Below are positions 1 to 64,000 of a stretch of 64,000 nucleotides of DNA, piece after piece; the stretch's first letter is position 1, and each line of letters starts with the position of its first letter. Both the position numbers and the translations under genes were made by a program. Source of the stretch: Candidatus Gastranaerophilales bacterium (GTDB lineage Bacteria > Cyanobacteriota > Vampirovibrionia > Gastranaerophilales > Gastranaerophilaceae); contig CALUVL010000005.1 of assembly GCA_944324225.1 (NCBI GenBank), forward strand, positions 1-64,000, read 5' to 3'. The notes under the pieces are model-generated. The model was not told the DNA's origin. It saw nothing but the letters and a program-made list of their open reading frames with translations, and made no database searches.

Positions 1-77
1 CATTCATTTCTTTTGTTTCAACATGGTACTTTCTTGTACCGACAAGAAAGTACCGCAAAGAAATGCTCCTTCAGCTG
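1..77. repeat. 77-bp direct repeat, copy 1, with perfect 13-bp hairpin
   Basis: Bases 1-77 are identical to bases 219-295. The block holds a perfect inverted repeat: 13-bp arms at 25-37 and 42-54 around a 4-base loop. It is followed by one unit of the CTTCAGC...CCTCAGGATGA repeat. No credible gene overlaps it. It may extend left of the window. The hairpin has no T-run beside it, so it does not look like a simple terminator. Confidence 0.85.
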
Positions 78-218
78 CCGCCTCAGGATGAGGCAGGAAC
101 ATTTATGTCATTCTGAGCTTATCATAGTAGATCCTTCGGCTGGCGCCTCAGGATGACGTAGTGACTTTCATGTCATTCTGAGCGAAGCGAAGAATCTAAA
201 AAAATAATTAATTATGTT

Positions 219-295
219 CATTCATTTCTTTTGTTTCAACATGGTACTTTCTTGTACCGACAAGAAAGTACCGCAAAGAAATGCTCCTTCAGCTG
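219..295. repeat. 77-bp direct repeat, copy 2, with perfect 13-bp hairpin
   Basis: Second exact copy of the block at 1-77, with hairpin arms at 243-255 and 260-272. The two copies are separated by about 140 bp that also consist of short repeats, so the region looks like a nested or tandemly duplicated intergenic repeat rather than gene remnants. Confidence 0.85.
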
Positions 296-374
296 GCGCC
301 TCAGGATGACGTAGGAACTTTCATGTCATTCTAAGCGGAGCGAAGAATCTTGTTGGTCTTTGTTAGTTAAGCAG

Positions 375-400
375 GTCGGATTTACTAATCCGACTTTTTT
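375..400 (+). terminator. rho-independent terminator
   Basis: An 8-bp perfect stem GTCGGATT/AATCCGAC (375-382 with 387-394) with loop TACT is followed by six T residues. It would end a rightward transcript entering from the left of the window or from the repeat region. No rightward gene is visible before it. Confidence 0.7.
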
Positions 401-416
401 CTTAAAAACAACAAAC

Positions 417-449
417 CAAAAGAAAATCGCCCGAGGTGAGCTCAGGCGA
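417..449 (-). terminator. probable leftward terminator
   Basis: A 9-bp stem with one mismatch (427-435 with 441-449) is followed, reading leftward, by a TTTTCTTTT tract. It could end the transcript of the prepilin gene, about 310 bp upstream. Confidence 0.5.
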
Positions 450-704
450 GAATTATAACAAATAGTTTATTAAAAAAGATTTATGTGTTTTTATTTTTTA
501 GATCCTTCGGCTTGCGCCTCAGGATGACATATGTGTTTTTGATGTAATCCTTCGGCTTGCCACCTCTGGACGACTTTTTCTCATGTCATTCTGAGGGAGT
601 TTACGACCGAAGAATCTGGTTCTATTTTTTTTGAATTCTTCACTTCGCTCAGGATGACGTGTGTGTGTTGTCATTCTGAGCGGAGCGAAGAATCTTCTTT
701 AGAA

Positions 705-744
705 ATTCAACCCTCGGCCTTATGTGGAAGGGGGAGGGTTGAAT
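705..744. terminator. 11-bp stem hairpin just after the prepilin gene
   Basis: Perfect 11-bp inverted repeat ATTCAACCCTC/GAGGGTTGAAT (705-715 with 734-744), starting 18 bp past the stop codon of the prepilin gene. The adjoining T-run is stronger on the plus strand (CTTTTTGG) than on the minus strand, so it may act mainly as an mRNA 3'-end stabilising hairpin for the leftward gene. Its role is inferred from position. Confidence 0.5.
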
Positions 745-761
745 CTTTTTGGTTTAAACTA

Positions 762-1556
762 TTACTTGTTATACAGTACAGCTCTTGCTGCTGGAGTTGC
801 AGGGATAACTGACTGATCATACATAGCGATCGGGTAGATATCTGTCGGGCTTGATACTGTACATGTTGTTTCGTCATCTACAGTTGTGTCGCTTTTAGTA
901 CCTGGATCACACTGAACAACACGGTTCGGAGCTTTTTGTCCGTTTACATCAATGAATCCATAGCAGTAATTGTCATCTGCGACACCAATATTTGTATTTG
1001 CTTTTTGACAATTTGCTTGTGTATTATCAAAGATAAATGCAATACCATCATTCATCATTAATATAGTAGTTGCCTCAGGAAATTTTTTAGCAGTTTCTAA
1101 ATTCGTTTTAAATATAGTTGCCTCTCCTTTATGTGTTGTTGAAAATGTAGAACGATCGCCTGCATCAGTATCACTAACAATAAGCCACTGATCTGCACTG
1201 CCTGCCGTAGTATCAAAATCACCACCACTAGCTTCTCTGACAATATTCAAACGATTGTGAAATATATCATATAACGATTGGGCTCCAAGCCCCCCTGCTG
1301 GTAATGCACCTCCATTTTTCGGAATATTAGTACCAGCAACAATCTGTGATAAATCATAGTCGTTCAAAGCAATGTTCATTACAACAGCCTGCGAAAGAAC
1401 CGTCAAAGATTTTTTAAATGCTGTTTTGTACTGTGCGCCTTGAGTTGAGTTAATCAATGTCGGCATTGTCATTGCGGCAACTACACCGATAATACCGAGC
1501 GTAATCAACACTTCGGCGAGGGTGAAACCACCCATACCAATAGTTTTCTTTAACAT
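762..1556 (-). CDS. type IV prepilin-like protein (N-terminal cleavage/methylation domain)
   Basis: Secreted pilin-like protein, 264 aa. Residues 1-10 are a short positively charged leader ending MGG, followed by FTLAEVLITL, so a PilD-type peptidase would cut between Gly10 and Phe11; Glu15 sits at the conserved +5 position. The hydrophobic helix runs to about residue 32 and is followed by a variable extracellular domain with four Cys (about 182, 197, 216 and 232) that could form disulfides. It is longer than a classic major pilin and fits the pseudopilin/minor pilin size range. RBS GGAGG lies at 1566-1570, nine bases before the ATG. No other pilus assembly gene is in the window, so partner machinery must lie elsewhere. 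Family assignment is firm; the substrate or surface role is unknown. Confidence 0.88.
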   Translation of the reverse strand: MLKKTIGMGGFTLAEVLITLGIIGVVAAMTMPTLINSTQGAQYKTAFKKSLTVLSQAVVMNIALNDYDLSQIVAGTNIPKNGGALPAGGLGAQSLYDIFHNRLNIVREASGGDFDTTAGSADQWLIVSDTDAGDRSTFSTTHKGEATIFKTNLETAKKFPEATTILMMNDGIAFIFDNTQANCQKANTNIGVADDNYCYGFIDVNGQKAPNRVVQCDPGTKSDTTVDDETTCTVSSPTDIYPIAMYDQSVIPATPAARAVLYNK

Positions 1557-1590
1557 TTGTAAATACCTCCATAATATAAGTTACATTTTT

Positions 1591-1619
1591 ATATTAACAT
1601 ATCTATATCAATTTGTCAA
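1591..1619 (-). promoter_or_regulatory. sigma-70 type promoter of the prepilin gene
   Basis: On the minus strand TTGACA (1614-1619) and TAATAT (1591-1596) are separated by 17 bases, an almost consensus housekeeping promoter, about 35 bp upstream of the ATG. This suggests strong constitutive expression. Confidence 0.7.
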
Positions 1620-1692
1620 GATTATTGATATTTATTTCATTATTCAGACAGGTTATATTGCATAAACTTTCTTATTAAGAAAGGGGCATAAA

Positions 1693-2010
1693 TTGTTGGA
1701 TAAAGTTTTATTAGGGAAACAAATAAGACAAATTCGCCTCGAAAAAGGTATTTCGCAGGAAAAACTCTCTGAATTGATTTATATTTCACCACGCCAGATG
1801 TGCCTCATTGAAAATGGCAACTCTTACCCTTCTCTTGATACTTTTATCAGGATTGCCGAAGTTCTTGAAATTGATATTAATGAATTCTTCAGTATTAGCG
1901 CTATCAGATATGATTCGCTCAGAAATTCGATTATTGATATGATTAAGGCGCTCGATAGGCGAAAACTACCTTTAGTCAAGGATATTCTTGTTGCTATTGA
2001 TAACAATTAG
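1693..2010 (+). CDS. XRE-family helix-turn-helix regulator
   Basis: Small DNA-binding protein, 105 aa. Residues 5-62 form a Cro/C1-type HTH domain (KQIRQIRLEKGISQEKLSEL, then the recognition helix region SPRQMCLIENGNSYPSLDTF and the LEIDINEFF end). The tail to residue 105 is probably helical and may dimerise. The start is TTG with GGGG eight bases upstream; the second TTG at 1696 is a close alternative. It is divergent from the prepilin gene and could regulate it, but no operator is obvious. A second, different XRE protein lies at 10254. The target is unknown. Confidence 0.8.
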   Translation: MLDKVLLGKQIRQIRLEKGISQEKLSELIYISPRQMCLIENGNSYPSLDTFIRIAEVLEIDINEFFSISAIRYDSLRNSIIDMIKALDRRKLPLVKDILVAIDNN

Positions 2011-2050
2011 GCGGACACTTTATAGAAGAGCTTATTTTTTGCCTTTTTTC

Positions 2051-2068
2051 AGCATAAAATGCTTTTTT
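2051..2068 (+). terminator. terminator after the XRE gene
   Basis: Short perfect stem AGCAT/ATGCT (2051-2055 with 2059-2063), loop AAA, then a T-run. It sits 40 bp past the XRE stop codon. The stem is weak but the T-tract is good. Confidence 0.5.
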
Positions 2069-2212
2069 GTGTTTATTATCATTATGTACATTTCTTTCTC
2101 TTTGCTGCATATATGAATGTCCTCCGGAGCGGGCACTTAAAACCACCGGCACGCTCCGTTCCAACTAATAATCTGCAAGGCTCTGCATAAAGGCGGGTAA
2201 ACTCGCTAGATG

Positions 2213-2242
2213 AAAAAAAAAAAACGGTGCGCCAATCACCGT
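2213..2242 (-). terminator. strong leftward terminator
   Basis: Stem ACGGTG/CACCGT (2224-2229 with 2237-2242), loop of 7, followed on the minus strand by about twelve T residues. It is the second terminator downstream of the sigma-factor gene, so it may instead end a separate small transcript. Confidence 0.7.
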
Positions 2243-2294
2243 TACATTTAACGCTTTCAGCTTTTCTTTCCTTCTGCATTTCAATCGTTCGACA

Positions 2295-2319
2295 AAAATA
2301 AAACCGCCCTTACAGCGGT
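2295..2319 (-). terminator. terminator just after the sigma-factor gene
   Basis: Stem ACCGC/GCGGT (2303-2307 with 2315-2319), followed on the minus strand by TTTTATTTTT. It lies about 57 bp past the stop codon of the sigma gene. Confidence 0.55.
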
Positions 2320-2375
2320 CAAAATTGTCACTAAACACGAGATATATATAAACACACGAGCATTATTTTTTATTT

Positions 2376-3275
2376 TTATCCTATATAACTTGATAAAAGT
2401 TCCTGTGAAAGCGATGACAATCGCATCTTTTGCAGGGCTCTCATCTCCGTCTGGCGAATACATTCTTTTGTTACACCATATATGTTGCCTATTTCTTCCA
2501 GCGTTAATCTGGCTGCATTGCCCAATCCGTAACGCATTTTCACTACGTCCTGCTCACGCTCTTTTAGAGTAGAAATTACTATCGCTATATCATTTTTCAG
2601 GTTTTCGTATTCCGCGTTCGCTGTTACTGAGGCTCTTTTATCTTCCAGAATATCAGCAACATTTAGTTCATTACCGTCCGCTCTTTCCAGCCCGCTCTCT
2701 ATTGATATTGTCTTTGTGTACGCCGACAAAAAGCTTTCTATCTTATCAGGCTCTATATTCATTTTTTTCGCTACTTCTTTATTATTTACCTGACAGTTGT
2801 ATTGCCTTTCCATCTCGGCTTTTACTTTGGAAAATTTTGACAGGGTTTCTTGTATGTATACAGGTATCTTCATACAATGCGACTGCTCTGATATCGCCTT
2901 GAACATAGATTGCTTTATCCACCAGCTTGCGTAAGTCGAAAATTTGTAACCGAGTTTGTAATTAAACTTTTCAGCCGCTATCATCAAGCCTAAATTGCCT
3001 TCCTGTATCAAATCCACCAGTGGCAGATGTGAATTATGAATAACTTTTTTGGCTATCGTTACTACTACTCGCAAATTGGATTGTACTAACTGCTTTTTGG
3101 CTTCTGAATCGCCTTCTTTTGCTCTTTTAGCTAAATCCTTCTCTTCTGCTATTGTCAAAACGGGGTAATTGGATATCTCTCTTAAATAATCGGTAAATTC
3201 ACCGCCTCCGCACGCCAAAACCTCATTTCTGGCAGGATTGGATTTTGCCTTTTTCATTTTTACAGGTGTACTCAT
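2376..3275 (-). CDS. group 2 sigma-70 family RNA polymerase sigma factor
   Basis: Alternative sigma factor, 299 aa, RpoD/SigA-like but without region 1.1. Region 1.2 starts at about residue 29 (DYLREISNYPVLT). Region 2 covers about 60-130, with the -10 recognition segment GYKFSTYASWWIKQSM. Region 3 follows, and region 4 is at about 230-292 with the -35 recognition helix GVTKECIRQTEMRALQKMR. Primary sigma factors usually read TRERIRQ there, so two Arg positions are Lys and Cys, which may alter -35 preference. The mRNA starts from a promoter overlapped by three phased octamers (3338-3368), suggesting regulated expression. It is monocistronic, with terminators downstream. Targets cannot be told from sequence. 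Confidence 0.9.
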   Translation of the reverse strand: MSTPVKMKKAKSNPARNEVLACGGGEFTDYLREISNYPVLTIAEEKDLAKRAKEGDSEAKKQLVQSNLRVVVTIAKKVIHNSHLPLVDLIQEGNLGLMIAAEKFNYKLGYKFSTYASWWIKQSMFKAISEQSHCMKIPVYIQETLSKFSKVKAEMERQYNCQVNNKEVAKKMNIEPDKIESFLSAYTKTISIESGLERADGNELNVADILEDKRASVTANAEYENLKNDIAIVISTLKEREQDVVKMRYGLGNAARLTLEEIGNIYGVTKECIRQTEMRALQKMRLSSLSQELLSSYIG

Positions 3276-3337
3276 ACTCTGCTTAAACTCCTTATTTAAT
3301 TTTTATTACACGAGAACAACATACACTTTTGTACGGA

Positions 3338-3376
3338 ATATATACTTAGTATATACCAAAGTATATACTTTTTCAA
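3338..3376 (-). promoter_or_regulatory. sigma-factor promoter overlapped by three phased TATATAC octamers
   Basis: On the minus strand TTGAAA (3371-3376) and TATACT (3348-3353) are 17 bases apart. The octamers ATATATAC (3338-3345), GTATATAC (3349-3356) and GTATATAC (3361-3368) start 11 and 12 bases apart, so they face the same side of the helix; the last two are self-complementary. They cover the -10 element and spacer, the arrangement expected of a repressor operator. The binding protein is unknown. Confidence 0.6.
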
Positions 3377-3399
3377 GTCTTTTGTAAAGTTATGTGAAT

Positions 3400-3429
3400 T
3401 TGGCAAGAATCACGTGTTTGTTGTATAAT
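3400..3429 (+). promoter_or_regulatory. promoter of the thioredoxin-like gene
   Basis: TTGGCA (3400-3405) and a consensus TATAAT (3424-3429) with an 18-base spacer, 22 bp before the start codon, followed by an AGAGGAGG ribosome binding site. Confidence 0.7.
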
Positions 3430-3451
3430 ATTTAGACAAGAGGAGGATTTC

Positions 3452-3922
3452 ATGAAAAAGAAAATTATAATTACTTTAGCAATTTTGTTTGTTGTTATCT
3501 TGACTTCTGCTGCCGGATTTGCAGTTGCTAACGGAGCTTTCGATAAAAAGGAAAAACCATCGGATTATAAAGTCGGAATTCCTTACGAACAAGCACTCGA
3601 AAGCAATAAACCTATGGTTGCGCTTTTCTATGTTGACTGGTGCGGGTATTGCTTGAAATTTATGCCTAAGTTTAAAGTTTTAAGCATGCTCTATGTTACA
3701 AAATACAACTTCGTTATGCTTAATGTTGAAGATCCGGCAAACAAAGAACTTGTTGAAGATGTTGCGTTAACAGGTTTCCCGACCGTTTACGTTATTGACC
3801 CGAAGTATGACAACCGTTTCTTGCTTAATAACGCTATCTATCAAAACCTTCCAAAGTTCAGAACAGAACTTGATAGGTACTTGAGAATCAGAGGGTTGTT
3901 AGACAAAGCTTCTAAAAAATAA
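3452..3922 (+). CDS. membrane-anchored thioredoxin-like protein
   Basis: Extracytoplasmic thiol-disulfide or thioredoxin-fold protein, 156 aa. Residues 4-26 form a single N-terminal membrane anchor or uncleaved signal. The thioredoxin fold follows, with the active-site motif WCGYC at 63-67 and the expected cis-proline in GFPT at about 108-111. The CGYC dipeptide differs from thioredoxin CGPC and from DsbA CPHC, so redox direction is not predictable. It has its own promoter, a strong RBS and a terminator, so it is a single-gene unit. It could serve disulfide handling in exported Cys-containing proteins such as those at 762 and 9158, but that link is inference. Confidence 0.8.
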   Translation: MKKKIIITLAILFVVILTSAAGFAVANGAFDKKEKPSDYKVGIPYEQALESNKPMVALFYVDWCGYCLKFMPKFKVLSMLYVTKYNFVMLNVEDPANKELVEDVALTGFPTVYVIDPKYDNRFLLNNAIYQNLPKFRTELDRYLRIRGLLDKASKK

Positions 3923-3926
3923 AATA

Positions 3927-3959
3927 AAGCGGGCTTTTATATAAGTCCGCTTATTTTTT
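3927..3959 (+). terminator. strong terminator after the thioredoxin-like gene
   Basis: 10-bp stem with one G-T pair (3927-3936 with 3943-3952), loop of 6, then TTATTTTTT. A second smaller hairpin with an A-run on its left (about 3964-3990) would work in the opposite direction. Confidence 0.8.
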
Positions 3960-4106
3960 GACAAAAAAAAGACCTTGATTTTTCAAGGCCTATCCGTTTA
4001 AATAAGAAGAGAGAGCTTTATATATTTATAATAAGTATATTATTCCCAAAAAATTGCTATTTTTTGTGGCGTAAATTAACAAAAATTAACATTTGAAAGC
4101 GAAGTT

Positions 4107-4889
4107 ATGAAAGATATTCAAAATCTTAAAGACGAAAGAAACGTTGATATACAAAAAGTAGGCATTAAGCACCTTGAATTGCCTCTTATTATCCAGAGAA
4201 AAAACAATTCTAATCAGGTTGTCTGTGCAAAAGCCAAGGTTAATGTTTCACTCCCGAGGGATTACAAAGGAACTCATATGTCCAGATTTGTTGAGGTCTT
4301 GACGGAATGGAGAAATAAAAATCTTCTCGGTGTTGATATTAAAGGATGTCTTGAAGAAATTATCAACCGTCTTGAGGCAAAAAGCGGAGAGTTGGAATTC
4401 AAGTTTACTTATTTTATTGACAAGCTTTCGCCGGTGACAAAACTTGCATCGCCAATGAGTTATGAATGTATTTTTAAAGGGCAATTTGAGAATAACAGGT
4501 ATAAATTTATCCTCGGGGTTGAAGTGCCTGTTACAACCCTCTGCCCGTGCTCAAAAGAAATTTCCGACAACGGTGCGCACAATCAGAGAGCGTTTATAAG
4601 GGTAAGAGTTTCTTACGATGAGGACAAACACATCTGGCTTGAGGATTTGATTGATATTGTTGAATCTTGCGCAAGCTGTCCGGTTTACCCGCTTTTAAAA
4701 CGAGAAGATGAAAAATTTGTGACTGAAAAAGCTTACTCTAATCCTAAGTTTGTAGAAGATGTTTTGAGGGATGTTGTCGTAAAACTCAGAGAAAACACCA
4801 TCGTAAACGAATTTGAGGTTGAGTGCGAAGCTTTTGAAAGCATTCACAACCATTCTGCCTGGGCTTATCAAAGAGAAAGCAAAGTTTAA
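4107..4889 (+). CDS. folE2: GTP cyclohydrolase FolE2 (type IB)
   Basis: Converts GTP to 7,8-dihydroneopterin triphosphate, the first step of folate and queuosine-precursor synthesis, in the cytoplasm. It is 260 aa, the usual family length. Family signatures are visible: KGTHMSRF at about 54-61, the metal/catalytic CPCSKEIS at 146-153 with Cys146 and Cys148, then GAHNQR at 156-161. FolE2 is the zinc-independent alternative to FolE. A tRNA-guanine transglycosylase gene (56461) in the same window is consistent with queuosine use. No strong Shine-Dalgarno is seen before the ATG. The 3' end overlaps the convergent gene by 4 bp. Confidence 0.95.
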   Translation: MKDIQNLKDERNVDIQKVGIKHLELPLIIQRKNNSNQVVCAKAKVNVSLPRDYKGTHMSRFVEVLTEWRNKNLLGVDIKGCLEEIINRLEAKSGELEFKFTYFIDKLSPVTKLASPMSYECIFKGQFENNRYKFILGVEVPVTTLCPCSKEISDNGAHNQRAFIRVRVSYDEDKHIWLEDLIDIVESCASCPVYPLLKREDEKFVTEKAYSNPKFVEDVLRDVVVKLRENTIVNEFEVECEAFESIHNHSAWAYQRESKV

Positions 4890-5434
4890 CGGCAGAGCTT
4901 TTCAAAATAGTTTCCGGTTTCATCAGAATTGTAAAATATCTTGATATTATTTTCTTTTGCATACTTTACCAATTCAATGGCTGATGCCCAAACCATAGTA
5001 CTAAATTCGCATGCTGAAAGTTGAGAAGTTTCAAAACCCAATGCCTTTATGCCGATTGAAACATCTGACCATCTTGGAGGTCCCCAAGATAAAGGAAACA
5101 AACGGCCTTCATAGCTGATTGAAATTGAACTTATATTTTCTACAGGATAAATTTTTACAGATTTATCCCGAAAAATAATTTCAAGATTTTTCTTTTTCAA
5201 CTTGATGAATCTCACAATTGACTTTTTATCAGCCGCCGTTGACCAGTATAATATTAAATAAACGAATAAAAACGGAAAAACGCCGGCAGATAGAGCTACA
5301 AACAACCGAGCCGGCAACTTAAAACTCTGATCTGGAGAAAACAATATAATTGATGAAAATAGCAAAGCAAAAATTACCCATACTATTTTCACTGAGGGTT
5401 TTTCGTAAGGATAGAAATATAATTTCTTAGACAT
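4886..5434 (-). CDS. unknown two-helix membrane protein with PH-like C-terminal part
   Basis: 182 aa, not recognised to family. Two hydrophobic segments at about 15-33 and 42-65 form a hairpin in the membrane. The soluble remainder alternates short strands (KNLEIIFRDKSVKIYPVENI, then ISISYEG) and ends in a helix, resembling bacterial PH-like or YdbT-type domains, but this is only an impression. It starts 9 bp after the M49-like peptidase gene, so it is the last gene of that leftward run. Confidence 0.65.
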   Translation of the reverse strand: MSKKLYFYPYEKPSVKIVWVIFALLFSSIILFSPDQSFKLPARLFVALSAGVFPFLFVYLILYWSTAADKKSIVRFIKLKKKNLEIIFRDKSVKIYPVENISSISISYEGRLFPLSWGPPRWSDVSIGIKALGFETSQLSACEFSTMVWASAIELVKYAKENNIKIFYNSDETGNYFEKLCR

Positions 5435-5443
5435 ATCAACACC

Positions 5444-7174
5444 TTAACTTTTCAAGAGCATTGCCGCAAGCGGAGATTCAGTACGTCCGTTCAGAGTTTT
5501 GTCGACTTCTCTGAGTTTTTCTGAAATTGCTTCCATCTCATCTGTCCAGACAAAATTGTCAAGAACATATTTTTCACCTTTTTGGAAATCTCCGTCTATC
5601 TGAATTCTTACAATTTCAGCAAGCATTTTCTTTGCTGTCGGTATCATTTTATCTATATTGACATAAATTTTACCTTCAGCATTCAATTCTATTGCACCGT
5701 TTTCAATGAAATATTTTGTCTGCATTACCGTTCTGACTCTGTGGGCTTGAGAAAGCGTCGGTTTTGATTTGAGAAAATTGTCTGCCGCAAAGGTTACAAG
5801 CATCTGCAGGACTTGCTCATGAGTATACATACCCTTTTCTTCCAGCAAATCCAGAAACGCAAGTCCGCCCATATCGGCTTTATTTTCTTCAATTATGCTT
5901 TTGTACTTGCCAAGAGCCTCTGTTCCTTTGTTAGGGCCGAGAGAATGCGTGTTCTCATGCCCGATTGTAAACCAGTGGTCAGCTTCATCACAGTAATATT
6001 TGTGCTGTTCTTTATTCAATATCGCATCAAGTCTTTTTTGAAGTTTTTCTCTGTCTGAAATAAACCTGATTTGTCTATGATAAACGTTACGTCTACCTCC
6101 GCCGATGGTTAAAGACAATTTGTCGTCATTTGGAAGATTTTCAGCAAGCGTAATTCCTGCACGATATGCCCCTACATCTCCTGCCAACGCAACTATATCA
6201 ACATCGACCATAGTCTGCTTTGCATCTTCCGACTTTGAAATATTCTGTTCGTATTCTTCATGGTAAGGCATATTCGCGGCTAGCAGAGGCAGGTATTCTT
6301 TAATCTTTAATAAAGCTTCCGTTCCTTTTTTGTTTACGATTCCAACCCTTCCGCCGAGCATATCTTTTGATACCGGAACTATCTTATGCTCATCCAGAAG
6401 CGACTTTAACTCTTCGTCTTCTATAACACTTTCTGTCATTTCATCAGCATAGTTTTCTCTTGTTATAGTAAATTCAAGCGGTGTATCCTGCAATTCTGCC
6501 CATTTTTTGTCTGCGTAAGCATCAAGCATCGGATCTGCAGTTCTTAATGCTGCCGCTTGAAGTCTTAAATATTCATTAAAATCTTCATTTGTAGATGTTT
6601 CTGCAGCGGCCTCCAATTTTTCCGCAACGACTCTGAATTCTTCGCTGAAAAAGTTTACATAATCAACTGCAACAAGTTCATTATCCTTTCTTTCAACAAT
6701 AGAACGCTGATTTAAAATTTTGCGGACTTCTTCAACCTTGCCTTTCTTAAGCATTTTTATCAAAATTTTATGAAAGACTTCCTTTGTCAAATCTTCCGGA
6801 TATAACCCTTTTCCCGGAAGTTCAGTAATACCTTTTGCCAGATTTATTTTTGTTGTTTCTCTGTCGATTGCACAAATTCCTTTTTGTGCCTTAAACAATA
6901 TTTCAGTTAATTCGGCCTGTTCATTGCCTTTTAAAATTTCTTTTTCCAGAAATGCAAAAAATGCAGTGTTATGAATATTATCTAAATTCATAAAAATCTT
7001 TTCTATAAAAAATGCAGCCTTTACAAGATTTTTTAAAGCTTTTTTGTCACCCTCCGCAAGGTTCAAATACTCGGGAGCATCAACATCCAGCATTTTCTTT
7101 GTGCTCAAGTATTCTTTATCAGTTCTCTTTTTTAATTCTTCAAGTGAATAATTAAGTTCAAAAGTTTCCATCAT
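5444..7174 (-). CDS. M49-like (dipeptidyl peptidase III related) zinc peptidase
   Basis: 576 aa, no signal peptide, so probably cytosolic. The zinc site is recognisable: GHENTH with HExxH at 406-410 and EENKAD at 429-434, the counterpart of the EECRAD motif of dipeptidyl peptidase III. Classical M49 enzymes carry a six-residue HExxxH motif; this one has the five-residue form, reported for a minority of members. The family removes dipeptides from peptide N termini, so a role in peptide turnover is likely. The ATG lies 61 bp downstream of rlmH and has a weak GGGAGA site. The fold assignment rests on motifs only. Confidence 0.75.
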   Translation of the reverse strand: MMETFELNYSLEELKKRTDKEYLSTKKMLDVDAPEYLNLAEGDKKALKNLVKAAFFIEKIFMNLDNIHNTAFFAFLEKEILKGNEQAELTEILFKAQKGICAIDRETTKINLAKGITELPGKGLYPEDLTKEVFHKILIKMLKKGKVEEVRKILNQRSIVERKDNELVAVDYVNFFSEEFRVVAEKLEAAAETSTNEDFNEYLRLQAAALRTADPMLDAYADKKWAELQDTPLEFTITRENYADEMTESVIEDEELKSLLDEHKIVPVSKDMLGGRVGIVNKKGTEALLKIKEYLPLLAANMPYHEEYEQNISKSEDAKQTMVDVDIVALAGDVGAYRAGITLAENLPNDDKLSLTIGGGRRNVYHRQIRFISDREKLQKRLDAILNKEQHKYYCDEADHWFTIGHENTHSLGPNKGTEALGKYKSIIEENKADMGGLAFLDLLEEKGMYTHEQVLQMLVTFAADNFLKSKPTLSQAHRVRTVMQTKYFIENGAIELNAEGKIYVNIDKMIPTAKKMLAEIVRIQIDGDFQKGEKYVLDNFVWTDEMEAISEKLREVDKTLNGRTESPLAAMLLKS

Positions 7175-7235
7175 TCTCTCCCTTGTACTGCCTGTTCACA
7201 AAGAAAGTATAACATTTTTACAAAAAAAAGTAAAA

Positions 7236-7706
7236 CTATTTGTGATAAGTTTCACCCTTAATTATCTTAAATGCACGATAAATCTGCTCTACAAGTATTA
7301 ATCTTGCAAACTGGTGCAAAAATGTCATTTTTGACAAACTCATTTTTAAATCCGCCCGGTTAGAAATAACCGGAGAAAGACCGTATGAGGAGCCTATTAC
7401 AAAAATAATCTCACTTATACCTTCTTTTGAAAGACTTTCTAATTTTGATGCAAATTCTTCTGATGAAAGAGACTTTCCTTTAATTTCAAGCGTAATAACA
7501 TAAGACAAAGGCTTTATATATGCAAGGATTTTTTCAGCTTCCTCATCTAAGGCTTTCGAAATCAAATGTTCATCTTTAATTTCAACAGGCAAAAGCTCTA
7601 TAATTTCAAAACTTGCATAAGGCCTCAGTCGTTTTTGAAATTCTTCAATTCCGTCTTTTAAAAATTTTTCTTTGAGTTTTCCAAGAGCAATTATTTTTAT
7701 ATTCAT
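7236..7706 (-). CDS. rlmH: 23S rRNA (pseudouridine1915-N3)-methyltransferase RlmH
   Basis: Methylates pseudouridine 1915 in helix 69 of 23S rRNA using S-adenosylmethionine. It is 156 aa, the standard length. The SPOUT-fold signatures are present: start KIIALGKLKEKF, SAM loop FVIGSSYGLS (usually FVIGGADGL), and the terminal KMTFLHQ...EQIYRAFKI...YHK block. The ATG overlaps the mscS stop by 4 bp, so translation of the two is coupled. Confidence 0.95.
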   Translation of the reverse strand: MNIKIIALGKLKEKFLKDGIEEFQKRLRPYASFEIIELLPVEIKDEHLISKALDEEAEKILAYIKPLSYVITLEIKGKSLSSEEFASKLESLSKEGISEIIFVIGSSYGLSPVISNRADLKMSLSKMTFLHQFARLILVEQIYRAFKIIKGETYHK

Positions 7707-8575
7707 AAACCACTTTCTGTTTTTTCAATATAGACAGAAGTTGACGGAAATGCAAAATTAAGTCCTTCTGCTCTAAAACGCTTTACAGCCTCGAGCAAAA
7801 ATACAGACTGAATTTTCTTCCACTCATTGTAAGACCCCGTTTTTACATAAGCAATGCATCTTATATTAATGGAACTATCGGCAAGAGTGTCTGCAACTAC
7901 AAGGTAATCTTTATGAATATCTTTATTTTCCTCTAAAATTTCTTCAAGAATATTAATAGCACGTTCAAGTTTGGCGTCAGTAGTGTCATAAGTAAGAGTA
8001 AACACTTCGTTAATTCTTCTTTTTTTTGCTGCGCTGATATTGCATATATTTCCGTTGGAGGCAGAACTATTTGGGACAATATACAAAAAATTATCTAACG
8101 TTCTAATTTTTGTAGACATTAAATTTACATCTTCAACATAACCTTCAACGCCATTTACAATAACATAATCGCCTATTCTGTATGCTTTGTCACTGAATAT
8201 TGAAAGTGTACCGAAAATATTTGCTATTGTTGCGTTTGCAGCAAAGCCGACCGCCAAACCTGTAATTCCGAAACCTGTAATCAGTGATGTAACGGAATAG
8301 CCGAAACTTTGTAAAAATGAGGCCACAATAAAGAATACTATTAAGAATTTAAAGATTTTTTCAAGAATCGGTAAAAACTGAATTAATTGAGTTTTAGAAT
8401 CTTTTGCAAGGATATGCTGCTTAAGCTTGCTGCTGAACATATCAACGATTTTAAACAAAAGCACAATTATAAAGACATTAATAACAATGCCGACAAAAAA
8501 ATCCATATGAGTAGATTTAAGAAGTTTGTCGAGTTTTTCAAAATGTTCAATAATGCTGTCAATAAATTCCATCAT
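7703..8575 (-). CDS. MscS-family mechanosensitive ion channel
   Basis: Small-conductance mechanosensitive channel, inner membrane, 290 aa from the chosen start. There are three N-terminal helices, the third being the pore helix with the Gly/Ala-rich pattern GFGITGLAVGFAANATIANI, then the beta domain (YRIGDYVIVNGVEGYVEDV) and the C-terminal alpha/beta domain. The reading frame stays open to 8677, but that would run to within a few bases of the tRNA-Gly gene; the ATG ATG at 8570-8575 sits behind AAGGTTAGG and matches the expected N terminus, so I start there. It overlaps rlmH by 4 bp. Confidence 0.88.
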   Translation of the reverse strand: MMEFIDSIIEHFEKLDKLLKSTHMDFFVGIVINVFIIVLLFKIVDMFSSKLKQHILAKDSKTQLIQFLPILEKIFKFLIVFFIVASFLQSFGYSVTSLITGFGITGLAVGFAANATIANIFGTLSIFSDKAYRIGDYVIVNGVEGYVEDVNLMSTKIRTLDNFLYIVPNSSASNGNICNISAAKKRRINEVFTLTYDTTDAKLERAINILEEILEENKDIHKDYLVVADTLADSSINIRCIAYVKTGSYNEWKKIQSVFLLEAVKRFRAEGLNFAFPSTSVYIEKTESGL

Positions 8576-8681
8576 ATACCTAACCTTAATTACATAATCC
8601 CTTGCATAAGAGAATAGCACAAAAAAGAAAAATATTGCAAAAAAAAAATGTTTGGTATAGAATCGACATGCAAACAAATTT

Positions 8682-8754
8682 GCGGAAGTAACTCAATGGC
8701 TAGAGTCCCTGCCTTCCAAGCAGGTTGTTGCGAGTTCGAGTCTCGTCTTCCGCT
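8682..8754 (+). tRNA. tRNA-Gly (anticodon TCC)
   Basis: 73-nt cloverleaf. The acceptor stem GCGGAAG pairs with CTTCCGC, the discriminator is T, the anticodon arm is CCTGC-CTTCCAA-GCAGG and the T-arm contains GTTCGAGTC. CCA is not encoded. It is followed by a strong terminator at 8762-8790. The last 16 bases plus the following ATAAAGAA are repeated downstream (see 8951). Confidence 0.97.
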
Positions 8755-8761
8755 AATAAAG

Positions 8762-8790
8762 AAGCTTCACCTTCTGGTGGAGCTTTTTTA
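8762..8790 (+). terminator. terminator of tRNA-Gly
   Basis: 10-bp stem with one G-T pair (8762-8771 with 8776-8785), then a T-run. Confidence 0.85.
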
Positions 8791-8950
8791 TTGGGAATGA
8801 CAGCGGCGAGAACGAGCCTAATGCGAGTTCGACGGATTTGCGGACGGATGAAGCGAGCCAAGCGAGCAAATCCGGATAGCGAACAGATTTTGTCGGCTTG
8901 AGCGAAGCTCTTAAGACAAAACTCTGTGAGCGTGGAGCAAATCCAAGAAA

Positions 8951-8975
8951 AGTCTCGTCTTCCGCTAATAAAGAA
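8951..8975 (+). repeat. exact 25-bp copy of the tRNA-Gly 3' end
   Basis: Bases 8951-8975 repeat 8739-8763 exactly: the 3' end of the tRNA from the T-arm through the acceptor strand, plus the trailing ATAAAGAA. Like the original, the copy is followed at once by a terminator hairpin. A third, 11-base match AGTCTCGTCTT lies at 9139-9149. Spacings are 212 and 188 bp. This is the pattern left by integration into a tRNA gene (att repeats) or by decayed tandem tRNA copies; no integrase gene is nearby. Confidence 0.8.
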
Positions 8976-9004
8976 CACTCATCGTCAGATGGGTGTTTTT
9001 TATT
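8974..9004 (+). terminator. second terminator after the tRNA-end copy
   Basis: Stem AACACTCATC/GATGGGTGTT (8974-8983 with 8988-8997, one G-T pair), loop GTCA, then TTTTTATT. It has the same layout as the real tRNA terminator but a different stem sequence. Confidence 0.75.
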
Positions 9005-9157
9005 AGCCTGAATGACTATGGACGAGAAATCATTTTGAGTTCGAGCGGCCTGCGAGCAAAGTGCGGAGGCTTGAGTGTGAAAGAACTATATTCTTGAACA
9101 CTCAACCGGGGACACGTTTAATGCGAGCAGGCCAAGACAGTCTCGTCTTATTATAAA

Positions 9158-9670
9158 TCAATATCCGTAGTAGTAATTATTTGTTCTTATAGTTCCGTTT
9201 ATATTATGATTCATTTGCCCATATATAGTATGATTTACCTGTATAGGTTGTCTAAGGGCATCCGCCGCATTGTTAATTGCCTGTATTTTTTTCAATTCCT
9301 TTATATTTTCTAAGTACTGTTCGTAAGTGCCATCACAGTTTTGATCATAACTTGGAGTATAAGTATTTGGAATATAAGGATCGGTGTAATTTAAAAATTT
9401 TTGATCATATATACGTTTAGCTTCACAATATTTTATTATATATTGTTCTACACTACCATCACAAGCAGGATCATATTCCGGAACCCCTGTTTTGGATCCC
9501 CACGTATGATAATAAACTTTTTTCCTTTTTTCACAACGGCATTGAGTTTGAATATAATCAGGCTGGCTTGCAATGCATTTTTTGTGACATGGTTTCTTTT
9601 CACAATTCACTGCATTGGCAGGAAGCGCAATCATAAGTACTAATAAAAACGACAAAACCTTAAATTTCAT
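9158..9670 (-). CDS. secreted Cys-rich protein with duplicated CDG-x-x-EQY unit
   Basis: 170 aa, family not recognised. A clear signal peptide (residues 1-20, ending PANA) is followed by VNC. Eight Cys lie in the first half of the mature protein. Two units resemble each other: YDPACDGSVEQYI at about 85-97 and YDQNCDGTYEQYL at about 112-124. The tail is Asn/Tyr-rich. It overlaps the upstream gene by 11 bp, with the RBS AAAGGAG inside that gene, so the two are co-translated. It is probably periplasmic or surface-exposed and disulfide-bonded. It lies next to the tRNA-Gly scar region and is likely an accessory gene. Confidence 0.65.
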   Translation of the reverse strand: MKFKVLSFLLVLMIALPANAVNCEKKPCHKKCIASQPDYIQTQCRCEKRKKVYYHTWGSKTGVPEYDPACDGSVEQYIIKYCEAKRIYDQKFLNYTDPYIPNTYTPSYDQNCDGTYEQYLENIKELKKIQAINNAADALRQPIQVNHTIYGQMNHNINGTIRTNNYYYGY

Positions 9671-10073
9671 TTTTTATTCTCCTTTTAATTTCTTCTTCTG
9701 AAATTGGCGAAACTTTTATTCCAGTTTCTGATGCTCTATTTTTAATAATGTAAGAATTTGTATTACTTTGTTTCAAAGAAAAATGAAAATGTCCACTTTT
9801 AGGTACAGCATTATCCATCATTGGTTTTATATCCTTATAATCAGCCAATAGAAATAGTTCTTTATCAATTAACCGCAACAATAAAAAACATCTTGAACCA
9901 GCATTTAACTCTTCATCTATCAAAACTTTTTGTTCTGATCTTATGCCAAACCAATTAGCGGTCAATGCGGGTGAGATAATTAATACAGAATTTTTAAATA
10001 GTTTTGTTCTTCCGATTCTTTTTAGATTTAATTCATTTTCTAAAAATTCTTCCTTCCATTCTTGATTATTCAT
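9660..10073 (-). CDS. unknown small soluble protein, partner of the secreted protein
   Basis: 137 aa without signal peptide or membrane segment. It begins with a charged helix (MNNQEWKEEFLENEL), continues with alternating hydrophobic strands (SVLIISPALTANWFG; CFLLLRLIDKELFLLADY) and ends with a charged helix. No family recognised. It is the first gene of a two-gene leftward unit with the Cys-rich secreted protein (11-bp overlap). It could be a cytoplasmic partner or regulator, but nothing in the sequence proves this. Confidence 0.55.
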   Translation of the reverse strand: MNNQEWKEEFLENELNLKRIGRTKLFKNSVLIISPALTANWFGIRSEQKVLIDEELNAGSRCFLLLRLIDKELFLLADYKDIKPMMDNAVPKSGHFHFSLKQSNTNSYIIKNRASETGIKVSPISEEEIKRRIKNEI

Positions 10074-10253
10074 AGCTCATCAGTCCTTACTTTAAACATT
10101 CCTAACACATTATAAAACATCATTAAAATTAATATATCTTATTAATAATTTTTACACATCATATGATTATAGGAATATTTACACACAAAAATTGTCATAA
10201 CTTATTATGTATTTTATTTGAATAGACAATTATTCTTTTATATGGAGGCTGTT

Positions 10254-10586
10254 ATGACAAACATTAAACAAAAATTCGGTAAAAGAGTAAAAGAACTTAG
10301 AAAAAATAAAGGATTTACGCAAGAACAGATTGCCGAACGTATTGGAATAGAACCTCCCAATATTTCAAAATTAGAAAAAGGAACCCACTTTCCACTTCCT
10401 GAAAATATTGAAAAAATTGCAAAGGCCTTAGATGTAAAAGTTGTAGATTTATTTGATTTTGAACACTTTAGCAATAAGAATATATTATTAAAAGAGATTC
10501 ATACTTATCTTGAACATGCAGACGAAAAAGAAATTGAATTCTTATACAAAATGATCTATAATTTGAGTCTATTTAAAAACAATTAA
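10254..10586 (+). CDS. XRE-family helix-turn-helix regulator
   Basis: 110 aa from the chosen ATG, preceded by TGGAGG at proper spacing; an upstream in-frame ATG at 10218 lacks one. Residues about 8-65 are a Cro/C1-type HTH (FGKRVKELRKNKGFTQEQIA, ERIGIEPPNISKLEKG, ALDVKVVDLFDFEHF). The C-terminal helix (LLKEIHTYLEHADEKEIEFL) probably dimerises. It is divergent from the 9660-10073 gene with a 180-bp spacer, so control of that pair is plausible. An 18-bp perfect palindrome lies 3 bp past the stop codon. Confidence 0.85.
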   Translation: MTNIKQKFGKRVKELRKNKGFTQEQIAERIGIEPPNISKLEKGTHFPLPENIEKIAKALDVKVVDLFDFEHFSNKNILLKEIHTYLEHADEKEIEFLYKMIYNLSLFKNN

Positions 10587-10589
10587 AAT

Positions 10590-10607
10590 CTAATCCTTAA
10601 GGATTAG
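10590..10607. repeat. 18-bp perfect palindrome
   Basis: CTAATCCTTAAGGATTAG is perfectly self-complementary and directly follows the XRE gene. It has no T-run, so it is a better candidate for a protein-binding site than for a terminator. Confidence 0.55.
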
Positions 10608-10688
10608 TCCTATCTTGCTAATTTATAAAAATAAAAGTTATCCTTTTGAGTGGTGAAAAAATCCGAAAAAAAGGTTATACTTACAAAG

Positions 10689-10771
10689 TAAGCTTGTTAT
10701 ATCCAGGCACTTTTTCGGGGTTGCGACAAGATTTTTTCTTTTGCGGTTTGGTTTAAAATATAGCAAGCTTA
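10689..10771. repeat. 83-bp inverted-repeat-bounded element
   Basis: The 12-bp arms (10689-10700 and 10760-10771) differ at a single position. The ends read TAAGC...GCTTA, as do those of the element at 56188-56276. No target-site duplication is evident. The assignment as a MITE-like element is tentative. Confidence 0.4.
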
Positions 10772-10906
10772 TCCCCTATAAAAATCAACTCTATAACTAA
10801 TAAATATAAGTTACATCTTTAATACTATGTACAATTTATAAATATCAATGGTTTTCACGTTTGATATACTAAGGCTTGGCAGAAATGACAGGTCTTTTTT
10901 TTATGC

Positions 10907-11857
10907 CTAAATCTCTAAAACCGGTATATCTTTTTCCATTTTTATTTCAAACTCAGTGCCTTCCGGAATAAAGACTTCATTTCCGGGCATAAAAAAAGCC
11001 ACAATCGGTGCAATCAAAAGGTCAGCAGTCTGTAAAATTGCTCCGGTTAAAAAATAAAACGGCTTTGCGACAGTATCAACACACTCGTCTGCAGTTGTTT
11101 TGCAAGGATCTTTATAAATAGTATGAATTGTCCCGTCATTTGCCGTATCGGCAAGATTGTCTTTGTAATTGGAAGGAACAGCGACAGCTCCAAACAAAAC
11201 ACCTTTTTTATTCATTTTTGTAATGTAGGCTTCAGCTGGATATATAACATTTTCTAATTTGACGTTCTTAATCAAAACTTTCAACGTACCGCTTCCGCCG
11301 CCTTTTCTCGGAGGTTTGTTTTTGACAATTTCACCTGTAAATACAAGCTTCATCGGATCTTTTTGCATAAAAATTCTTTCAGGATACAATGTTTCAAACT
11401 TAACCTCAGAGCCGCCGGTAGACTCGTAAGACATTGGCTGCAAAGATTTAACTTCAAACGTTCTGCCTTTTTCAATAAACATTGCAGTAAGTTCTCTTCC
11501 GGCAAGGCACTTGTAAGTGGTTTTAAAAGCCTCAATGGTCCCGCTTCGCTGAACTAAAATCGGATTATCAGGACACGAAGATGACGTTGTTTCCTGTTCA
11601 TCCACAAGATTAACAACACTATTGTCATCAGTTTTCGTGTCCTTAACATCCTCCGCTGCCGTAGTTTCTGATGAAGGAATTGCCTCATCAAGAGGTGCGG
11701 CCTTTTTTTCAAAGGAGTCCTCTTTAGAGTATTCAACCGGTGCAGCTAACGGTAATCGTGCGATTTCGGCAGCCGGAGTGCTCTCTTCAGAAAAACATGG
11801 GGTAAATATATTTGAGAGTATCGCACTTAGCAATAAAACTTTTAAAACATTTTTCAT
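10907..11857 (-). CDS. secreted protein of the two-member family shared with 29462
   Basis: 316 aa. A signal peptide (about 1-24) is followed by an acidic, Ser/Thr-rich linker to about residue 95 and then a folded domain. The folded part aligns by eye with the protein at 29462-30349: IEKGRTFEVKS, GSEVKFETLYP, a Gly-rich GGGSGTLKVLIKNV segment, a TKMNKKG block, and the ending IPEGTEFEIKMEKD. The pattern of short strands around Gly/Pro turns suggests a beta-rich domain. A hydrophobic stretch near 260-292 may be a membrane-associated helix. Function unknown; probably envelope-located. It stands alone, with its own upstream region. Confidence 0.7.
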   Translation of the reverse strand: MKNVLKVLLLSAILSNIFTPCFSEESTPAAEIARLPLAAPVEYSKEDSFEKKAAPLDEAIPSSETTAAEDVKDTKTDDNSVVNLVDEQETTSSSCPDNPILVQRSGTIEAFKTTYKCLAGRELTAMFIEKGRTFEVKSLQPMSYESTGGSEVKFETLYPERIFMQKDPMKLVFTGEIVKNKPPRKGGGSGTLKVLIKNVKLENVIYPAEAYITKMNKKGVLFGAVAVPSNYKDNLADTANDGTIHTIYKDPCKTTADECVDTVAKPFYFLTGAILQTADLLIAPIVAFFMPGNEVFIPEGTEFEIKMEKDIPVLEI

Positions 11858-12193
11858 TTGTTTTATTCCTTCAACATAATATGGGGTAAATAATAATCTA
11901 TCTTCAAGATATCAATTTCATAGCTTGAGTATATCCATAATGTCCCAAACATATTTTTTAGCAATCATTTAAAAAAACGATTACAAGAAAAATATTTGTG
12001 TAAATAACAAATAAAAATATTCAATTTACCCGAAACACAGTATCTTAAGCCTAAAACACCCGAATATTAGCCGCATGGACAGGTTAATTTTTGTTTTTAA
12101 ATTACGATATTGAAATCACCACATACGATATATGCAAAAAAATGATTTATGTGGTAGAATAATGTTGTTGAGAAATAAAGAAGGGAAACAGCA
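11858..12193. other. 336-bp divergent intergenic region
   Basis: AT-rich spacer between two divergent genes for secreted proteins. The only signal I can support is a probable -10 TAGAAT at 12155-12160 for the rightward gene, with GAAGGG before its ATG. No repeat, RNA gene or extra open reading frame was seen. Confidence 0.4.
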
Positions 12194-12709
12194 ATGACAA
12201 AATTTAGATATCTTGTACCTGTATTAATTTTATCATCAGTTTTGGGAATAACAGCAGCAACAGGGGCAGGCGTAACAAACGGCGCAGGAATAAACCTTGA
12301 AAATCCGCTTATTTCAGTAGCAGCACCGGCCGCAACAAGGACATATTTGAATGTTAATCCGCTTGATATGGTCAATAATCCGTCTTTTTACCTCAACAAA
12401 TATGTAAGAATAAAAGCAAAATTTGACAAATATTCAACACTCGGACTTGATTACAAACCTGCTATGAAAAGTTCTGAAGATTACATATCATTTTTAATCC
12501 AGCGTCCTGATGTGATTGACCATAATGTTCCTTTGTCAGAACTAAAAATATTCATCAAGCGTACAGAAGCAGAAAAACACATAGACCTTGACGCAGGAGA
12601 TGAAATTGAATTCGCAGGCAAAGTATTTTCAAATGCACTCGGAGATGTATGGATGGATGCAGAACAGTTCAAGGTTCTGAGTACAAAAGCCAAAACCGAC
12701 AAAAAATAA
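12194..12709 (+). CDS. secreted protein with probable OB-fold-like domain
   Basis: 171 aa. A signal peptide of about 22 residues is followed by a flexible Ala/Asn stretch to about 50. The rest reads as a small beta-barrel: NPSFYLNKYVRIKAKFDKY, DYISFLIQRPDV, ELKIFIKR, and a final AGDEIEFAGKVFSNALGDVW segment. The pattern of a loss-of-boundary strand, then X-G-K-V-x, resembles periplasmic OB-fold proteins; this is a fold impression, not a family match. It lies 47 bp before the GH57 enzyme gene and could be co-transcribed with it. Confidence 0.65.
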   Translation: MTKFRYLVPVLILSSVLGITAATGAGVTNGAGINLENPLISVAAPAATRTYLNVNPLDMVNNPSFYLNKYVRIKAKFDKYSTLGLDYKPAMKSSEDYISFLIQRPDVIDHNVPLSELKIFIKRTEAEKHIDLDAGDEIEFAGKVFSNALGDVWMDAEQFKVLSTKAKTDKK

Positions 12710-12756
12710 TTAGTGTTTACTATAACAACCAAAAACACATTTTGAGGAGTTAGAGA

Positions 12757-15252
12757 ATGACTGAAGCAGAACAAAACAAAAAATATTTAACAATCCACGG
12801 GCATTTTTACCAGCCTCCAAGGGAAAATCCATGGCTTGAAGCTATTGAGCTTCAGGACAGTGCGCTTCCTTTCCATGACTGGAACGAAAGAATAAACAAA
12901 GAATGCTACAATCCTAACTCCGTTTCAAAAATCGTAGACAGCAGAAACAGAATTCTTGATATTGTAAATAACTATGAACATATAAGTTTCAACTTCGGCC
13001 CGACGCTTCTTTCGTGGATGGAGCAGTTTGCGCCATTGACGTATGAAAGAATCATCAAAGCAGACATAGAAAGCATTGCAGAACATGAAGGACATGGCAA
13101 TGCAATGGCGCAGGTTTACAACCACATAATCATGCCTCTTGCAAACGAAAACGACAAAATTACTCAGGTAAAATGGGGAATAAAAGATTTTGAATACAGA
13201 TTCGGCAGAAAACCCGAAGGCATGTGGCTTGCAGAAACCGCAGTTGATGACGATACTCTGAGAGTTCTGGAAGAAAACGGAATTAAATTTACTGTATTGT
13301 CGCCTTATCAGGCTTTAAAAATCAGAAAAGAAGGCGATAAGGAATGGACTGACGTAAGCTGGGGCAATATAGACCCTGCACGTTCTTACAGATATTACAT
13401 AAAATCAGCTCCGGGCAAATTTATTGATTTATTCTTTTATGATGGTGCAATATCCAAATCTGTTGCGTTTGACGAGCTTTTGAAAGACGGAAACAAGTTT
13501 GCAAAAAGATTAAGGGACGGTGTATCCGACTGCCGTGACTATCCTCAGCTGGTGAACATTGCAACAGACGGTGAAAGCTACGGTCATCATACTAAATTTG
13601 GCGATATGGCTCTTGCTTATGTTTTACAGATTAAAGCCAAAGAAGAAGGCTTTACAATCACAAACTACGGCGAATACCTTGACAAATGTCGAAGCGATTA
13701 TGAAGTAGATATAAAACAGGCTTCTAGTTGGAGCTGTTTCCATGGTGTCGGACGCTGGAAAGAAGACTGCGGATGTTCTACAGGCGGCCACCCCGGCTGG
13801 AATCAAAAATGGAGAAAACCATTAAGAGATGCTCTTGATTATTTGAGAGATGAACTGGCAAAACTCTTCGAGGCTGAAGGTCCTAAATATTTCAACAAAA
13901 ACTGCTGGGAAGTCAGAAACAACTATATTGATGTTATTCTTGACAGAAGTTCGTTGAGTGTCAATAAATTTCACAAAGAAAACTTTCTCCCGAATCTTTC
14001 AGATGAAGACAAAGTCAAAGCTATGGAATTGCTGGAAATTCAGCGGCAGGCACAATTGATGTACACAAGCTGCGGATGGTTCTTCTCTGAAATTTCAGGT
14101 ATTGAAACTGTACAAATTATGAAGTATGCGGCACGCGCAATGCAGCTTGCGGCTGTATTTACAAAGCATGATTTTGAAACTCGTTTCAAGGAAATCTTAG
14201 CCGATGCCAAAAGTAATATTTCCGAATACGGAACTGGTAAAGATATTTTCAACAATTTTGTCAAGCCGTCAATAGTTACAACAAAACAGGTTGCAAGCTT
14301 GTGGGCAATATCATCACTTTATCAGGATTTTGAAGATGAAGAAGACGTCTACTGCTATTCTATTACAAGAGACGATTATCAGAAAGTACAGAAAGGAAAT
14401 TCTAATTTTGTTGTAGGTCATATAGAACTTCGCTCTAGAATCACACTTCAAAAATCAAACCTGATGTTTGCTCTTATGCAATATTCTGGCGGGGATTTCC
14501 ACTGCGCAATTAAGGAATACTCTGATGATTTTGAGTATAACAAGATGAAAAATGATCTTATCAAGACATTTATGCTCAATCCTTTAACCGAAATTATCCG
14601 TGCACTGGACGAAAACTTCGGCAAGGATTACTTCACACTCAAAGATATCTTTATTGAAGAAAGACGCAAAATTCTTCAAAGACTTCTTAAAGATAAAATG
14701 GAAAAATTTGCGCAAATCTATCAGGATATGTATGACGAAGGCAAAGGTTCCATTTACCATATGCAGACACTGGGCCTTGCAATCCCCGATGAATTCAAGA
14801 TTGCGGCAGAATACGCTCTCAGCCGCAAATTTAATGAACTTATAGCGGATTCAAACGGATTTGTTGAACCTGCGGTGCTTCAACAGGCTATGGATATTAA
14901 TCTTGAAGCAAAATCAATGGGAATTAAGCTTGATAAGCAGCCTTCAAACAACATCTTCAGCAAAAAAATACGACAGAATATAAACAGGCTTGCTTACAGC
15001 TTTGAAATCCAGCAGGCGGATGTTGTACTTGAACTTTTTGAATATATTGAAAAACTTGAACTTGAAGTTGATATATCAGAGGCGCAAAATATATTCTTCT
15101 CAAAAATCTACCTGAATATCGGAGAGATTATAGAATCAAGCAAAAACTCTAACAGAAAAAGCGACAAACGCTTTGTTGAAATGCTTCTGGATATTGGAAC
15201 AAAATTAAACATAAATACGGAATTCTATAGGACTAAACTTGTTAAGGCGTAA
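12757..15252 (+). CDS. glycoside hydrolase family 57 protein with DUF3536 domain
   Basis: 831 aa, no signal peptide, so cytoplasmic. The GH57 catalytic barrel covers about residues 10-400: motif 1 is HGHFYQP (14-20), the nucleophile motif is GMWLAE with Glu160, and the acid motif is ATDGESYGHH with Asp271. The C-terminal half is the helical DUF3536 region. GH57 enzymes act on alpha-glucans (amylopullulanase, branching or transferase activities), so a glycogen-type storage polymer is the likely substrate, but specificity cannot be read from the motifs. GGAG lies before the ATG. It ends 3 bp from the convergent Cys-cluster gene with no terminator between. Confidence 0.9.
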   Translation: MTEAEQNKKYLTIHGHFYQPPRENPWLEAIELQDSALPFHDWNERINKECYNPNSVSKIVDSRNRILDIVNNYEHISFNFGPTLLSWMEQFAPLTYERIIKADIESIAEHEGHGNAMAQVYNHIIMPLANENDKITQVKWGIKDFEYRFGRKPEGMWLAETAVDDDTLRVLEENGIKFTVLSPYQALKIRKEGDKEWTDVSWGNIDPARSYRYYIKSAPGKFIDLFFYDGAISKSVAFDELLKDGNKFAKRLRDGVSDCRDYPQLVNIATDGESYGHHTKFGDMALAYVLQIKAKEEGFTITNYGEYLDKCRSDYEVDIKQASSWSCFHGVGRWKEDCGCSTGGHPGWNQKWRKPLRDALDYLRDELAKLFEAEGPKYFNKNCWEVRNNYIDVILDRSSLSVNKFHKENFLPNLSDEDKVKAMELLEIQRQAQLMYTSCGWFFSEISGIETVQIMKYAARAMQLAAVFTKHDFETRFKEILADAKSNISEYGTGKDIFNNFVKPSIVTTKQVASLWAISSLYQDFEDEEDVYCYSITRDDYQKVQKGNSNFVVGHIELRSRITLQKSNLMFALMQYSGGDFHCAIKEYSDDFEYNKMKNDLIKTFMLNPLTEIIRALDENFGKDYFTLKDIFIEERRKILQRLLKDKMEKFAQIYQDMYDEGKGSIYHMQTLGLAIPDEFKIAAEYALSRKFNELIADSNGFVEPAVLQQAMDINLEAKSMGIKLDKQPSNNIFSKKIRQNINRLAYSFEIQQADVVLELFEYIEKLELEVDISEAQNIFFSKIYLNIGEIIESSKNSNRKSDKRFVEMLLDIGTKLNINTEFYRTKLVKA

Positions 15253-15255
15253 ACT

Positions 15256-15837
15256 TTACCAGTCATAAGAACCGTATTTTTTATACAAATCTATTGTATG
15301 CTCAATTTTATGTTCAACGGATGCTATTTTCTTATGTACATCCGGATCATTCGTTTTTTGCTTTAGAAGTTTCAATTCTAAAAGATCTTCCTTTGCTTTG
15401 CGAACACGCTGTTTAGCATTTTCTCTTTCCATAAAAAGCCAGCCTTCAAATCCGCATCCAGGAGGCACAATAGACCATGGTGTTGAAGGACAATGACGGC
15501 ATAAAACAGGTCGCTCCTCATAAATTGAACACTTATTATTATCCAGAAGATATTTACAACCATAAAAAGTTAATTTACCTTCTTTATAATTACCGTCTTC
15601 CTTCAAAAGCGCAATAACGTTGTCTACAACACCGGCATCAACTTTTCTGGCTTCTTCAATAGATGGGTATGGCACGAAAATTCTTAAAAATTCGCATGCT
15701 CCTTCATCATTTTCAGCCTGAAGTTTTAACAATTCTTCGTAAGGTTTGGATGTTGTAACAACTCTGCAACACCGTCCACACATATTACAAAGTTCCTGCG
15801 GTCTACGAGCAAGATATGTATCTTCATAATTTCCCAT
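15256..15837 (-). CDS. YkgJ-type cysteine cluster protein
   Basis: 193 aa, cytoplasmic. The N-terminal CNMCGRCC (Cys17, 20, 23, 24) and the later Cys groups (YGCKYLLDNNKCSIYEERP, then CRHCPSTPW) are the hallmarks of the YkgJ / UPF0153 family, thought to bind a metal, zinc or an iron-sulfur cluster. The C-terminal third is a charged helix. A second member is at 21276. Biochemical function is not established for the family. It is a single gene with a divergent neighbour. Confidence 0.82.
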   Translation of the reverse strand: MGNYEDTYLARRPQELCNMCGRCCRVVTTSKPYEELLKLQAENDEGACEFLRIFVPYPSIEEARKVDAGVVDNVIALLKEDGNYKEGKLTFYGCKYLLDNNKCSIYEERPVLCRHCPSTPWSIVPPGCGFEGWLFMERENAKQRVRKAKEDLLELKLLKQKTNDPDVHKKIASVEHKIEHTIDLYKKYGSYDW

Positions 15838-15967
15838 ATAATAATTATAGACAAAATAAATTTCAGAAAAAAGTTACTTAATATTTCTTAATTTTCAAGA
15901 AATTAAAGCAATTAATTATCAATAAACACCTTTATATATATAAGTAGTTTTTAAATAAGGTAGTGTT

Positions 15968-16909
15968 ATGACATCAGTACAAAATCATGGAAACCAGCAA
16001 ATACAAACAATTCCGACGCAGGTGAAGACAACCCAGGCACAACAAGCACAACAGGCTCCTGCACAAGTTATTCAACCACCACCGCTGGTTGCTCCGAACA
16101 ATTATACAACAACTCCCGCAGCGCAAACTGCGCCTCCGCCGAGTTATGCCGGAGTAAATATTCAAATATACAATCCCTCTGTTGGTATTCCTAATATCAA
16201 CCCGACTGGCAATATGCCTCAATCTCAGTCTCTCCCGGGAATTGCCTACCCCTCAAACTATTACACTCAAAATTACGGACTTCCACAGGGAGGAATTGTC
16301 GCACAGGGCGGTCAGGGCGGAAATGCAACAATTAATAATTATGCCGGAGTGCCCTCCGATGGTTCCGCAAATGGAAACAACAAGGCTTTAACAGACAATA
16401 ATTCGACAGCAAATAATACCAATAACAGTGAAAATTCATCAACTATAACAACAATGGCAACAACGACCAAAGAAACAAACGAAACAACAAAAAACGAAAC
16501 AAAGAAAAAAACAGAAAAAAGAAAAGTCGTTGAACTAACTGATGAATATATCAAGAATCTTGAAAACTACCTGAACAGTCAAGACAAAGAAGTCAGAATG
16601 ATGGGTGCAAAAGAAGTAATTGCACGGCTGCAGGAAGATGACAGCCGAAAAGACGACCCTGCACTCACAGCATTAATCAATAAAATGCTTCAGGATCCCT
16701 CGCAGGAAATAAGAATTCTTGCCTTGAGCATGCTGGATTCCCGAACCTGCACAGGAAACGATTACACTGTGAACGTTTTGAAAAAGATGCAGAATTCACA
16801 GACCGGCTACGGACAGGACGCAATGCAGGCAACCAATATTCTTCTCAAAATGTCAGGCAACGTAGTGGAAAAAGAATTTGAAGTTCCTGAAAACTCCGCG
16901 AAAAAATAA
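15968..16909 (+). CDS. protein with long disordered N-terminus and HEAT-like C-terminal domain
   Basis: 313 aa, no signal peptide. Residues 1-185 are low-complexity, rich in Gln, Pro, Asn and Thr, ending in a Lys/Glu/Thr run (KETNETTKNETKKKTEKRK). Residues about 192-300 form helices with HEAT/armadillo character: YIKNLENYLNSQDKEVRMMG, ALTALINKMLQDPSQEIRIL. HEAT repeats mediate protein contacts, so this looks like an adaptor or scaffold with a flexible tether. It is followed 11 bp later by the membrane protein gene at 16921, most likely in the same operon. Not recognised as a named family. Confidence 0.65.
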   Translation: MTSVQNHGNQQIQTIPTQVKTTQAQQAQQAPAQVIQPPPLVAPNNYTTTPAAQTAPPPSYAGVNIQIYNPSVGIPNINPTGNMPQSQSLPGIAYPSNYYTQNYGLPQGGIVAQGGQGGNATINNYAGVPSDGSANGNNKALTDNNSTANNTNNSENSSTITTMATTTKETNETTKNETKKKTEKRKVVELTDEYIKNLENYLNSQDKEVRMMGAKEVIARLQEDDSRKDDPALTALINKMLQDPSQEIRILALSMLDSRTCTGNDYTVNVLKKMQNSQTGYGQDAMQATNILLKMSGNVVEKEFEVPENSAKK

Positions 16910-16920
16910 GGTTTTAGATT

Positions 16921-17385
16921 ATGAGTATAGTAAGCGCAGTAAAAAACAATTATGGTAAATATATAGCAAAAGGTGTCGGCGCACTCGGGCTGGGGCTTGT
17001 GCTGCGTGATGCGCACAATATCGGAAAACTTCAGGCTGACGTTACATCTCAAACAATAGACGGAGATGTAAGCATGGATTTGTTTGAAAACTCTCAGCGT
17101 CTGGATTCTCCAAGCCTTTTAAAAAGTGAAGTTAAAGATAAAATTTTCAAATGGCAGCTCGGAAGCAACTTCTTAAGTTTCTTTAATTCTGCCGCCGGAT
17201 ATTTTTCGGGATTATTCTCAATGATGGCTGAAAGTGTAGTTCCTCTTGGCCTGTCAGCGGTTGCTCTGCTTGCTAAAGGCAAAAAACTTGCCTGCGGAAG
17301 CGCAATCGGTCTTGCAGCTTATGCCGGCCTCAGTCTGATTAAAGACGGCTTTGGAATCGGCTCGCCCAAGTACCTGAGGAAATAG
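16921..17385 (+). CDS. unknown membrane-associated protein
   Basis: 154 aa. An amphipathic/hydrophobic segment at about 12-30 (YIAKGVGALGLGLVLRDAH) and two Gly/Ala-rich hydrophobic stretches at about 85-112 and 120-140 suggest membrane association. No family recognised. It is probably co-expressed with the HEAT-like protein upstream (11-bp spacer). It ends 13 bp from the convergent trmD gene. Confidence 0.6.
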   Translation: MSIVSAVKNNYGKYIAKGVGALGLGLVLRDAHNIGKLQADVTSQTIDGDVSMDLFENSQRLDSPSLLKSEVKDKIFKWQLGSNFLSFFNSAAGYFSGLFSMMAESVVPLGLSAVALLAKGKKLACGSAIGLAAYAGLSLIKDGFGIGSPKYLRK

Positions 17386-17398
17386 CCGCAGTTTAATT

Positions 17399-18070
17399 TT
17401 ACTTTAACAAATCAGGACGCTTAAGTCGTGTTCTTATGAGTCTTTGCTGATTGCGGAACTCGGTAATTTCCTTATGATTCCCGTTCAAAAGCACTTCTGG
17501 AACCCTCAACCCCCTGAATTCTCTCGGTTTTGTATATTGCGGATACTCAAGAAGACCGTCTGAAAAACTGTCATCTTCCGCACTTTCTATCTTGCCGAGA
17601 GTCCCCTCTAATTTACGACTGACTGCATCAATCAGACAAAGTGCCGGTAACTCTCCTCCTGTCAAAACGAAATCTCCAAGCGAAATTTCTCTGGGCTTTA
17701 TAATATCCCTTATTCTTTCATCAAACCCCTCATAATGTCCGCAAAGACAAATAATCTGGTCATATTGCGCAAGCTCTTTTACAATCTTTTCGCACATAGG
17801 CTCGCCCTGCGGTGAAAGCATTATCGTAACAGAATTTCCGACATGCTCTACGCTTTCGTAAGCCTCGACATAAGGCTGCGGCATCAAAACCATTCCGGCT
17901 CCGCCGCCGTAAGGGGTATCATCAACTTTTCTGTGCCTGTCATGGGTAAAATGACGGGGGTTTATTGTATTAACCTCAATCACACCGGCCGCAATTGCAC
18001 GTTTTAGAATACTATATGAACAGTGGGTTTCTATCATTTCCGGAAACAAAGTCAAAACATCAAATCTCAT
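17399..18070 (-). CDS. trmD: tRNA (guanine37-N1)-methyltransferase TrmD
   Basis: Methylates G37 next to the anticodon in tRNAs reading CNN/GGG codons, preventing +1 frameshifts. At 223 aa it is at the short end of the usual 230-250. Trefoil-knot SAM-binding signatures are present: DDTPYGGGAGMVL, LCGHYEGFDERI, GDFVLTGGELP, and the ending YTKPREFRGLRVPEVL with NGNHKEI. The ATG overlaps the rimM stop by 4 bp. The usual downstream rplS is absent; a convergent gene follows instead. Confidence 0.96.
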   Translation of the reverse strand: MRFDVLTLFPEMIETHCSYSILKRAIAAGVIEVNTINPRHFTHDRHRKVDDTPYGGGAGMVLMPQPYVEAYESVEHVGNSVTIMLSPQGEPMCEKIVKELAQYDQIICLCGHYEGFDERIRDIIKPREISLGDFVLTGGELPALCLIDAVSRKLEGTLGKIESAEDDSFSDGLLEYPQYTKPREFRGLRVPEVLLNGNHKEITEFRNQQRLIRTRLKRPDLLK

Positions 18071-18579
18071 TCCAGAAGCCCCGCAATATTGTTTATTGTA
18101 ATCTTTTTTTCCTTAAGACTTACATCTGTCACTATGGCCTTTACAAATGGCACAAGCGACACATTCTTAGACTTAGTTTTGACTGAAAGTAAATCCGTTG
18201 CTCCGTTATTTGAAACACCGATTACAAACCCTACTTTTTCTCCTTTTTCGTCCACAACATCAAGCCCGACAAGCTCATCTATCAAAAATTCGTCTTCTTC
18301 AAGAGCTTCTCTTATCGTATTTTCTTCGACAAAAAGCAGACTCCCTTTATAATCGAGAAGTTCATCAATAGAATTTATACCATCAAACTTTACTATGGCA
18401 AAATTCTTGTGAAGACGCACGCTTTTTATCTTAAGCGGAGCATATTCATCATGATTTTTAACAAAAACTTCTTTCAACCCGCAAAAGAACTCTTCCTGAT
18501 TTCGAGAAAAGCCCACTTTAGCTTCCCCTTGAATACCATGAAAATTCAAAATCTTTCCGACAGAAATAAATTTTGTCAT
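18067..18579 (-). CDS. rimM: 16S rRNA processing protein RimM
   Basis: Assists maturation of the 30S subunit head, binding ribosomal protein S19. It is 170 aa, the usual length. The N-terminal RimM barrel starts FISVGKILNFHGIQGEAKVG, and the PRC-barrel C-terminal half contains DELVGLDVVDEKGEKVG and VPFVKAIVTDVSLKEKKI. It overlaps both neighbours by 4 bp (upstream zinc-ribbon gene and downstream trmD), a tight translational-coupling arrangement. Confidence 0.95.
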   Translation of the reverse strand: MTKFISVGKILNFHGIQGEAKVGFSRNQEEFFCGLKEVFVKNHDEYAPLKIKSVRLHKNFAIVKFDGINSIDELLDYKGSLLFVEENTIREALEEDEFLIDELVGLDVVDEKGEKVGFVIGVSNNGATDLLSVKTKSKNVSLVPFVKAIVTDVSLKEKKITINNIAGLLE

Positions 18580-19673
18580 GACTCAGCCGGTTCTTCAACC
18601 TTTTTAGGCTTTCTGCCACGCTTTGGCTTTTCCTCCGCAGCAGTTTCAGTTTCCGGCTCAACCGGGGCTGCATCTTGAACAGGTTCCTGTGCATCATCAG
18701 AAGCATCTGAATTAGCAACTTCCTCAGCCGCTTTTTTAGCAGCCTTTTCTGCCGCTTTCGCTGCGGCTTTGGCTTCTGCTGCAGCCTGATGCTCTTCCAT
18801 TTTCTTTTTAAATTCTTCCGGAATATCGGTACGATCCTGATTCCATCTCTGCAATCCCATTTGCGAACGGATTAAGCCGATACCTACGTGAACTCTCCAC
18901 TCATCCATTTTCAACTGTGCTGCTATTATCTTGTGACACCCAATAGGCGGAAGTGGCAACAGAGGCTCATACAGGTTTTTGATTGCAAAAAGCTGATCCG
19001 GTGAAATCGCAAGTTTACGTTTCGGGAACGGAAGTTTTGGAAGCATCAACTTTTGTCTTACGAGATTGATCCCAAAAAATACTTTTCTTGGTTCAATTCC
19101 GATTTTTTCAGCAATAACTTCATGTGCATCCGGATTTGGAAGCGGAAGCATAGCTTTATAAAGCAATTCAATTTGTTCAAGCTGTTCTTTACTTACTAAA
19201 AGCTGTTTTGGAGCTTTCGGCTTGCCTCCCGGTCTTCTGTTGTTAAATCTGTTATTTCCCTGCGGACGACGGTTGTTAAATCTGTTGTTATAACCGCCCT
19301 GCTGTGGTCTTTGATTGTTGCGGCGCTGATTATAGCCGCCCTGATTTCTGTTATAACCGCCCTGACGGTTGTTATCACGTCTGTAGCCGCCCTGATTGTT
19401 ATAATTGCGCTGCTGCGGTCTGCGATATCCCTGATTATCATTTCCGCCGCTTGAATAACTGCTGTAGAATTGCGGTTTATCTTCGGTGCTGTAGCTTCTT
19501 AAAGCCTGTTCATTATCTGATGAAGACTGAGATGAGGCAACGATATCGCCTCCGTCTGCTGATGGATTAATCATCATTTTTTTATCAGGATACAAACAAT
19601 CCGGACATATTACTCTTTTGGGGTTTTTCGTCTCAAATTCACGCCCGCATTTAACGCACTTGTTTACATACAT
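18576..19673 (-). CDS. zinc-ribbon, RG-rich protein with two ~60-aa repeats and AT-hook-like tail
   Basis: 365 aa, not recognised as a named family. Order of parts: a CxxC...CxxC zinc ribbon (Cys6, 9, 23, 26); a linker; a stretch at about 80-152 dominated by Gly, Arg, Asn, Gln and Tyr (YNRNQGGYNQRR type), like RGG/RNA-binding segments; two tandem repeats at about 158-218 and 221-278 sharing QL..I..LY..LLPLP....H..IA and V..GI.L.R; an Ala/Lys/Glu coiled coil at about 286-320; an acidic tail; and KRGRKPKK (350-357), an AT-hook-like motif. It is the first gene of an operon with rimM and trmD, where rpsP or an RNA-binding protein often sits. A nucleic-acid-binding role in translation or ribosome assembly is inferred. 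Confidence 0.75.
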   Translation of the reverse strand: MYVNKCVKCGREFETKNPKRVICPDCLYPDKKMMINPSADGGDIVASSQSSSDNEQALRSYSTEDKPQFYSSYSSGGNDNQGYRRPQQRNYNNQGGYRRDNNRQGGYNRNQGGYNQRRNNQRPQQGGYNNRFNNRRPQGNNRFNNRRPGGKPKAPKQLLVSKEQLEQIELLYKAMLPLPNPDAHEVIAEKIGIEPRKVFFGINLVRQKLMLPKLPFPKRKLAISPDQLFAIKNLYEPLLPLPPIGCHKIIAAQLKMDEWRVHVGIGLIRSQMGLQRWNQDRTDIPEEFKKKMEEHQAAAEAKAAAKAAEKAAKKAAEEVANSDASDDAQEPVQDAAPVEPETETAAEEKPKRGRKPKKVEEPAES

Positions 19674-19817
19674 ATTGAAAGCCTCTTAATTTGAAAAAAT
19701 AATTGCATAATAAAAAATCGATTTAAAAAATTACTCCTCGGTAATAATATAAATATCAATATACTTAATATTCATATATTAACACATGTACAAAATATTT
19801 GCAAGTATGAATATTTT

Positions 19818-20255
19818 TTATTTTTCAACCAGAAACGTAACCGGCCCGTCATTAACAAGTGAAACATCCATCATAGCGCGGAATTTGCCTGTTTCTATCT
19901 TCAATCCTGATGCTTTAAGATTTTTGACAAAATCTTCATATAATTTGTTTGCAAATTCTGGTGCCGCAGCACTATCAAAACTCGGACGGGTCCCCTTACG
20001 GCAATCTGCACAAAGCGTAAACTGCGATACCACAAGGATTTCCCCGGAAACATCCTGTATTGAAAAATTCATTTTTTCGTTTTCGTCTTCAAATATTCTT
20101 AAATTTAGCAGTTTTTGTGCTAATTTTTCGGCATTTTCAACTGTATCAGACTTTTCTACACCTAACAACACAAGCATGCCCGTATCAATAGACGAATACA
20201 ATTTACCTTCTATTGCAACCGAAGCATTTTTAACTCTTTGAATCAGTGCTTTCAT
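19818..20255 (-). CDS. dtd: D-aminoacyl-tRNA deacylase Dtd
   Basis: Hydrolyses D-amino acids (and glycine mischarged on tRNA-Ala) from tRNA, protecting translation. It is 145 aa from the ATG at 20255, the standard length. Signatures: MKALIQRVKNASVAIEG at the start, SQFTLCADCRKGTRPSF in the middle, and the cross-subunit Gly-Pro motif NDGPVTF near the end. An in-frame TTG four codons upstream lies directly on the AGGAAAGG site, so the ATG is preferred. The start lies inside the 3' end of rlmN (26-bp overlap). Confidence 0.94.
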   Translation of the reverse strand: MKALIQRVKNASVAIEGKLYSSIDTGMLVLLGVEKSDTVENAEKLAQKLLNLRIFEDENEKMNFSIQDVSGEILVVSQFTLCADCRKGTRPSFDSAAAPEFANKLYEDFVKNLKASGLKIETGKFRAMMDVSLVNDGPVTFLVEK

Positions 20256-21279
20256 TTTGTTTTTCAACCTTTCCTCTTAACTGCCCGCAAGCCGCGTCTA
20301 TATCTGCACCGCGTTCCAGCCGAACAGTTACCTTCTTGCCTGAGTGTTCAAGTAAATATTTGAATTTTTGGATTGAATTGTTTGACGGACGCTGATAATC
20401 GTTCTTTGCAACAGGATTATAAGGGATTAAATTTATATTGCATTTGATATCGTGTAAATATCCTGCAAGCTCTTTAGCACATTCAACGGTATCGTTTAGA
20501 TCCTTTATTAACAGGTATTCTATCGTAATTCGTCTGCCGGTTTTGTCAACGTAGCTTTTCAGGGCCTTTTTCAATTGCGCCATGTCATACTTGTTCTCTA
20601 TCGGCATAATCCGTTTTCTGATTTCATGGTTCGGCGCATGCAGGGAAAGCGCAAGCGTTGACTGCATATCATTCTCCGCAAGTTTATAAATCTGCGGGAC
20701 AATTCCACTTGTGGAAACAGTAATTCTTCTTGCTCCTATCTGGAAACTGTCATTGAAGATTTCCATAGCCTTTAGAACGTTATCAAGGTTCAAAAGCGGT
20801 TCACCCTGCCCCATAAAGACTATATTTGTAACTTTCAGCCCCGTATCCCTTTGTATTGTCAATACTTGTTCTATAATCTCTTTATACGTAAGATTTCGGA
20901 TAAAGCCACGCTTTCCTGTTGCGCAAAAAGAACAATTAACAGCACATCCGATTTGTGAACTTACGCAGGCCGTGAGGTTTGCCCGATTGTCGAACCTCAT
21001 CAGCACAGTTTCCACGCACTCGCCGTCTGGATATTCTATTAAATATTTAATTGTTCCGTCTTTGCTTACCTGTTTAACTTTGACCTTGACATCACTCACG
21101 CAGGCAATTTGCTTTAATTCCATCCTGAATTTTGCGGACAAATCTGTCATATCATCAATCGACTTGACTGATTTCAAATAAATCCAGTTATGAATCTGGC
21201 GGGCTCTGAATTTTGATGCTTTTAAACCATCGGTTATTTCTTCTATTTCTTTTAAACTTAGCCCTGATAATACTTTCAT
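20230..21279 (-). CDS. rlmN: dual-specificity 23S rRNA A2503 / tRNA A37 C2-methyltransferase RlmN
   Basis: Radical-SAM enzyme that methylates C2 of adenosine 2503 in 23S rRNA and A37 of some tRNAs. It is 349 aa. The radical-SAM cluster motif is in GCAVNCSFCATG, preceded by ACVSSQIG; FMGQGEPLLN is the SAM-binding GEP motif; the ending has VTVRLERGADIDAACGQL, whose Cys is the transient methyl-carrying partner. The start overlaps the upstream Cys-cluster gene by 4 bp, so ykgJ-like, rlmN and dtd form one operon. Confidence 0.96.
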   Translation of the reverse strand: MKVLSGLSLKEIEEITDGLKASKFRARQIHNWIYLKSVKSIDDMTDLSAKFRMELKQIACVSDVKVKVKQVSKDGTIKYLIEYPDGECVETVLMRFDNRANLTACVSSQIGCAVNCSFCATGKRGFIRNLTYKEIIEQVLTIQRDTGLKVTNIVFMGQGEPLLNLDNVLKAMEIFNDSFQIGARRITVSTSGIVPQIYKLAENDMQSTLALSLHAPNHEIRKRIMPIENKYDMAQLKKALKSYVDKTGRRITIEYLLIKDLNDTVECAKELAGYLHDIKCNINLIPYNPVAKNDYQRPSNNSIQKFKYLLEHSGKKVTVRLERGADIDAACGQLRGKVEKQNESTDSKS

Positions 21280-21953
21280 AAATTCACCGAAATTTTATCT
21301 TTGTAATATTCCACAACCTCAATCATAGCATGAAGAAGCAAAACTGTATCTTCCGTTTTTTCTCTCCACCTGCAGAACCCGCAGGAAGAAGGCAATATAC
21401 ACAAAGGATTGTCCGGAAAATCACGGCAAATTTGCGGACGATTTTCATAATCCGAACATCTTTTATCTTCTGTAAGCTTTGGACAATGATAAAAATAAAC
21501 TTCATCTTCCTTATTTGCTTCCAAAAGTGCAATATATTCCGGATAAACCTTCCTTGCATCTTCTTTAGATCCATAAGGAATAAAAACGCTCAAAAACTGA
21601 CGGGCAAAATTATCTCCGCTATCAGCCCGCTTTTGAAGTTCTGCCGGCGAAAATTCACTGCAGGCAAGATTACAGCAGGTTGCACAGCCTGTACAGCTAT
21701 ACCCTTTTCGCTCTGCTAACACATCCTGAAACTTTAAATATATGTCTTTTGAAACTTTATTTTCCAGAATATTCAAAAATTCAACCTGCCATTTTCTGCC
21801 ATCGCTGCCTTCTTCAAACCTTGAAAAAATATCATTAGAAACATTTTCCGGCTTTATTCTGTCTGCAAGCTTTTGAATTTCTGCGGCAGAAAACTTAAAC
21901 TTTTCTCTGAATTTGGTACGCTGTTTTTCAACAAGGGTATTCAAGTCACTCAT
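21276..21953 (-). CDS. YkgJ-type cysteine cluster protein
   Basis: 225 aa, second YkgJ-family member. After a charged helical N-terminus, CTGCATCCNLAC supplies the CxxCxxCC motif at about 97-104; further groups are CPKLTEDKRCSDYENRP, ICRDFPDNPLC and SSCGFCRW. A metal or Fe-S site is likely. It is first in the operon with rlmN, itself a radical-SAM Fe-S enzyme, and overlaps it by 4 bp, so a role linked to that enzyme is worth considering; this is inference from context only. Confidence 0.8.
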   Translation of the reverse strand: MSDLNTLVEKQRTKFREKFKFSAAEIQKLADRIKPENVSNDIFSRFEEGSDGRKWQVEFLNILENKVSKDIYLKFQDVLAERKGYSCTGCATCCNLACSEFSPAELQKRADSGDNFARQFLSVFIPYGSKEDARKVYPEYIALLEANKEDEVYFYHCPKLTEDKRCSDYENRPQICRDFPDNPLCILPSSCGFCRWREKTEDTVLLLHAMIEVVEYYKDKISVNL

Positions 21954-22111
21954 GCCAAAATCATAGCATAAAAGCTTAAGCCTTCAAATTTACTATTTTG
22001 GGGATTAGAAGTTTACCTAAATTAATATGTAATGTATCATGTCAGCTTATCAAAATGGCACGCCCAGAAACAAGTCCAGGTGACTCTGAAGATACCGTTA
22101 AAGACCCTTCT

Positions 22112-22876
22112 CTACTCTTCATTACCATACATTGTTTTATATGCGTAATCTATTTTTTTATCCATTATATTTTCGCCTGATTGGTCAAGGATGTACATAT
22201 TTGCATAGTATGAAGTTGAATCAATTGCACCGTTTGCAACATTGTTTTCATTAAAATCCATTGCGTAATAGAATGCAGACATTTCTTTTTCTGATATTAC
22301 ACCGTCACCGTCATGGTCTAAACGATTGAAAATATTGTTATTTGAATCTTCCATCGATTTTATCTGCGCATCAGAAAGTCCCTCGTTCTGGAATTTCATA
22401 AAGGCTTCTTTGCTGATGGTTTCACTGCCGTCGCCGTATTTTGCTGAAATAAATTTTGTCATTGACCCGCCAAGCTTTTGAAAACCTGCACTTAGCGCAG
22501 ACATCATTTGCTGAGTTTCCTCAGGAGTCCTATTCGTCTTTGTCATCAATGCGGATATGTCATCTGAAATTACCGAAATTTTTACATCCTGAGCATTCAT
22601 CATTCTATTAAATAAATTATTAGCAATTTCACCTGTTCTAAGATTGCCTTCTGCAGGAGTATTGGCAACAATATTTGCAGAACTAGCACTTGAGGCTGAT
22701 GTTGGAACTTCCTGCACCGTACTTGATTTAGAAACTGACTTTCCAGCAATAGCATTTGCAAGCTTTCCAATTCCATCAGTAAACGTCTTCATTCCACTAG
22801 CAAGCGGATCTGTTTGTGTCTGCTGCGGACCTCTAACGTATGGATTATTATTCATCCAGGATATACCAAATGCCAT
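22112..22876 (-). CDS. EF-hand calcium-binding-like protein
   Basis: 254 aa, no signal peptide. The N-terminal half is low-complexity (Ser/Ala/Thr-rich, with PQQTQTDPLASG). A helical segment at about 90-140 follows. A canonical EF-hand loop DHDGDGVISEKE sits at about 192-203, preceded by a helix (SMEDSNNNIFNRL) and followed by SAFYYAMDFNENN, which may be a degenerate second loop. It probably binds Ca2+. Partners unknown. It is monocistronic, with an ATG close to AT-rich upstream DNA and no clear strong RBS. Confidence 0.7.
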   Translation of the reverse strand: MAFGISWMNNNPYVRGPQQTQTDPLASGMKTFTDGIGKLANAIAGKSVSKSSTVQEVPTSASSASSANIVANTPAEGNLRTGEIANNLFNRMMNAQDVKISVISDDISALMTKTNRTPEETQQMMSALSAGFQKLGGSMTKFISAKYGDGSETISKEAFMKFQNEGLSDAQIKSMEDSNNNIFNRLDHDGDGVISEKEMSAFYYAMDFNENNVANGAIDSTSYYANMYILDQSGENIMDKKIDYAYKTMYGNEE

Positions 22877-22973
22877 GATAAAACCTCAATTTTTATACTC
22901 TAAATATATAAAGTATATATACCCAGTTAAATTTCACATGCATTCTATTTTGTTTACAAAAGTTTACATTAAA

Positions 22974-23981
22974 CTAATTTGTAATATCCCATCTTCCGCA
23001 GGTACCTCCCCAGCGAGCAATAATATTACCTTTTATATCTTTTATCTTTTCAACATGCTGAACTTCGTCACTGCCTTCAATTATTGTTATAACTTCACAG
23101 TTATTTGAACAGCCGTTACATTCACATGTTATTGAGTGAAAATGCATATCGCCAACCTGCCATCCTTTAAATTTCGTGGCGGCTTCTGTATACTGATGAT
23201 TTTCCATAGCCAGAAGCGCTGCGCCTATTGCCCCCATTGTCTGGTGATTGTCAGGAACAATAACTTTATGACCTAAGGCTTCTTCAAAAGCTTTTACCAT
23301 TCCCTGATTGGTTGCAACACCACCCTGGAAAGAAAATACAGGAAGAAGTTCTTTGCCTAAAGCAAGATTTGAAAGATAATTACGCACAAGCGCCTGACAG
23401 AGTCCATACAACAAATCCTCTACCGGATACCCGAGCTGTTGTTTATGAATGAGGTCACTTTCCGCAAAAACGCCGCAGCGACCGGCTATTCTTGCCGGAT
23501 TTGTCGATTTCAATGCGGTTTCACCAAACTTTTCTATCGGAACATTTAGTCTGTTTGCCTGCTGATCCAAAAAGCTTCCGGTACCCGCTGCACAAACCGT
23601 ATTCATTGCAAAATCCGTAACTATTCCGTCACGAAGTATAATAATTTTACTGTCCTGACCGCCAATTTCAAGAATTGTTTGAACTCCAGGAACATTTATG
23701 CTTGCGGCAACAGCATGGGCTGTAATTTCATTTTTTATTATATCAGCACCGACCAAAGCACCCGCAAGATTACGTCCGGAACCAGTCGTACCGACACCCA
23801 TTACATTATAGTCGGTTATTTTCTTTGCATAAAGCTCATTTAATCCCTTTTGTACAGCCAATACCGGTTTGCCGGCAGTTCTTAGCATATAGCTGTCTAC
23901 ATATTTGCCTTTTTCATCAACTAATGCTAATTTCGTCGTTACCGACCCTACATCTATCCCTAAATATACTGTTAAACTCAT
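22974..23981 (-). CDS. 2-hydroxyacyl-CoA dehydratase activase-type ATPase (BadF/BadG family)
   Basis: 335 aa ASKHA-fold ATPase. The phosphate loop is GIDVGSVTTKLALVD at 8-22; TILEIGGQDSKII is the second ATP motif. Cluster-ligand Cys are seen in VCAAGTGSFLD and GRCGVFAESDLIH, positions that hold the dimer-bridging [4Fe-4S] in characterised activases. A C-terminal extension of about 70 aa carries TCECNGCSNNCEV, a further Cys cluster. Activases drive one-electron transfer into a dehydratase, but no dehydratase subunit gene is adjacent, so this is an orphan copy. Promoter at 24049-24076. Confidence 0.85.
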   Translation of the reverse strand: MSLTVYLGIDVGSVTTKLALVDEKGKYVDSYMLRTAGKPVLAVQKGLNELYAKKITDYNVMGVGTTGSGRNLAGALVGADIIKNEITAHAVAASINVPGVQTILEIGGQDSKIIILRDGIVTDFAMNTVCAAGTGSFLDQQANRLNVPIEKFGETALKSTNPARIAGRCGVFAESDLIHKQQLGYPVEDLLYGLCQALVRNYLSNLALGKELLPVFSFQGGVATNQGMVKAFEEALGHKVIVPDNHQTMGAIGAALLAMENHQYTEAATKFKGWQVGDMHFHSITCECNGCSNNCEVITIIEGSDEVQHVEKIKDIKGNIIARWGGTCGRWDITN

Positions 23982-24048
23982 TTTTCACTTCCTTTTGTCA
24001 GTGCCGCATGCATATAAATTTTACGGCTATTGCTAAATCTGTAAACTA

Positions 24049-24076
24049 ATTTTAGCATAAACAAAGTCAACATCAA
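24049..24076 (-). promoter_or_regulatory. promoter of the activase gene
   Basis: Minus-strand TTGATG (24071-24076) and TAAAAT (24049-24054), 16-base spacer, about 70 bp before the start codon. Confidence 0.45.
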
Positions 24077-24133
24077 AATTTATGCAAAAAATTGATATTT
24101 CAAAGTATGCTGTATAATTCTGGTTCGATTAAG

Positions 24134-24415
24134 CTACTCATTCAACATTAGTAAATATTGTCTTTTTGTTTCTTCCAAGCGTTTTTCAAGAATTTTTAAA
24201 TGTTCTACTGCGACTTTGCTGTGCTCATCTACTTCCTGCTTCCAGACTTCAAGATTTTGTTTCTCAGATTCATCAGCTTCATCTAACACATTATGTTTCA
24301 TCAGTTTTTCTACTATTTTAGTCAAACTTTCACGTTCTTTTTTGATCTCTTCAAGCTGTTCCTGAAGATGCTTCAGCATTAATTCAGTATTTTTCTTTGA
24401 ATTGTTTTTATCCAT
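24134..24415 (-). CDS. small coiled-coil protein
   Basis: 93 aa from the ATG at 24415, which has GAAGGAGG eleven bases upstream; an earlier GTG in frame overlaps that site and is rejected. Almost the whole chain is predicted helix with heptads: LKHLQEQLEEIKKERESLTK and LKILEKRLEETKRQYLLML. No family recognised. It follows the longer coiled-coil gene, but a terminator lies between, so co-transcription would need readthrough. Confidence 0.6.
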   Translation of the reverse strand: MDKNNSKKNTELMLKHLQEQLEEIKKERESLTKIVEKLMKHNVLDEADESEKQNLEVWKQEVDEHSKVAVEHLKILEKRLEETKRQYLLMLNE

Positions 24416-24461
24416 ACAGTACCACACCTCCTTCTTCAGATAAATTGTCTTACAAACATAA

Positions 24462-24500
24462 GGATAATAAAAGCGCCGGAAGTAATCTTCCGGCGCCTAT
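24462..24500 (-). terminator. terminator after the long coiled-coil gene
   Basis: Perfect 10-bp stem GCGCCGGAAG/CTTCCGGCGC (24473-24482 with 24487-24496), followed leftward by TTTTATTATCC. It has the same GCGCCGG core as the terminators at 25701 and 56332. Confidence 0.8.
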
Positions 24501-24510
24501 ATATAACATA

Positions 24511-25587
24511 TCATTCAAACCCATTTAAATTAAAAATATCTTCTATTTCCTGCTGTTCCTTTTCGGCTTCCAGTCGTTGCTGCATGGCTTTTAAAGTATC
24601 AAGCTGTGACTTTGCCTGCTCAAGCTCAATTTCTTTTTTAGCAATTTCTTCAGTATTGCCTGATACTCGCACTTTGTATAGTTCCAGCTGAAGGCTTGAA
24701 ATATCATTTTTAAGTTTTAATACCGCCGGATTAATGTTTTTTAATTGAGTATCCATATTAATCATCAATTCTTTATCTGTGGTATCTTTTTTAGCCAGCC
24801 CCTCTGTTTTCTGCTGTTCCGGCTTTTCAGTATCTTCTGTTTTTTGCTGGTTGTTAATATTTTCAATTTCGTCTAAAGCTTCCAGTTCAGCTTTTTTAAT
24901 CTCTATTTGTTGTTCATAGATTGCGGCAGCTGACATATCGCCTTGTCTTACCGCTTGCTCCAGTTTGGACTTTAACTCTGTTATTTCTCGATTAATTTTC
25001 TTAGATTGCTCAATATTAGCCTTTTTAGCCTCAAGTTTCTTTTCTAAAGCATCAAGCCTTTCTTTCTCAATTTTTTCTGATGACTGCTCTTGATTTCCGG
25101 TATTTTTAACGGCTTGTTTCATCATTTCATCTTCTTGCTTTGATAGCTGCTCCATTTGCCATTCAAAAATATCTTCTACGGAAGGAGATTTCGGCCCTGT
25201 TTGCTGGTTCTTATTGCGTTCTTCCAAATCCGGTGCCATTTGCTGCCTTTTGACATCCAGCTCAGCCTCAAGTTGTTTTATGTCTTCAAGAGCTTTTGCC
25301 TCAAAAGTTTTCATCAAATCGCTGAAATCATGACCTTTTGCCTGCTCTGCAGAGTAATGTTTTTGAATATCCTGTGCTTTTTTTGCAAGCCGCTTTTGTT
25401 CATCATCAAGTTTCATCATATCAAGAGTTTCCTGATGTTCATCGTGTTTTTTGTAATATTCTTGTATCTTTTCAGAAGTGGATTTTTTTTCATTTTTTGC
25501 TTTTTCTTCTTCGCTCAATCTGTTTTCATTTTTAATGTTGTCAACATTCTTCTGTGAACCTGCACTATTAATTTTGTCTGCACCCAT
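24511..25587 (-). CDS. long coiled-coil protein
   Basis: 358 aa, very rich in Glu, Lys and Gln; no signal peptide or membrane segment. Helical heptad regions cover about 20-130, 150-250 and 285-350 (for example LDALEKKLEAKKANIEQSK and LKSKLEQAVRQGDMSAAA). The region around 255-275 (EKPEQQKTEGLAKK) is a flexible break. It could be cytoskeletal or a scaffold; no family recognised. RBS AAAGGAG. It is flanked by terminator hairpins on both sides, so it is its own transcription unit. Confidence 0.65.
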   Translation of the reverse strand: MGADKINSAGSQKNVDNIKNENRLSEEEKAKNEKKSTSEKIQEYYKKHDEHQETLDMMKLDDEQKRLAKKAQDIQKHYSAEQAKGHDFSDLMKTFEAKALEDIKQLEAELDVKRQQMAPDLEERNKNQQTGPKSPSVEDIFEWQMEQLSKQEDEMMKQAVKNTGNQEQSSEKIEKERLDALEKKLEAKKANIEQSKKINREITELKSKLEQAVRQGDMSAAAIYEQQIEIKKAELEALDEIENINNQQKTEDTEKPEQQKTEGLAKKDTTDKELMINMDTQLKNINPAVLKLKNDISSLQLELYKVRVSGNTEEIAKKEIELEQAKSQLDTLKAMQQRLEAEKEQQEIEDIFNLNGFE

Positions 25588-25700
25588 TATAAATTTTCTC
25601 CTTTAAATTATCTACACATTGTCTTTTTACGGAATTGGTAGGATTAATCTTTACAGTTTTTAGAGATAATTTTACATTAATTTACAATTGTTTTATTAGA

Positions 25701-25733
25701 AAAGCGCCGGAACTTTCGCTCCGGCGCTTTTTA
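25701..25733 (-). terminator. terminator of the membrane pyrophosphatase gene
   Basis: 11-bp stem AAAGCGCCGGA/TCCGGCGCTTT (25701-25711 with 25720-25730), loop of 8, with T-runs on both strands. It follows the hppA stop by about 35 bp. Confidence 0.85.
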
Positions 25734-25766
25734 TATGAGATAATACTCATCTCCCTATTTTGCTCT

Positions 25767-28268
25767 TTAAGATTCAGGATTTTGTGTGTCTTCAAGTTCA
25801 ACACCCAGTTCAGCTGCCAGTTGGGCTTCCAGTTCCGGATCAAGTTTTGGTTTTGACGGAATTCTCATTGCATAGAATGAGCGGATTACGAAAATCAAAG
25901 CGATTACTAAGAATATCCATCCGGCAACCGGTGCAATATTTCTGAAGCTTTCAGAAATTGCGATTTCCATTGCAAGAAGTCCGAACAGGGTTGTGAACTT
26001 GATAATCGGGTTCATTGCAACAGAAGATGTATCTTTGAACGGGTCGCCGACAGTGTCGCCGACAACGGTTGCTTCGTGAAGCGGAGTGCCTTTTTCGGCT
26101 AAGTCAACTTCAACGATTTTCTTAGCGTTATCCCAGCAGCCGCCGGCGTTTGCCATAAATACTGCCTGGAAAAGACCAAATACTGCAATTGCAATCAGGT
26201 AGCTTACAAAGAACGCTACAGGTGCTGATGTAAACCCTGCCGGTGCTGATAAACAAGCAAAGGCAAGTGCAAACGTAAACAGTGCAATAAAGATATTAAT
26301 CATACCTTTTTGAGCATACTGTGTGCAGATTTTAACAACTTCTTTAGAGTTTGCAACGTTGGCACTCTTTGAATCAGCTTCGCCAAGTTTGATGTTTTCT
26401 TTGATGTATTCGGTTGCGGAATATGCACCTGTTGTAACAGCCTGCATAGATGCGCCGCTAAACCAGTAGATTACTGCACCGCCTGCGAGGAACCCGAGAA
26501 GTGTGTACGGGTTAAGTACGTTCAAAATCATTTCCGGTTCAATACCGAGAGTTGATTTGATAACAAGAATCAATGAGAAAATCATTGTTGTCGCACCAAC
26601 TACCGCAGTACCGATTAACACCGGTTTTGAAGTAGCTTTGAACGTATTTCCTGCACCGTCATTTTCTTCTAAGTATTTTTTAGCGTTGTCAAAGTCGGGT
26701 TTGAAACCGAAGTCTTTTTCGATTTCTTCAGAAATATTCGGAATTTCTTCAATCAAAGATAATTCATAAACTGATTGAGCGTTGTCGGTTACGGGGCCGT
26801 AAGAGTCAACAGCGATTGTAACAGGGCCCATTCCGAGGAAACCGAACGCTACAAGCCCGAAAGCAAATACTGACGGATAAATCATAAGAGCTTCCGGAAT
26901 GAATGTTGATGCGACATAAGCAAGTCCCATCAGAAGAACGATTACCATACCAATCCAGAATGCAGAGAAGTTACCTGCAACAATACCGGAAAGGATAGTA
27001 AGTGATGCACCGCCTTCACGTGAAGCTGTAACAACTTCTTCGGTATGTTTAGCTTTAGGTGAAGTGAAGATTTTGGTGAATTCAGGAATCAAAGCAGCTC
27101 CAAGAGTTCCGCAAGAAATTATGCAGGAAAGAACGAGCCACAAGTTTCCTTCCAAACCGCCGAGCAGCCAGTGGCTTACGCCAAAAGTCATTGCGATTGA
27201 AAGTATAGATGTCAACCAAACAAGGTTGGTCAAAGGTTTTTCAAAATCAAATTTTTCTGTTTTTGCTGCGTAAATTCTGTCTGCAACCCCGTTAATCCAG
27301 TATGCAACAACAGAAGTTACAATCATTAAGAATCTCATAACGAAAATCCAGGTCAATAGCTGAACCTGATTTTCAGGCCCTGCAACAGCAAGAAGAATAA
27401 ATGAAACAAGCGCAACACCTGTTACACCGTAAGTTTCAAATCCGTCTGCAGTCGGACCTACAGAGTCACCTGCGTTGTCACCGGTACAGTCAGCAATAAC
27501 ACCGGGGTTTCTCGGGTCGTCTTCTTTGATACCGAATTGGATTTTCATCAAATCTGATCCGATATCAGCAATTTTTGTAAAGATACCGCCTGCAACACGA
27601 AGTGCAGAAGCACCCAATGATTCACCGATTGCAAAACCGATAAAGCATGCACCTGCAATTTCGCCCGGCACAAACAAAAGAATTGTAAGCATCAAAATCA
27701 ATTCAACTGATACAAGGCAGACACCGATTGACATGCCTGCTTTCAACGGAATGTTCAATACGTTAAGCGGGTTGCCTTTCAATGATGCAAAAGAAGTTCT
27801 TGCGTTTGCAAGGGTATTCATTCTGATACCGAACCATGCAACGGCATAAGAACCTAAAATACCGATTACAGACCATGCAAGAATAATCAATACGTTCTTC
27901 AACGGCATTCCCTGCAGATAGCCGAAATAGAAAGCTATACACAGGCCAATCAGAACTTCAAGAACCAGCAGGAATTTACCTTGCTGAATCAGGTAAGTTT
28001 TGCATGTTTCAAAAATTGTATTTCCGACATCTGCCATTGCAGCGTGGACTTCCAATTTCTTAATCCGCATAAATTCAATAAATCCGAATATCAAACCGAT
28101 AACGGAAATTGCAATACCGATCAAAAGCAAATTGTAGCTTGAGAGGCTTGCGTCTTTAATACTCGGAACAACTAAATCGGCTTCACTTGCAAGAGCAGGA
28201 GAAACCGCACAAAACAAAGCAGCACAAAGAGCAGCCATTGTTTTGGATGAAAGTAATTTCTTAAACAT
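25767..28268 (-). CDS. hppA: membrane-bound ion-pumping pyrophosphatase
   Basis: 833 aa with about 16 membrane helices; hydrolyses PPi and pumps H+ and/or Na+. The N-terminus looks like a cleavable signal (ending PALASEA). Hallmarks: EDDPRNPGVIAD followed by CTGDNAGDSVGPTAD (about 249-275), DSYGPVTDNAQSVYELS (488-504), ANAGGCWDNAKK and GDTVGDPFKDTSS. It differs from the canonical family: one Asn of the ADNVGDNVGD motif is Cys, DNAGG is DNAQS, and about 15 extra residues precede GNTFKA, whose Lys544 occupies the position associated with K+-independence. It therefore seems to belong to the divergent mPPase clade; ion specificity is uncertain. Strong promoter at 28307-28335. Confidence 0.92.
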   Translation of the reverse strand: MFKKLLSSKTMAALCAALFCAVSPALASEADLVVPSIKDASLSSYNLLLIGIAISVIGLIFGFIEFMRIKKLEVHAAMADVGNTIFETCKTYLIQQGKFLLVLEVLIGLCIAFYFGYLQGMPLKNVLIILAWSVIGILGSYAVAWFGIRMNTLANARTSFASLKGNPLNVLNIPLKAGMSIGVCLVSVELILMLTILLFVPGEIAGACFIGFAIGESLGASALRVAGGIFTKIADIGSDLMKIQFGIKEDDPRNPGVIADCTGDNAGDSVGPTADGFETYGVTGVALVSFILLAVAGPENQVQLLTWIFVMRFLMIVTSVVAYWINGVADRIYAAKTEKFDFEKPLTNLVWLTSILSIAMTFGVSHWLLGGLEGNLWLVLSCIISCGTLGAALIPEFTKIFTSPKAKHTEEVVTASREGGASLTILSGIVAGNFSAFWIGMVIVLLMGLAYVASTFIPEALMIYPSVFAFGLVAFGFLGMGPVTIAVDSYGPVTDNAQSVYELSLIEEIPNISEEIEKDFGFKPDFDNAKKYLEENDGAGNTFKATSKPVLIGTAVVGATTMIFSLILVIKSTLGIEPEMILNVLNPYTLLGFLAGGAVIYWFSGASMQAVTTGAYSATEYIKENIKLGEADSKSANVANSKEVVKICTQYAQKGMINIFIALFTFALAFACLSAPAGFTSAPVAFFVSYLIAIAVFGLFQAVFMANAGGCWDNAKKIVEVDLAEKGTPLHEATVVGDTVGDPFKDTSSVAMNPIIKFTTLFGLLAMEIAISESFRNIAPVAGWIFLVIALIFVIRSFYAMRIPSKPKLDPELEAQLAAELGVELEDTQNPES

Positions 28269-28306
28269 AAACTCTCCCTCTTTAAATTAAGTCATTACAC
28301 GCAGAT

Positions 28307-28335
28307 ATTATAATTCAAACTAAAATTTATTACAA
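28307..28335 (-). promoter_or_regulatory. promoter of hppA
   Basis: Minus-strand TTGTAA (28330-28335), 17-base spacer, consensus TATAAT (28307-28312). AGAGGGAGAG precedes the ATG. It suggests strong expression. Confidence 0.65.
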
Positions 28336-28501
28336 CATTGTAACAAAACTATTCTTATTCTTTCGCAACAAGAATGAGGTTAAAACGAACAGAAAAAATT
28401 AACCGAATTATTAAACAATATTGATAAAAAACTTTTTTAAACCTTATACAAATAAGTTACGACCTGACAGCACCAAAACGCAAAAAGAATAATGTTTAAT
28501 A

Positions 28502-29446
28502 TCATTCCGGATAAAAATACGAAATATCATTTTTTATAATCAGAAAACTTCTTAAAACTATAAGAAACATTATAACCGAAATAATACCGCCTACCAAACT
28601 TACTCTATCAAAAAAATAAATTATTAACATCAATACTGCAGGCAATGCCCCAAAATGCAAAACAGCAACATAAGGGTGTCCTTTTATAACATCCCATATA
28701 GAAACAGGTATAGTACTGTCAAAATTTCTTAAACTTACATCGGTTTCGTATGTCAAAAATCGCCAGAGAAGAACGCAGAAAAGTGCCAGAGCAAAAAAGC
28801 CAAATACTATATTCCCTGATAAAAAAGACGCAACCGTCATTAAATAAAAAACGACAAGCGAGAGCGGAAATACTATGCTAAAATAAATATTGCCTTTTAA
28901 CACATCAAACACCGAAATCTGTATTTTAGCAGCATCTTGCAGCGACTGCAAATACATTTCATCCATGTTTGAATGTTTTATTGCTTTATTATAAATCTTT
29001 TTGTCAATTAAATTTTTATCCGACAATTCTTTGAGAGATTTTTTAAAACTTTCGTTAACGTTTTTTTCTATTTTTATCAGAAAAGCCTCTCTTTGTGGAC
29101 CATATGCATCCAGTACCTCCATTTGTTTCAATTTTTTTATTTCAAAGTCATACAAATCCGAATACAGATTATTCAAAACGGTTTCATGTAGTTCTTCCGG
29201 CACTCCTGAGGCAATAAGGTCAATGGTTTTGTGAAAAACCCACTCCGCAATAACCTGTACAACTATACTTCGCAAGTAATTATCTTTACAGTTTTCTGAA
29301 ATTACACGCTCTCCGGCCCGAACAGAATATTTGTAAACCAAGTCACGAACGTAAATTTCGCTCTCACTGTATTTTTTAGATATTAGACCTCTAATCTGAA
29401 ACCTCAGCTGATTTGCAAATTCTTTGTAATCAAATTCGTCACTCAC
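28502..29446 (-). CDS. unknown four-helix membrane protein
   Basis: 314 aa. The first 180 residues are soluble and helical, with many charges (YKEFANQLRFQIRGLISKKY; FKKSLKELSDKNLIDKKIY). Two hydrophobic hairpins follow at about 190-235 and 260-305. No motif or family recognised. It lies 15 bp downstream of the region that starts after the secreted-family gene at 29462, so the two could be co-transcribed, in the order 29462 gene then this one. Confidence 0.6.
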   Translation of the reverse strand: MSDEFDYKEFANQLRFQIRGLISKKYSESEIYVRDLVYKYSVRAGERVISENCKDNYLRSIVVQVIAEWVFHKTIDLIASGVPEELHETVLNNLYSDLYDFEIKKLKQMEVLDAYGPQREAFLIKIEKNVNESFKKSLKELSDKNLIDKKIYNKAIKHSNMDEMYLQSLQDAAKIQISVFDVLKGNIYFSIVFPLSLVVFYLMTVASFLSGNIVFGFFALALFCVLLWRFLTYETDVSLRNFDSTIPVSIWDVIKGHPYVAVLHFGALPAVLMLIIYFFDRVSLVGGIISVIMFLIVLRSFLIIKNDISYFYPE

Positions 29447-29461
29447 TAAACTTTCCTTTTC

Positions 29462-30349
29462 TTATAAACTCAAATAAACATCTTCCTGCAGTTTAATTTC
29501 AAACTCGCTTCCGGCAGGGATTGAAACCCTTCCGCCTTTATAGCCTATTGAAAATACCGGAGAACCTGCAAGATTAACGACATAAGCAACAACACCAACA
29601 ACTGTCGGTATAGGAGAAATTATTACACCAACGGGATTTTCCGCAAGCTTTTGTGAGGTCACACGGGTTTTCTTGTAGAACTTGTGCCCTTTTTCAACCT
29701 GATTTGCAACACCTTTCCAGTACTGGCGCTTGCCTTTTATGTTGTTTATGAAAATCTTTTTGTGATTGGCTTTTGTGACTTTCCCATGAGCAGAATAAGT
29801 ACGGCCTTTAAACTGAACCGTTTCTATTTTCAATTCTACAAGTCCGCCGTTACCCGTAATCTGCGGAAGGTGCGAATCAACAACAGATGCAGTGAATACG
29901 GTTCCTGCGGGAATTGTCACATACCTCTGGTAAACCGGTGTAAGAGAAGTAAAACTGACTTTTGAGCCGGGTTTCAGATAATCAGAAACAAGATTGTTTG
30001 ATTTAAGACGGAATTTTGTACCTTTTTTAATTTTTATGGCAGTAAAATCATCCTGCGTCAGGGTTGTTCCGGGAAGATTTTTATTAACTTTTTTTCTTGA
30101 AGGTTCTGAAATAACAGGAGTAGTTTTTGGCGGAGCAGTGTTTGTTGAAGTTGTTGATTTTGGTTTTGTGGTTACGGTTTTTGAGGGTGTTGCTGTCTTT
30201 GGCAAAGGCGGAAGACTTTCCTGCTCCAGTTTCGAGGGGTTGTAATTTTTCCTGATTTCTTCATCCACGGACAGGTCAAGCTGCAATGCCTGCACCGGCA
30301 TAATTGACAGCATCAGCAATATATAAAGTAACAAAAATCTCTTTTTCAC
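29462..30349 (-). CDS. secreted protein of the two-member family shared with 10907
   Basis: 295 aa. A signal peptide (about 1-21, ending VQA) is followed by a Pro/Thr/Lys-rich linker (about 45-100) and a folded domain. Shared blocks with the protein at 10907: IKKGTKFRLKS, GSKVSFTSLTP, IPAGTVFTASVV, NGGLVELKIETVQFKG, GKVTKANHKK and the ending IPAGSEFEIKLQED. The paired pattern IPxG(T/S)xF at mid-domain and C-terminus suggests a repeated beta unit. Probably periplasmic or outer-surface. Function unknown. Confidence 0.7.
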   Translation of the reverse strand: MKKRFLLLYILLMLSIMPVQALQLDLSVDEEIRKNYNPSKLEQESLPPLPKTATPSKTVTTKPKSTTSTNTAPPKTTPVISEPSRKKVNKNLPGTTLTQDDFTAIKIKKGTKFRLKSNNLVSDYLKPGSKVSFTSLTPVYQRYVTIPAGTVFTASVVDSHLPQITGNGGLVELKIETVQFKGRTYSAHGKVTKANHKKIFINNIKGKRQYWKGVANQVEKGHKFYKKTRVTSQKLAENPVGVIISPIPTVVGVVAYVVNLAGSPVFSIGYKGGRVSIPAGSEFEIKLQEDVYLSL

Positions 30350-30366
30350 AAGCTCCCCTGAAAATT

Positions 30367-30416
30367 AATAACGTCAGGCTCGATTCCTGTACGAAATTCC
30401 TGCACCTGACGTTATT
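30367..30416. repeat. 12-bp inverted repeat with 26-base loop
   Basis: AATAACGTCAGG (30367-30378) and CCTGACGTTATT (30405-30416) are perfectly complementary. It lies between the oxidoreductase stop codon and the start of the secreted-protein gene. Reading leftward it lacks a T-run, so it may be an mRNA processing or stabilising hairpin, or part of the 5' leader of the downstream gene. Confidence 0.55.
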
Positions 30417-30425
30417 ATAACAAAT

Positions 30426-31799
30426 TTATTTGCTTAACAATTCATTGATTGCTTTAGCAGCTTTTTTGCCGGCACCCATTGCATTAATTGCGTTGGATTC
30501 CCCGACAGGCGCAACGTCACCGCCTGCGTAAACAGTCGGAATGTTTGTAGCACGGGTTTCACCGTCAACCGTAATATAGCCTTTTTTATCCGTAATTATT
30601 TCGATACCGTCGGCTTCGGCTGAACGCTGAATAATCGGGTTCGGGCCAGTACCGAGCGCAACGATTACGGTATCAAGGTCAACGGTTTCTATTTTACCGG
30701 TCGGAACAGGTTTGCGTCTTCCGCTTTCGTCAGGTTCGCCAAGTTCCATAACTTCCAGTTCAACGGCTTTTACGTAACCTTCTTCTCCGATAATTTCTTT
30801 CGGCGCATAAAGGAACTTGAAGATAACACCTTCTTCTTTTGCGTGGCGGATTTCTTCCAAACGAGCCGGAAGTTCTTTTTCCGTACGGCGGTAGATGATG
30901 TAAACTTCTTCAAAACCGACTCTGACAGCAGTTCTTGCGGCATCCATCGCAACGTTTCCGCCGCCGAACACGGCAACTTTTTTGCCGACTCTTAAAGGTG
31001 TCGGGCTGTCGGGCTGGCCTGCATGCATAAGGTTTACACGTGTCAAAAATTCGTTTGCGGAGAAAACACCGTTAAGGTTTTCACCAGGAACGTGGAGCAT
31101 TTTCGGCAACCCTGCACCAGAACAGATAAATATTGCATCAAATCCGTCATCTTTTAGCTGCTTAAGTGTAATAGATTTTCCGACAACAACGTTTGTATGA
31201 AATTCAACGCCCATAGCCTTAAGGTTTGTAATTTCTCTGTCCAAAACAGTACGGGGAAGTCTGAATGGAGGAATACCGTATCTTAAAACTCCGCCGAGTT
31301 CATGGAGTGCTTCAAATACGACAACTTCATGACCTGCTTTTCTTAAATCCGCAGCAGCAGTAATTCCGGCGCAGCCTGACCCGACAATTGCAACTTTTTT
31401 TCCTGACGGCTTAATTTCAGGCATATCAGCTTTAGTATTATCGCCGACATATCTTTCCAGAGCCCCTATAGCAACAGGCAAGCCTTTTATTCCAAGAATA
31501 CATTTACCTTCACACTGTCTTTCCTGCGGGCAGACTCTGCCGCATACAGAAGGAAGCATACTTGTTTCTCTGATAATTTCACCTGCTTTGTCAAGGTTGC
31601 CTTCTTTAATCTCATGAATAAACTGAGGTATTTGAATATTAACCGGACACCCCTTTACACACTGCGGATTTTTACAGTTCAAACATCTTGAAGCTTCAAG
31701 CTTGACCTGATCCTGTGTGAGGTTGCTCTCAACAGGATCAAAATTATGACGTCTTTCCATTTTGTCCTGTTCTATAACTCTTTGTCTTTCTACAGCCAT
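30426..31799 (-). CDS. gltA: NADPH-dependent glutamate synthase small subunit-type oxidoreductase
   Basis: 457 aa. The N-terminal domain carries two Cys clusters, CLNCKNPQCVKGCP (about 39-52) and CGRVCPQERQCEGKC (about 87-101), for [4Fe-4S] centres. Two Rossmann folds follow: the FAD site VAIVGSGCAGITAAADL and the NADPH site VAVFGGGNVAMDAARTA. The length fits the stand-alone GltA/GltD type and also the NfnB subunit of the electron-bifurcating transhydrogenase. No large glutamate synthase subunit or NfnA gene is adjacent, so the precise reaction is open. Start behind AAGAAGGGG. Confidence 0.88.
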   Translation of the reverse strand: MAVERQRVIEQDKMERRHNFDPVESNLTQDQVKLEASRCLNCKNPQCVKGCPVNIQIPQFIHEIKEGNLDKAGEIIRETSMLPSVCGRVCPQERQCEGKCILGIKGLPVAIGALERYVGDNTKADMPEIKPSGKKVAIVGSGCAGITAAADLRKAGHEVVVFEALHELGGVLRYGIPPFRLPRTVLDREITNLKAMGVEFHTNVVVGKSITLKQLKDDGFDAIFICSGAGLPKMLHVPGENLNGVFSANEFLTRVNLMHAGQPDSPTPLRVGKKVAVFGGGNVAMDAARTAVRVGFEEVYIIYRRTEKELPARLEEIRHAKEEGVIFKFLYAPKEIIGEEGYVKAVELEVMELGEPDESGRRKPVPTGKIETVDLDTVIVALGTGPNPIIQRSAEADGIEIITDKKGYITVDGETRATNIPTVYAGGDVAPVGESNAINAMGAGKKAAKAINELLSK

Positions 31800-31910
31800 T
31801 TTATATCCCCTTCTTATATGTTATGATTTACTATCAACATATAATATTGTAATTAAAAAACAGCACCAATGCAAGAAGTAAATTTCTCCGAACCTGACAG
31901 ACCAATCCTC

Positions 31911-31938
31911 TTGCAAAACCTGCTTTTAATAGTAAAAT
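31911..31938 (+). promoter_or_regulatory. promoter of mutS2 with almost no leader
   Basis: TTGCAA (31911-31916), 16-base spacer, TAAAAT (31933-31938). The ATG at 31945 begins only six bases after the -10 box, where transcription should start. No Shine-Dalgarno is present, consistent with a leaderless mRNA. Confidence 0.5.
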
Positions 31939-31944
31939 TGCCTT

Positions 31945-34320
31945 ATGAGTATCGAAGAAAAGACACTGAAGACATTAGAATTTGACAAAATACAGGAAAA
32001 AGTTTCGCTTTTTGCAAAAACCTCCCAGAGTAAAAAGCTTGCTTTGAATGCTATGATTTATGAAAAATATGAAGACATAGAAAAGGCTCTTGAATATACA
32101 AAAGAAGCCAAAAGCCTTTTAGATTATGCACTTGATATTCCGGTAGGGTTTGTTGCAGATATTGATACAATCCGAAAAAATTCACTCATCAGCTACCTCA
32201 CACCTGAAGAATTGACTGATGCAGCTAAAACTCTGCGGTCATCCCGCCTTGTCAAAAAATTTCTTTCGGACAACTCGGAACAGACAAAAATTCCGCTTCT
32301 GATAGAACTTTCAGGCAGACTTATTTCCGCAAAAGATATTGAAGATAAGATTTTTGATACTTTTGATGAAAGTCTTGAAATAAAAAAAGATGCAACTCCT
32401 GAACTTAAAGGTCTATGGGCGTCACTTAGCGACAATGAAAAAAATCTTAAAAATAAAGTTAATGACCTGTTAAATTCAACGGAATTTTCAAAACATCTTC
32501 AGGAAAACATCTACACAACCCGTGATGACAGAATCGTTTTTCAGGTTAAAGCACCTTCGAAAAACAAAGTAAAAGGTATTGTCCACGATGTTTCGGCGAC
32601 AAACAAAACCTTCTATATTGAACCGGAAGAGCTTATTTCGATTAACAACAAAATCAGAGAAATCAAATCACAAATTCACTCAGAAGAAGTTAAAATTCTG
32701 GTTTCACTTTCTTTGCTGTTAAAAGAAAGAATGACCGATCTTAAAATCGCAGAAAGAACTCTGGGTGAAATTGATTTTCATTTTGCAAAAGCAAGATATG
32801 CGGCAAGAATTGAGGCGATCGAACCGGAACTGACAAAAGAAAACAAAGTTGTTCAATTTGAAAATATGCGACATCCGCTTCTTATTGGAACGGTAGAACA
32901 TATTGTCGCAAACGATTTTGAAATAGGAAAAGATTATAAATCAATAATAATTACGGGCTCCAACACCGGCGGAAAAACCGTCACAATCAAAACAATCGGA
33001 CTGTTTATTCTTATGGCTAAGGCAGGATTTTTTCTTCCCTGCACAATGGCAAAACTCTATCCGTTCAAAAAAGTTTTTGCGGATATCGGAGATGACCAGA
33101 GCATTCTGCAGAGTCTTTCAACATTTTCTTCCCATATGAAAAATATTATTGAAATTACGGAAAAATCAGACGAAGATACTTACGTTCTTCTGGATGAAAT
33201 CTGCGCCGGTACAGATCCGCAAGAAGGATCGGTACTAGCAAAAGTTATACTTGAAAATCTTGCCGAAAAAGGAGTTTACTCAACTATTACAACCCATTAC
33301 GGCGAATTAAAAGCTCTTGAATATTCAAATTCGTATTTTAAAAACGCATCTGTCGAGTTTGACACAAATTCGCTCAAGCCTACATATAAACTTCTTATCG
33401 GAATTCCCGGCCTTAGCAACGCTATTGCAATTTCTGCCAATCTCGGTCTGCCCCCAGAAATAACGGAAAAAGCAAAAGAAATTTTGATAGAACAAAAAGA
33501 CCCGTCAATTCTTGTGGTTGAAAAATTGCAGCAAACACAGCAGGAACTGAGTGACAACCTTAAAAACACCGAAATTGCTAAAGAAGAAGCCGACGAACTC
33601 AAAAAAGAATATGAAGAAAATCTTGAGGCTATTAAAAAAGACAAGAAAAAAACTATCAAAAATATTAAAACAAAATTTGACTACGAAATGCTTGAAGTAA
33701 GAGCCGAATTAAAATCAATTATTGATGATATGCGCAAAGAAAAATCAGAAAAAATAGCACGCAGATCGTATTCAAGACTCGCAAAACTGGAGCAGGGATT
33801 CAGAGAAAAACTTGATGAATATGATGAAAAAAACACATACGCTCCCGTTGATTTTGAAAACATTCAAATCGGCGACAAACTTCTTGTAAAAGAACTTCAC
33901 CAGACTGTAACCCTTCTTTCAAAACCTGACAAAAAAGGAAAAGTTCTGGTACAAATGGGAAATATTAAAACTCAGATGGATAAAAATAAACTAGCCCCTT
34001 ATGACAAAAAATATGAAACAAAATCCACCGGCTATAAACCCGTAATGACAGAAAGATTTGAACTCAGAAAACGGGAAATCTCAAACAGATGCGACATCAG
34101 AGGCAAAACAGTAGAAGATGCGCTTGACGAATTGGAACTGTTTCTCGATCAGGCAAGCCTTGCCGGCTTCAGTGAAGTCACAGTTATCCACGGACACGGA
34201 ACAGGTGCTCTTAAATCCGCTGTCAGAGAATTTTTAAAAACGTCGCCTTATCTGAAAGATTTCAGGCCCGGCGGCGAAGGCGAAGGCGGAGACGGTGTCA
34301 GCATTGCTTTTCTAAGATAA
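31945..34320 (+). CDS. mutS2: endonuclease MutS2 (Smr domain)
   Basis: 791 aa, cytoplasmic. MutS-type core and ATPase: Walker A GSNTGGKTVTIKTIG at about 341-355, Walker B DEICAGTDPQEGS, then a long coiled coil (about 520-620) and the C-terminal Smr nuclease domain starting CDIRGKTVEDALDELELFLD with VIHGHGTGALKSAVR. It lacks the MutS N-terminal mismatch-binding domain. MutS2 proteins suppress recombination or rescue collided ribosomes, depending on species. It appears to be a single gene, with pepT-like 98 bp downstream. Confidence 0.94.
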   Translation: MSIEEKTLKTLEFDKIQEKVSLFAKTSQSKKLALNAMIYEKYEDIEKALEYTKEAKSLLDYALDIPVGFVADIDTIRKNSLISYLTPEELTDAAKTLRSSRLVKKFLSDNSEQTKIPLLIELSGRLISAKDIEDKIFDTFDESLEIKKDATPELKGLWASLSDNEKNLKNKVNDLLNSTEFSKHLQENIYTTRDDRIVFQVKAPSKNKVKGIVHDVSATNKTFYIEPEELISINNKIREIKSQIHSEEVKILVSLSLLLKERMTDLKIAERTLGEIDFHFAKARYAARIEAIEPELTKENKVVQFENMRHPLLIGTVEHIVANDFEIGKDYKSIIITGSNTGGKTVTIKTIGLFILMAKAGFFLPCTMAKLYPFKKVFADIGDDQSILQSLSTFSSHMKNIIEITEKSDEDTYVLLDEICAGTDPQEGSVLAKVILENLAEKGVYSTITTHYGELKALEYSNSYFKNASVEFDTNSLKPTYKLLIGIPGLSNAIAISANLGLPPEITEKAKEILIEQKDPSILVVEKLQQTQQELSDNLKNTEIAKEEADELKKEYEENLEAIKKDKKKTIKNIKTKFDYEMLEVRAELKSIIDDMRKEKSEKIARRSYSRLAKLEQGFREKLDEYDEKNTYAPVDFENIQIGDKLLVKELHQTVTLLSKPDKKGKVLVQMGNIKTQMDKNKLAPYDKKYETKSTGYKPVMTERFELRKREISNRCDIRGKTVEDALDELELFLDQASLAGFSEVTVIHGHGTGALKSAVREFLKTSPYLKDFRPGGEGEGGDGVSIAFLR

Positions 34321-34418
34321 AACATTATAAACTTTCAAAGATTTTTTAAATATAGTATAAAATAATTATTTTCTGTGTTATAATACTGTGACGGACAGAT
34401 TTTACCAAGGAGTTTGAT

Positions 34419-35579
34419 ATGCTTATTGAAGATTTGAGAGAACAAAATAAATTGATAGATTTATTCTGCACACTTGCAGAAATTCCGTCACCGTCATTGC
34501 AGGAAGAAAAAGTAATTGAGTGGCTCGGGAAATACTGCAAAGAAAATTCACTTGAATATAGGCTAGATAATTACCAGAATGTCCTGATTAAAATTCCGGC
34601 AACAGACACAACCAAACCGCCGCTTCTTTTGTCGGCGCATATGGATGTAATAGGAGATGACAGCCCTGTTGTAACTTATCTTGACGGAGATTTGATAAGA
34701 GCAAAAGGCAGAACTCTCGGTGCCGACGACAAAGCCGGACTTGCAAATGCGCTTTATTTTGCAACGGAATTGTCTAAATCAGATGCCCCGCACGGAGAAT
34801 TGGAACTGGTATTCACCAGAGATGAAGAAAACGGAGCCTCCGGCATTAGGAACATTGAATTTGACAAACTAAATTCAAAATATGCCCTTGTACTTGACAG
34901 CGACAGCCTCGGACAGCTTATGACCTCAGGCGCAAGCTATACAACCGTTAAAATCCACGTAAACAGCTTTAAAGGCGGTCATTCCGGAATTGATATCGCA
35001 GATACCTCAAGAGAAAACGCCGCAAAATTAATCGCTGATATTGTTTCAAATCTTCCGCAGGGCGTATATTATTCCAAAGACGGAGAAGTCATAACCTCCT
35101 GTAACATAGGGGGAATTACTTCCGGAAACATAAACGTGACAAATATTATTAACACCGCTGCCGATGCCAGTTACTCAATCAGAAGTTCAAGCCGTGAGAT
35201 GGAAAATGAATTGAAAGACAGAATGATTTTTGAAATTGATGATTTCAACAGACAATATCAAGGGGTTGCAGAAGCTAAAATAACATTTGAAGAACATCTT
35301 CCCCCGTTTGAAAAAGCTGACGACGATTATATTCCGATTTTGTTTGAAGCTGTTGCTAAAAAGACCGGCATAAAACCTGAGATTTCTTCGTTCCACGCAG
35401 GTGCTGAAACCCATATTTATGCAAACAGAACAAATTCTAAAGGCGAAAAATTTCTTCCGTTTCTTGTCGGGCTTGCGGACGTTCAAAATATGCACTCATC
35501 TGAAGAAAACGTAAATTATAAATCTATCATTAAAGGTCAGGAATTGCTTAAAGCCTTTTATGAAGCATATAACGGATAA
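34419..35579 (+). CDS. M20-family metallopeptidase, PepT-like
   Basis: 386 aa, cytoplasmic di-zinc exopeptidase. Metal-binding signatures: LLSAHMDVIGDD (about 67-78), TLGADDKAGLANAL with the bridging Asp, and FTRDEENGASGI with the catalytic Glu; a dimerisation domain sits at about 185-300; a C-terminal His occurs in SFHAGAETH. It most resembles tripeptidase T but is slightly shorter, so other M20 aminopeptidases are possible. RBS AAGGAG seven bases before the ATG. It ends before a palindromic bidirectional terminator. Confidence 0.85.
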   Translation: MLIEDLREQNKLIDLFCTLAEIPSPSLQEEKVIEWLGKYCKENSLEYRLDNYQNVLIKIPATDTTKPPLLLSAHMDVIGDDSPVVTYLDGDLIRAKGRTLGADDKAGLANALYFATELSKSDAPHGELELVFTRDEENGASGIRNIEFDKLNSKYALVLDSDSLGQLMTSGASYTTVKIHVNSFKGGHSGIDIADTSRENAAKLIADIVSNLPQGVYYSKDGEVITSCNIGGITSGNINVTNIINTAADASYSIRSSSREMENELKDRMIFEIDDFNRQYQGVAEAKITFEEHLPPFEKADDDYIPILFEAVAKKTGIKPEISSFHAGAETHIYANRTNSKGEKFLPFLVGLADVQNMHSSEENVNYKSIIKGQELLKAFYEAYNG

Positions 35580-35600
35580 AAAATTTAATTATAATAAACC

Positions 35601-35632
35601 AAAAAGGAATCTTTTAAAAGATTCCTTTTTTT
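35601..35632. terminator. bidirectional terminator
   Basis: Perfect 30-bp palindrome (35601-35615 with 35616-35630), AAAAAGGAATCTTTT and its complement, giving T-runs on both strands. It separates the peptidase gene from the convergent lytic transglycosylase gene. Confidence 0.85.
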
Positions 35633-35653
35633 ATGTTTTAAAATTCTTAAGAC

Positions 35654-36253
35654 CTATATAGCGAGCGTAGTTGCTTCGATTTCCAATTCTATCGGCAATT
35701 CTTCAAGCGACTCAACACTTGGCTTAACAGGTTCAACTTTCGGAGCCGGAGGCTTTGCTGAGGCGGCAGGCTTTGCGGCCTTTACCATCATAAGATCAGG
35801 ATTAGCCTTGTAATTATGATAATCCGCCATAATCTTGTTTACAAAACGCTTGGTTTCAGCATAAGGAGGCACGGCATTGTATTTTTTCACATTGCCCGGG
35901 CCCGCATTGTAAGCAGCAAGCGCCAATTCCATTGAACCAAACATTTTGTACATCATCTTGTAATACATAATACCGCCTTTGATATTATCATTCAGCAGAT
36001 ACGGGTTTAATCCCATTCTTCTTGCAGTAGACGGCATAAGCTGAAATACTCCGACAGCTCCATGGCTGCTTTTTGCTTCGTGCCTGAAACCTGATTCGGT
36101 TCTTGCAATTGAAAGAGCAATTGCAGGATCTACTCCCATCTCCAGTGCATGTTTAACGATAGTAGCCTTTACAGTATTCACATCCGCAGCATTTGCAGAC
36201 ATAGGACAAAACATACACATGAGTGTAAAAGTGATTAATAATAATTTTCTCAA
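35654..36253 (-). CDS. lytic transglycosylase (SLT domain)
   Basis: Cleaves the glycan strands of peptidoglycan. 199 aa. The signal peptide (about 1-22, ending ANA) directs export. The SLT domain at about 30-145 has catalytic Glu53 in ARTESGF, then GAVGVFQLMPSTA, the GGIMYYKMMYKMFGS helix and AYNAGPGNV. A Pro/Ala/Lys-rich tail (about 158-199) probably spans or contacts the wall. The 5' leader can form competing hairpins (see 36254-36552). Substrate class is certain; whether it serves division, turnover or secretion is unknown. Confidence 0.92.
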   Translation of the reverse strand: MRKLLLITFTLMCMFCPMSANAADVNTVKATIVKHALEMGVDPAIALSIARTESGFRHEAKSSHGAVGVFQLMPSTARRMGLNPYLLNDNIKGGIMYYKMMYKMFGSMELALAAYNAGPGNVKKYNAVPPYAETKRFVNKIMADYHNYKANPDLMMVKAAKPAASAKPPAPKVEPVKPSVESLEELPIELEIEATTLAI

Positions 36254-36552
36254 AATGTAATCCTCTGGTTGTAAATTGCAAGCCCCTGAAAAGTCTTTTT
36301 CTCTCCTCTTTCTCTGAAAGTTTTTTGACCTTCAGGAACCAAATCTATACATCCATAATATTACAAAAATTTTAAATTTCAACCCCTTATCCAAAACCAC
36401 TCGCCAAAACCCGCTCAGGACAGGTATTTAGCAATTGTAAATTCTACATTTATTTGTCAAGTATAAAGTCAAATTATTAAGTTTACTATAATAATATTTT
36501 TTTTATGTTAATATTTACATAAGGAATTAAACAGTTTTTAAGGAGATGCAGA
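36254..36552. other. 299-bp divergent intergenic region with competing hairpins
   Basis: Reading leftward toward the transglycosylase, segment 36327-36336 can pair either with 36314-36321 (8 bp, one G-U) or with 36285-36295 (one bulge), the latter close to the AGAGGA ribosome binding site. Upstream, 36378-36420 is G-rich on the minus strand. This could be an attenuator or riboswitch-like leader; no known class was matched. The rightward side holds the mtnP promoter region, with AAGGAGATG-type RBS before the ATG. Confidence 0.45.
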
Positions 36553-37356
36553 ATGGAAAACAAAAAACTTGCAACTATAGGTGTATTTGGCGGTTCAGGA
36601 TTTTACAAATTTTTGGACAATATTGAAGAAGTAAGGATTGAAACTCCTTACGGGATGCCGAGCGACAACCTTTTTATAGGCACGGTCGGCCCTCATAAAG
36701 TTGCATTTATGCCGCGACATGGCAGAAACCATACCATTCTGCCACACCTTTTAAACTACAGAGCGAACGTCTGGGCTATGAAATCCATTGGGGTTGAAAG
36801 AGTAATCTCCCCATGTGCTGCAGGAAGCCTTCAAAAACACGTAAAACCAGGAGATTTTGTAATTTGTGACCAATTTGTTGACTGGACAGACGGAAGAAAA
36901 TCAACCTTCTTTGAAGGACCTATTGTTACTCACCCATCGGCCGCCGAAACTTACTGCCCTGAATTAAGAAAACTCGCAATTGAAACAGGTAAAGAAATGG
37001 GCATTAACATCCACGAGACCGGAACAGTTGTTGTTATTAACGGGCCGAGATTTTCTACAAAATCCGAATCTAAATTCTTTACAAATCAGGGCTGGGAAGT
37101 TATTAATATGACAGCTTTCCCTGAAAATTATCTTGTTAAAGAAATGGATATGTGCCCGCTTAATATTTCTTTAATAACAGATTATGACGCAGGTCTTGTC
37201 GGAGATGTTCCGCCGGTATCACACCATGAAGTTATTGAAGCATTTGACAAAAATCTTTCAAATCTTAAAACTCTGCTCTTTAAGCTGATTGAAAAAATTC
37301 CATCAGAACGGAACAATTGTAATTGCGCTGAAACACAAAAAAAATCTAGACTCTAA
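36553..37356 (+). CDS. mtnP: S-methyl-5'-thioadenosine phosphorylase
   Basis: Phosphorolyses methylthioadenosine to adenine and methylthioribose 1-phosphate (methionine salvage). 267 aa, family length. Signatures: GVFGGSGFYKFLDN start with phosphate-binding Ser, FMPRHGRNHTILPH, ISPCAAGSLQKHV, CDQFVDWTDGRKSTFF, and the substrate motif NMTAFPENYLVKE with ITDYDAG. The Met-Thr before Ala is typical of MTA phosphorylases, not purine nucleoside phosphorylases. RBS AAGGAG. First gene of a run mtnP-yggT-trkA-trkH. Confidence 0.93.
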   Translation: MENKKLATIGVFGGSGFYKFLDNIEEVRIETPYGMPSDNLFIGTVGPHKVAFMPRHGRNHTILPHLLNYRANVWAMKSIGVERVISPCAAGSLQKHVKPGDFVICDQFVDWTDGRKSTFFEGPIVTHPSAAETYCPELRKLAIETGKEMGINIHETGTVVVINGPRFSTKSESKFFTNQGWEVINMTAFPENYLVKEMDMCPLNISLITDYDAGLVGDVPPVSHHEVIEAFDKNLSNLKTLLFKLIEKIPSERNNCNCAETQKKSRL

Positions 37357-37375
37357 AATTTAAAAGGTACTATCA

Positions 37376-37645
37376 ATGATAAAAGGATTGCTTTACGGTA
37401 TAAATAATATATTTTTATTATTTTATATCCTTATATTCACAAGACTTCTATTGAGCTGGATTCCGAGATTGGACTGGTACAGACAGCCATGGAGGTTTAT
37501 TTATCAATCAACAGAACCATATCTTGCTATATTCAGAAGATGGATACCGCCTTACAGAATGATTGATTTTTCACCAATTGTAGCATTGCTTGTGCTTAAT
37601 CTTGCCCAAAATCTGATTATTTTTGCGTTATATCAATTCATTTAG
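37376..37645 (+). CDS. YggT-family membrane protein
   Basis: 89 aa with two membrane helices (about 8-28 and 66-86) separated by LLSWIPRLDWYRQPWRFIYQ and EPYLAIFRRWIPPYRMID, the conserved YggT pattern (SWI, TEP, RR.IPP). YggT proteins are linked to osmotic shock tolerance and to division or septum proteins in other lineages; in cyanobacteria-related genomes they are short like this one. It lies 19 bp after mtnP and 64 bp before trkA. Confidence 0.85.
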   Translation: MIKGLLYGINNIFLLFYILIFTRLLLSWIPRLDWYRQPWRFIYQSTEPYLAIFRRWIPPYRMIDFSPIVALLVLNLAQNLIIFALYQFI

Positions 37646-37709
37646 ATGCTGCTGGAAACACCTGCAATATATTGTTTTTTTTTTTAGTTTGCGGTAAAGT
37701 TTTCTTATC

Positions 37710-39050
37710 ATGAAGATAATAATATTCGGGGCAACGGAGGTGGGTTGCCTGCTTGCTACGGAATTCTTTGAAGACCATGATATTACAATAATTGACAAAG
37801 AAGAAAACCGTACCGATGAATTTAATAAGTTGGATATCAGTTTCATTCAAGGAAATGCTTCTGACCTTGAGGTATTAAATAGTGCTGATATAAAAAATGC
37901 AGATATATTTATTGCCTGCACAGCAATGGATGAAATAAATATTGTTGCCTGCCTTGCGGCTAAACGGTACGGCAAAATCAGAACTATCTGTTTTGTTAGC
38001 AAAGAAGAATACAAAAATACTCTGACTTATGAAAAAAACGATGATTATTTTACTGATGTTTTCATTGACTATATAATATGGCCTGAAGAACTTTTGACTC
38101 AGGAAATTTTCAGAATTGTAACAGTTGCACACGCACTTGATGTTGAAAATTTTGCTGATGGCAAAGCCAGACTTCTTGAGTACAAAGTAAAAGAAGGACT
38201 TTCCATAATAGGCAAAAAAATAAAAGATATCGGATTTACTGAAGAAACTCTTATTGTCGGAATTACAAGGAATGGACAGCTTTTCATCCCTAACGGAGAA
38301 ACGGAAATTTTAGCAGGCGACAAACTTATCTTTATGGGAACATCGCATTCGCTTGACATTCTTGCCGGTACATTCTTTCACGAAAAAGAATACGTAAAAA
38401 ATGTTGCTGTAATCGGAGGCGGAAATGTGGGGCTTATGCTTGCAAAAAGCCTTGAGACTCTTAAGATTAAAACTAAAGTTATTGAAAAAAATCTTGAAAG
38501 ATGCCACTATCTGGCGGAAGAACTTACAAACACTCTTGTAATAAACGGTGACGGCACAGATTTGAAACTTCTGGATGAAGAAGACATAGGATCTTCTGAT
38601 GTTGTAATCAGCGTTACTAATAATGATGAAAGAAACCTGCTATGCTCACTTCTTGCAAAACAATTAGGTGTTAAACGGGTTATTGCAAGAGTTTCTAAAG
38701 TTTTGAACATTCCTCTGTTTGAGAAAGTCGGAATTGATATTGCAATATCTCCAAAAAATTCGGCTTTGAATGAAGTTCGAAACGACTTGCAGGAAAATGA
38801 TGTTGATATTCTTGCAACCGTAGAACAGGGCCAGGGCGAAGTTTTGGAAATCGGGGTTCTGCCGGAATTCAGCTGTCGTAAACTTATGGATTTAAACCTT
38901 CCTAAACGTGCAATTATAGGTATTATCGAGCGAAAAAATGCGGTTATTATACCTAAAGGCGACACTGAACTCCGATCAGGTGACGTTTTGATTATATTTA
39001 CAAAGGCTGAAGACGCTCCAGAAATTAAAACATTCTTTAAGGTGAAATAG
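37710..39050 (+). CDS. trkA: Trk system potassium uptake regulatory subunit TrkA
   Basis: Peripheral NAD-binding regulator of the TrkH channel. 446 aa with two RCK units, each a Rossmann (TrkA_N) plus TrkA_C domain: N-terminal IIIFGATEVGCLLATEF and, at about 232, VAVIGGGNVGLMLAKSL. The second site is a canonical GxGxxG; the first reads GATEVG, so its nucleotide binding may be altered. C-domains end EILAGDKLIFMG and ELRSGDVLIIFT. TrkH follows after a single base, so the two subunits are translated together. Confidence 0.95.
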   Translation: MKIIIFGATEVGCLLATEFFEDHDITIIDKEENRTDEFNKLDISFIQGNASDLEVLNSADIKNADIFIACTAMDEINIVACLAAKRYGKIRTICFVSKEEYKNTLTYEKNDDYFTDVFIDYIIWPEELLTQEIFRIVTVAHALDVENFADGKARLLEYKVKEGLSIIGKKIKDIGFTEETLIVGITRNGQLFIPNGETEILAGDKLIFMGTSHSLDILAGTFFHEKEYVKNVAVIGGGNVGLMLAKSLETLKIKTKVIEKNLERCHYLAEELTNTLVINGDGTDLKLLDEEDIGSSDVVISVTNNDERNLLCSLLAKQLGVKRVIARVSKVLNIPLFEKVGIDIAISPKNSALNEVRNDLQENDVDILATVEQGQGEVLEIGVLPEFSCRKLMDLNLPKRAIIGIIERKNAVIIPKGDTELRSGDVLIIFTKAEDAPEIKTFFKVK

Positions 39051-39051
39051 T

Positions 39052-40524
39052 ATGCGTATAAATTATCTAGCAAATGCCCTCGGACTTATTCTTAAATATA
39101 TTGGGCTTGTTGTGTTGATTCCAATTGTAGTTGCGATAATCTACGGAGATTACGAATCTATTTATCCGTTTTTAATATCAGGATTATCTTCAATTATTAT
39201 AGGATATCTTTTAAGAAAATATGTAAAAGATGCCTCGACAATAGAAAATCTTAACGATATCAAAAAATCAGAAGCTCTTTTAATCGTTGCGATATCATGG
39301 ATTTTATTCGGAATAATTTCAGGAACACCATATCTATTTTATGGTTTAACACCGACAGATGCGCTGTTTGAAGCTGTTTCCGGGATTACGACAACAGGTG
39401 CAACAATACTTACAAATTTTGATTATCCTGAAGCGTTTTTCTTCTGGCGATCACTTTCACAATGGCTGGGCGGTTTAGGCATAATCGTGTTATTTATTGC
39501 CATTTTACCTCAGTTTGCAGTTGCTGGACGACAGATGTTCTTTGCGGAGGCTCCGGGTCCCACTGAAGACAAAATTACCCCGAGAATCAGAAACACTGCT
39601 GGTGCTCTCTGGAAAATTTATGCAGGATTAACTGTTATTGAAATTATTCTTCTTCATTTCACCGGAATGCCGTGGTTTGATTGTGTGTGTAATTCACTAT
39701 CAACCCTTGCCGCAGGAGGATTTTCACCTAATCCTCAAAGCCTTGCAGGTTACAATTCAAACGCTGCAATCTGGATTACTACTGTTTTTATGTTTCTTGC
39801 AGGCGCAAGCTTTATTCTTCAATACAAAGTTGTTGTTCAAAAGAAACCCATGCTTATCTTTAAAAATGAAGAATTCAGAGTTTATGCCGGAATGATTTGT
39901 ATAATGTCGCTTTTAATAGCATTATCGCTTTATTTTTCTGACGGTTATACAATAAAAGACAGTCTGATGCACGCTTTTTATCAGGTTGCAAGTATCACGA
40001 CATCAACAGGAAGCGCAAGTGTCGATTTTGCACAATGGAGCTTTGTCCCGCAGGTACTTTTATTTACGGTTATGTTTATGGGTTCATGCGCAAGTTCTGC
40101 CGGCGGCGGCATCAAAATGATGAGATGGATTCTTGTATATAAATCAATGAAAAATGCTATAACTAAAGTTTTGCATCCAAATGCCATTTTAAACGTTAAA
40201 GTTGACAACGTAATTATTCAGCATGAAATTTTAAATCAGACGGTTGTATTTATTTTCTTTTATTTTCTGTGTTTTGCAATCGGAGCACTGCTGATTACTA
40301 TGGTAGAAAAAGATGTTGTAATAGGCTTGACCGGTTCAATAACCTCTCTGGGAAATATAGGCCCCGGCTTTGGAGCAATTACAGGACCTATGGGATCATT
40401 CAGCAGTATGCATGAACTCACAAAAATTATAATGATTGCTTCAATGCTTATAGGAAGACTTGAAATAGTTCCGTTCCTTGTAATGTTCCAGAAAGATTTC
40501 TGGGTATTCAAACGTCAGGCATAA
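39052..40524 (+). CDS. trkH: TrkH-family potassium transporter
   Basis: 490 aa inner-membrane K+ channel subunit of the Trk/Ktr type with four pore repeats. Selectivity-filter segments are visible: TTTGATILTN, STLAAGGFSPN, TTSTGSASVDF and TSLGNIGPGFG. Ten or more membrane helices. Works with TrkA encoded immediately upstream. Low cytoplasmic K+ or osmotic upshift normally activates such systems; no regulatory element is visible. No terminator was recognised after the stop codon. Confidence 0.95.
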   Translation: MRINYLANALGLILKYIGLVVLIPIVVAIIYGDYESIYPFLISGLSSIIIGYLLRKYVKDASTIENLNDIKKSEALLIVAISWILFGIISGTPYLFYGLTPTDALFEAVSGITTTGATILTNFDYPEAFFFWRSLSQWLGGLGIIVLFIAILPQFAVAGRQMFFAEAPGPTEDKITPRIRNTAGALWKIYAGLTVIEIILLHFTGMPWFDCVCNSLSTLAAGGFSPNPQSLAGYNSNAAIWITTVFMFLAGASFILQYKVVVQKKPMLIFKNEEFRVYAGMICIMSLLIALSLYFSDGYTIKDSLMHAFYQVASITTSTGSASVDFAQWSFVPQVLLFTVMFMGSCASSAGGGIKMMRWILVYKSMKNAITKVLHPNAILNVKVDNVIIQHEILNQTVVFIFFYFLCFAIGALLITMVEKDVVIGLTGSITSLGNIGPGFGAITGPMGSFSSMHELTKIIMIASMLIGRLEIVPFLVMFQKDFWVFKRQA

Positions 40525-40804
40525 AAATTTTATAATTATCTCCTAACGTAATGGAACAATTATGGAATTCTTTACTCCTCTTAGAATAATTAAACAACGA
40601 TAAAAAGACATTTTGTATTTTCGCCCTGAATTTATTTTAGGATCTCTTTGTAATGATGAAACAAGTTATGCATGACAAAATATTTTCTTTGTTGTTTACA
40701 AATACCCTAATATAAGCGAATCCTTGTCTAAATTTTCTAATGTAAGTGTTTTTTATTATCAAACAACTTTAATAATCAGGTAAAAACTAATCCTACTATA
40801 AAAA
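40525..40804. other. 280-bp intergenic region, possible decayed gene
   Basis: Between trkH and the convergent glycosyltransferase gene. A plus-strand frame at about 40607-40782 reads as plausible protein on both sides of one TGA (KDILYFRPEFILGSLC... then YPNISESLSKFSNVSVF). It has no start or RBS in that frame, so it may be a remnant or chance. The decamer AAAACTAATC occurs twice near the right end. Confidence 0.3.
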
Positions 40805-41707
40805 CTAATCAACAGGTTTTATGTAAGTATAAAAAAGAGCTTTATAAAACAAAGGTCTGAACATAAAAAACGGTCTATACTTAAGGTACTCCCAGCACGA
40901 AGCCAATTTATTTTGTTCATACCAGTATTTTTTCTCATCTTCTGATAAAGCCCACGGTGTAAGCTGCAAATATTTAAAATAATAATCTTTGTGGTAGCTG
41001 AATGACGCAAAATGCCATGGCTTTCTTTTAGAAACAAAATGGATTATCCATGGATTTTTTGTGTAACTTGAGCGGTTTGTAAAATTACTTGACTGAACAT
41101 TCCATCTATCATCAAGAACTTTTATCTTACCTTTCAAAACTTCATTTATAATTTCCTGATCACCCATTTTAATTGTATCAATATGCTTTTGAGTCCAGCT
41201 AAGAAATTCATCCTCGATATTGTATTCTCTGATTTTCTTCAAATCCATTACAAGCATTCCAGAATTAACATAAGACGTATTTTTCTTAAGCATTCTTTTA
41301 TTGATATCCAGAACTCCGCCGAGAATATTTTCACCAAGCTCCGCATCATAAAGTTCTTTCAAACTTTTATTAACAACAACATCACAGTCAAGATAAATAA
41401 TCTTTTCTACATTAGGTAAAATATTTGACAGTTTTAGTCTAAAATAGGCATTAAGAGGTAAATAAGAATGAGTTTTTATATTTTTGTAAGCGTCAAAAAG
41501 TTGTTCCTCCAACGTTATAAAATTTATTTCACAAATCTTTATATCTTTCAGCTTAAGTATTTCTGATTTTTTCTCATCGCTCAATCCGTCGGTCAAAATA
41601 TAGAAACATAATTCATCAGAGTCGGATGCATTAGCTAATACAGATGCAATTACAACACCTGCATATTTTGAATAATTTTCGTCACAAGCCAGACCGACAT
41701 TAATCAT
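40805..41707 (-). CDS. family 8 glycosyltransferase
   Basis: 300 aa, cytoplasmic, GT-A fold. The start MINVGLACDENYSKYAGVVI is the GT8 nucleotide-sugar pocket; the metal-binding DxD is DCD at 107-109 in IIYLDCDVVV; NSGMLVMDL and GDQEIINEVL are further GT8 blocks, and IIHFVSKRKPWH is the terminal His-containing motif. The usual products are lipopolysaccharide or surface glycans, with UDP-glucose or UDP-galactose as donor; the acceptor is unknown. It lies 21 bp downstream of the second glycosyltransferase gene, same operon. Confidence 0.88.
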   Translation of the reverse strand: MINVGLACDENYSKYAGVVIASVLANASDSDELCFYILTDGLSDEKKSEILKLKDIKICEINFITLEEQLFDAYKNIKTHSYLPLNAYFRLKLSNILPNVEKIIYLDCDVVVNKSLKELYDAELGENILGGVLDINKRMLKKNTSYVNSGMLVMDLKKIREYNIEDEFLSWTQKHIDTIKMGDQEIINEVLKGKIKVLDDRWNVQSSNFTNRSSYTKNPWIIHFVSKRKPWHFASFSYHKDYYFKYLQLTPWALSEDEKKYWYEQNKLASCWEYLKYRPFFMFRPLFYKALFYTYIKPVD

Positions 41708-41728
41708 ATTTAAAACCTTATTTAAGCC

Positions 41729-42457
41729 CTAAAATTCGCCGTATTTGTCGAGCCATGTTGTCGGCTTAACATATCTGAGTCCGCCTTTGCCCATGTAGCC
41801 TCTACGAGCCTGCGCAGGAGTAGGTCTACCATGGAACACAATAATCTTCGGTTCTTCAGGCTCTTTCGGCTCCTTAAAAAAGTTCAACGGGAATGGTTGA
41901 AGACAATGACGCTTAAAACTTACACACCAAGATTTGTCCCAGTATTTCAGAATACCCTTTTTGTACATTTCATCAGACAAATAAGCCTGCTCGTTCCGGT
42001 AATATTTTACGACATCATTGCCGAGTTTATAAAAATTTTCCAGAATTTCCGGATACTTGCCGACTTCAAATCTGAATACAGAAGAGTTTCCGGTCACTGC
42101 GTTTGGAAAATCCCAGTCTTTAACAATCAAAAAGTCGCCTTCTTCTTCAAAGAATGGAGTCAAATCTTTTCTTATAACAACATCCAGATCCAAAAACAGA
42201 GCCAGACCTTTTAAATCAGCAAGCTGTTCTTGAAAAAGCGAAAGTTTTCTCCAGCCTCTGTCAGGAATTTCTGTATTAACGACAAAATCGGGGAGATCTC
42301 TTACTTCAACCTGAGGCAAAAGACCGTTTCCGTCATCTGTAAAGCATACAAATCTGTAAGGAAGAGTCATATTTTTATCAACAGCTTTGTAAAGCCTGTT
42401 GACATATTCCGGCCCGAATTTATTTCCCCATTTAATACAAATAATATTCTTTTCCAT
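41729..42457 (-). CDS. glycosyltransferase-like protein with DxD motif
   Basis: 242 aa. IICIKWGNKFGPEYVNRLYK at the start, FVCFTDDGNG, and LALFLDLDVVIRKDL with DLD at 90-92 show a GT-A type fold; FPNAVTGNSSVFRF and a late IIVFHGRP complete the pattern. It resembles the glycosyltransferase group often annotated as DUF-type or capsular transferases rather than GT8 proper. First gene of a two-gene glycan unit with the GT8 gene. Confidence 0.75.
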   Translation of the reverse strand: MEKNIICIKWGNKFGPEYVNRLYKAVDKNMTLPYRFVCFTDDGNGLLPQVEVRDLPDFVVNTEIPDRGWRKLSLFQEQLADLKGLALFLDLDVVIRKDLTPFFEEEGDFLIVKDWDFPNAVTGNSSVFRFEVGKYPEILENFYKLGNDVVKYYRNEQAYLSDEMYKKGILKYWDKSWCVSFKRHCLQPFPLNFFKEPKEPEEPKIIVFHGRPTPAQARRGYMGKGGLRYVKPTTWLDKYGEF

Positions 42458-42678
42458 TCAACTTCCCTCACAGAATAATTACAAAATACAAGCTCTGTTT
42501 TTCTGTAATTATAATACAATAACATAAATGCATGCAAGCTATTCCGAAAAAATGATTTATTTAGTGTTACAATTCAAGTCCGTTTTTATAAATTTAATCT
42601 TTATACATGATTAAAATGAACAAAAATTATACTAAAATCGTTAGTTGCATGTGAGAAGAAATTGAGGACAAAAAAGAA

Positions 42679-44136
42679 TTGAAACTTGCCGGCAAAATAA
42701 AAATATTTTTAGTTATCACAGGCTTATTTATATCATTTACCCCGGTCTTTTCAGCAGAATTTGCGGCGGTTCAGAAAGGTATGGTTCTGTCACTGAATGA
42801 CTGTATCGAAATTGCACTTAAGAACAGCCCGAATATTAAAAAATCAAAATACAATTACAGACTGAGCAAAACAGACGTAAACCTTGCAAAATCAGACTTT
42901 TTCCCGACAATAACCCTCGGCACAGGCTTGAATTACAATGACAGCAAGTCCAGAATCAGAAACTATGAAAACAGCTACTACAATGCTCAGGCTTCAGTAA
43001 ATCAACTTATATGGAACTTTGGAAAAACTAATGCAAGAATAAAAATGCAAAAATTCAATATGATTTCTTCACAATTTAGTTTTGACAATACCGTTTTATC
43101 AACCATTTATACAGTCAAAAACAATTACTACGGAGTGCTTGCAGCAAAAGCATCTCTTGACGTAAACCGTGCCAATGTGCAGATTAATGAAAGAAATTAT
43201 CAGAGGACAAAAGCATATTTTGATGAAGGAATTCGTTCAAAAATCGATCTTGTAAACGCTGAAGTTTATTTGAGTGATTCCAAAATTGCACTTGTTCAGG
43301 CTGAAAATCAATACAAAAACGCTATGGTTCAACTGAATAATTCAATGTATATAGCATATGCTCCTGAATATGAAATAAAAAATACCGAAACTTTCAACTT
43401 TAAAAGAAATGAAATTCCTGTAAACCTTGAAAAAATTTCCGAAAAAAGCAACATGACAACTCTGCCAAAAGAAGTAAGTGATGCTACTCTTACTTCTTCC
43501 GTTGAAAAATTAAATGTCATGGAAAACTTTAAATTTGATCCATTCCCATATACATTTGAAAAATCAGTTGAAATAGCAATAGACAACAGACCAGACTTAA
43601 AAGCCTATGAAAATACACTAAAAGCAATGAAACAATCCCTGCTTTACATTAAACGTCAGTACTATCCGACTCTTTCAGGCACTGCAGGCTACACTCTCCG
43701 AGATTCTCAATATAGTACAAACTCATTCAATATGGGACTGACATTGAATACATCTTTTAATATCATGGGACTTAAAAATGAAATCGAAGCAGGAAAAATT
43801 CAGGTTGACATTGCACAGAATGATATAGATCTTTTAAAACAAAACATTTATTTTGAAGTACAATCTGCATATATTAATATGATACAACTGGAAAAACAAA
43901 TTCCGCTTCTTGCAGTAAGCGTAAAACAAACACTTGAAAACCTTGAACTCGCTGACGGAAGGTATTCAGTAGGAATCGGAGATTACATAGAACTTCAGGA
44001 TGCCAAAGTCAACTACAACAATGCACAGCAGGCTTATGTAGAAGGTGTTTACAATTACAACGTAGCACGTGCTGCACTTGAACAGGCTATAGCTTTAAAG
44101 CCTAATGTAAAAATTAATATTGAGGATAAAAATTAA
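42679..44136 (+). CDS. TolC-family outer membrane efflux protein
   Basis: 485 aa, outer-membrane channel of a tripartite exporter. Signal peptide about 1-26 (ending PVFSAEF). Two TolC repeats (about 40-240 and 285-475) start LSLNDCIEIALKNSPNI and EKSVEIAIDNRPDL, with long helices between, the normal TolC internal duplication. Start is TTG with GAGG upstream; no ATG fits. The stop and the ATG of the adaptor gene share one base (TAATG). First gene of a four-gene exporter operon. Confidence 0.92.
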   Translation: MKLAGKIKIFLVITGLFISFTPVFSAEFAAVQKGMVLSLNDCIEIALKNSPNIKKSKYNYRLSKTDVNLAKSDFFPTITLGTGLNYNDSKSRIRNYENSYYNAQASVNQLIWNFGKTNARIKMQKFNMISSQFSFDNTVLSTIYTVKNNYYGVLAAKASLDVNRANVQINERNYQRTKAYFDEGIRSKIDLVNAEVYLSDSKIALVQAENQYKNAMVQLNNSMYIAYAPEYEIKNTETFNFKRNEIPVNLEKISEKSNMTTLPKEVSDATLTSSVEKLNVMENFKFDPFPYTFEKSVEIAIDNRPDLKAYENTLKAMKQSLLYIKRQYYPTLSGTAGYTLRDSQYSTNSFNMGLTLNTSFNIMGLKNEIEAGKIQVDIAQNDIDLLKQNIYFEVQSAYINMIQLEKQIPLLAVSVKQTLENLELADGRYSVGIGDYIELQDAKVNYNNAQQAYVEGVYNYNVARAALEQAIALKPNVKINIEDKN

Positions 44137-45308
44137 TGGAAATTAAAAAATTTTTAAATCAAAGATTTATAATAACAGGCGGAGTGCTTCTCGCCCTTAC
44201 TATCGGAACAGCGTCTTACGTAATGATAAAAAACAAAGTGCACTATATAACCCAACCTTTGAAAAGATGCACAATCACTGAAATTGTAGAAGCATCAGGT
44301 ACAATAAACCCGGTAAATACAGTAAGTGTAGGTTCAACAGTATCCGGTCTTATCAAAGAAATTTATGTTGATTTTAACTCCGAAGTCAAAAAAGGGCAGC
44401 CCATGGCACAGATTGACCCCGCAAACTTCCTTGCGACTGTCCAGCAAAATGAAGCCCAGATTGCAAATGCTCAGGCAAATCTTGCAAGGCTTCAGGCCGT
44501 AATGGATTATGACTACAAAATGTATGTAAGATACAAAAATCTTTATGCTAAAAATTTCATTGCAAAAAGCGAACTTGATCAGGTTGAAAGCACATACAGA
44601 TCTGATCTTGCACAGATAAATGCCGCAAAAGCACAGATTGCTCAATATCAGGCATCACTAAAAACAGCAAAAACGAACCTCGGTTACACAAGAATTATCG
44701 CTCCTGTAGACGGGACAGTAATTTCCCGTGAAATCGACCTCGGGCAGCCGGTTGCCGCAAGCTTTCAGGCTCCGCAATTGTTCACAATTGCACAGGATTT
44801 AACCGAAATGCAAATCGAAGTAAACGTTTCGGAAGCTGATATCGGTAAAGTGAAAGAGGGACAGGATGTAACTTACACCCTTGACGGATACGCAGACAGC
44901 CTGTTTAAAGGTAAAGTTACTCAGGTAAGACTAGCCTCAACTACAACAAGCAACGTTGTTACATATTCCGTAATAGTAGATGTAAAAAATGAAGATTTGA
45001 AACTTAAACCAGGAATGACTGCAAACGTTTCTATCATAACAAATCAGAGAAATGATGTTCTGTGCCTGCCAAATATTGCGCTCAAGTTTACGCCGAACAC
45101 AGACGGCAAAAAATACGAAAAGCAGGGTGTCTGGGTATTAAAACACAATAAACCGGTAAGATATGACATCAAAACAGGTGCAGGAAACGATAACTTTACG
45201 GAACTTATATCAAAAGACATTAAGGAAAACGATCCTATAATTACGGGCATAAAAGGCAAAAACACCACAGCACAAAATAAACGCCGCAGAGGACCGGGAA
45301 TGTTTTAG
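44136..45308 (+). CDS. MacA/HlyD-type periplasmic adaptor
   Basis: 390 aa. One N-terminal membrane anchor (about 12-30). The first half of the split lipoyl domain (VEASGTINPVNTVSVGSTVS) is followed by a helical hairpin of about 60-80 residues with Ala/Gln heptads, then the second lipoyl half (TRIIAPVDGTVISREIDLGQ), the beta-barrel and the membrane-proximal domain. The tail is basic (NKRRRGPG). It joins the ATPase-permease pair in the inner membrane to the TolC channel. Operon position second; the next gene follows after 22 bp. Confidence 0.93.
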   Translation: MEIKKFLNQRFIITGGVLLALTIGTASYVMIKNKVHYITQPLKRCTITEIVEASGTINPVNTVSVGSTVSGLIKEIYVDFNSEVKKGQPMAQIDPANFLATVQQNEAQIANAQANLARLQAVMDYDYKMYVRYKNLYAKNFIAKSELDQVESTYRSDLAQINAAKAQIAQYQASLKTAKTNLGYTRIIAPVDGTVISREIDLGQPVAASFQAPQLFTIAQDLTEMQIEVNVSEADIGKVKEGQDVTYTLDGYADSLFKGKVTQVRLASTTTSNVVTYSVIVDVKNEDLKLKPGMTANVSIITNQRNDVLCLPNIALKFTPNTDGKKYEKQGVWVLKHNKPVRYDIKTGAGNDNFTELISKDIKENDPIITGIKGKNTTAQNKRRRGPGMF

Positions 45309-45330
45309 AACTTAAATCAGAAGGATAAAA

Positions 45331-46035
45331 ATGCCGCTTATAGAAGTTAAAGATGCAATAAAAACATATCAAACAGGCGAGGACAGCTTTAATGCACTCA
45401 ACTGTGTGTCACTAAACGTTGAAGAAGGAGAGTTTGTCGCAATAATGGGAGCATCCGGATCCGGCAAATCTACATTTATGAATATGCTCGGCACACTCGA
45501 CAAGCCAAATTCCGGCAGTTATTACCTTGACGGAATTGATATGCTTCACCTGACACCTAATGAAGTTGCCCATATCAGAAATGTTAAAATGGGATTTGTA
45601 TTTCAAGGCTTCAATCTTATTGCAAGAACAACGGCCCTTGAGAATGTAGAACTTCCAATGATTTATAAGGGAGTTCCGGAAGAAGAGCGGGTTGAAAGGG
45701 CAAAAGCAGCACTGAAAATAGTCGGACTTGAAGCAAGAGAAGACCATATGCCGAACCAGATGTCAGGCGGGCAGCAGCAGAGAGTTGCGATTGCACGTGC
45801 AATTATAAACGATCCCCCTTTGATCTTAGCAGACGAGCCGACAGGTAATCTTGATACAAAAACAAGTATTGAAGTTATGGAATTTTTTGTAAAACTTAAC
45901 GAAACAACCGGCAAGACAATAATTCTTGTAACTCACGAACCTGACATTGCGGAATACTGCAAACGTGTTGTAAGATTTAAAGATGGAAACATAATTTCCG
46001 ATGAAATTAACACAAAACGCAAACTTTGCGGATAA
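45331..46035 (+). CDS. MacB-type ABC transporter ATP-binding protein
   Basis: 234 aa. Walker [12 protein letters not shown]-loop [17 protein letters not shown], signature [14 protein letters not shown], Walker [14 protein letters not shown] and the H-loop VTHEPDIA are all intact. LolD/MacB/FtsE-like subfamily. In this operon the ATPase and permease are separate proteins, unlike the fused E. coli MacB. Powers the exporter encoded here; substrates may be antibiotics, peptides or lipids. Confidence 0.95.
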
Positions 46036-46044
46036 GGAACACTT

Positions 46045-47274
46045 ATGCTTGATTTCAAATCAACCGTGAAAATGGCAATAGTATCATTAAAAATAAACAA
46101 AATGCGCTCAATGCTGACTTCTCTTGGTATAATCATAGGTGTAAGCGCAGTTATAATAATGCTTGCAGTAGGTTCCGGCGCAAGCGAAAGAATTGCCAAA
46201 GATATGGAATCAATGGGCAGCAACCTTCTTATGATACGCTCAAGTTCCGCAACAACAGGCGGTGTCAGAATGGGTTCCGGCACGAAACCATCTCTTACGC
46301 TTAAAGATGCCGAAGTTATTGAAAGCAACGCACAGGGAGTTCTTGCGGTAGCACCTTACTCAAGCGCAAGTTCTCAACTCACTTACGGCAACCAGAACTG
46401 GGCGACAACCGTTGCTGGAACAACGGCCGCCTATCTTTATATCAGAAATTACGACATCCTTCAGGGCCGAAATTTTATTCCTGAAGATATCAAAAACAGC
46501 ACTAAAGTTGCTATCGTTGGAGATACTGTTGCAACAGAGCTTTTCGGCGACATGAACCCGATAAATAAAACAATGAGAATCGGAAATGTTCCGTTTAAAG
46601 TAATCGGTCTTTTAAAAACCAAAGGCGAAAACGGAATGGGAATGGATCAGGATGACCTTGTATTTATTCCGATTACAACGGCACAGAAGAAAGTTTTCGG
46701 AACGGATTTTCCGGGAAGCATCAAGATGATAAATGTAAAAGCCCAGAGTGATGAAACCCTGAGTATTGCTGCAAGCGATATAACCGACATTTTAAGAAGA
46801 CGCCACAATATCGGCAAAAATCAGGATGATGACTTTGAAATCCGAAACCTTGCCGAAATGCAGGAAACAATAAAATCTTCTGCAAGAACGATGTCGCTTC
46901 TTTTAGGAGCAATTGCATCTGTATCGCTTCTGGTCGGAGGAATAGGAATTATGAACATTATGCTGGTATCAGTCACCGAAAGAACAAAGGAAATCGGTAT
47001 TCGCATGGCAATCGGAGCAAAGGCTTCAGACATAAGAATTCAGTTTCTGATAGAATCCTTTTTATTGTCAGTAATCGGCGGGCTTATCGGAGTAATCATC
47101 GGGGTCGGCGGAGCGCAGCTTTTGCATATATTTGCGGATATGTCTATTTCAATATCAACATTTTCTATAATTTTATCGCTTGGATTTTCAGGTGCCATCG
47201 GGGTTTTGTTCGGGTATTATCCGGCCTACAAGGCTTCCCTTCTCAACCCGATTGATGCTTTGAGATATGAATAG
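46045..47274 (+). CDS. MacB-type ABC transporter permease
   Basis: 409 aa. N-terminal membrane helix (about 20-42, SLGIIIGVSAVIIMLAVGSG), a large periplasmic MacB_PCD domain (about 45-280), and three C-terminal helices with the conserved GGIGIMNIMLVSVTERTKEI and GIRMAIGAK cytoplasmic coupling motif. Partner of the ATPase 9 bp upstream. With tolC and macA it completes the exporter. No resistance or peptide gene nearby tells the cargo. Confidence 0.93.
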   Translation: MLDFKSTVKMAIVSLKINKMRSMLTSLGIIIGVSAVIIMLAVGSGASERIAKDMESMGSNLLMIRSSSATTGGVRMGSGTKPSLTLKDAEVIESNAQGVLAVAPYSSASSQLTYGNQNWATTVAGTTAAYLYIRNYDILQGRNFIPEDIKNSTKVAIVGDTVATELFGDMNPINKTMRIGNVPFKVIGLLKTKGENGMGMDQDDLVFIPITTAQKKVFGTDFPGSIKMINVKAQSDETLSIAASDITDILRRRHNIGKNQDDDFEIRNLAEMQETIKSSARTMSLLLGAIASVSLLVGGIGIMNIMLVSVTERTKEIGIRMAIGAKASDIRIQFLIESFLLSVIGGLIGVIIGVGGAQLLHIFADMSISISTFSIILSLGFSGAIGVLFGYYPAYKASLLNPIDALRYE

Positions 47275-47280
47275 TCTTTA

Positions 47281-47460
47281 TTGGGTGAAGAGTGAAGGGG
47301 AGTTGAAAGGTTGAATGGCTGAACGTTGCGAGCGCAAGCGAAGCAATCCAGCTGATTATTAAATTGTCATCCGGAGGCTTTAGCCGAAGGATTTGTTGCG
47401 ATTAGATTCTTCGCATCACTCAGAATGACGAACTTTATCCCTCCGCACCTTGCAAAAGAG
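47281..47460. repeat. intergenic repeat patch
   Basis: After the exporter operon: GTCATCCGGAG...CCGAAGGATT and GATTCTTCGCATCACTCAGA followed by ATGAC belong to the same short-repeat class as those at 110-690. The segment TTGCGAGCGCAAGCGAAGCA is another self-complementary unit. They may form the transcript end of the operon; no separate terminator was seen. Confidence 0.55.
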
Positions 47461-47500
47461 AGTAGAATTCTTTATGAACAGAGAAAAATCTACACTAATA

Positions 47501-50500
47501 TTAATCCGCAGAGAAGATTTCTCTGATGTCGTCTAAAGTCAGAGATTTTACGATATTTCTGTCAACCGAAATTACGCTGTCAACAAGGTTGCGTTTAATT
47601 GTCTTAAGTTTCTGGATTTTTTCTTCAACCGTATTTTTCGTAATAAGTCTGTAAACAAAAACTTTCTTAGTCTGTCCGATACGGTAAGCTCTGTCTGTTG
47701 CCTGATCTTCAACAGCAGGGTTCCACCACGGGTCGTAGTGGATTACGTAATCGGCTCCTGTCAGGTTCAAACCTGTACCGCCGGCTTTTAAGCTAATTAA
47801 GAATATCGGAATATTACTGTTGTTAAATCTTTCAACGGCAGCCTGACGGTCTTTTGTCTTACCGGTCAGGTATTCGTAATCAATGCCGGTTCTTTCAAGC
47901 CAATCCTTAACGATATCAAGCATGTTGACAAATTGGCTGAACAGCAGGACTCTGTGACCTTCAGAAATAATTTCTTCAAGCATAACTTTAAGTTTTTCAA
48001 ACTTGCCTGATGACATAACGTGTTTAACATTTTCTTTGTCATACAATCTCGGGTGACAGCAGATCTGACGGAGTCTGAGAAGGGCTGAGAATATTGAAAG
48101 TCTGCTCTTTTCAAGCCCGTTTTGTTCAATTGATTTGAAGAGTTCTTCTTTTGTTGAATCAAGAACCTGCAAATAGAAATCTTTCTGTTCATCTGTAAGT
48201 TCGCAGTATGCAATGTTTTCCACTTTATCCGGCAGATCTTTTGCAACATCACGCTTCATACGGCGGAGAATAAACGGATAAATCTGCAATTTCAAACGTT
48301 TTTCAACTGTTTTGTCGCCACGCTCCATAATCGGATTGACGTAACGGTAATTAAACTCAGACACACTCATCAAAAATCCCGGCATTAAGAAATCAAATAC
48401 AGACCAGAGTTCTTCCAGTTTATTTTCAATCGGGGTGCCGGAAAGTGCAAGTTTATGATCCGCATTAAGTTTTTTGACAGCAAGTGCTGTTTGAGAAAGT
48501 GCATTTTTGATATTTTGCGATTCATCAAGAATTATGTATCTGAAATTGTATTTTTGAAGTTTTTCAATATCACGTCTTACAAGTGCATAACTTGTAATAA
48601 CAACATCATAGTTGGGAATTTCTTTAAACAGGCTTTTTCTTTCAACTCCCGAAAGCTTCAGACAGCTGAGTGTCGGTGCAAACTTCTGGATTTCAGCTTC
48701 CCAGTTGAACACAACCGTTGTCGGACAGATTACAAGTGTCGGAGCCGGCCCGTCAACTTCTTTGGCTTTTTGAACAACCGCAAGCGCCTGCAAAGTTTTA
48801 CCAAGCCCCATATCATCCGCAAGAATTCCGTTTAGCCCGTATTTATACATAAACCACAGCCAGCCGTAACCTTTAATCTGATATTCACGAAACTCGGCGT
48901 TGATGTCTTTGGGAAGTTCAACCCCTTCTGCTGTTGAAAATGAGGACATCTGCTCCCAGAATTTTTTGAATTCGTCACTCAAAACAAGTTCTACATCAAG
49001 GTTTTGAAGTTCGCTTATTAAGCCTGCTCTGTATGTTTTTACAGTAAACTTGTCATCAGCGTTTCTGTAAACATCAAAAGAGTTGAAAGCCCGCATCATT
49101 GCATAAATATTCTGCGCAGGGAATTCAACAAACCCGAGGCTTCTGATACGGCTGTATTTTTCACCGCTCTGAATCGTGTCATAAATATCGCTGAATGAAA
49201 TAATTTCATCACCGACCTGACCGTAAAGCGTTATATCAAAACTGTCCGAGGCTTCTTCGCTGAAATCAATTTTTGCGCAAAGTCTGAAAGGATCCTCAAG
49301 AAGCTTGAAGAAACTCACATCGTCTTTTTCTTCAAACTTCCAGCCCTCTCCGGCCTGTTTGATGTAATAGTTGTAAAAATCAATTGCGTTTTCTTTTTCC
49401 AGCGCAAGGTTGTTCGTCTGCATAGGAACAAATTTACATGCCAGAAGCATTTGATAAGCTTCGATTTCATGCTGATAATTTCGTTTTATCCAGTAAACAA
49501 GGTCTTCTCCCTGTTTTTTGACTGTAATATAGGGAGATTTTTCAGCAGTTTTGGAAAACGGAACTTTCACCCCGTCATATTCAAATTCCAGAGTAGCCTT
49601 AAGTGACTGGTCATAGTCAATTCCCATAGTCACAATGTTCAGCGGAGGACGTTCCTCAAGCATCAGTTTGCTAATGGTTTCGGAAATTTCAACATCCATA
49701 ATTTCCCGAAGCTGGGGGAGTTCCTCATAAATAAACTTGCCGCCGTCAGAATCTTTCAAATCCGTAAAACTGGATTTTATAAGGTTCTGCGGAAGTGCCT
49801 GAATTGCCACATTTGTCGGGAAGATAAGGTTTTTATATCTTCCCCATTTCAAATGTCTTGAAAAATATCTTACTTCTTCAAATGGAATAACATCATCTTT
49901 ATCTGGTCTTATCCACTCAAGTGAAAGCAGAATTGTACCTTGAGTTCCTGCGTTTACATACAATTTCAGCCGCCATTCTTCATCCACAAACTTCAAGCGG
50001 TCTTTTGTTTTTTCATCCAGAACTTCATCTGCTCTTGCAAGAAGAGAGAACATAGGACCAAATTTTGTAATCGGAATATCATACCAGCCGGCTTTTTTGT
50101 CCTGCCTTGATATTGTCAAAAGCTGCTGGAAGATTGCAACTTCAACCTTTTGCGAATTATTAAGCTCAAAATTTTTATCCTGCTTCTGTGCCTCAATCAA
50201 TGCTCTCAAAATCGGTTCAATCTGTCTTACAACCTTACCTGTTTCTCTTGACATTACAAGAACCGAAAAGAAATTGGCTTTTCGTTTGGGATTAAAATGA
50301 AAAATAAAATTTCCTTTAGGCGCTTCCGTTAGAGCTGTATTTTCATCAGGAAAACTCGGTTCAATGCCGAATTTAGTTTCAAGCCAGTCTTCATAAGCAT
50401 GCTCATCTATTGCTTTTAAACCGACAGCTACCGCATGCTTACACCATTCTTCTTTAAGTGGACAGTTACAGCGAGCCTCAATTTTATTTTTCTTGAATAT

Positions 50501-50674
50501 CAAATCGGTTTTATAGAAATCCTGAAAATTACCTTTAACTTTTCCCATATAAAAGTTTTTCTCAGGATAAGTATCAAACACCATATCTTTCAAATGGTAT
50601 TCGTATCCACGTCTCCAGCTGCCGGCACTTGCCCTGTCTTTTATATATTTGTAATTAAATTCTTCAACACTCAT
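47501..50674 (-). CDS. SNF2-family helicase/ATPase with SWIM zinc finger
   Basis: 1057 aa from the ATG at 50674; the frame is open to a TTG at 50734, which has no better RBS. The SWIM domain near the N-terminus is CNC...CKH (Cys89, 91, 98, His100 in the longer numbering). A SNF2-associated bacterial domain fills the middle. The ATPase motor starts at about 630: motif I DDMGLGKTLQALA, Ia CPTTVVFNW, II LDESQNIKN (usually DEAH/DEAQ), III LALSGTPIEN, and C-terminal lobe FSQFVNMLDI, SLKAGGTGLNL, DRAYRIGQTKKV. A nucleic-acid translocase of unknown substrate. Confidence 0.92.
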   Translation of the reverse strand: MSVEEFNYKYIKDRASAGSWRRGYEYHLKDMVFDTYPEKNFYMGKVKGNFQDFYKTDLIFKKNKIEARCNCPLKEEWCKHAVAVGLKAIDEHAYEDWLETKFGIEPSFPDENTALTEAPKGNFIFHFNPKRKANFFSVLVMSRETGKVVRQIEPILRALIEAQKQDKNFELNNSQKVEVAIFQQLLTISRQDKKAGWYDIPITKFGPMFSLLARADEVLDEKTKDRLKFVDEEWRLKLYVNAGTQGTILLSLEWIRPDKDDVIPFEEVRYFSRHLKWGRYKNLIFPTNVAIQALPQNLIKSSFTDLKDSDGGKFIYEELPQLREIMDVEISETISKLMLEERPPLNIVTMGIDYDQSLKATLEFEYDGVKVPFSKTAEKSPYITVKKQGEDLVYWIKRNYQHEIEAYQMLLACKFVPMQTNNLALEKENAIDFYNYYIKQAGEGWKFEEKDDVSFFKLLEDPFRLCAKIDFSEEASDSFDITLYGQVGDEIISFSDIYDTIQSGEKYSRIRSLGFVEFPAQNIYAMMRAFNSFDVYRNADDKFTVKTYRAGLISELQNLDVELVLSDEFKKFWEQMSSFSTAEGVELPKDINAEFREYQIKGYGWLWFMYKYGLNGILADDMGLGKTLQALAVVQKAKEVDGPAPTLVICPTTVVFNWEAEIQKFAPTLSCLKLSGVERKSLFKEIPNYDVVITSYALVRRDIEKLQKYNFRYIILDESQNIKNALSQTALAVKKLNADHKLALSGTPIENKLEELWSVFDFLMPGFLMSVSEFNYRYVNPIMERGDKTVEKRLKLQIYPFILRRMKRDVAKDLPDKVENIAYCELTDEQKDFYLQVLDSTKEELFKSIEQNGLEKSRLSIFSALLRLRQICCHPRLYDKENVKHVMSSGKFEKLKVMLEEIISEGHRVLLFSQFVNMLDIVKDWLERTGIDYEYLTGKTKDRQAAVERFNNSNIPIFLISLKAGGTGLNLTGADYVIHYDPWWNPAVEDQATDRAYRIGQTKKVFVYRLITKNTVEEKIQKLKTIKRNLVDSVISVDRNIVKSLTLDDIREIFSAD

Positions 50675-50801
50675 GTAATTCTTTGGAGTATCACTTTGCT
50701 TTCCTAAGGGTATAAACTTCGAATATAGAAACAATATTGAATCTATAAACCCCTAACAAATTATATTATACATGAACAGAAAAAAAAGGCAAGCGTTATA
50801 T

Positions 50802-51266
50802 TTAAAATCTCATCAAATACAGATGAAAGCAAATCGCATAACAAATTCCAAATATTGCACCCATAATAACTTCAAAAGGAGTATGTCCGAGAAGTTCTTT
50901 TAATTTACCGCCGAGAGCCTGAACATTATGTTCGTAAAAATCTTCCATCATTCTGTTTAAGCAGGCCGCGGTTTTTCCGGCCGCACGTCTTACACCTGCT
51001 GCGTCATACATTGTGACAAGAGCATACCCGATTGCAACCGCAAAAATTACGGAATCAAATCCTGATATCAATCCGACAGATGTCGAAAGCCCCATTACTC
51101 CTGCGGAGTGAGAACTCGGCATCCCGCCCGTTGTGGTAAATATTTTGAAATTTATCTTTTTTGATCTTATTGTGAATATAAAAAACTTTATGACCTGTGC
51201 AAAAAATGCAGCGGCCAGTCCTGATAATATAGCCTCGTAACCTGTATTTAAAATCTTTTCTATCAT
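50802..51266 (-). CDS. divergent PAP2-family membrane protein
   Basis: 154 aa, about four membrane helices. Phosphatase-type motifs GGMPSSHSAGV and YDAAGVRRAAGK with a late GHTPFEVIMG histidine are the DUF212/divergent PAP2 pattern. The start ATG at 51266 is chosen for its AGGA site six bases upstream; a TTG at 51287 is further out. The substrate is probably a lipid or prenyl diphosphate; the prenyl diphosphate synthase gene lies upstream on the same strand, 203 bp away. Confidence 0.85.
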   Translation of the reverse strand: MIEKILNTGYEAILSGLAAAFFAQVIKFFIFTIRSKKINFKIFTTTGGMPSSHSAGVMGLSTSVGLISGFDSVIFAVAIGYALVTMYDAAGVRRAAGKTAACLNRMMEDFYEHNVQALGGKLKELLGHTPFEVIMGAIFGICYAICFHLYLMRF

Positions 51267-51397
51267 TAAATCCTGCTCTCTAAACAAAATTACATTTTTA
51301 TTCTAACACAAGTATGCGAGGTTGCAAATTAGTCTTTAAATTTTTATCTTAATTATTCTTGGCCGTACACAAAGACTCCGTGATAAAATTGAAGAAG

Positions 51398-51428
51398 ATT
51401 CTTCGGCCTTGCCACGAGAATGACCGTT
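51398..51428. repeat. isolated intergenic repeat unit
   Basis: GATTCTTCGGCC followed by TTGCCACGAGAATGACC matches the short repeat family at 110-690, located between the PAP2-like and prenyl synthase genes. Confidence 0.5.
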
Positions 51429-51469
51429 AAATAAAGAATATCTTTACTGTTTTTTTTTGCGTGCGATTT

Positions 51470-52354
51470 TTATTTTCTAATCTTCTGCAAAATTTCACTG
51501 AAAATATCTGATTTAAACCCATTGTCCTGCAAAATCTTTTCACATTCATCCAGGAGTAATGTCAAATCTTTTCTGGATTTTTCCATTCCATAGAGGCTTG
51601 TATATGTTAATTTACCCGAGATTTTATCTTTTCCCGGAGTCTTGCCGATTTCATCAAATGTTGCGGATTCGTCGAGAATATCATCCGCAATCTGAAATGC
51701 TATTCCAAATTTTTCTGCAAAAACAGTCAAAGCATCAATTGCTTTTTCGTCAGCCCCGCCGATAATTGCACCAGATCTTAGAGCAAGCTTGAAAAGATCG
51801 CCTGTTTTATGAAGGTGCTGGTAATGAAGAATTTCAGCACGTTTTTCTATTGAAATATCCTCACCTTCACTTTGCCTGCGCTCATTTTCAATATCAACAA
51901 CCTGCCCTGCAATTACACCGTAAGCACCTGCCGCCTGAAAATATTCTCCCATAATTCTCACAAGTTTTTCGGCCCCTAGATGTTTTGAATTTTTCATAAT
52001 AATCTGCGGGGCAAAAGTTAAAAGAGCGTCTCCCGCAAGAACCGCAATTGCTTCAGAAAACACTTTATGATTTGACGGTTTTCCCCGCCTGAAATCGTCA
52101 TTATCCATACATGGAAGATCATCATGAATCAAAGTCTGCGCATGAAGCATTTCAATTGCGCAGGCAGTTGGCAGAGCATCTTCAATATCTGCGCCGAACA
52201 TTCTTGCACTTTCAAGACATATTACCGGGCGAAGTCTTTTGCCCGGCAGCAACACCGTATATTTCATAGATTTGAAAATATCCTCAGGATAAGAAATTTT
52301 CAAATACTCATCCAGTTTTTTGTCGACAATTGCGCTTAGTTCTTTCATCTGCAT
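51470..52354 (-). CDS. ispA: short/medium-chain polyprenyl diphosphate synthase
   Basis: 294 aa. Condenses isopentenyl diphosphate with allylic primers, giving farnesyl or geranylgeranyl diphosphate. FARM LIHDDLPCMDNDDFRRGKPS with the DDxxxxD insertion typical of farnesyl/GGPP synthases, SARM IADDILDESATFDEIGKTPG. Upstream residues of the FARM are Ala-Gln (HAQTLIHDD), so chain length is not certain. It is 43 bp downstream of rsgA. The start is at 52354, with an in-frame Met two codons further in. Confidence 0.93.
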   Translation of the reverse strand: MQMKELSAIVDKKLDEYLKISYPEDIFKSMKYTVLLPGKRLRPVICLESARMFGADIEDALPTACAIEMLHAQTLIHDDLPCMDNDDFRRGKPSNHKVFSEAIAVLAGDALLTFAPQIIMKNSKHLGAEKLVRIMGEYFQAAGAYGVIAGQVVDIENERRQSEGEDISIEKRAEILHYQHLHKTGDLFKLALRSGAIIGGADEKAIDALTVFAEKFGIAFQIADDILDESATFDEIGKTPGKDKISGKLTYTSLYGMEKSRKDLTLLLDECEKILQDNGFKSDIFSEILQKIRK

Positions 52355-52397
52355 AATTTTGACTCTTTCTTTTTAAATTTATTTTAGAATGTAAAAA

Positions 52398-53387
52398 CTA
52401 TTCTTCAAGATCAAGTTTTTTCAAGTTCTGTTTCAGTGTATTTCTTCCGCCGGCTCTTTTTTTAGTACTAATTTTGGCGATTTCTTTGTTATGAACAGTC
52501 TTTTTAGAATGTTCTTTTTTTAATCCTTCATATTTAATACGTTCTTTGTATTCTTTAGCTTCCTCTACAAAAGCAAGATAACTTTCATACCTTGTATCAT
52601 CAATTTGTTCAAAATGCGCAAGCACATTGCAGCCGTCTTCTTTTATGTGCAGGCAGTCTGGAAATTTGCAGCCGCTTTTCAACTTTGCAATTTCATCAAA
52701 CAATCCGCCGACATCCGCAGGCAGAATGAAATCAAACTTCACGTTGCTGAATCCCGGAGTGTCAACTATTCTTGTATTTTCATCAATTTTTATAATTTCA
52801 CAATGTCGGGTAGTATGGGTCCCTCTTTGAGTTTTCTCGCTTATTGATTTTGTTCTTAAATTAAGCTCAGGATTGATGGCATTGATAAGACTTGACTTGC
52901 CGACACCTGAATTTCCGCAAAGAACGCTTGTTTTCCCATCCAGCAGTTTCTCAAAAGCCTTTATTCCGCTATGTTCCGTTGCTGATGTGTAAACTATTTT
53001 ATATCCGAGGTCTTCGTAAATATCGTGAATTTTATTCGTTAAATTCTTTTCAAATTCCAGATCGTCCTTGTTAAAACACAACACAGGAGGAATTTCAAAA
53101 TACTTTGCAAGCGCAATATACCTGTTCAGCTGGAGAAAGCTTAAATCCGGCTCCTTAAGCGCAGATACAACAACAACCTGATCTATGTTAGAAACCGAAG
53201 GACGGCTTATAAAATTTTTACGTGGCAGAATTTCCTCAATTACACCACCTGAAAATTCCACCAAATCCCCGACAAAAATTTTTTCCTTACGTTTTTTCAG
53301 CACCTCTCTAACCTTGCATTCAAAAGTTTCAATGCCGTTATCTACGTAATAAAAATCCGAATGAATTTTGTAAATCTGTCCCTGCAT
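52398..53387 (-). CDS. rsgA: ribosome small subunit-dependent GTPase RsgA
   Basis: Circularly permuted GTPase that checks late 30S assembly. 329 aa. OB domain (about 1-70), G4 CFNKDDL, G5 TSATEHS, G1 GNSGVGKSSLINA, G3 DTPGFSNVKF, and the zinc-binding tail CKFPDCLHIKEDGCNVLAHF (Cys-x4-Cys-x-His-x5-Cys). The C-terminus is unusually long and basic (KKTVHNKEIAKISTKKRAGG), likely for rRNA contact. First gene of the leftward run rsgA-ispA. Confidence 0.95.
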   Translation of the reverse strand: MQGQIYKIHSDFYYVDNGIETFECKVREVLKKRKEKIFVGDLVEFSGGVIEEILPRKNFISRPSVSNIDQVVVVSALKEPDLSFLQLNRYIALAKYFEIPPVLCFNKDDLEFEKNLTNKIHDIYEDLGYKIVYTSATEHSGIKAFEKLLDGKTSVLCGNSGVGKSSLINAINPELNLRTKSISEKTQRGTHTTRHCEIIKIDENTRIVDTPGFSNVKFDFILPADVGGLFDEIAKLKSGCKFPDCLHIKEDGCNVLAHFEQIDDTRYESYLAFVEEAKEYKERIKYEGLKKEHSKKTVHNKEIAKISTKKRAGGRNTLKQNLKKLDLEE

Positions 53388-53483
53388 AAGGTAATATTAG
53401 CACAAAAAATTAAATCTTTGCCTGTAATCATTTCAGTCCTTTTTGTTTTTGTTAATATAAAATTGCTAAATTGTAACAAATAT

Positions 53484-53511
53484 TTGAAGTTTAATACTTT
53501 TATGTTATTAT
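53484..53511 (+). promoter_or_regulatory. promoter of efp
   Basis: TTGAAG (53484-53489), 16-base spacer, TATTAT (53506-53511), 43 bp before the ATG; AAGGGG is the RBS. Confidence 0.5.
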
Positions 53512-53554
53512 CAATGTAAGAATAGATGATTATACTTTTAATAAGGGGAATAAT

Positions 53555-54112
53555 ATGATTTCAGTAAACGACTTAAAAACAGGTTTGACATTAGAACTGG
53601 ACAACGGCTTGTGGTCAGTTGTTGAATTTTTGCACGTTAAACCGGGAAAAGGAGCCGCTTTCGTAAGAACAAAATTGAAAAACGTTGAAACCGGACAGGT
53701 TATAGAAAAAACTTTCCGTGCCGGCGAAAAAGTAGGCAAAGCAACTCTTGACAGACGTGAGATGCAATATCTTTACAAAGAAGGCGCAGATTACGTTATG
53801 ATGGATAACGAAACTTATGACCAGCTTCACCTTAGTGAAGATCAGATCGGTGACGGTCTTAAATACTTAAAAGAAAACATGAACGTTCAGGTATTGATGC
53901 ATGATTCAAGAATTATCGGTGTTGATATTCCGGCTCACGTAGAACTGGAAGTTGTTGATACTCCGCCTGCAGAAAAAGGCAACACCGCTCAGGGCGGTAC
54001 AAAACCGGCTAAACTTGAAACAGGTGCTGTAGTAAACGTTCCGTTCTTTGTTTCTAACGGCGACGTAATCCGTGTTGACACAAGAACAAATGAATATCTC
54101 GACAGAGTTTAA
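53555..54112 (+). CDS. efp: translation elongation factor P
   Basis: Rescues ribosomes stalled at polyproline. 185 aa, family length. Three beta-barrels; the tip loop is [15 protein letters not shown] with Lys32 at the modified position, so it is of the lysine type rather than the arginine (EarP) type. Domain III ends [18 protein letters not shown] as usual. No modification enzyme gene (epmA/epmB or ymfI) is in the window. The upstream gene of the efp-accB-accC cluster is conserved in many bacteria. Confidence 0.97.
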
Positions 54113-54208
54113 GCTTAATATCGGGATTTTTAGTATGTCATTCTGAGCCAAGCAAAAATCTCAAAGACATCAACAACTCAGGATGAAGTTACTTGAAAGG
54201 AAAGAATA
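54113..54208. repeat. degenerate repeat fragment between efp and accB
   Basis: TATGTCATTCTGAGCCAAGC and CTCAGGATGAA (about 54133-54186) belong to the short-repeat family at 110-690 and could form a hairpin between efp and accB, possibly acting as the efp mRNA end. Confidence 0.5.
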
Positions 54209-54655
54209 ATGAAATTTGAAATAGATTATATTGAAAAACTTGCAAAAGTCTTGTCTGACAATTCTCTGACTGAAATTTCACTTGAAGACGGAGAACAGGC
54301 TATTACTATCCGCAAGGAATTAATCGGAGCACCTGTAGTCACAGCAGCTGCGGCTTCGGCACCGGCAGCCGTAGCACCCCAGCCAGCAGCGCCTGCTCCG
54401 GCTAAAGAAGACGTAAAAAAAGGAAAACCTCTTACTTCTCCGATGGTTGGAACTTTTTACACAGCTCCGTCGCCTGACGCAAAACCGTTTGTCGAAGTCG
54501 GACAGACTGTTAAACAGGGTGATGTAGTCTGCATAGTTGAAGCTATGAAACTTATGAATGAAATCGAATCCGAAATTTCCGGCACCGTTACTGAGATTTG
54601 TGTTAAAAACGGACAACCAGTTGAATTCGGTCAGACTTTAATGTATATAGAATAA
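54209..54655 (+). CDS. accB: biotin carboxyl carrier protein of acetyl-CoA carboxylase
   Basis: 148 aa. N-terminal helical pair (about 1-38), Ala/Pro-rich mobile linker (41-66) and biotinyl domain (about 74-148) with VEAMKLMNE; Lys114 carries biotin. Carries CO2 from AccC to the carboxyltransferase for malonyl-CoA formation. RBS GGAAAGGA. It is followed by a weak hairpin and accC. Confidence 0.96.
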
Positions 54656-54663
54656 CTAAGATT

Positions 54664-54708
54664 AAAAAGGGTGAAAGGTCTAAATCAAATTAAGCTTTTC
54701 ACCTTTTA
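54664..54708 (+). terminator. weak attenuator-like hairpin between accB and accC
   Basis: AAAAAGGGTGAAAGG and CTTTTCACCTTTT can pair with one bulge and leave a short T-run. It may reduce readthrough into accC so that AccB is made in excess, as is common; this is inference. Confidence 0.4.
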
Positions 54709-54746
54709 ATTATGTAGCCATTAAATCGGCATAAAAGGGATTAAAT

Positions 54747-56111
54747 ATGTTTAAAAAAGTACTAATAGCAAACCGCGGCGAGATAGCGGTAAGAATTATC
54801 AGAGCCTGCAGAGAAATAGGAATTCCGACAGTTGCAATTTATTCACAGGCAGATGCGAATTCTCTTCACGTAAGACTTGCAACAGAGGCATACTGTATCG
54901 GACCAGCGGAAAGTTCAAAAAGTTACCTCAGCATTCCGGCAATTATCTCGGCAGCACTTGTTTCGGGAGCCGACGCAATCCACCCCGGATACGGCTTTAT
55001 GTCAGAACGTGCCGATTTTGCGGAAATTTGCGAAAAACACGGGATTAAATTCATAGGCCCGACAGCGGAAGCTATGCGCAAAATGGGTGACAAAGCAACC
55101 GCACGTAAGACAATGATTGAAAACAATGTTCCTGTTACTCCGGGAACCGGAATTTTAAAAACACCTCAGGAAGTAAAAGATTTTGCAAAAAAAGCGGGCT
55201 ATCCGATTATTTTGAAAGCAACAGCAGGCGGCGGCGGAAAAGGTATGAGAATTGTCCGCTCGGATGACGAAGTTGAAACAAACATGAACCTTTGCCAGTC
55301 AGAAGCACAGAATTTCTTTGGCAACCCTGACGTTTATGCTGAAAAATACCTTGAAAATCCAAGACACATTGAGGTACAAATTCTCGGCGATCAGTACGGT
55401 AATGTCGTTCACCTTGGAGAGCGTGACTGTTCTATTCAACGACGCCACCAAAAATTGCTAGAAGAAGCGCCTTCTCCTGCAATTGATGAAGCTACAAGAA
55501 AAGAAATGGGGGCTGCAGCCGTGAGAGCAGCCAAAGCAATTAACTACGAAGGAGCTGGCACATGTGAATTTCTTCTAGACCATGACGGCAAATGGTATTT
55601 TATGGAAATGAATACACGTATTCAGGTTGAACACTGTGTAACCGAAATGATTTCAAATGTTGATCTTGTAAGAGAGCAGATTATGGTTGCAGCAGGCGAG
55701 CCGCTTGATTTTACTCAGGACGATATAGTTTTGAGAGGACATGCTATTGAATGTCGTATAAATGCGGAAAATCCGGCTAAAGACTTTATGCCGAACCCCG
55801 GACAAATCACAGGATACGTAACTCCAGGCGGATTTGGTGTCAGAGTGGATTCTCACGTTTATCAGGATTACAAAATTCCGCCGTATTACGACAGTATGAT
55901 AGGTAAGCTTATCTGCTGGGGCAGAACAAGAAATGAAGCACGCCGCAGAATGTATAGAGCACTCAAAGAATACGTCATTACAGGTATTGAAACAACTATC
56001 CCGTTCCATCAGGATATAATAGAGGATCCTGTGTTTATGAGCGGAAACTTCAATACAGGATTTATTGAAGATTTCTACAAAAGAACTGGCAAAAATAAAA
56101 AAGAAAAATAA
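54747..56111 (+). CDS. accC: acetyl-CoA carboxylase biotin carboxylase subunit
   Basis: 454 aa, ATP-grasp enzyme that carboxylates biotin on AccB. N-terminal [22 protein letters not shown] loop [47 protein letters not shown] and RAIEC-type ECRINAENP are all canonical. The length is normal. It follows accB after 91 bp, with AAGGGATT before the ATG. accA/accD are elsewhere. Confidence 0.97.
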
Positions 56112-56187
56112 ACTTTCGCAATTATTGCTTGACATACAGAGCTATTATTCAGAAAGCAGGAAGCCAGAAAGAATACTTATTTTTATC

Positions 56188-56276
56188 TAAGCCATTTTGT
56201 CATGCTGAATTTATTTCAGCATCTCAATGGGATCCTGAAACAAGTTCAGGATGACAGTTAAAGACAAAATGGCTTA
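56188..56276. repeat. 89-bp MITE-like element with 14-bp perfect inverted termini
   Basis: TAAGCCATTTTGTC (56188-56201) and its exact complement at 56263-56276 bound the element. Inside are two more hairpins, ATGCTGAA/TTCAGCAT (56202-56209 with 56215-56222) and CCTGAA/TTCAGG (56234-56239 with 56245-56250), the latter part of the short-repeat family seen elsewhere. No transposase and no clear target duplication except possibly the TA ends. Confidence 0.55.
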
Positions 56277-56331
56277 TGGTTATTTGTATGTATGTCAAGG
56301 GATAATTGTATAAACTTTTAAATAAACTTTT

Positions 56332-56361
56332 GGCGCCGGCTCGTTGAGCCGGCGCCTTTTT
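56332..56361 (+). terminator. terminator of the accC transcript
   Basis: Perfect 11-bp stem GGCGCCGGCTC/GAGCCGGCGCC (56332-56342 with 56346-56356), loop GTT, then TTTTT. It is 220 bp after accC, beyond the MITE-like element, which may have been inserted between gene and terminator. Confidence 0.85.
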
Positions 56362-56460
56362 AATATTTCAAATTTTAATTAATGTAAATCTTAAACAACA
56401 TAAACGAAACCTGCCGTACTATTAAAGCAGTACCCCCAAAAAGATTATTTATCCATTAAA

Positions 56461-57576
56461 CTAAACAAGCAAGGGATAATGCTCGTTGTAAAAATCTCCA
56501 AACCTGTCATTCAAAATAGCTTCACGGCATTTTTGCGAAAATTCTACAAGGAATTGGATATTATGTATTGAAAGCAGGGTTGCGGCAGTGCTTTCACCGC
56601 ATCTCCACAGATGCCGTATGTAAGCTTTTGAATGATTACGGCAGGCATAACAGTTGCAGCCTTCAACAAGCGGAGATTTGTCGTCTTCATAGGCTTTGAC
56701 CTTGATATTGCGCTTGCCCTCCCAGGTAAAGAACGCACCATGACGGGCATTTCTGGTTGGAAGAACACAGTCAAACATGTCAATTCCCCGCTTAATCCCG
56801 TCCAGCAAATCTTCAGGAGTTCCGACCCCCATCAGATAACGAGGTTTGTTCTCCGGAAGAAGCGGTGCAGTAAATTCCACAAAATGATTCATTATATCCT
56901 TGGTTTCGCCGACACTCAAACCGCCAATTGCATACCCGACAGCATCAAAAGATGAAATTACCGAAGCACTCTCTTTTCTTAAATCATCAAAAAATGCGCC
57001 CTGAACAATCGGAAACAAAGCTTGACGAGGGTTAGTTTTTGCCTTAAAGCATCTTTCAAGCCATCTGTGAGTTCTCTCCATTGCTTTTTTAGCGTCGTCA
57101 TATTCGCAAGGGAACGGGGCACATTCGTCAAATGCCATAATTATATCCGCCCCTATATCCTGCTGGATTTCCATTGAAATCTCAGGTGAAATAAAATGTT
57201 TTTTGCCATCCTTCGGGTCACGGAATTCAACACCGTCCTCCGTAATTTTTCTTAAATGCGCAAGCGAAAACACCTGAAATCCGCCTGAATCAGTCAGAAC
57301 AGGTTTATGCCAGTTCATCCAGCCATGAATTCCGCCAAAATCTCTTATTCTTTTTGTACCGGCTCTGAGATAAAGATGATACGAATTTGCAAGAATAATT
57401 TGCGCACCGGTATCTACAACCTGATCACAGGTCAAGGTTTTTACGGCAGAATTTGTACCGACAGGCATAAATATCGGTGTTTTTATAACTCCGTGCGGAG
57501 TTGTAAACAATCCTGCTCTTGCGCCTGTCTGGGCACATGTATGAACTAATTCATAATTAAAAAATTCATTTTGCAT
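56461..57576 (-). CDS. tgt: queuine tRNA-ribosyltransferase (tRNA-guanine transglycosylase)
   Basis: Exchanges G34 of GUN-anticodon tRNAs for preQ1 or queuine. 371 aa from the ATG at 57576; the frame is open to a TTG at 57642, but that adds 22 non-homologous residues. TIM-barrel signatures: TPHGVIKTPIFMPVGT, DSGGFQVFSL with the catalytic-region Asp, GGLSVGETK, LMGVGTPEDLL, DCVLPTRNARHG and the zinc site CNCYACRNHSKAYIRH. FolE2 at 4107 can supply the preQ precursor. Confidence 0.94.
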   Translation of the reverse strand: MQNEFFNYELVHTCAQTGARAGLFTTPHGVIKTPIFMPVGTNSAVKTLTCDQVVDTGAQIILANSYHLYLRAGTKRIRDFGGIHGWMNWHKPVLTDSGGFQVFSLAHLRKITEDGVEFRDPKDGKKHFISPEISMEIQQDIGADIIMAFDECAPFPCEYDDAKKAMERTHRWLERCFKAKTNPRQALFPIVQGAFFDDLRKESASVISSFDAVGYAIGGLSVGETKDIMNHFVEFTAPLLPENKPRYLMGVGTPEDLLDGIKRGIDMFDCVLPTRNARHGAFFTWEGKRNIKVKAYEDDKSPLVEGCNCYACRNHSKAYIRHLWRCGESTAATLLSIHNIQFLVEFSQKCREAILNDRFGDFYNEHYPLLV

Positions 57577-57691
57577 ATTGTATCTTAAATCGTTGTCTTC
57601 CTGATTTTTATTACCTGTATAATTCTGAGGTTTCGGCAACAAAATTCTGCTAAAACCTTCAGAATTTAAACAGGAAAATATTTAAAATTGA

Positions 57692-58162
57692 TTATTCATC
57701 AACGTCTTCTGTCACAAGTTCCATCATATTTTTGTAATTCGGACAGAGTTCTTCGGGCTTAAAGTAAATTGCAATTTCTCTTTCAGCGCTTTCAACACTG
57801 TCTGAACCGTGAACTGTGTTATAAGCTTTCAACTGCGCATAGTCAGCTCTGATAGAACCTACGTCAGCTTCACAAGGATCTGTAGCTCCAAGCACGTGGC
57901 GGATGCCTTGCACGGCAAGATATCCTTGAAATACCATTGCCACAATCGGCCCGCTTGTAATATATTTTACAAGATTCGGATAAAAAGGCTTTCCGACGTG
58001 TTCTGCGTAATGTTTAGCAGCGATTTCTTCGGTTACCTGAAGCATCTTCATTCCGATTAGTTTGTAGCCTTTTTTCTCAAAACGGCTGATAATATCGCCT
58101 ACCAAACCTCTCTTAACTCCGTCCGGCTTAATCGCCACAAATGTTCTTTCTTCTGTATGCAT
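57692..58162 (-). CDS. ndk: nucleoside-diphosphate kinase
   Basis: Transfers the gamma phosphate between NTPs and NDPs. 156 aa from the ATG at 58162, behind TTGGAGG; upstream in-frame codons are not part of the family. RTFVAIKPDGVKRGLVG start, EHVGKPFYPNLV, GPIVAMVFQG and the active-site His in NTVHGSDSVESAEREI are canonical. Between the MATE and tgt genes on the same strand. Confidence 0.97.
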   Translation of the reverse strand: MHTEERTFVAIKPDGVKRGLVGDIISRFEKKGYKLIGMKMLQVTEEIAAKHYAEHVGKPFYPNLVKYITSGPIVAMVFQGYLAVQGIRHVLGATDPCEADVGSIRADYAQLKAYNTVHGSDSVESAEREIAIYFKPEELCPNYKNMMELVTEDVDE

Positions 58163-58199
58163 ATTTCCTCCAATCATGTAGATTATATCATAAAAACGT

Positions 58200-59552
58200 T
58201 TATTTTGCGCCAGATTCGGGATTTTGTGCAACTAGAGGCACCGTACTTTTAAGATTTTTGAGTTCTTTACCCAGCACCGAAAGCATAATTATACACAACG
58301 TAATCGCCGCAATAACTAGCCCGTACCAGAAACCTTTCAAATTCATGTTCATCTTGAATGCCAGATAACTGCCGAGCGGTAAAAACAACAGCCAGTATGC
58401 CGTAAAATTTGAAATCAAAACAATTGTCGTTTGTTTCATACCCTTAAATATTCCGGCAAGCGCAACCTGCAAACCGTCAAATACCTGAAAAATTGACAAT
58501 ATATACAATATCGGAACCGAAATTTTGAACAAATTTTGATCCGCAGTAAACAGCCCGACAAGAAAATTCGGAAACGTTGAAAATACGACAGAACTGCACA
58601 TCATAAACCCGACAGACATAACAAGCCCCACAAAAGCATACCGCTTAAGTTCATAGACATTTCCCGCCCCGTTTGCAAAACCTACTTTAACGGCAATTGC
58701 ATTGGATATCGCAAGCGGAACCATAAATGATATCGTCGTAAGCGTGCATATCAAATTCTGCGCCGCCGCATAAACACCTGAAACCCGTCCCATAATTATT
58801 GCAACGCTATTGAATGCAATAAATTCAACAATAATTGCAAGAGAAATCGGAAGCCCTATTTTCATCAGGTTTTTGTAATAGTCAAAATCTTTATAATCAT
58901 GGAATTTCATTATTTTAAAACAATAAATCAGAAGGAAAAATCCCATAAAATATCTGACAATAAAACTTGCCCAGGCAAGTCCGACAGCACCCATTGAATG
59001 TATCGGCCCTAACCCGAATACAAAAGTTATATTCAATGCTATATTCAAAAATACTGAAAATACAGTGACCAAATTGGGTACAAGCACAATCTCAAATGCC
59101 TGCAAAAACTCTTTCAAAGCAGCATGCAAATACCCGCCGAATGTAGCAAAAGCCGTTATCAGCATATATTCCTTAATCATCGGCACAAGCTTTTCTTCAA
59201 AATGCAAAAAATCAATCAGCGGAATCGCAGCCAGCACCGCAAACATTATAATTACCCCGAGCAGCATTGAAAATCTTATTGTCGGATAAAAATATTTTTT
59301 TGCAGATTTTCTCTCCCCTCTATAGTTTGACAACAGAGGAGAAACGCTAGCAATCAAACCTATACCGAACGTCTGGATACAGTTGGTAATGGCTGTTGCA
59401 ATACTGATTGCTGCAAGAGTATCAGTAGAGTGCCTTCCGGCAATCAAGACATCTCCGGCTCCTATCAGGATAAACCCGAGGTTTCCCATAATAATCGGCA
59501 GGGCAATGTTTAAAAGTTCTCTGGCATAGTGCCTGAATTTCATTCTACTCAT
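58200..59552 (-). CDS. MATE-family efflux transporter
   Basis: 450 aa, 12 membrane helices in two pseudo-repeats. N-terminal ALPIIMGNLGFILIGAGDVL with LAAISIATAITNCIQTFGIG, and second-half LKRYAFVGLVMSVGFM with GLQVALAGIFKGMKQT, are the MATE/NorM pattern. Uses Na+ or H+ to export drugs or metabolites. It is 38 bp downstream of mutS and 37 bp upstream of ndk. Confidence 0.9.
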   Translation of the reverse strand: MSRMKFRHYARELLNIALPIIMGNLGFILIGAGDVLIAGRHSTDTLAAISIATAITNCIQTFGIGLIASVSPLLSNYRGERKSAKKYFYPTIRFSMLLGVIIMFAVLAAIPLIDFLHFEEKLVPMIKEYMLITAFATFGGYLHAALKEFLQAFEIVLVPNLVTVFSVFLNIALNITFVFGLGPIHSMGAVGLAWASFIVRYFMGFFLLIYCFKIMKFHDYKDFDYYKNLMKIGLPISLAIIVEFIAFNSVAIIMGRVSGVYAAAQNLICTLTTISFMVPLAISNAIAVKVGFANGAGNVYELKRYAFVGLVMSVGFMMCSSVVFSTFPNFLVGLFTADQNLFKISVPILYILSIFQVFDGLQVALAGIFKGMKQTTIVLISNFTAYWLLFLPLGSYLAFKMNMNLKGFWYGLVIAAITLCIIMLSVLGKELKNLKSTVPLVAQNPESGAK

Positions 59553-59590
59553 TATGACTCAATTATACTTCAAAAATATTTTTTGAGAAA

Positions 59591-62167
59591 TTAATTAAAC
59601 AAATTCAACTGCGGAACAACAAGCTCTTTGTTATCGGATTTTTTGCGGGTAGAAAGGTTGTTCGAAAAATCCTTCTGCATTTTATTCATCAAATCCTGAG
59701 AACGCTTGATGACCGAAGACGGAAGCCCTGCCATCTTTGCGACCTGAATACCATAACTCTTGCTGGCACCACCCTGAACAATTTTACGTAAAAATTCAAT
59801 TTCTCCGTCAGCCTCAGCGACAGTAATTCTGTAGTTTTTGATTTGCGGATACGTATTTGTCATGACGTTCAATTCATGATAGTGGGTTGCAAAAATGCAT
59901 CTTGCTTTGATTTTTGTAGCAATAAATTCCGCAACCGACCAGGCAATAGCAACACCGTCATAAGTACTTGTGCCGCGGCCTATTTCATCAAGGAGAATAA
60001 AGCTCTTATCCGTTGCTGAATTAAGTATATAAGCGGTTTCAATCATTTCAACCATGAAAGTTGACTGCCCGAGCGTCAAATCGTCAGATGCCCCAACACG
60101 GGTGAAGATTTTATCAATAACTCCGAGTTTCAGATAATCTGCCGGAACCCATGAGCCGATTTGCGCTAATAATGCAATAAGCGCATTCTGCCTCATATAT
60201 GTTGATTTACCCGCCATATTCGGCCCTGTCAAAATCATAAACTGAGTTTTATCATGAGAATCACTCTGAAGTTCAAGATCATTTGCAACATATTCTCCAA
60301 GCGGAAGAATTTTTTCGAGCACCGGATGTCTGCCGTTCTTAACTATAAAATCGCCTGAATCATCAATTTCAGGTTTGCAGTAATTATTTTCAACAGCAGT
60401 CTGCGCCAATGAAGTCAGGACATCAGCTTCTGCAACACAATCCGCAATCTCACGTATTCTTGTCACAAACTCTTTTGAGTATTCTCTAAAGTCCGTAAAC
60501 ATCTTATATTCAAGCTCGGTTGCTTTAAACCTCGCTGACAAAACATCATCTTCATGTTTTTTAAGTTCTTCTGTAATAAACCTCTCTGCTCCTGTCAAAG
60601 TCTGTTTGCGGATATAAGAAGACGGAACCAGATTTCTGTTTGAATTCGTAACCTCTATAAAATATCCGAAAACTTTGTTATATCCAACTTTTAAGTTTTT
60701 AATTCCGGTTGCTTCTTTTTCCCGTTCCTCAAAGTCAAGAAGCCACTGTTCTCCGTTTGTCAGAAGATCTCTGTAATAATCAAGCTCTCCGGAAACTCCT
60801 TCTTTGATAATTCCGCCTTCTTTTATTATCATTGAGGCATCTTCTCTTATTGTTTTTTCTATCAAAGACGAAAACTCTTTTATATCCTCCTGATATTGAA
60901 TAATATTTTTAAACGGATTATTTTCAAGCGGATTTGCAGCTTCTATCAAGTCCGGAAGCATATTTAATGAAACTTTTAAGCTTAAAAAATCTTTCGGATT
61001 GGCAGAATTGTTGCTTAACCGTGTCGCAAGCCGCTGAATATCATAAATTTTTTCGAGAGTTTCAATAAGTTCAACTCTTACTGCGGCTTTTTCAACCATC
61101 TCGCTTACGGCGTACTGCCTTTTTAAAATATCTGGAACACGCTTCAGAGGCTGACAAATCCAGTTTCTTAGAAGTCTGGCACCCATGTTGGTTTTGGTCT
61201 GGTCAATAGCCCAAAGTAATGATCCGTATTTGTTTTTTTCACGCAAAGTTTCAACAAGCTCAAGATTCTTTCTTGTGCTTGAGTCCAAAATCATAAATTC
61301 AGAAAGTTCATATGCTTCAATTCTCTCAATTTTTGGAACATTATCTTTCATATTTTCCCAGACATAAGCAATTAAAGCACCCGCAGCTCTAAAACCTGTT
61401 TTGTATTTATCATACCCGAATGCAGCAAGAGCCGTCGGTGTAAATACAGCTTTTAGATTGTTATCTGTCATTGAAAAATCAAAAACATTTGACGGAATTT
61501 TAGTACAATTATAAATTTTTACAATACCCTCGGGCAAATCAACTTTTTCCTCAGGAACAATTTGGAATGGTTTAATTTCACCTCTTATCGAGGGGGCGAC
61601 GATTTCCGAAGGCGATATTCTTGCAAGTTCAGACATTAAAAGTTCTAAAGGTGCCTGTGTAACCTTGAACTCGCCGGTTGAAATATCTGCGTATGCAAAA
61701 CCGTACACATCTGTTTTTTCATCCTTGAACATGGCAGCCAGATAATTGTTTTTATTTTGATTTAAAAAATCGCTTTCTGTCAGAGTGCCTGAAGTTATAA
61801 CTCTTGTAACTCCACGCTTTACAAGGCCTTTTGCATATTTCGGATCCTCAAGCTGGTCGCACAATGCAACTCTGATATTTTTCTGCACAAGTTTTTCCAG
61901 ATAATTATTTACGGATTTATAAGGTATGCCCGCAAGCGGAACACGTCCGTAAATCGGCCCTGCATCCCTGCCGGTAAGAGTTAATTCCAACTCTTTCGAC
62001 ATTAAAACAGCATCTTCAAAAAAGGTTTCGTAAAAATCTCCTAAACGATACAATAATACAGCACCCGGATTTTGCCGTTTCATTTGCATATACTGCTGCA
62101 TAACCGGAGTGAGGTCTTCTATCTTTACATCCCATGAATTTATTTGATTGATTTCTGATTTTGACAT
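59591..62167 (-). CDS. mutS: DNA mismatch repair protein MutS
   Basis: 858 aa from the ATG at 62167; the frame extends to 62254, but those codons lie upstream of the promoter-like element at 62169-62187. The mismatch-binding domain has the Phe-x-Glu motif in GDFYETFFEDA; the ATPase has Walker A TGPNMAGKSTYMRQN and Walker B LLDEIGRGTSTYDG; the C-terminal helix-turn-helix ends KSYGIQVAKMAGLP. Initiates mismatch repair with MutL. No Shine-Dalgarno; the mRNA leader is predicted to be only about six bases. Confidence 0.96.
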   Translation of the reverse strand: MSKSEINQINSWDVKIEDLTPVMQQYMQMKRQNPGAVLLYRLGDFYETFFEDAVLMSKELELTLTGRDAGPIYGRVPLAGIPYKSVNNYLEKLVQKNIRVALCDQLEDPKYAKGLVKRGVTRVITSGTLTESDFLNQNKNNYLAAMFKDEKTDVYGFAYADISTGEFKVTQAPLELLMSELARISPSEIVAPSIRGEIKPFQIVPEEKVDLPEGIVKIYNCTKIPSNVFDFSMTDNNLKAVFTPTALAAFGYDKYKTGFRAAGALIAYVWENMKDNVPKIERIEAYELSEFMILDSSTRKNLELVETLREKNKYGSLLWAIDQTKTNMGARLLRNWICQPLKRVPDILKRQYAVSEMVEKAAVRVELIETLEKIYDIQRLATRLSNNSANPKDFLSLKVSLNMLPDLIEAANPLENNPFKNIIQYQEDIKEFSSLIEKTIREDASMIIKEGGIIKEGVSGELDYYRDLLTNGEQWLLDFEEREKEATGIKNLKVGYNKVFGYFIEVTNSNRNLVPSSYIRKQTLTGAERFITEELKKHEDDVLSARFKATELEYKMFTDFREYSKEFVTRIREIADCVAEADVLTSLAQTAVENNYCKPEIDDSGDFIVKNGRHPVLEKILPLGEYVANDLELQSDSHDKTQFMILTGPNMAGKSTYMRQNALIALLAQIGSWVPADYLKLGVIDKIFTRVGASDDLTLGQSTFMVEMIETAYILNSATDKSFILLDEIGRGTSTYDGVAIAWSVAEFIATKIKARCIFATHYHELNVMTNTYPQIKNYRITVAEADGEIEFLRKIVQGGASKSYGIQVAKMAGLPSSVIKRSQDLMNKMQKDFSNNLSTRKKSDNKELVVPQLNLFN

Positions 62168-62168
62168 A

Positions 62169-62187
62169 GCTATAATTAGATTATAGC
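62169..62187. promoter_or_regulatory. palindromic pair of back-to-back -10 boxes between mutS and its divergent neighbour
   Basis: GCTATAAT (62169-62176), TAG, ATTATAGC (62180-62187) is a perfect inverted repeat. Each arm holds TATAAT on one strand; the mutS-side box is preceded by TGC (extended -10). RNA polymerase bound in one direction should exclude the other. Confidence 0.55.
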
Positions 62188-62205
62188 ATGAAATAGGAAA
62201 AAGAT

Positions 62206-62805
62206 ATGGGCTGCTTAAAAAATATTTGCATGTCAATTTTATTGGCACTTGCATTTGTAGGTTTTTTATCGCTCGGCGGGGACAGAATAGCCGGCGATAT
62301 TATCGACAATTTTCTTAATCCGCCCAAAGACGAACTTGTGAAAAAAGCTGAAAAAGTCGGAGATTTTTCAAAAATTAACGACGAATTTGAAATTGAAAAA
62401 GCCGCAGGCATGCTCGGCTACAACGGAGTTGTTGCTGAACACAAAGCTTCCGGCCAAAAACTTCTCGTTATTGACACAAACAACAAACCTATTTTAACGC
62501 AAGATGATATTAAATCAGATAAAATAGAAGAGAAACTAATCGGACTTACAAAAAAAGTAAAATATCAGGCATTTCAGGTCGAAGAATTCAAAGTGACAAA
62601 ACACGGCACTTTAAATTCCTTCGGGAAAGAAGTTCCATATATCAAATTTGAAGCAAAAGCTAAAAAAATTCCTATAGGCGATATTGCCGGAATTATTTCT
62701 GTCGTAGAAAATAAGGACGGAGAACAAAGACTTCTTGTTGCAGCCAATGAAAAGAAGCGTTATTCCCAATTGATTTCAGACGAATTTTTTAAAGCGGTTA
62801 AATAA
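62206..62805 (+). CDS. unknown membrane-anchored protein
   Basis: 199 aa. One N-terminal hydrophobic helix (about 8-26) anchors or exports it; MGCLKNIC could also be read as a lipoprotein-like start but the Cys context is poor. The body has an alternating strand/helix pattern: NGVVAEHKASGQKLLVIDTN, VKYQAFQVEEFKVTKHGTLN, ISVVENKDGEQRLLVAANEK. No family recognised. It has AGGAAAAAG before the ATG and shares a divergent promoter region with mutS. Confidence 0.65.
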   Translation: MGCLKNICMSILLALAFVGFLSLGGDRIAGDIIDNFLNPPKDELVKKAEKVGDFSKINDEFEIEKAAGMLGYNGVVAEHKASGQKLLVIDTNNKPILTQDDIKSDKIEEKLIGLTKKVKYQAFQVEEFKVTKHGTLNSFGKEVPYIKFEAKAKKIPIGDIAGIISVVENKDGEQRLLVAANEKKRYSQLISDEFFKAVK

Positions 62806-62877
62806 CAGCCCGACTTACAGCCGCAGCCCCCTATAAAAAACAGACATCCGCACAAATACGGCAGATGCAAAATGCTG

Positions 62878-63804
62878 TTAAACGTTTCCAGTAGAACTGT
62901 TTTTGTCATCTTCAAGCTGTCTGATATCAATTCCGGCATCCGATTCATCTGAGTAAGTCGTCATTACAGGAACTTCAATCTCAACATTGACATCGGCATC
63001 AACCATTTCAATATCACCTTTCGGAAATTCTTTAACTTTACCGTCTTCCATTTTAACTGCAACTTTTCCGCTTAAGAACTGAAGATAGCATACTTTACCG
63101 AGTCCCTCCGGTGTCATAACAGAAGATCCAACCGGCGGCATGCCTTTTGCAGCATCTATGTAGTTAGAATATTCATAAGTCAAACAGCACAAAAGCCGTC
63201 CGCAGGTACCTGAAATTTTGCCCGGCGCAATCGGCATGCCCTGATCTTTTGCTAACTTTACGTTAATTGTCGCAAACTTTCTCAAAAAACTGGAACAACA
63301 AAATGACCGCCCGCAAAGCCCAACACCTTCAAGAATTGAGGTTTCATCTCTGACCCCGATATGTCTTAAATCTATCCTGACACGTGTAAAAGTTTGGGTC
63401 AAATCTTTAAGCAGTGCTCTAAAGTCAACCCTTTCCGGAGCCGTATAATAAAAAGTTATTTTACGTCTGTCAAAAGTTATCCTGCACTGTACAAGATTCA
63501 TAACAAGTTTGTGCTGCTGGACAAGCGCCTGACATTTAAAAAATGCTGTTACTTCTTCTTTTTTTATATCCTCTAATGTCTGCAAATCCCGCTGGGTCAA
63601 AACTCTGACAAAAGGCAAAGGTTCAGGTTTGTTTTTACTCTTTTCCCACAATTCTGAAATCTTTGAATTTACAAGGATTGCCTTCAGAGCTTCCTCGCCC
63701 TTATCGGTTCTGACAAGCACCATTTGCCCGTCTTCAAGATGAATGTTGTCCGGCACATTGAGAGGGTAAAAAGTATTTTTTATATAATTAACAGCAAATT
63801 TCAT
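62878..63804 (-). CDS. PSP1-domain protein of the RicT/YaaT type
   Basis: 308 aa. The PSP1 C-terminal domain covers about 60-240. Cys-rich blocks GVGLCGRSFCCSSFL and GTCGRLLCCLTYE are the conserved ligands; in Bacillus the RicA-F-T complex holds Fe-S clusters and controls RNase Y and developmental decisions. A Met/Thr/Asp-rich tail of about 45 aa is extra. It is 2 bp downstream of gpsA. Confidence 0.87.
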   Translation of the reverse strand: MKFAVNYIKNTFYPLNVPDNIHLEDGQMVLVRTDKGEEALKAILVNSKISELWEKSKNKPEPLPFVRVLTQRDLQTLEDIKKEEVTAFFKCQALVQQHKLVMNLVQCRITFDRRKITFYYTAPERVDFRALLKDLTQTFTRVRIDLRHIGVRDETSILEGVGLCGRSFCCSSFLRKFATINVKLAKDQGMPIAPGKISGTCGRLLCCLTYEYSNYIDAAKGMPPVGSSVMTPEGLGKVCYLQFLSGKVAVKMEDGKVKEFPKGDIEMVDADVNVEIEVPVMTTYSDESDAGIDIRQLEDDKNSSTGNV

Positions 63805-63806
63805 TT

Positions 63807-64000
63807 TTATACGTATCTTTCTTCTTCTTTAAGTTTTCTGTTCATCAATTTTTCCAGTAAAGCCTGAGGAGTTATATCAGTATAAACAGCCTCATAAATC
63901 GCCGAAGATACCGGCACTTCTATATCCAGTTTTTTGGCAAGTTCGCATATTGCTTTTGATGTTTTGACCCCTTCAGCTACAGAGCCGAGTTCTGAGAGAA
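63807..64000 (-). CDS. gpsA: glycerol-3-phosphate dehydrogenase [NAD(P)+], 3' part only
   Basis: The frame runs from the right window edge to TAA at 63807-63809. The visible 63 residues (LSELGSVAEGVKTSKAICEL to LMNRKLKEEERYV) match the C-terminal end of GpsA, including the conserved VAEGVKT. The rest of the gene lies outside the window. GpsA makes sn-glycerol 3-phosphate for phospholipids. It is adjacent to the PSP1 gene with 2-bp spacing, so they form one operon. Confidence 0.88.
   Translation of the reverse strand, partial: LSELGSVAEGVKTSKAICELAKKLDIEVPVSSAIYEAVYTDITPQALLEKLMNRKLKEEERYV

Follow-up and report, generated by a model that had tools for sequence, protein, structure and literature searches.

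The window, a stretch of 64,000 nucleotides, encodes a 365-residue protein that is single-copy, found across its order and extremely conserved, and that has no curated Pfam or NCBIfam family. The genome belongs to a Candidatus Gastranaerophilales (Vampirovibrionia/Melainabacteria), gut bacteria that are relatives of the cyanobacteria, and is 1.93 Mb and 99% complete. Comparison of sequences establishes the anatomy, conservation and distribution of the protein, and the conservation of the leader ahead of its gene. We infer that DNA is its ligand and that it serves in the cell as a nucleoid or regulatory protein, a reading to which we give about an even chance.

Anatomy of the gene and the protein

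The open reading frame proposed in the first-pass annotation is present on the minus strand (Table 1), and the plus-strand frame over the same positions is full of stops. The tight packing described for its downstream side is also there, with 4-bp overlaps between the stop of the gene and the start of rimM (18576-18579) and between rimM and trmD (18067-18070); on the upstream side 144 bp separate dtd from the gene. Replacement of rpsP by this gene is ruled out, as the genome has rpsP on a separate contig (C4). The ribosomal protein S16 encoded there (L186, 1315-1692, minus strand) has an extra A/E/K-rich tail of about 40 residues, similar in composition to the C-terminal part of the 365-residue protein.

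Table 1. Features of the 365-residue protein gene, its leader and its neighbours (window positions; residues are those of the 365-residue protein)
Feature	Position	Strand	Remarks
365-residue protein gene	18576..19673	minus	ribbon and linker, followed by a pair of homeodomain-like HTH units, a helix and a basic tail
C4 zinc ribbon (predicted), residues 1-31	19581..19673	minus	N-terminal; MYVNKCxKCGxEFETKNPKRVICPxCLYPDK
Disordered linker (predicted), residues 35-147	19233..19571	minus	N/R/G/Q/Y-rich from about residue 75
HTH repeat 1 (predicted), residues 158-213	19035..19202	minus	helices 162-175, 183-191, 195-208
Basic linker PKRK and HTH repeat 2 (predicted), residues 214-278	18840..19034	minus	helices 225-238, 246-254, 258-272
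A/E/K-rich helix (predicted), residues 286-321	18711..18818	minus	AF2
AT-hook-like motif KRGRKPKK, residues 351-358	18600..18623	minus	C-terminal tail
rimM	18067..18579	minus	TIGR02273, 132.5 bits
trmD	17399..18070	minus	TIGR00088, 300.8 bits
dtd (D-aminoacyl-tRNA deacylase)	19818..20267	minus	TIGR00256, 203.6 bits; upstream neighbour of the gene
rlmN	21279-20230	minus	upstream of dtd
AATTAAGAGGCTT	19679..19691	minus	immediately ahead of the start codon; single occurrence in the genome, conserved in the family
GAGGAG	19734..19739	minus	second conserved leader element, upstream at variable distance
Promoter-like TTGCAA-17-TAATAT	19776..19804	minus	cTTGc-aa ... TGTTA-AAT in the orthologue alignment

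Several other genes accompany this cluster. Putative metal-chelating CxxCxxCC (PF03692) proteins flank it on both sides (15256-15837 and 21276-21953, both minus), the second gene ending 4 bp inside rlmN, and both are found again in about 36 of the 80 loci compared. A 254-residue protein with EF-hand-like calcium-binding motifs (DHDGDGVISEKE), odd company for the cluster, is encoded at 22112-22876 (minus). Two plus-strand genes (15968-16909 and 16921-17385) form a fast-evolving pair, with median identities of about 49% and 44%, whose convergent orientation to trmD is retained in about 40 of the 80 loci; the product of the first has a P/Q/N-rich N-terminus.

The CxxC-CxxC ribbon claimed in the first-pass annotation is spaced C6xxC9-x13-C23xxC26 and is invariant throughout the class, where 16 of the 34 ribbon columns, including all four cysteines, do not vary. 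AF2 models the region with a pLDDT of about 90 as two strands and a short helix; the pattern CxxC-x(n)-CxxC thus coincides with a predicted ribbon fold, and zinc binding is likewise predicted. The linker that follows, about 110 residues, has a pLDDT below 50 in the full-length AF2 model and is predicted to be disordered. Its Gly/Arg/Asn/Gln/Tyr-rich stretch, also noted at the outset, averages N 22%, R 17%, G 16%, Q 13% and Y 9% over 79 orthologues; the net charge of the linker is +0.18 per residue, and its length and sequence vary among orthologues.

Beyond the repeats, what had been described as a coiled coil is one predicted helix in the full-length AF2 model (residues 286-321), and the region after residue 321 is a disordered tail that carries, as claimed, KRGRKPKK close to the C-terminus. 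Counted in the gene's own family only, the tail motif reads RGRK in 56 of 79 members and RGRP (of the type KKKRGRPKK) in 15, together 71 of 79. The Pfam AT_hook profile (PF02178) scores 14.4 bits against a cut-off of 17.4 (E 0.034) in one orthologue (L087); the same scan of three other orthologues gave no match, one of these, with RGRP in its genome, possibly being cut before the tail.

Profile-profile comparison (profiles from 26 sequences) aligns the two repeats of about 60 residues that had been seen in the sequence across 56 columns at 36% identity and scores them 74.4, whereas 200 shuffles of the columns reached no more than 20.6. AlphaFold predicts the repeat region, with 46 eligible sequences, as two three-helix units (pLDDT 83.7, pTM 0.54), and both appear again in the full-length model. 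In the PDB, Foldseek ranks first 6m3d, with tandem engrailed homeodomains (prob 0.97), and 6e8c, the double homeodomain of DUX4 (prob 0.99), at weak E-values of 0.04-0.06. A second structural comparison gives Z 7.3 for DUX4 (3.6 Å over 109 residues) and Z 5.0-5.8 for single-HTH entries, values below 8 being such as a common arrangement can produce. Each repeat is therefore predicted to be a three-helix, homeodomain-like helix-turn-helix (HTH) unit, the pair reaching Z 7.3 and a unit by itself about 5, and the placing of the two units relative to each other is uncertain because of the weak Foldseek E-values and the pTM of 0.54. Basic residues are invariant at R49, K51, K61, R62, R103 and R112 (repeat numbering), and the exposed faces of the predicted recognition helices are partly hydrophobic (F43 and L47; V106, G109 and L110), in which they differ from those of classical homeodomains.

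Pfam and NCBIfam scans of the protein gave nothing above cut-off, and the suggestion that the repeat unit may be an undescribed domain stands in the sense that neither Pfam nor NCBIfam has a family for it. A match of the repeats to a known domain of unrelated function had been named beforehand as counting against the original proposal; the repeats resemble a known fold, the homeodomain-like HTH.

Whether the repeats are homeodomains in the strict sense can be judged from several comparisons. The Pfam Homeodomain profile (PF00046) gives the window protein 17.9 or 21.7 bits against a cut-off of 22.9; at E values of 1 or less it matches 22 of the 26 repeat regions, and when ten were scanned singly three exceeded 22.9 bits (L149, 28.5; L026, 23.2; L145, 23.0). 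The matched stretches stop at profile position 45-46, ahead of the WF-N-R recognition motif. A genome-wide control (24 genomes, 14 control genomes) yielded no homeodomain match over the cut-off and indicates that in bacteria a single match of about 15 bits lies at chance level. With hhalign the repeats score 15.5 and 15.8 against nine typed homeodomains, where the maxima of 200 shuffles are 15.4 and 15.6, at a probability of about 4%, and the one PDB sequence that the family profile matches belongs to a homeobox protein, with a chance-level E of 1.3. We regard the sequence support for the comparison as suggestive, not strong.

Like the tandem homeodomains of DUX4 (HD1-HD2) and engineered tandem engrailed, which are its best structural matches, the protein has two tandem three-helix units with a basic stretch before each, and of seven hallmark positions Q12, L16, F20 (as I/Y) and R53 have counterparts in both repeats. 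Unlike them, it has G, I and L in place of W48, F49 and N51; by eye, the equivalents of W48, F49, N51 and R53 are G44, I45, L47 and R49 in repeat 1 and G107, I108, L110 and R112 in repeat 2. It is also one residue longer from helix 1 to helix 3, and adds the zinc ribbon and the disordered linker. As the WF-N motif is missing, we reject homeodomain membership and term the repeats homeodomain-like. We found no eukaryotic relative. It is a long shot that the repeats are true, very ancient relatives of homeodomains, in which case this clade would keep a near-universal tandem-homeodomain/AT-hook/zinc-ribbon protein, chromatin-like in make-up and conserved to the grade of a ribosomal protein.

Distribution, conservation and gene order

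Of the 59 relatives, 51 carry the gene; restricted to near-complete genomes (at least 90% complete, at most 5% contamination), the count is 43 of 44. Class-wide 209 of 289 sampled genomes have it, the carriers being nearly all genomes of its own order together with families f9, f14 and f15; it was not found among the genomes listed for families f8 and f10-f13 or for the phylum's other classes. Within the phylum, as sampled, it is thus confined to some orders and families of Vampirovibrionia, and the first-pass annotation was right to call it lineage-specific. In a contig scan the best 80 of 239 confirmed matches carry titles of Gastranaerophilales/Melainabacteria, of cyanobacteria or merely of uncultured bacteria, the exceptions being two apparently mislabelled MAGs (L094 and L105). 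No relative of the protein turned up in the viral contigs and plasmids searched, and a mobile or phage gene is rejected as far as those collections show. Our literature search found no description of the protein in the papers that it covered.

Median identity to the window over 80 loci of the gene's family is 97% for the ribbon and 94% for the repeats, compared with 69% for RimM, 76% for TrmD, 70% for the D-aminoacyl-tRNA deacylase and 83% for RlmN (31 to 80 loci per gene). Beyond the order, 37 of the 121 columns of the repeats still show no variation. Presence in nearly all sampled members of a common gut order, together with conservation tighter than that of RimM, TrmD and RlmN, implies a basic role.

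In genomes without the repeats, a search with the ribbon gave weak matches only (E 0.01-0.09), the best of them in a MerR-like HTH family. This is a separate family of proteins (L201 and L202 in f13, L203 and L204 in f8; about 900-2000 of each locus) in which an N-terminal MerR-like HTH is followed by a low-complexity stretch, a ribbon CxTCxKxFEHxNPxLRDCLDCYRxKRKERR and a conserved basic C-terminal region.

The first-pass annotation had tied the gene to rimM-trmD, and hence to ribosome assembly, and had named conservation of this synteny as a test of the idea. The tie does not survive beyond the gene's own family. Within that family rimM lies directly downstream on the same strand in 80 of 80 loci and trmD is present in 79, the remaining contig being cut; outside it neither lies near the gene in any of 20 loci. 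Nineteen of these are informative, some with a short flank on one side at a contig end, and the other (L175, f3) is not, because trmD was not found anywhere in its genome. Where the sampled outside genomes contain both the gene and trmD, rimM adjoins trmD in five of six with the 365-residue gene elsewhere, and in the sixth, of family f14, tblastn did not recognise rimM. The gene instead follows dtd in one f4 and one f7 locus, and yebC in an f3 locus; in one f9 locus a Pfam scan identifies its divergent neighbours as serine dehydratase genes, and those of other f9 and f15 loci match these in size and order. The linkage is a derived arrangement at the level of the family, in place of the lineage-wide linkage to be looked for in an rpsP- or KhpA-like role, and being confined to one family it says little for a role shared with RimM and TrmD.

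The leader and the translation start

The leader (19674-19765 on the minus strand, plus the promoter-like element) reads in the order promoter-like element, GAGGAG and the TTAAGAGGCT ribosome-binding region, the last at a fixed position a few bases before the start codon. The promoter-like element scores under the cut-off of a consensus scan. Ten consecutive leader columns are at least 90% conserved, against one or two in five control genes, of which one is an exception with a six-column block that is a TATAAT box. The conservation of the TTAAGAGGCT region also far exceeds that of the neighbouring genes' start regions, and by eye several further families of the order have related forms (AAGGGGC) ahead of the gene. 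We found no conserved base pair in the leader RNA and no Rfam family. The leader looks like a specially tuned or regulated translation start, perhaps a self-controlled one, and binding of the leader by the 365-residue protein itself would be a guess. An element locked to the start codon hints at control through RNA rather than DNA.

Possible functions and known systems

That the protein binds nucleic acid, RNA in the first-pass annotation, is probable. A homeodomain-like HTH, a fold best known for DNA binding, together with an AT-hook-like tail leads us to favour DNA over rRNA. In the reading that we prefer, the tandem units would grip the double helix, with the basic PKRK linker and the arginines and lysines resembling R53/K55 touching the backbone and the RGRK/RGRP tail giving extra minor-groove affinity. 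The ribbon and the sticky disordered linker might make contacts or drive clustering, for instance with RNA polymerase or with other copies of the protein, which would act as a nucleoid-associated or broad regulator and probably control its own synthesis at translation through the TTAAGAGGCT region. The fold class, the invariant basic residues including PKRK, the tail in 71 of 79 family members and, by eye, the similar-looking ribbon within MerR-like HTH proteins of the sister families f8 and f13 all argue for DNA; against it stand the partly hydrophobic recognition helices, the AT-hook score below cut-off, the leader locked to the start codon, the chance-level single homeodomain matches and the profile scores barely above shuffles.

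It is possible, though we hold it less probable, that the protein is an RNA-binding translation or ribosome-assembly factor, a reading that we retain because the TTAAGAGGCT region is so unusually conserved. The units would then bind structured RNA in the manner of the L11 C-terminal domain, the RG/YGG-rich linker would add RNA affinity, and the protein's own mRNA would be repressed at the AAGAGGC element. The homeodomain-like folds of L11 and bicoid bind RNA, and the rRNA-binding L11 C-terminal domain is a precedent for a bacterial RNA-binding protein of this fold (PMC9638898), although it is a single copy in a core ribosomal protein whereas the window repeats are paired and different in sequence. 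The R/G/N/Y-rich, positively charged linker is like that of many RNA-binding proteins, the upstream neighbours dtd and rlmN, and yebC in the f3 locus, are translation-related, the ribosome-binding region is conserved over ten columns and unique in the genome, and the folded parts are more conserved than RimM, TrmD and RlmN. This has to be set against the AT-hook-like tail, the missing rimM-trmD link outside one family, Pfam and NCBIfam scans that detect no RNA-binding domain, and the serine dehydratase neighbours in f9 and f15, assigned by Pfam in one f9 locus and by size and order in the rest.

Rather unlikely is a role as a scaffold between proteins or as an accessory factor of RNA polymerase, in which little sequence would be recognised directly, ribbon and HTH would contact proteins (RNA polymerase, sigma or the ribosome) and the linker would drive clustering. 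Invariant hydrophobic residues on helix 3 of both repeats are consistent with it, HTH folds also act as protein-contact domains, and very high conservation of both folded parts is typical for contact with a conserved machine; the invariant basic residues of the repeats and linker and the AT-hook-like tail point instead to nucleic acid. Least probable to us is a functional partnership with RimM and TrmD, the operon reflecting a shared step of 30S maturation or tRNA modification: the constant pairing within the family speaks for it, but shared transcription suffices to explain that pairing, and in other families the gene lies away from rimM-trmD though both exist there.

Two further systems bear comparison with the DNA-binding protein that we propose. 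CarD of Myxococcus has AT-hooks, and the window protein differs from it in having, by Pfam scan, no CarD-type RNA-polymerase-interaction domain and at most one AT-hook-like motif. NCBIfam TIGR04272, a family of CxxC zinc-ribbon proteins with Gly/Arg-rich stretches from other phyla, shares the C4 ribbon and the RG-rich low-complexity sequence; the window ribbon, unlike theirs, is spaced x13 and not x17, and the NCBIfam scan gave no TIGR04272 match. We know of no HTH repeats in TIGR04272 proteins. CarD, for its part, is a bacterial global regulator that binds DNA via an HMGA-like region (PMC4374960).

The isolated repeat region, at 134 residues, is small and confidently predicted, and its binding is directly testable. 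If the protein is an RNA binder, it would be a new translation factor; if it is a chromosome organiser or regulator, as we favour, this clade would have a nucleoid protein of its own made of homeodomain-like parts.
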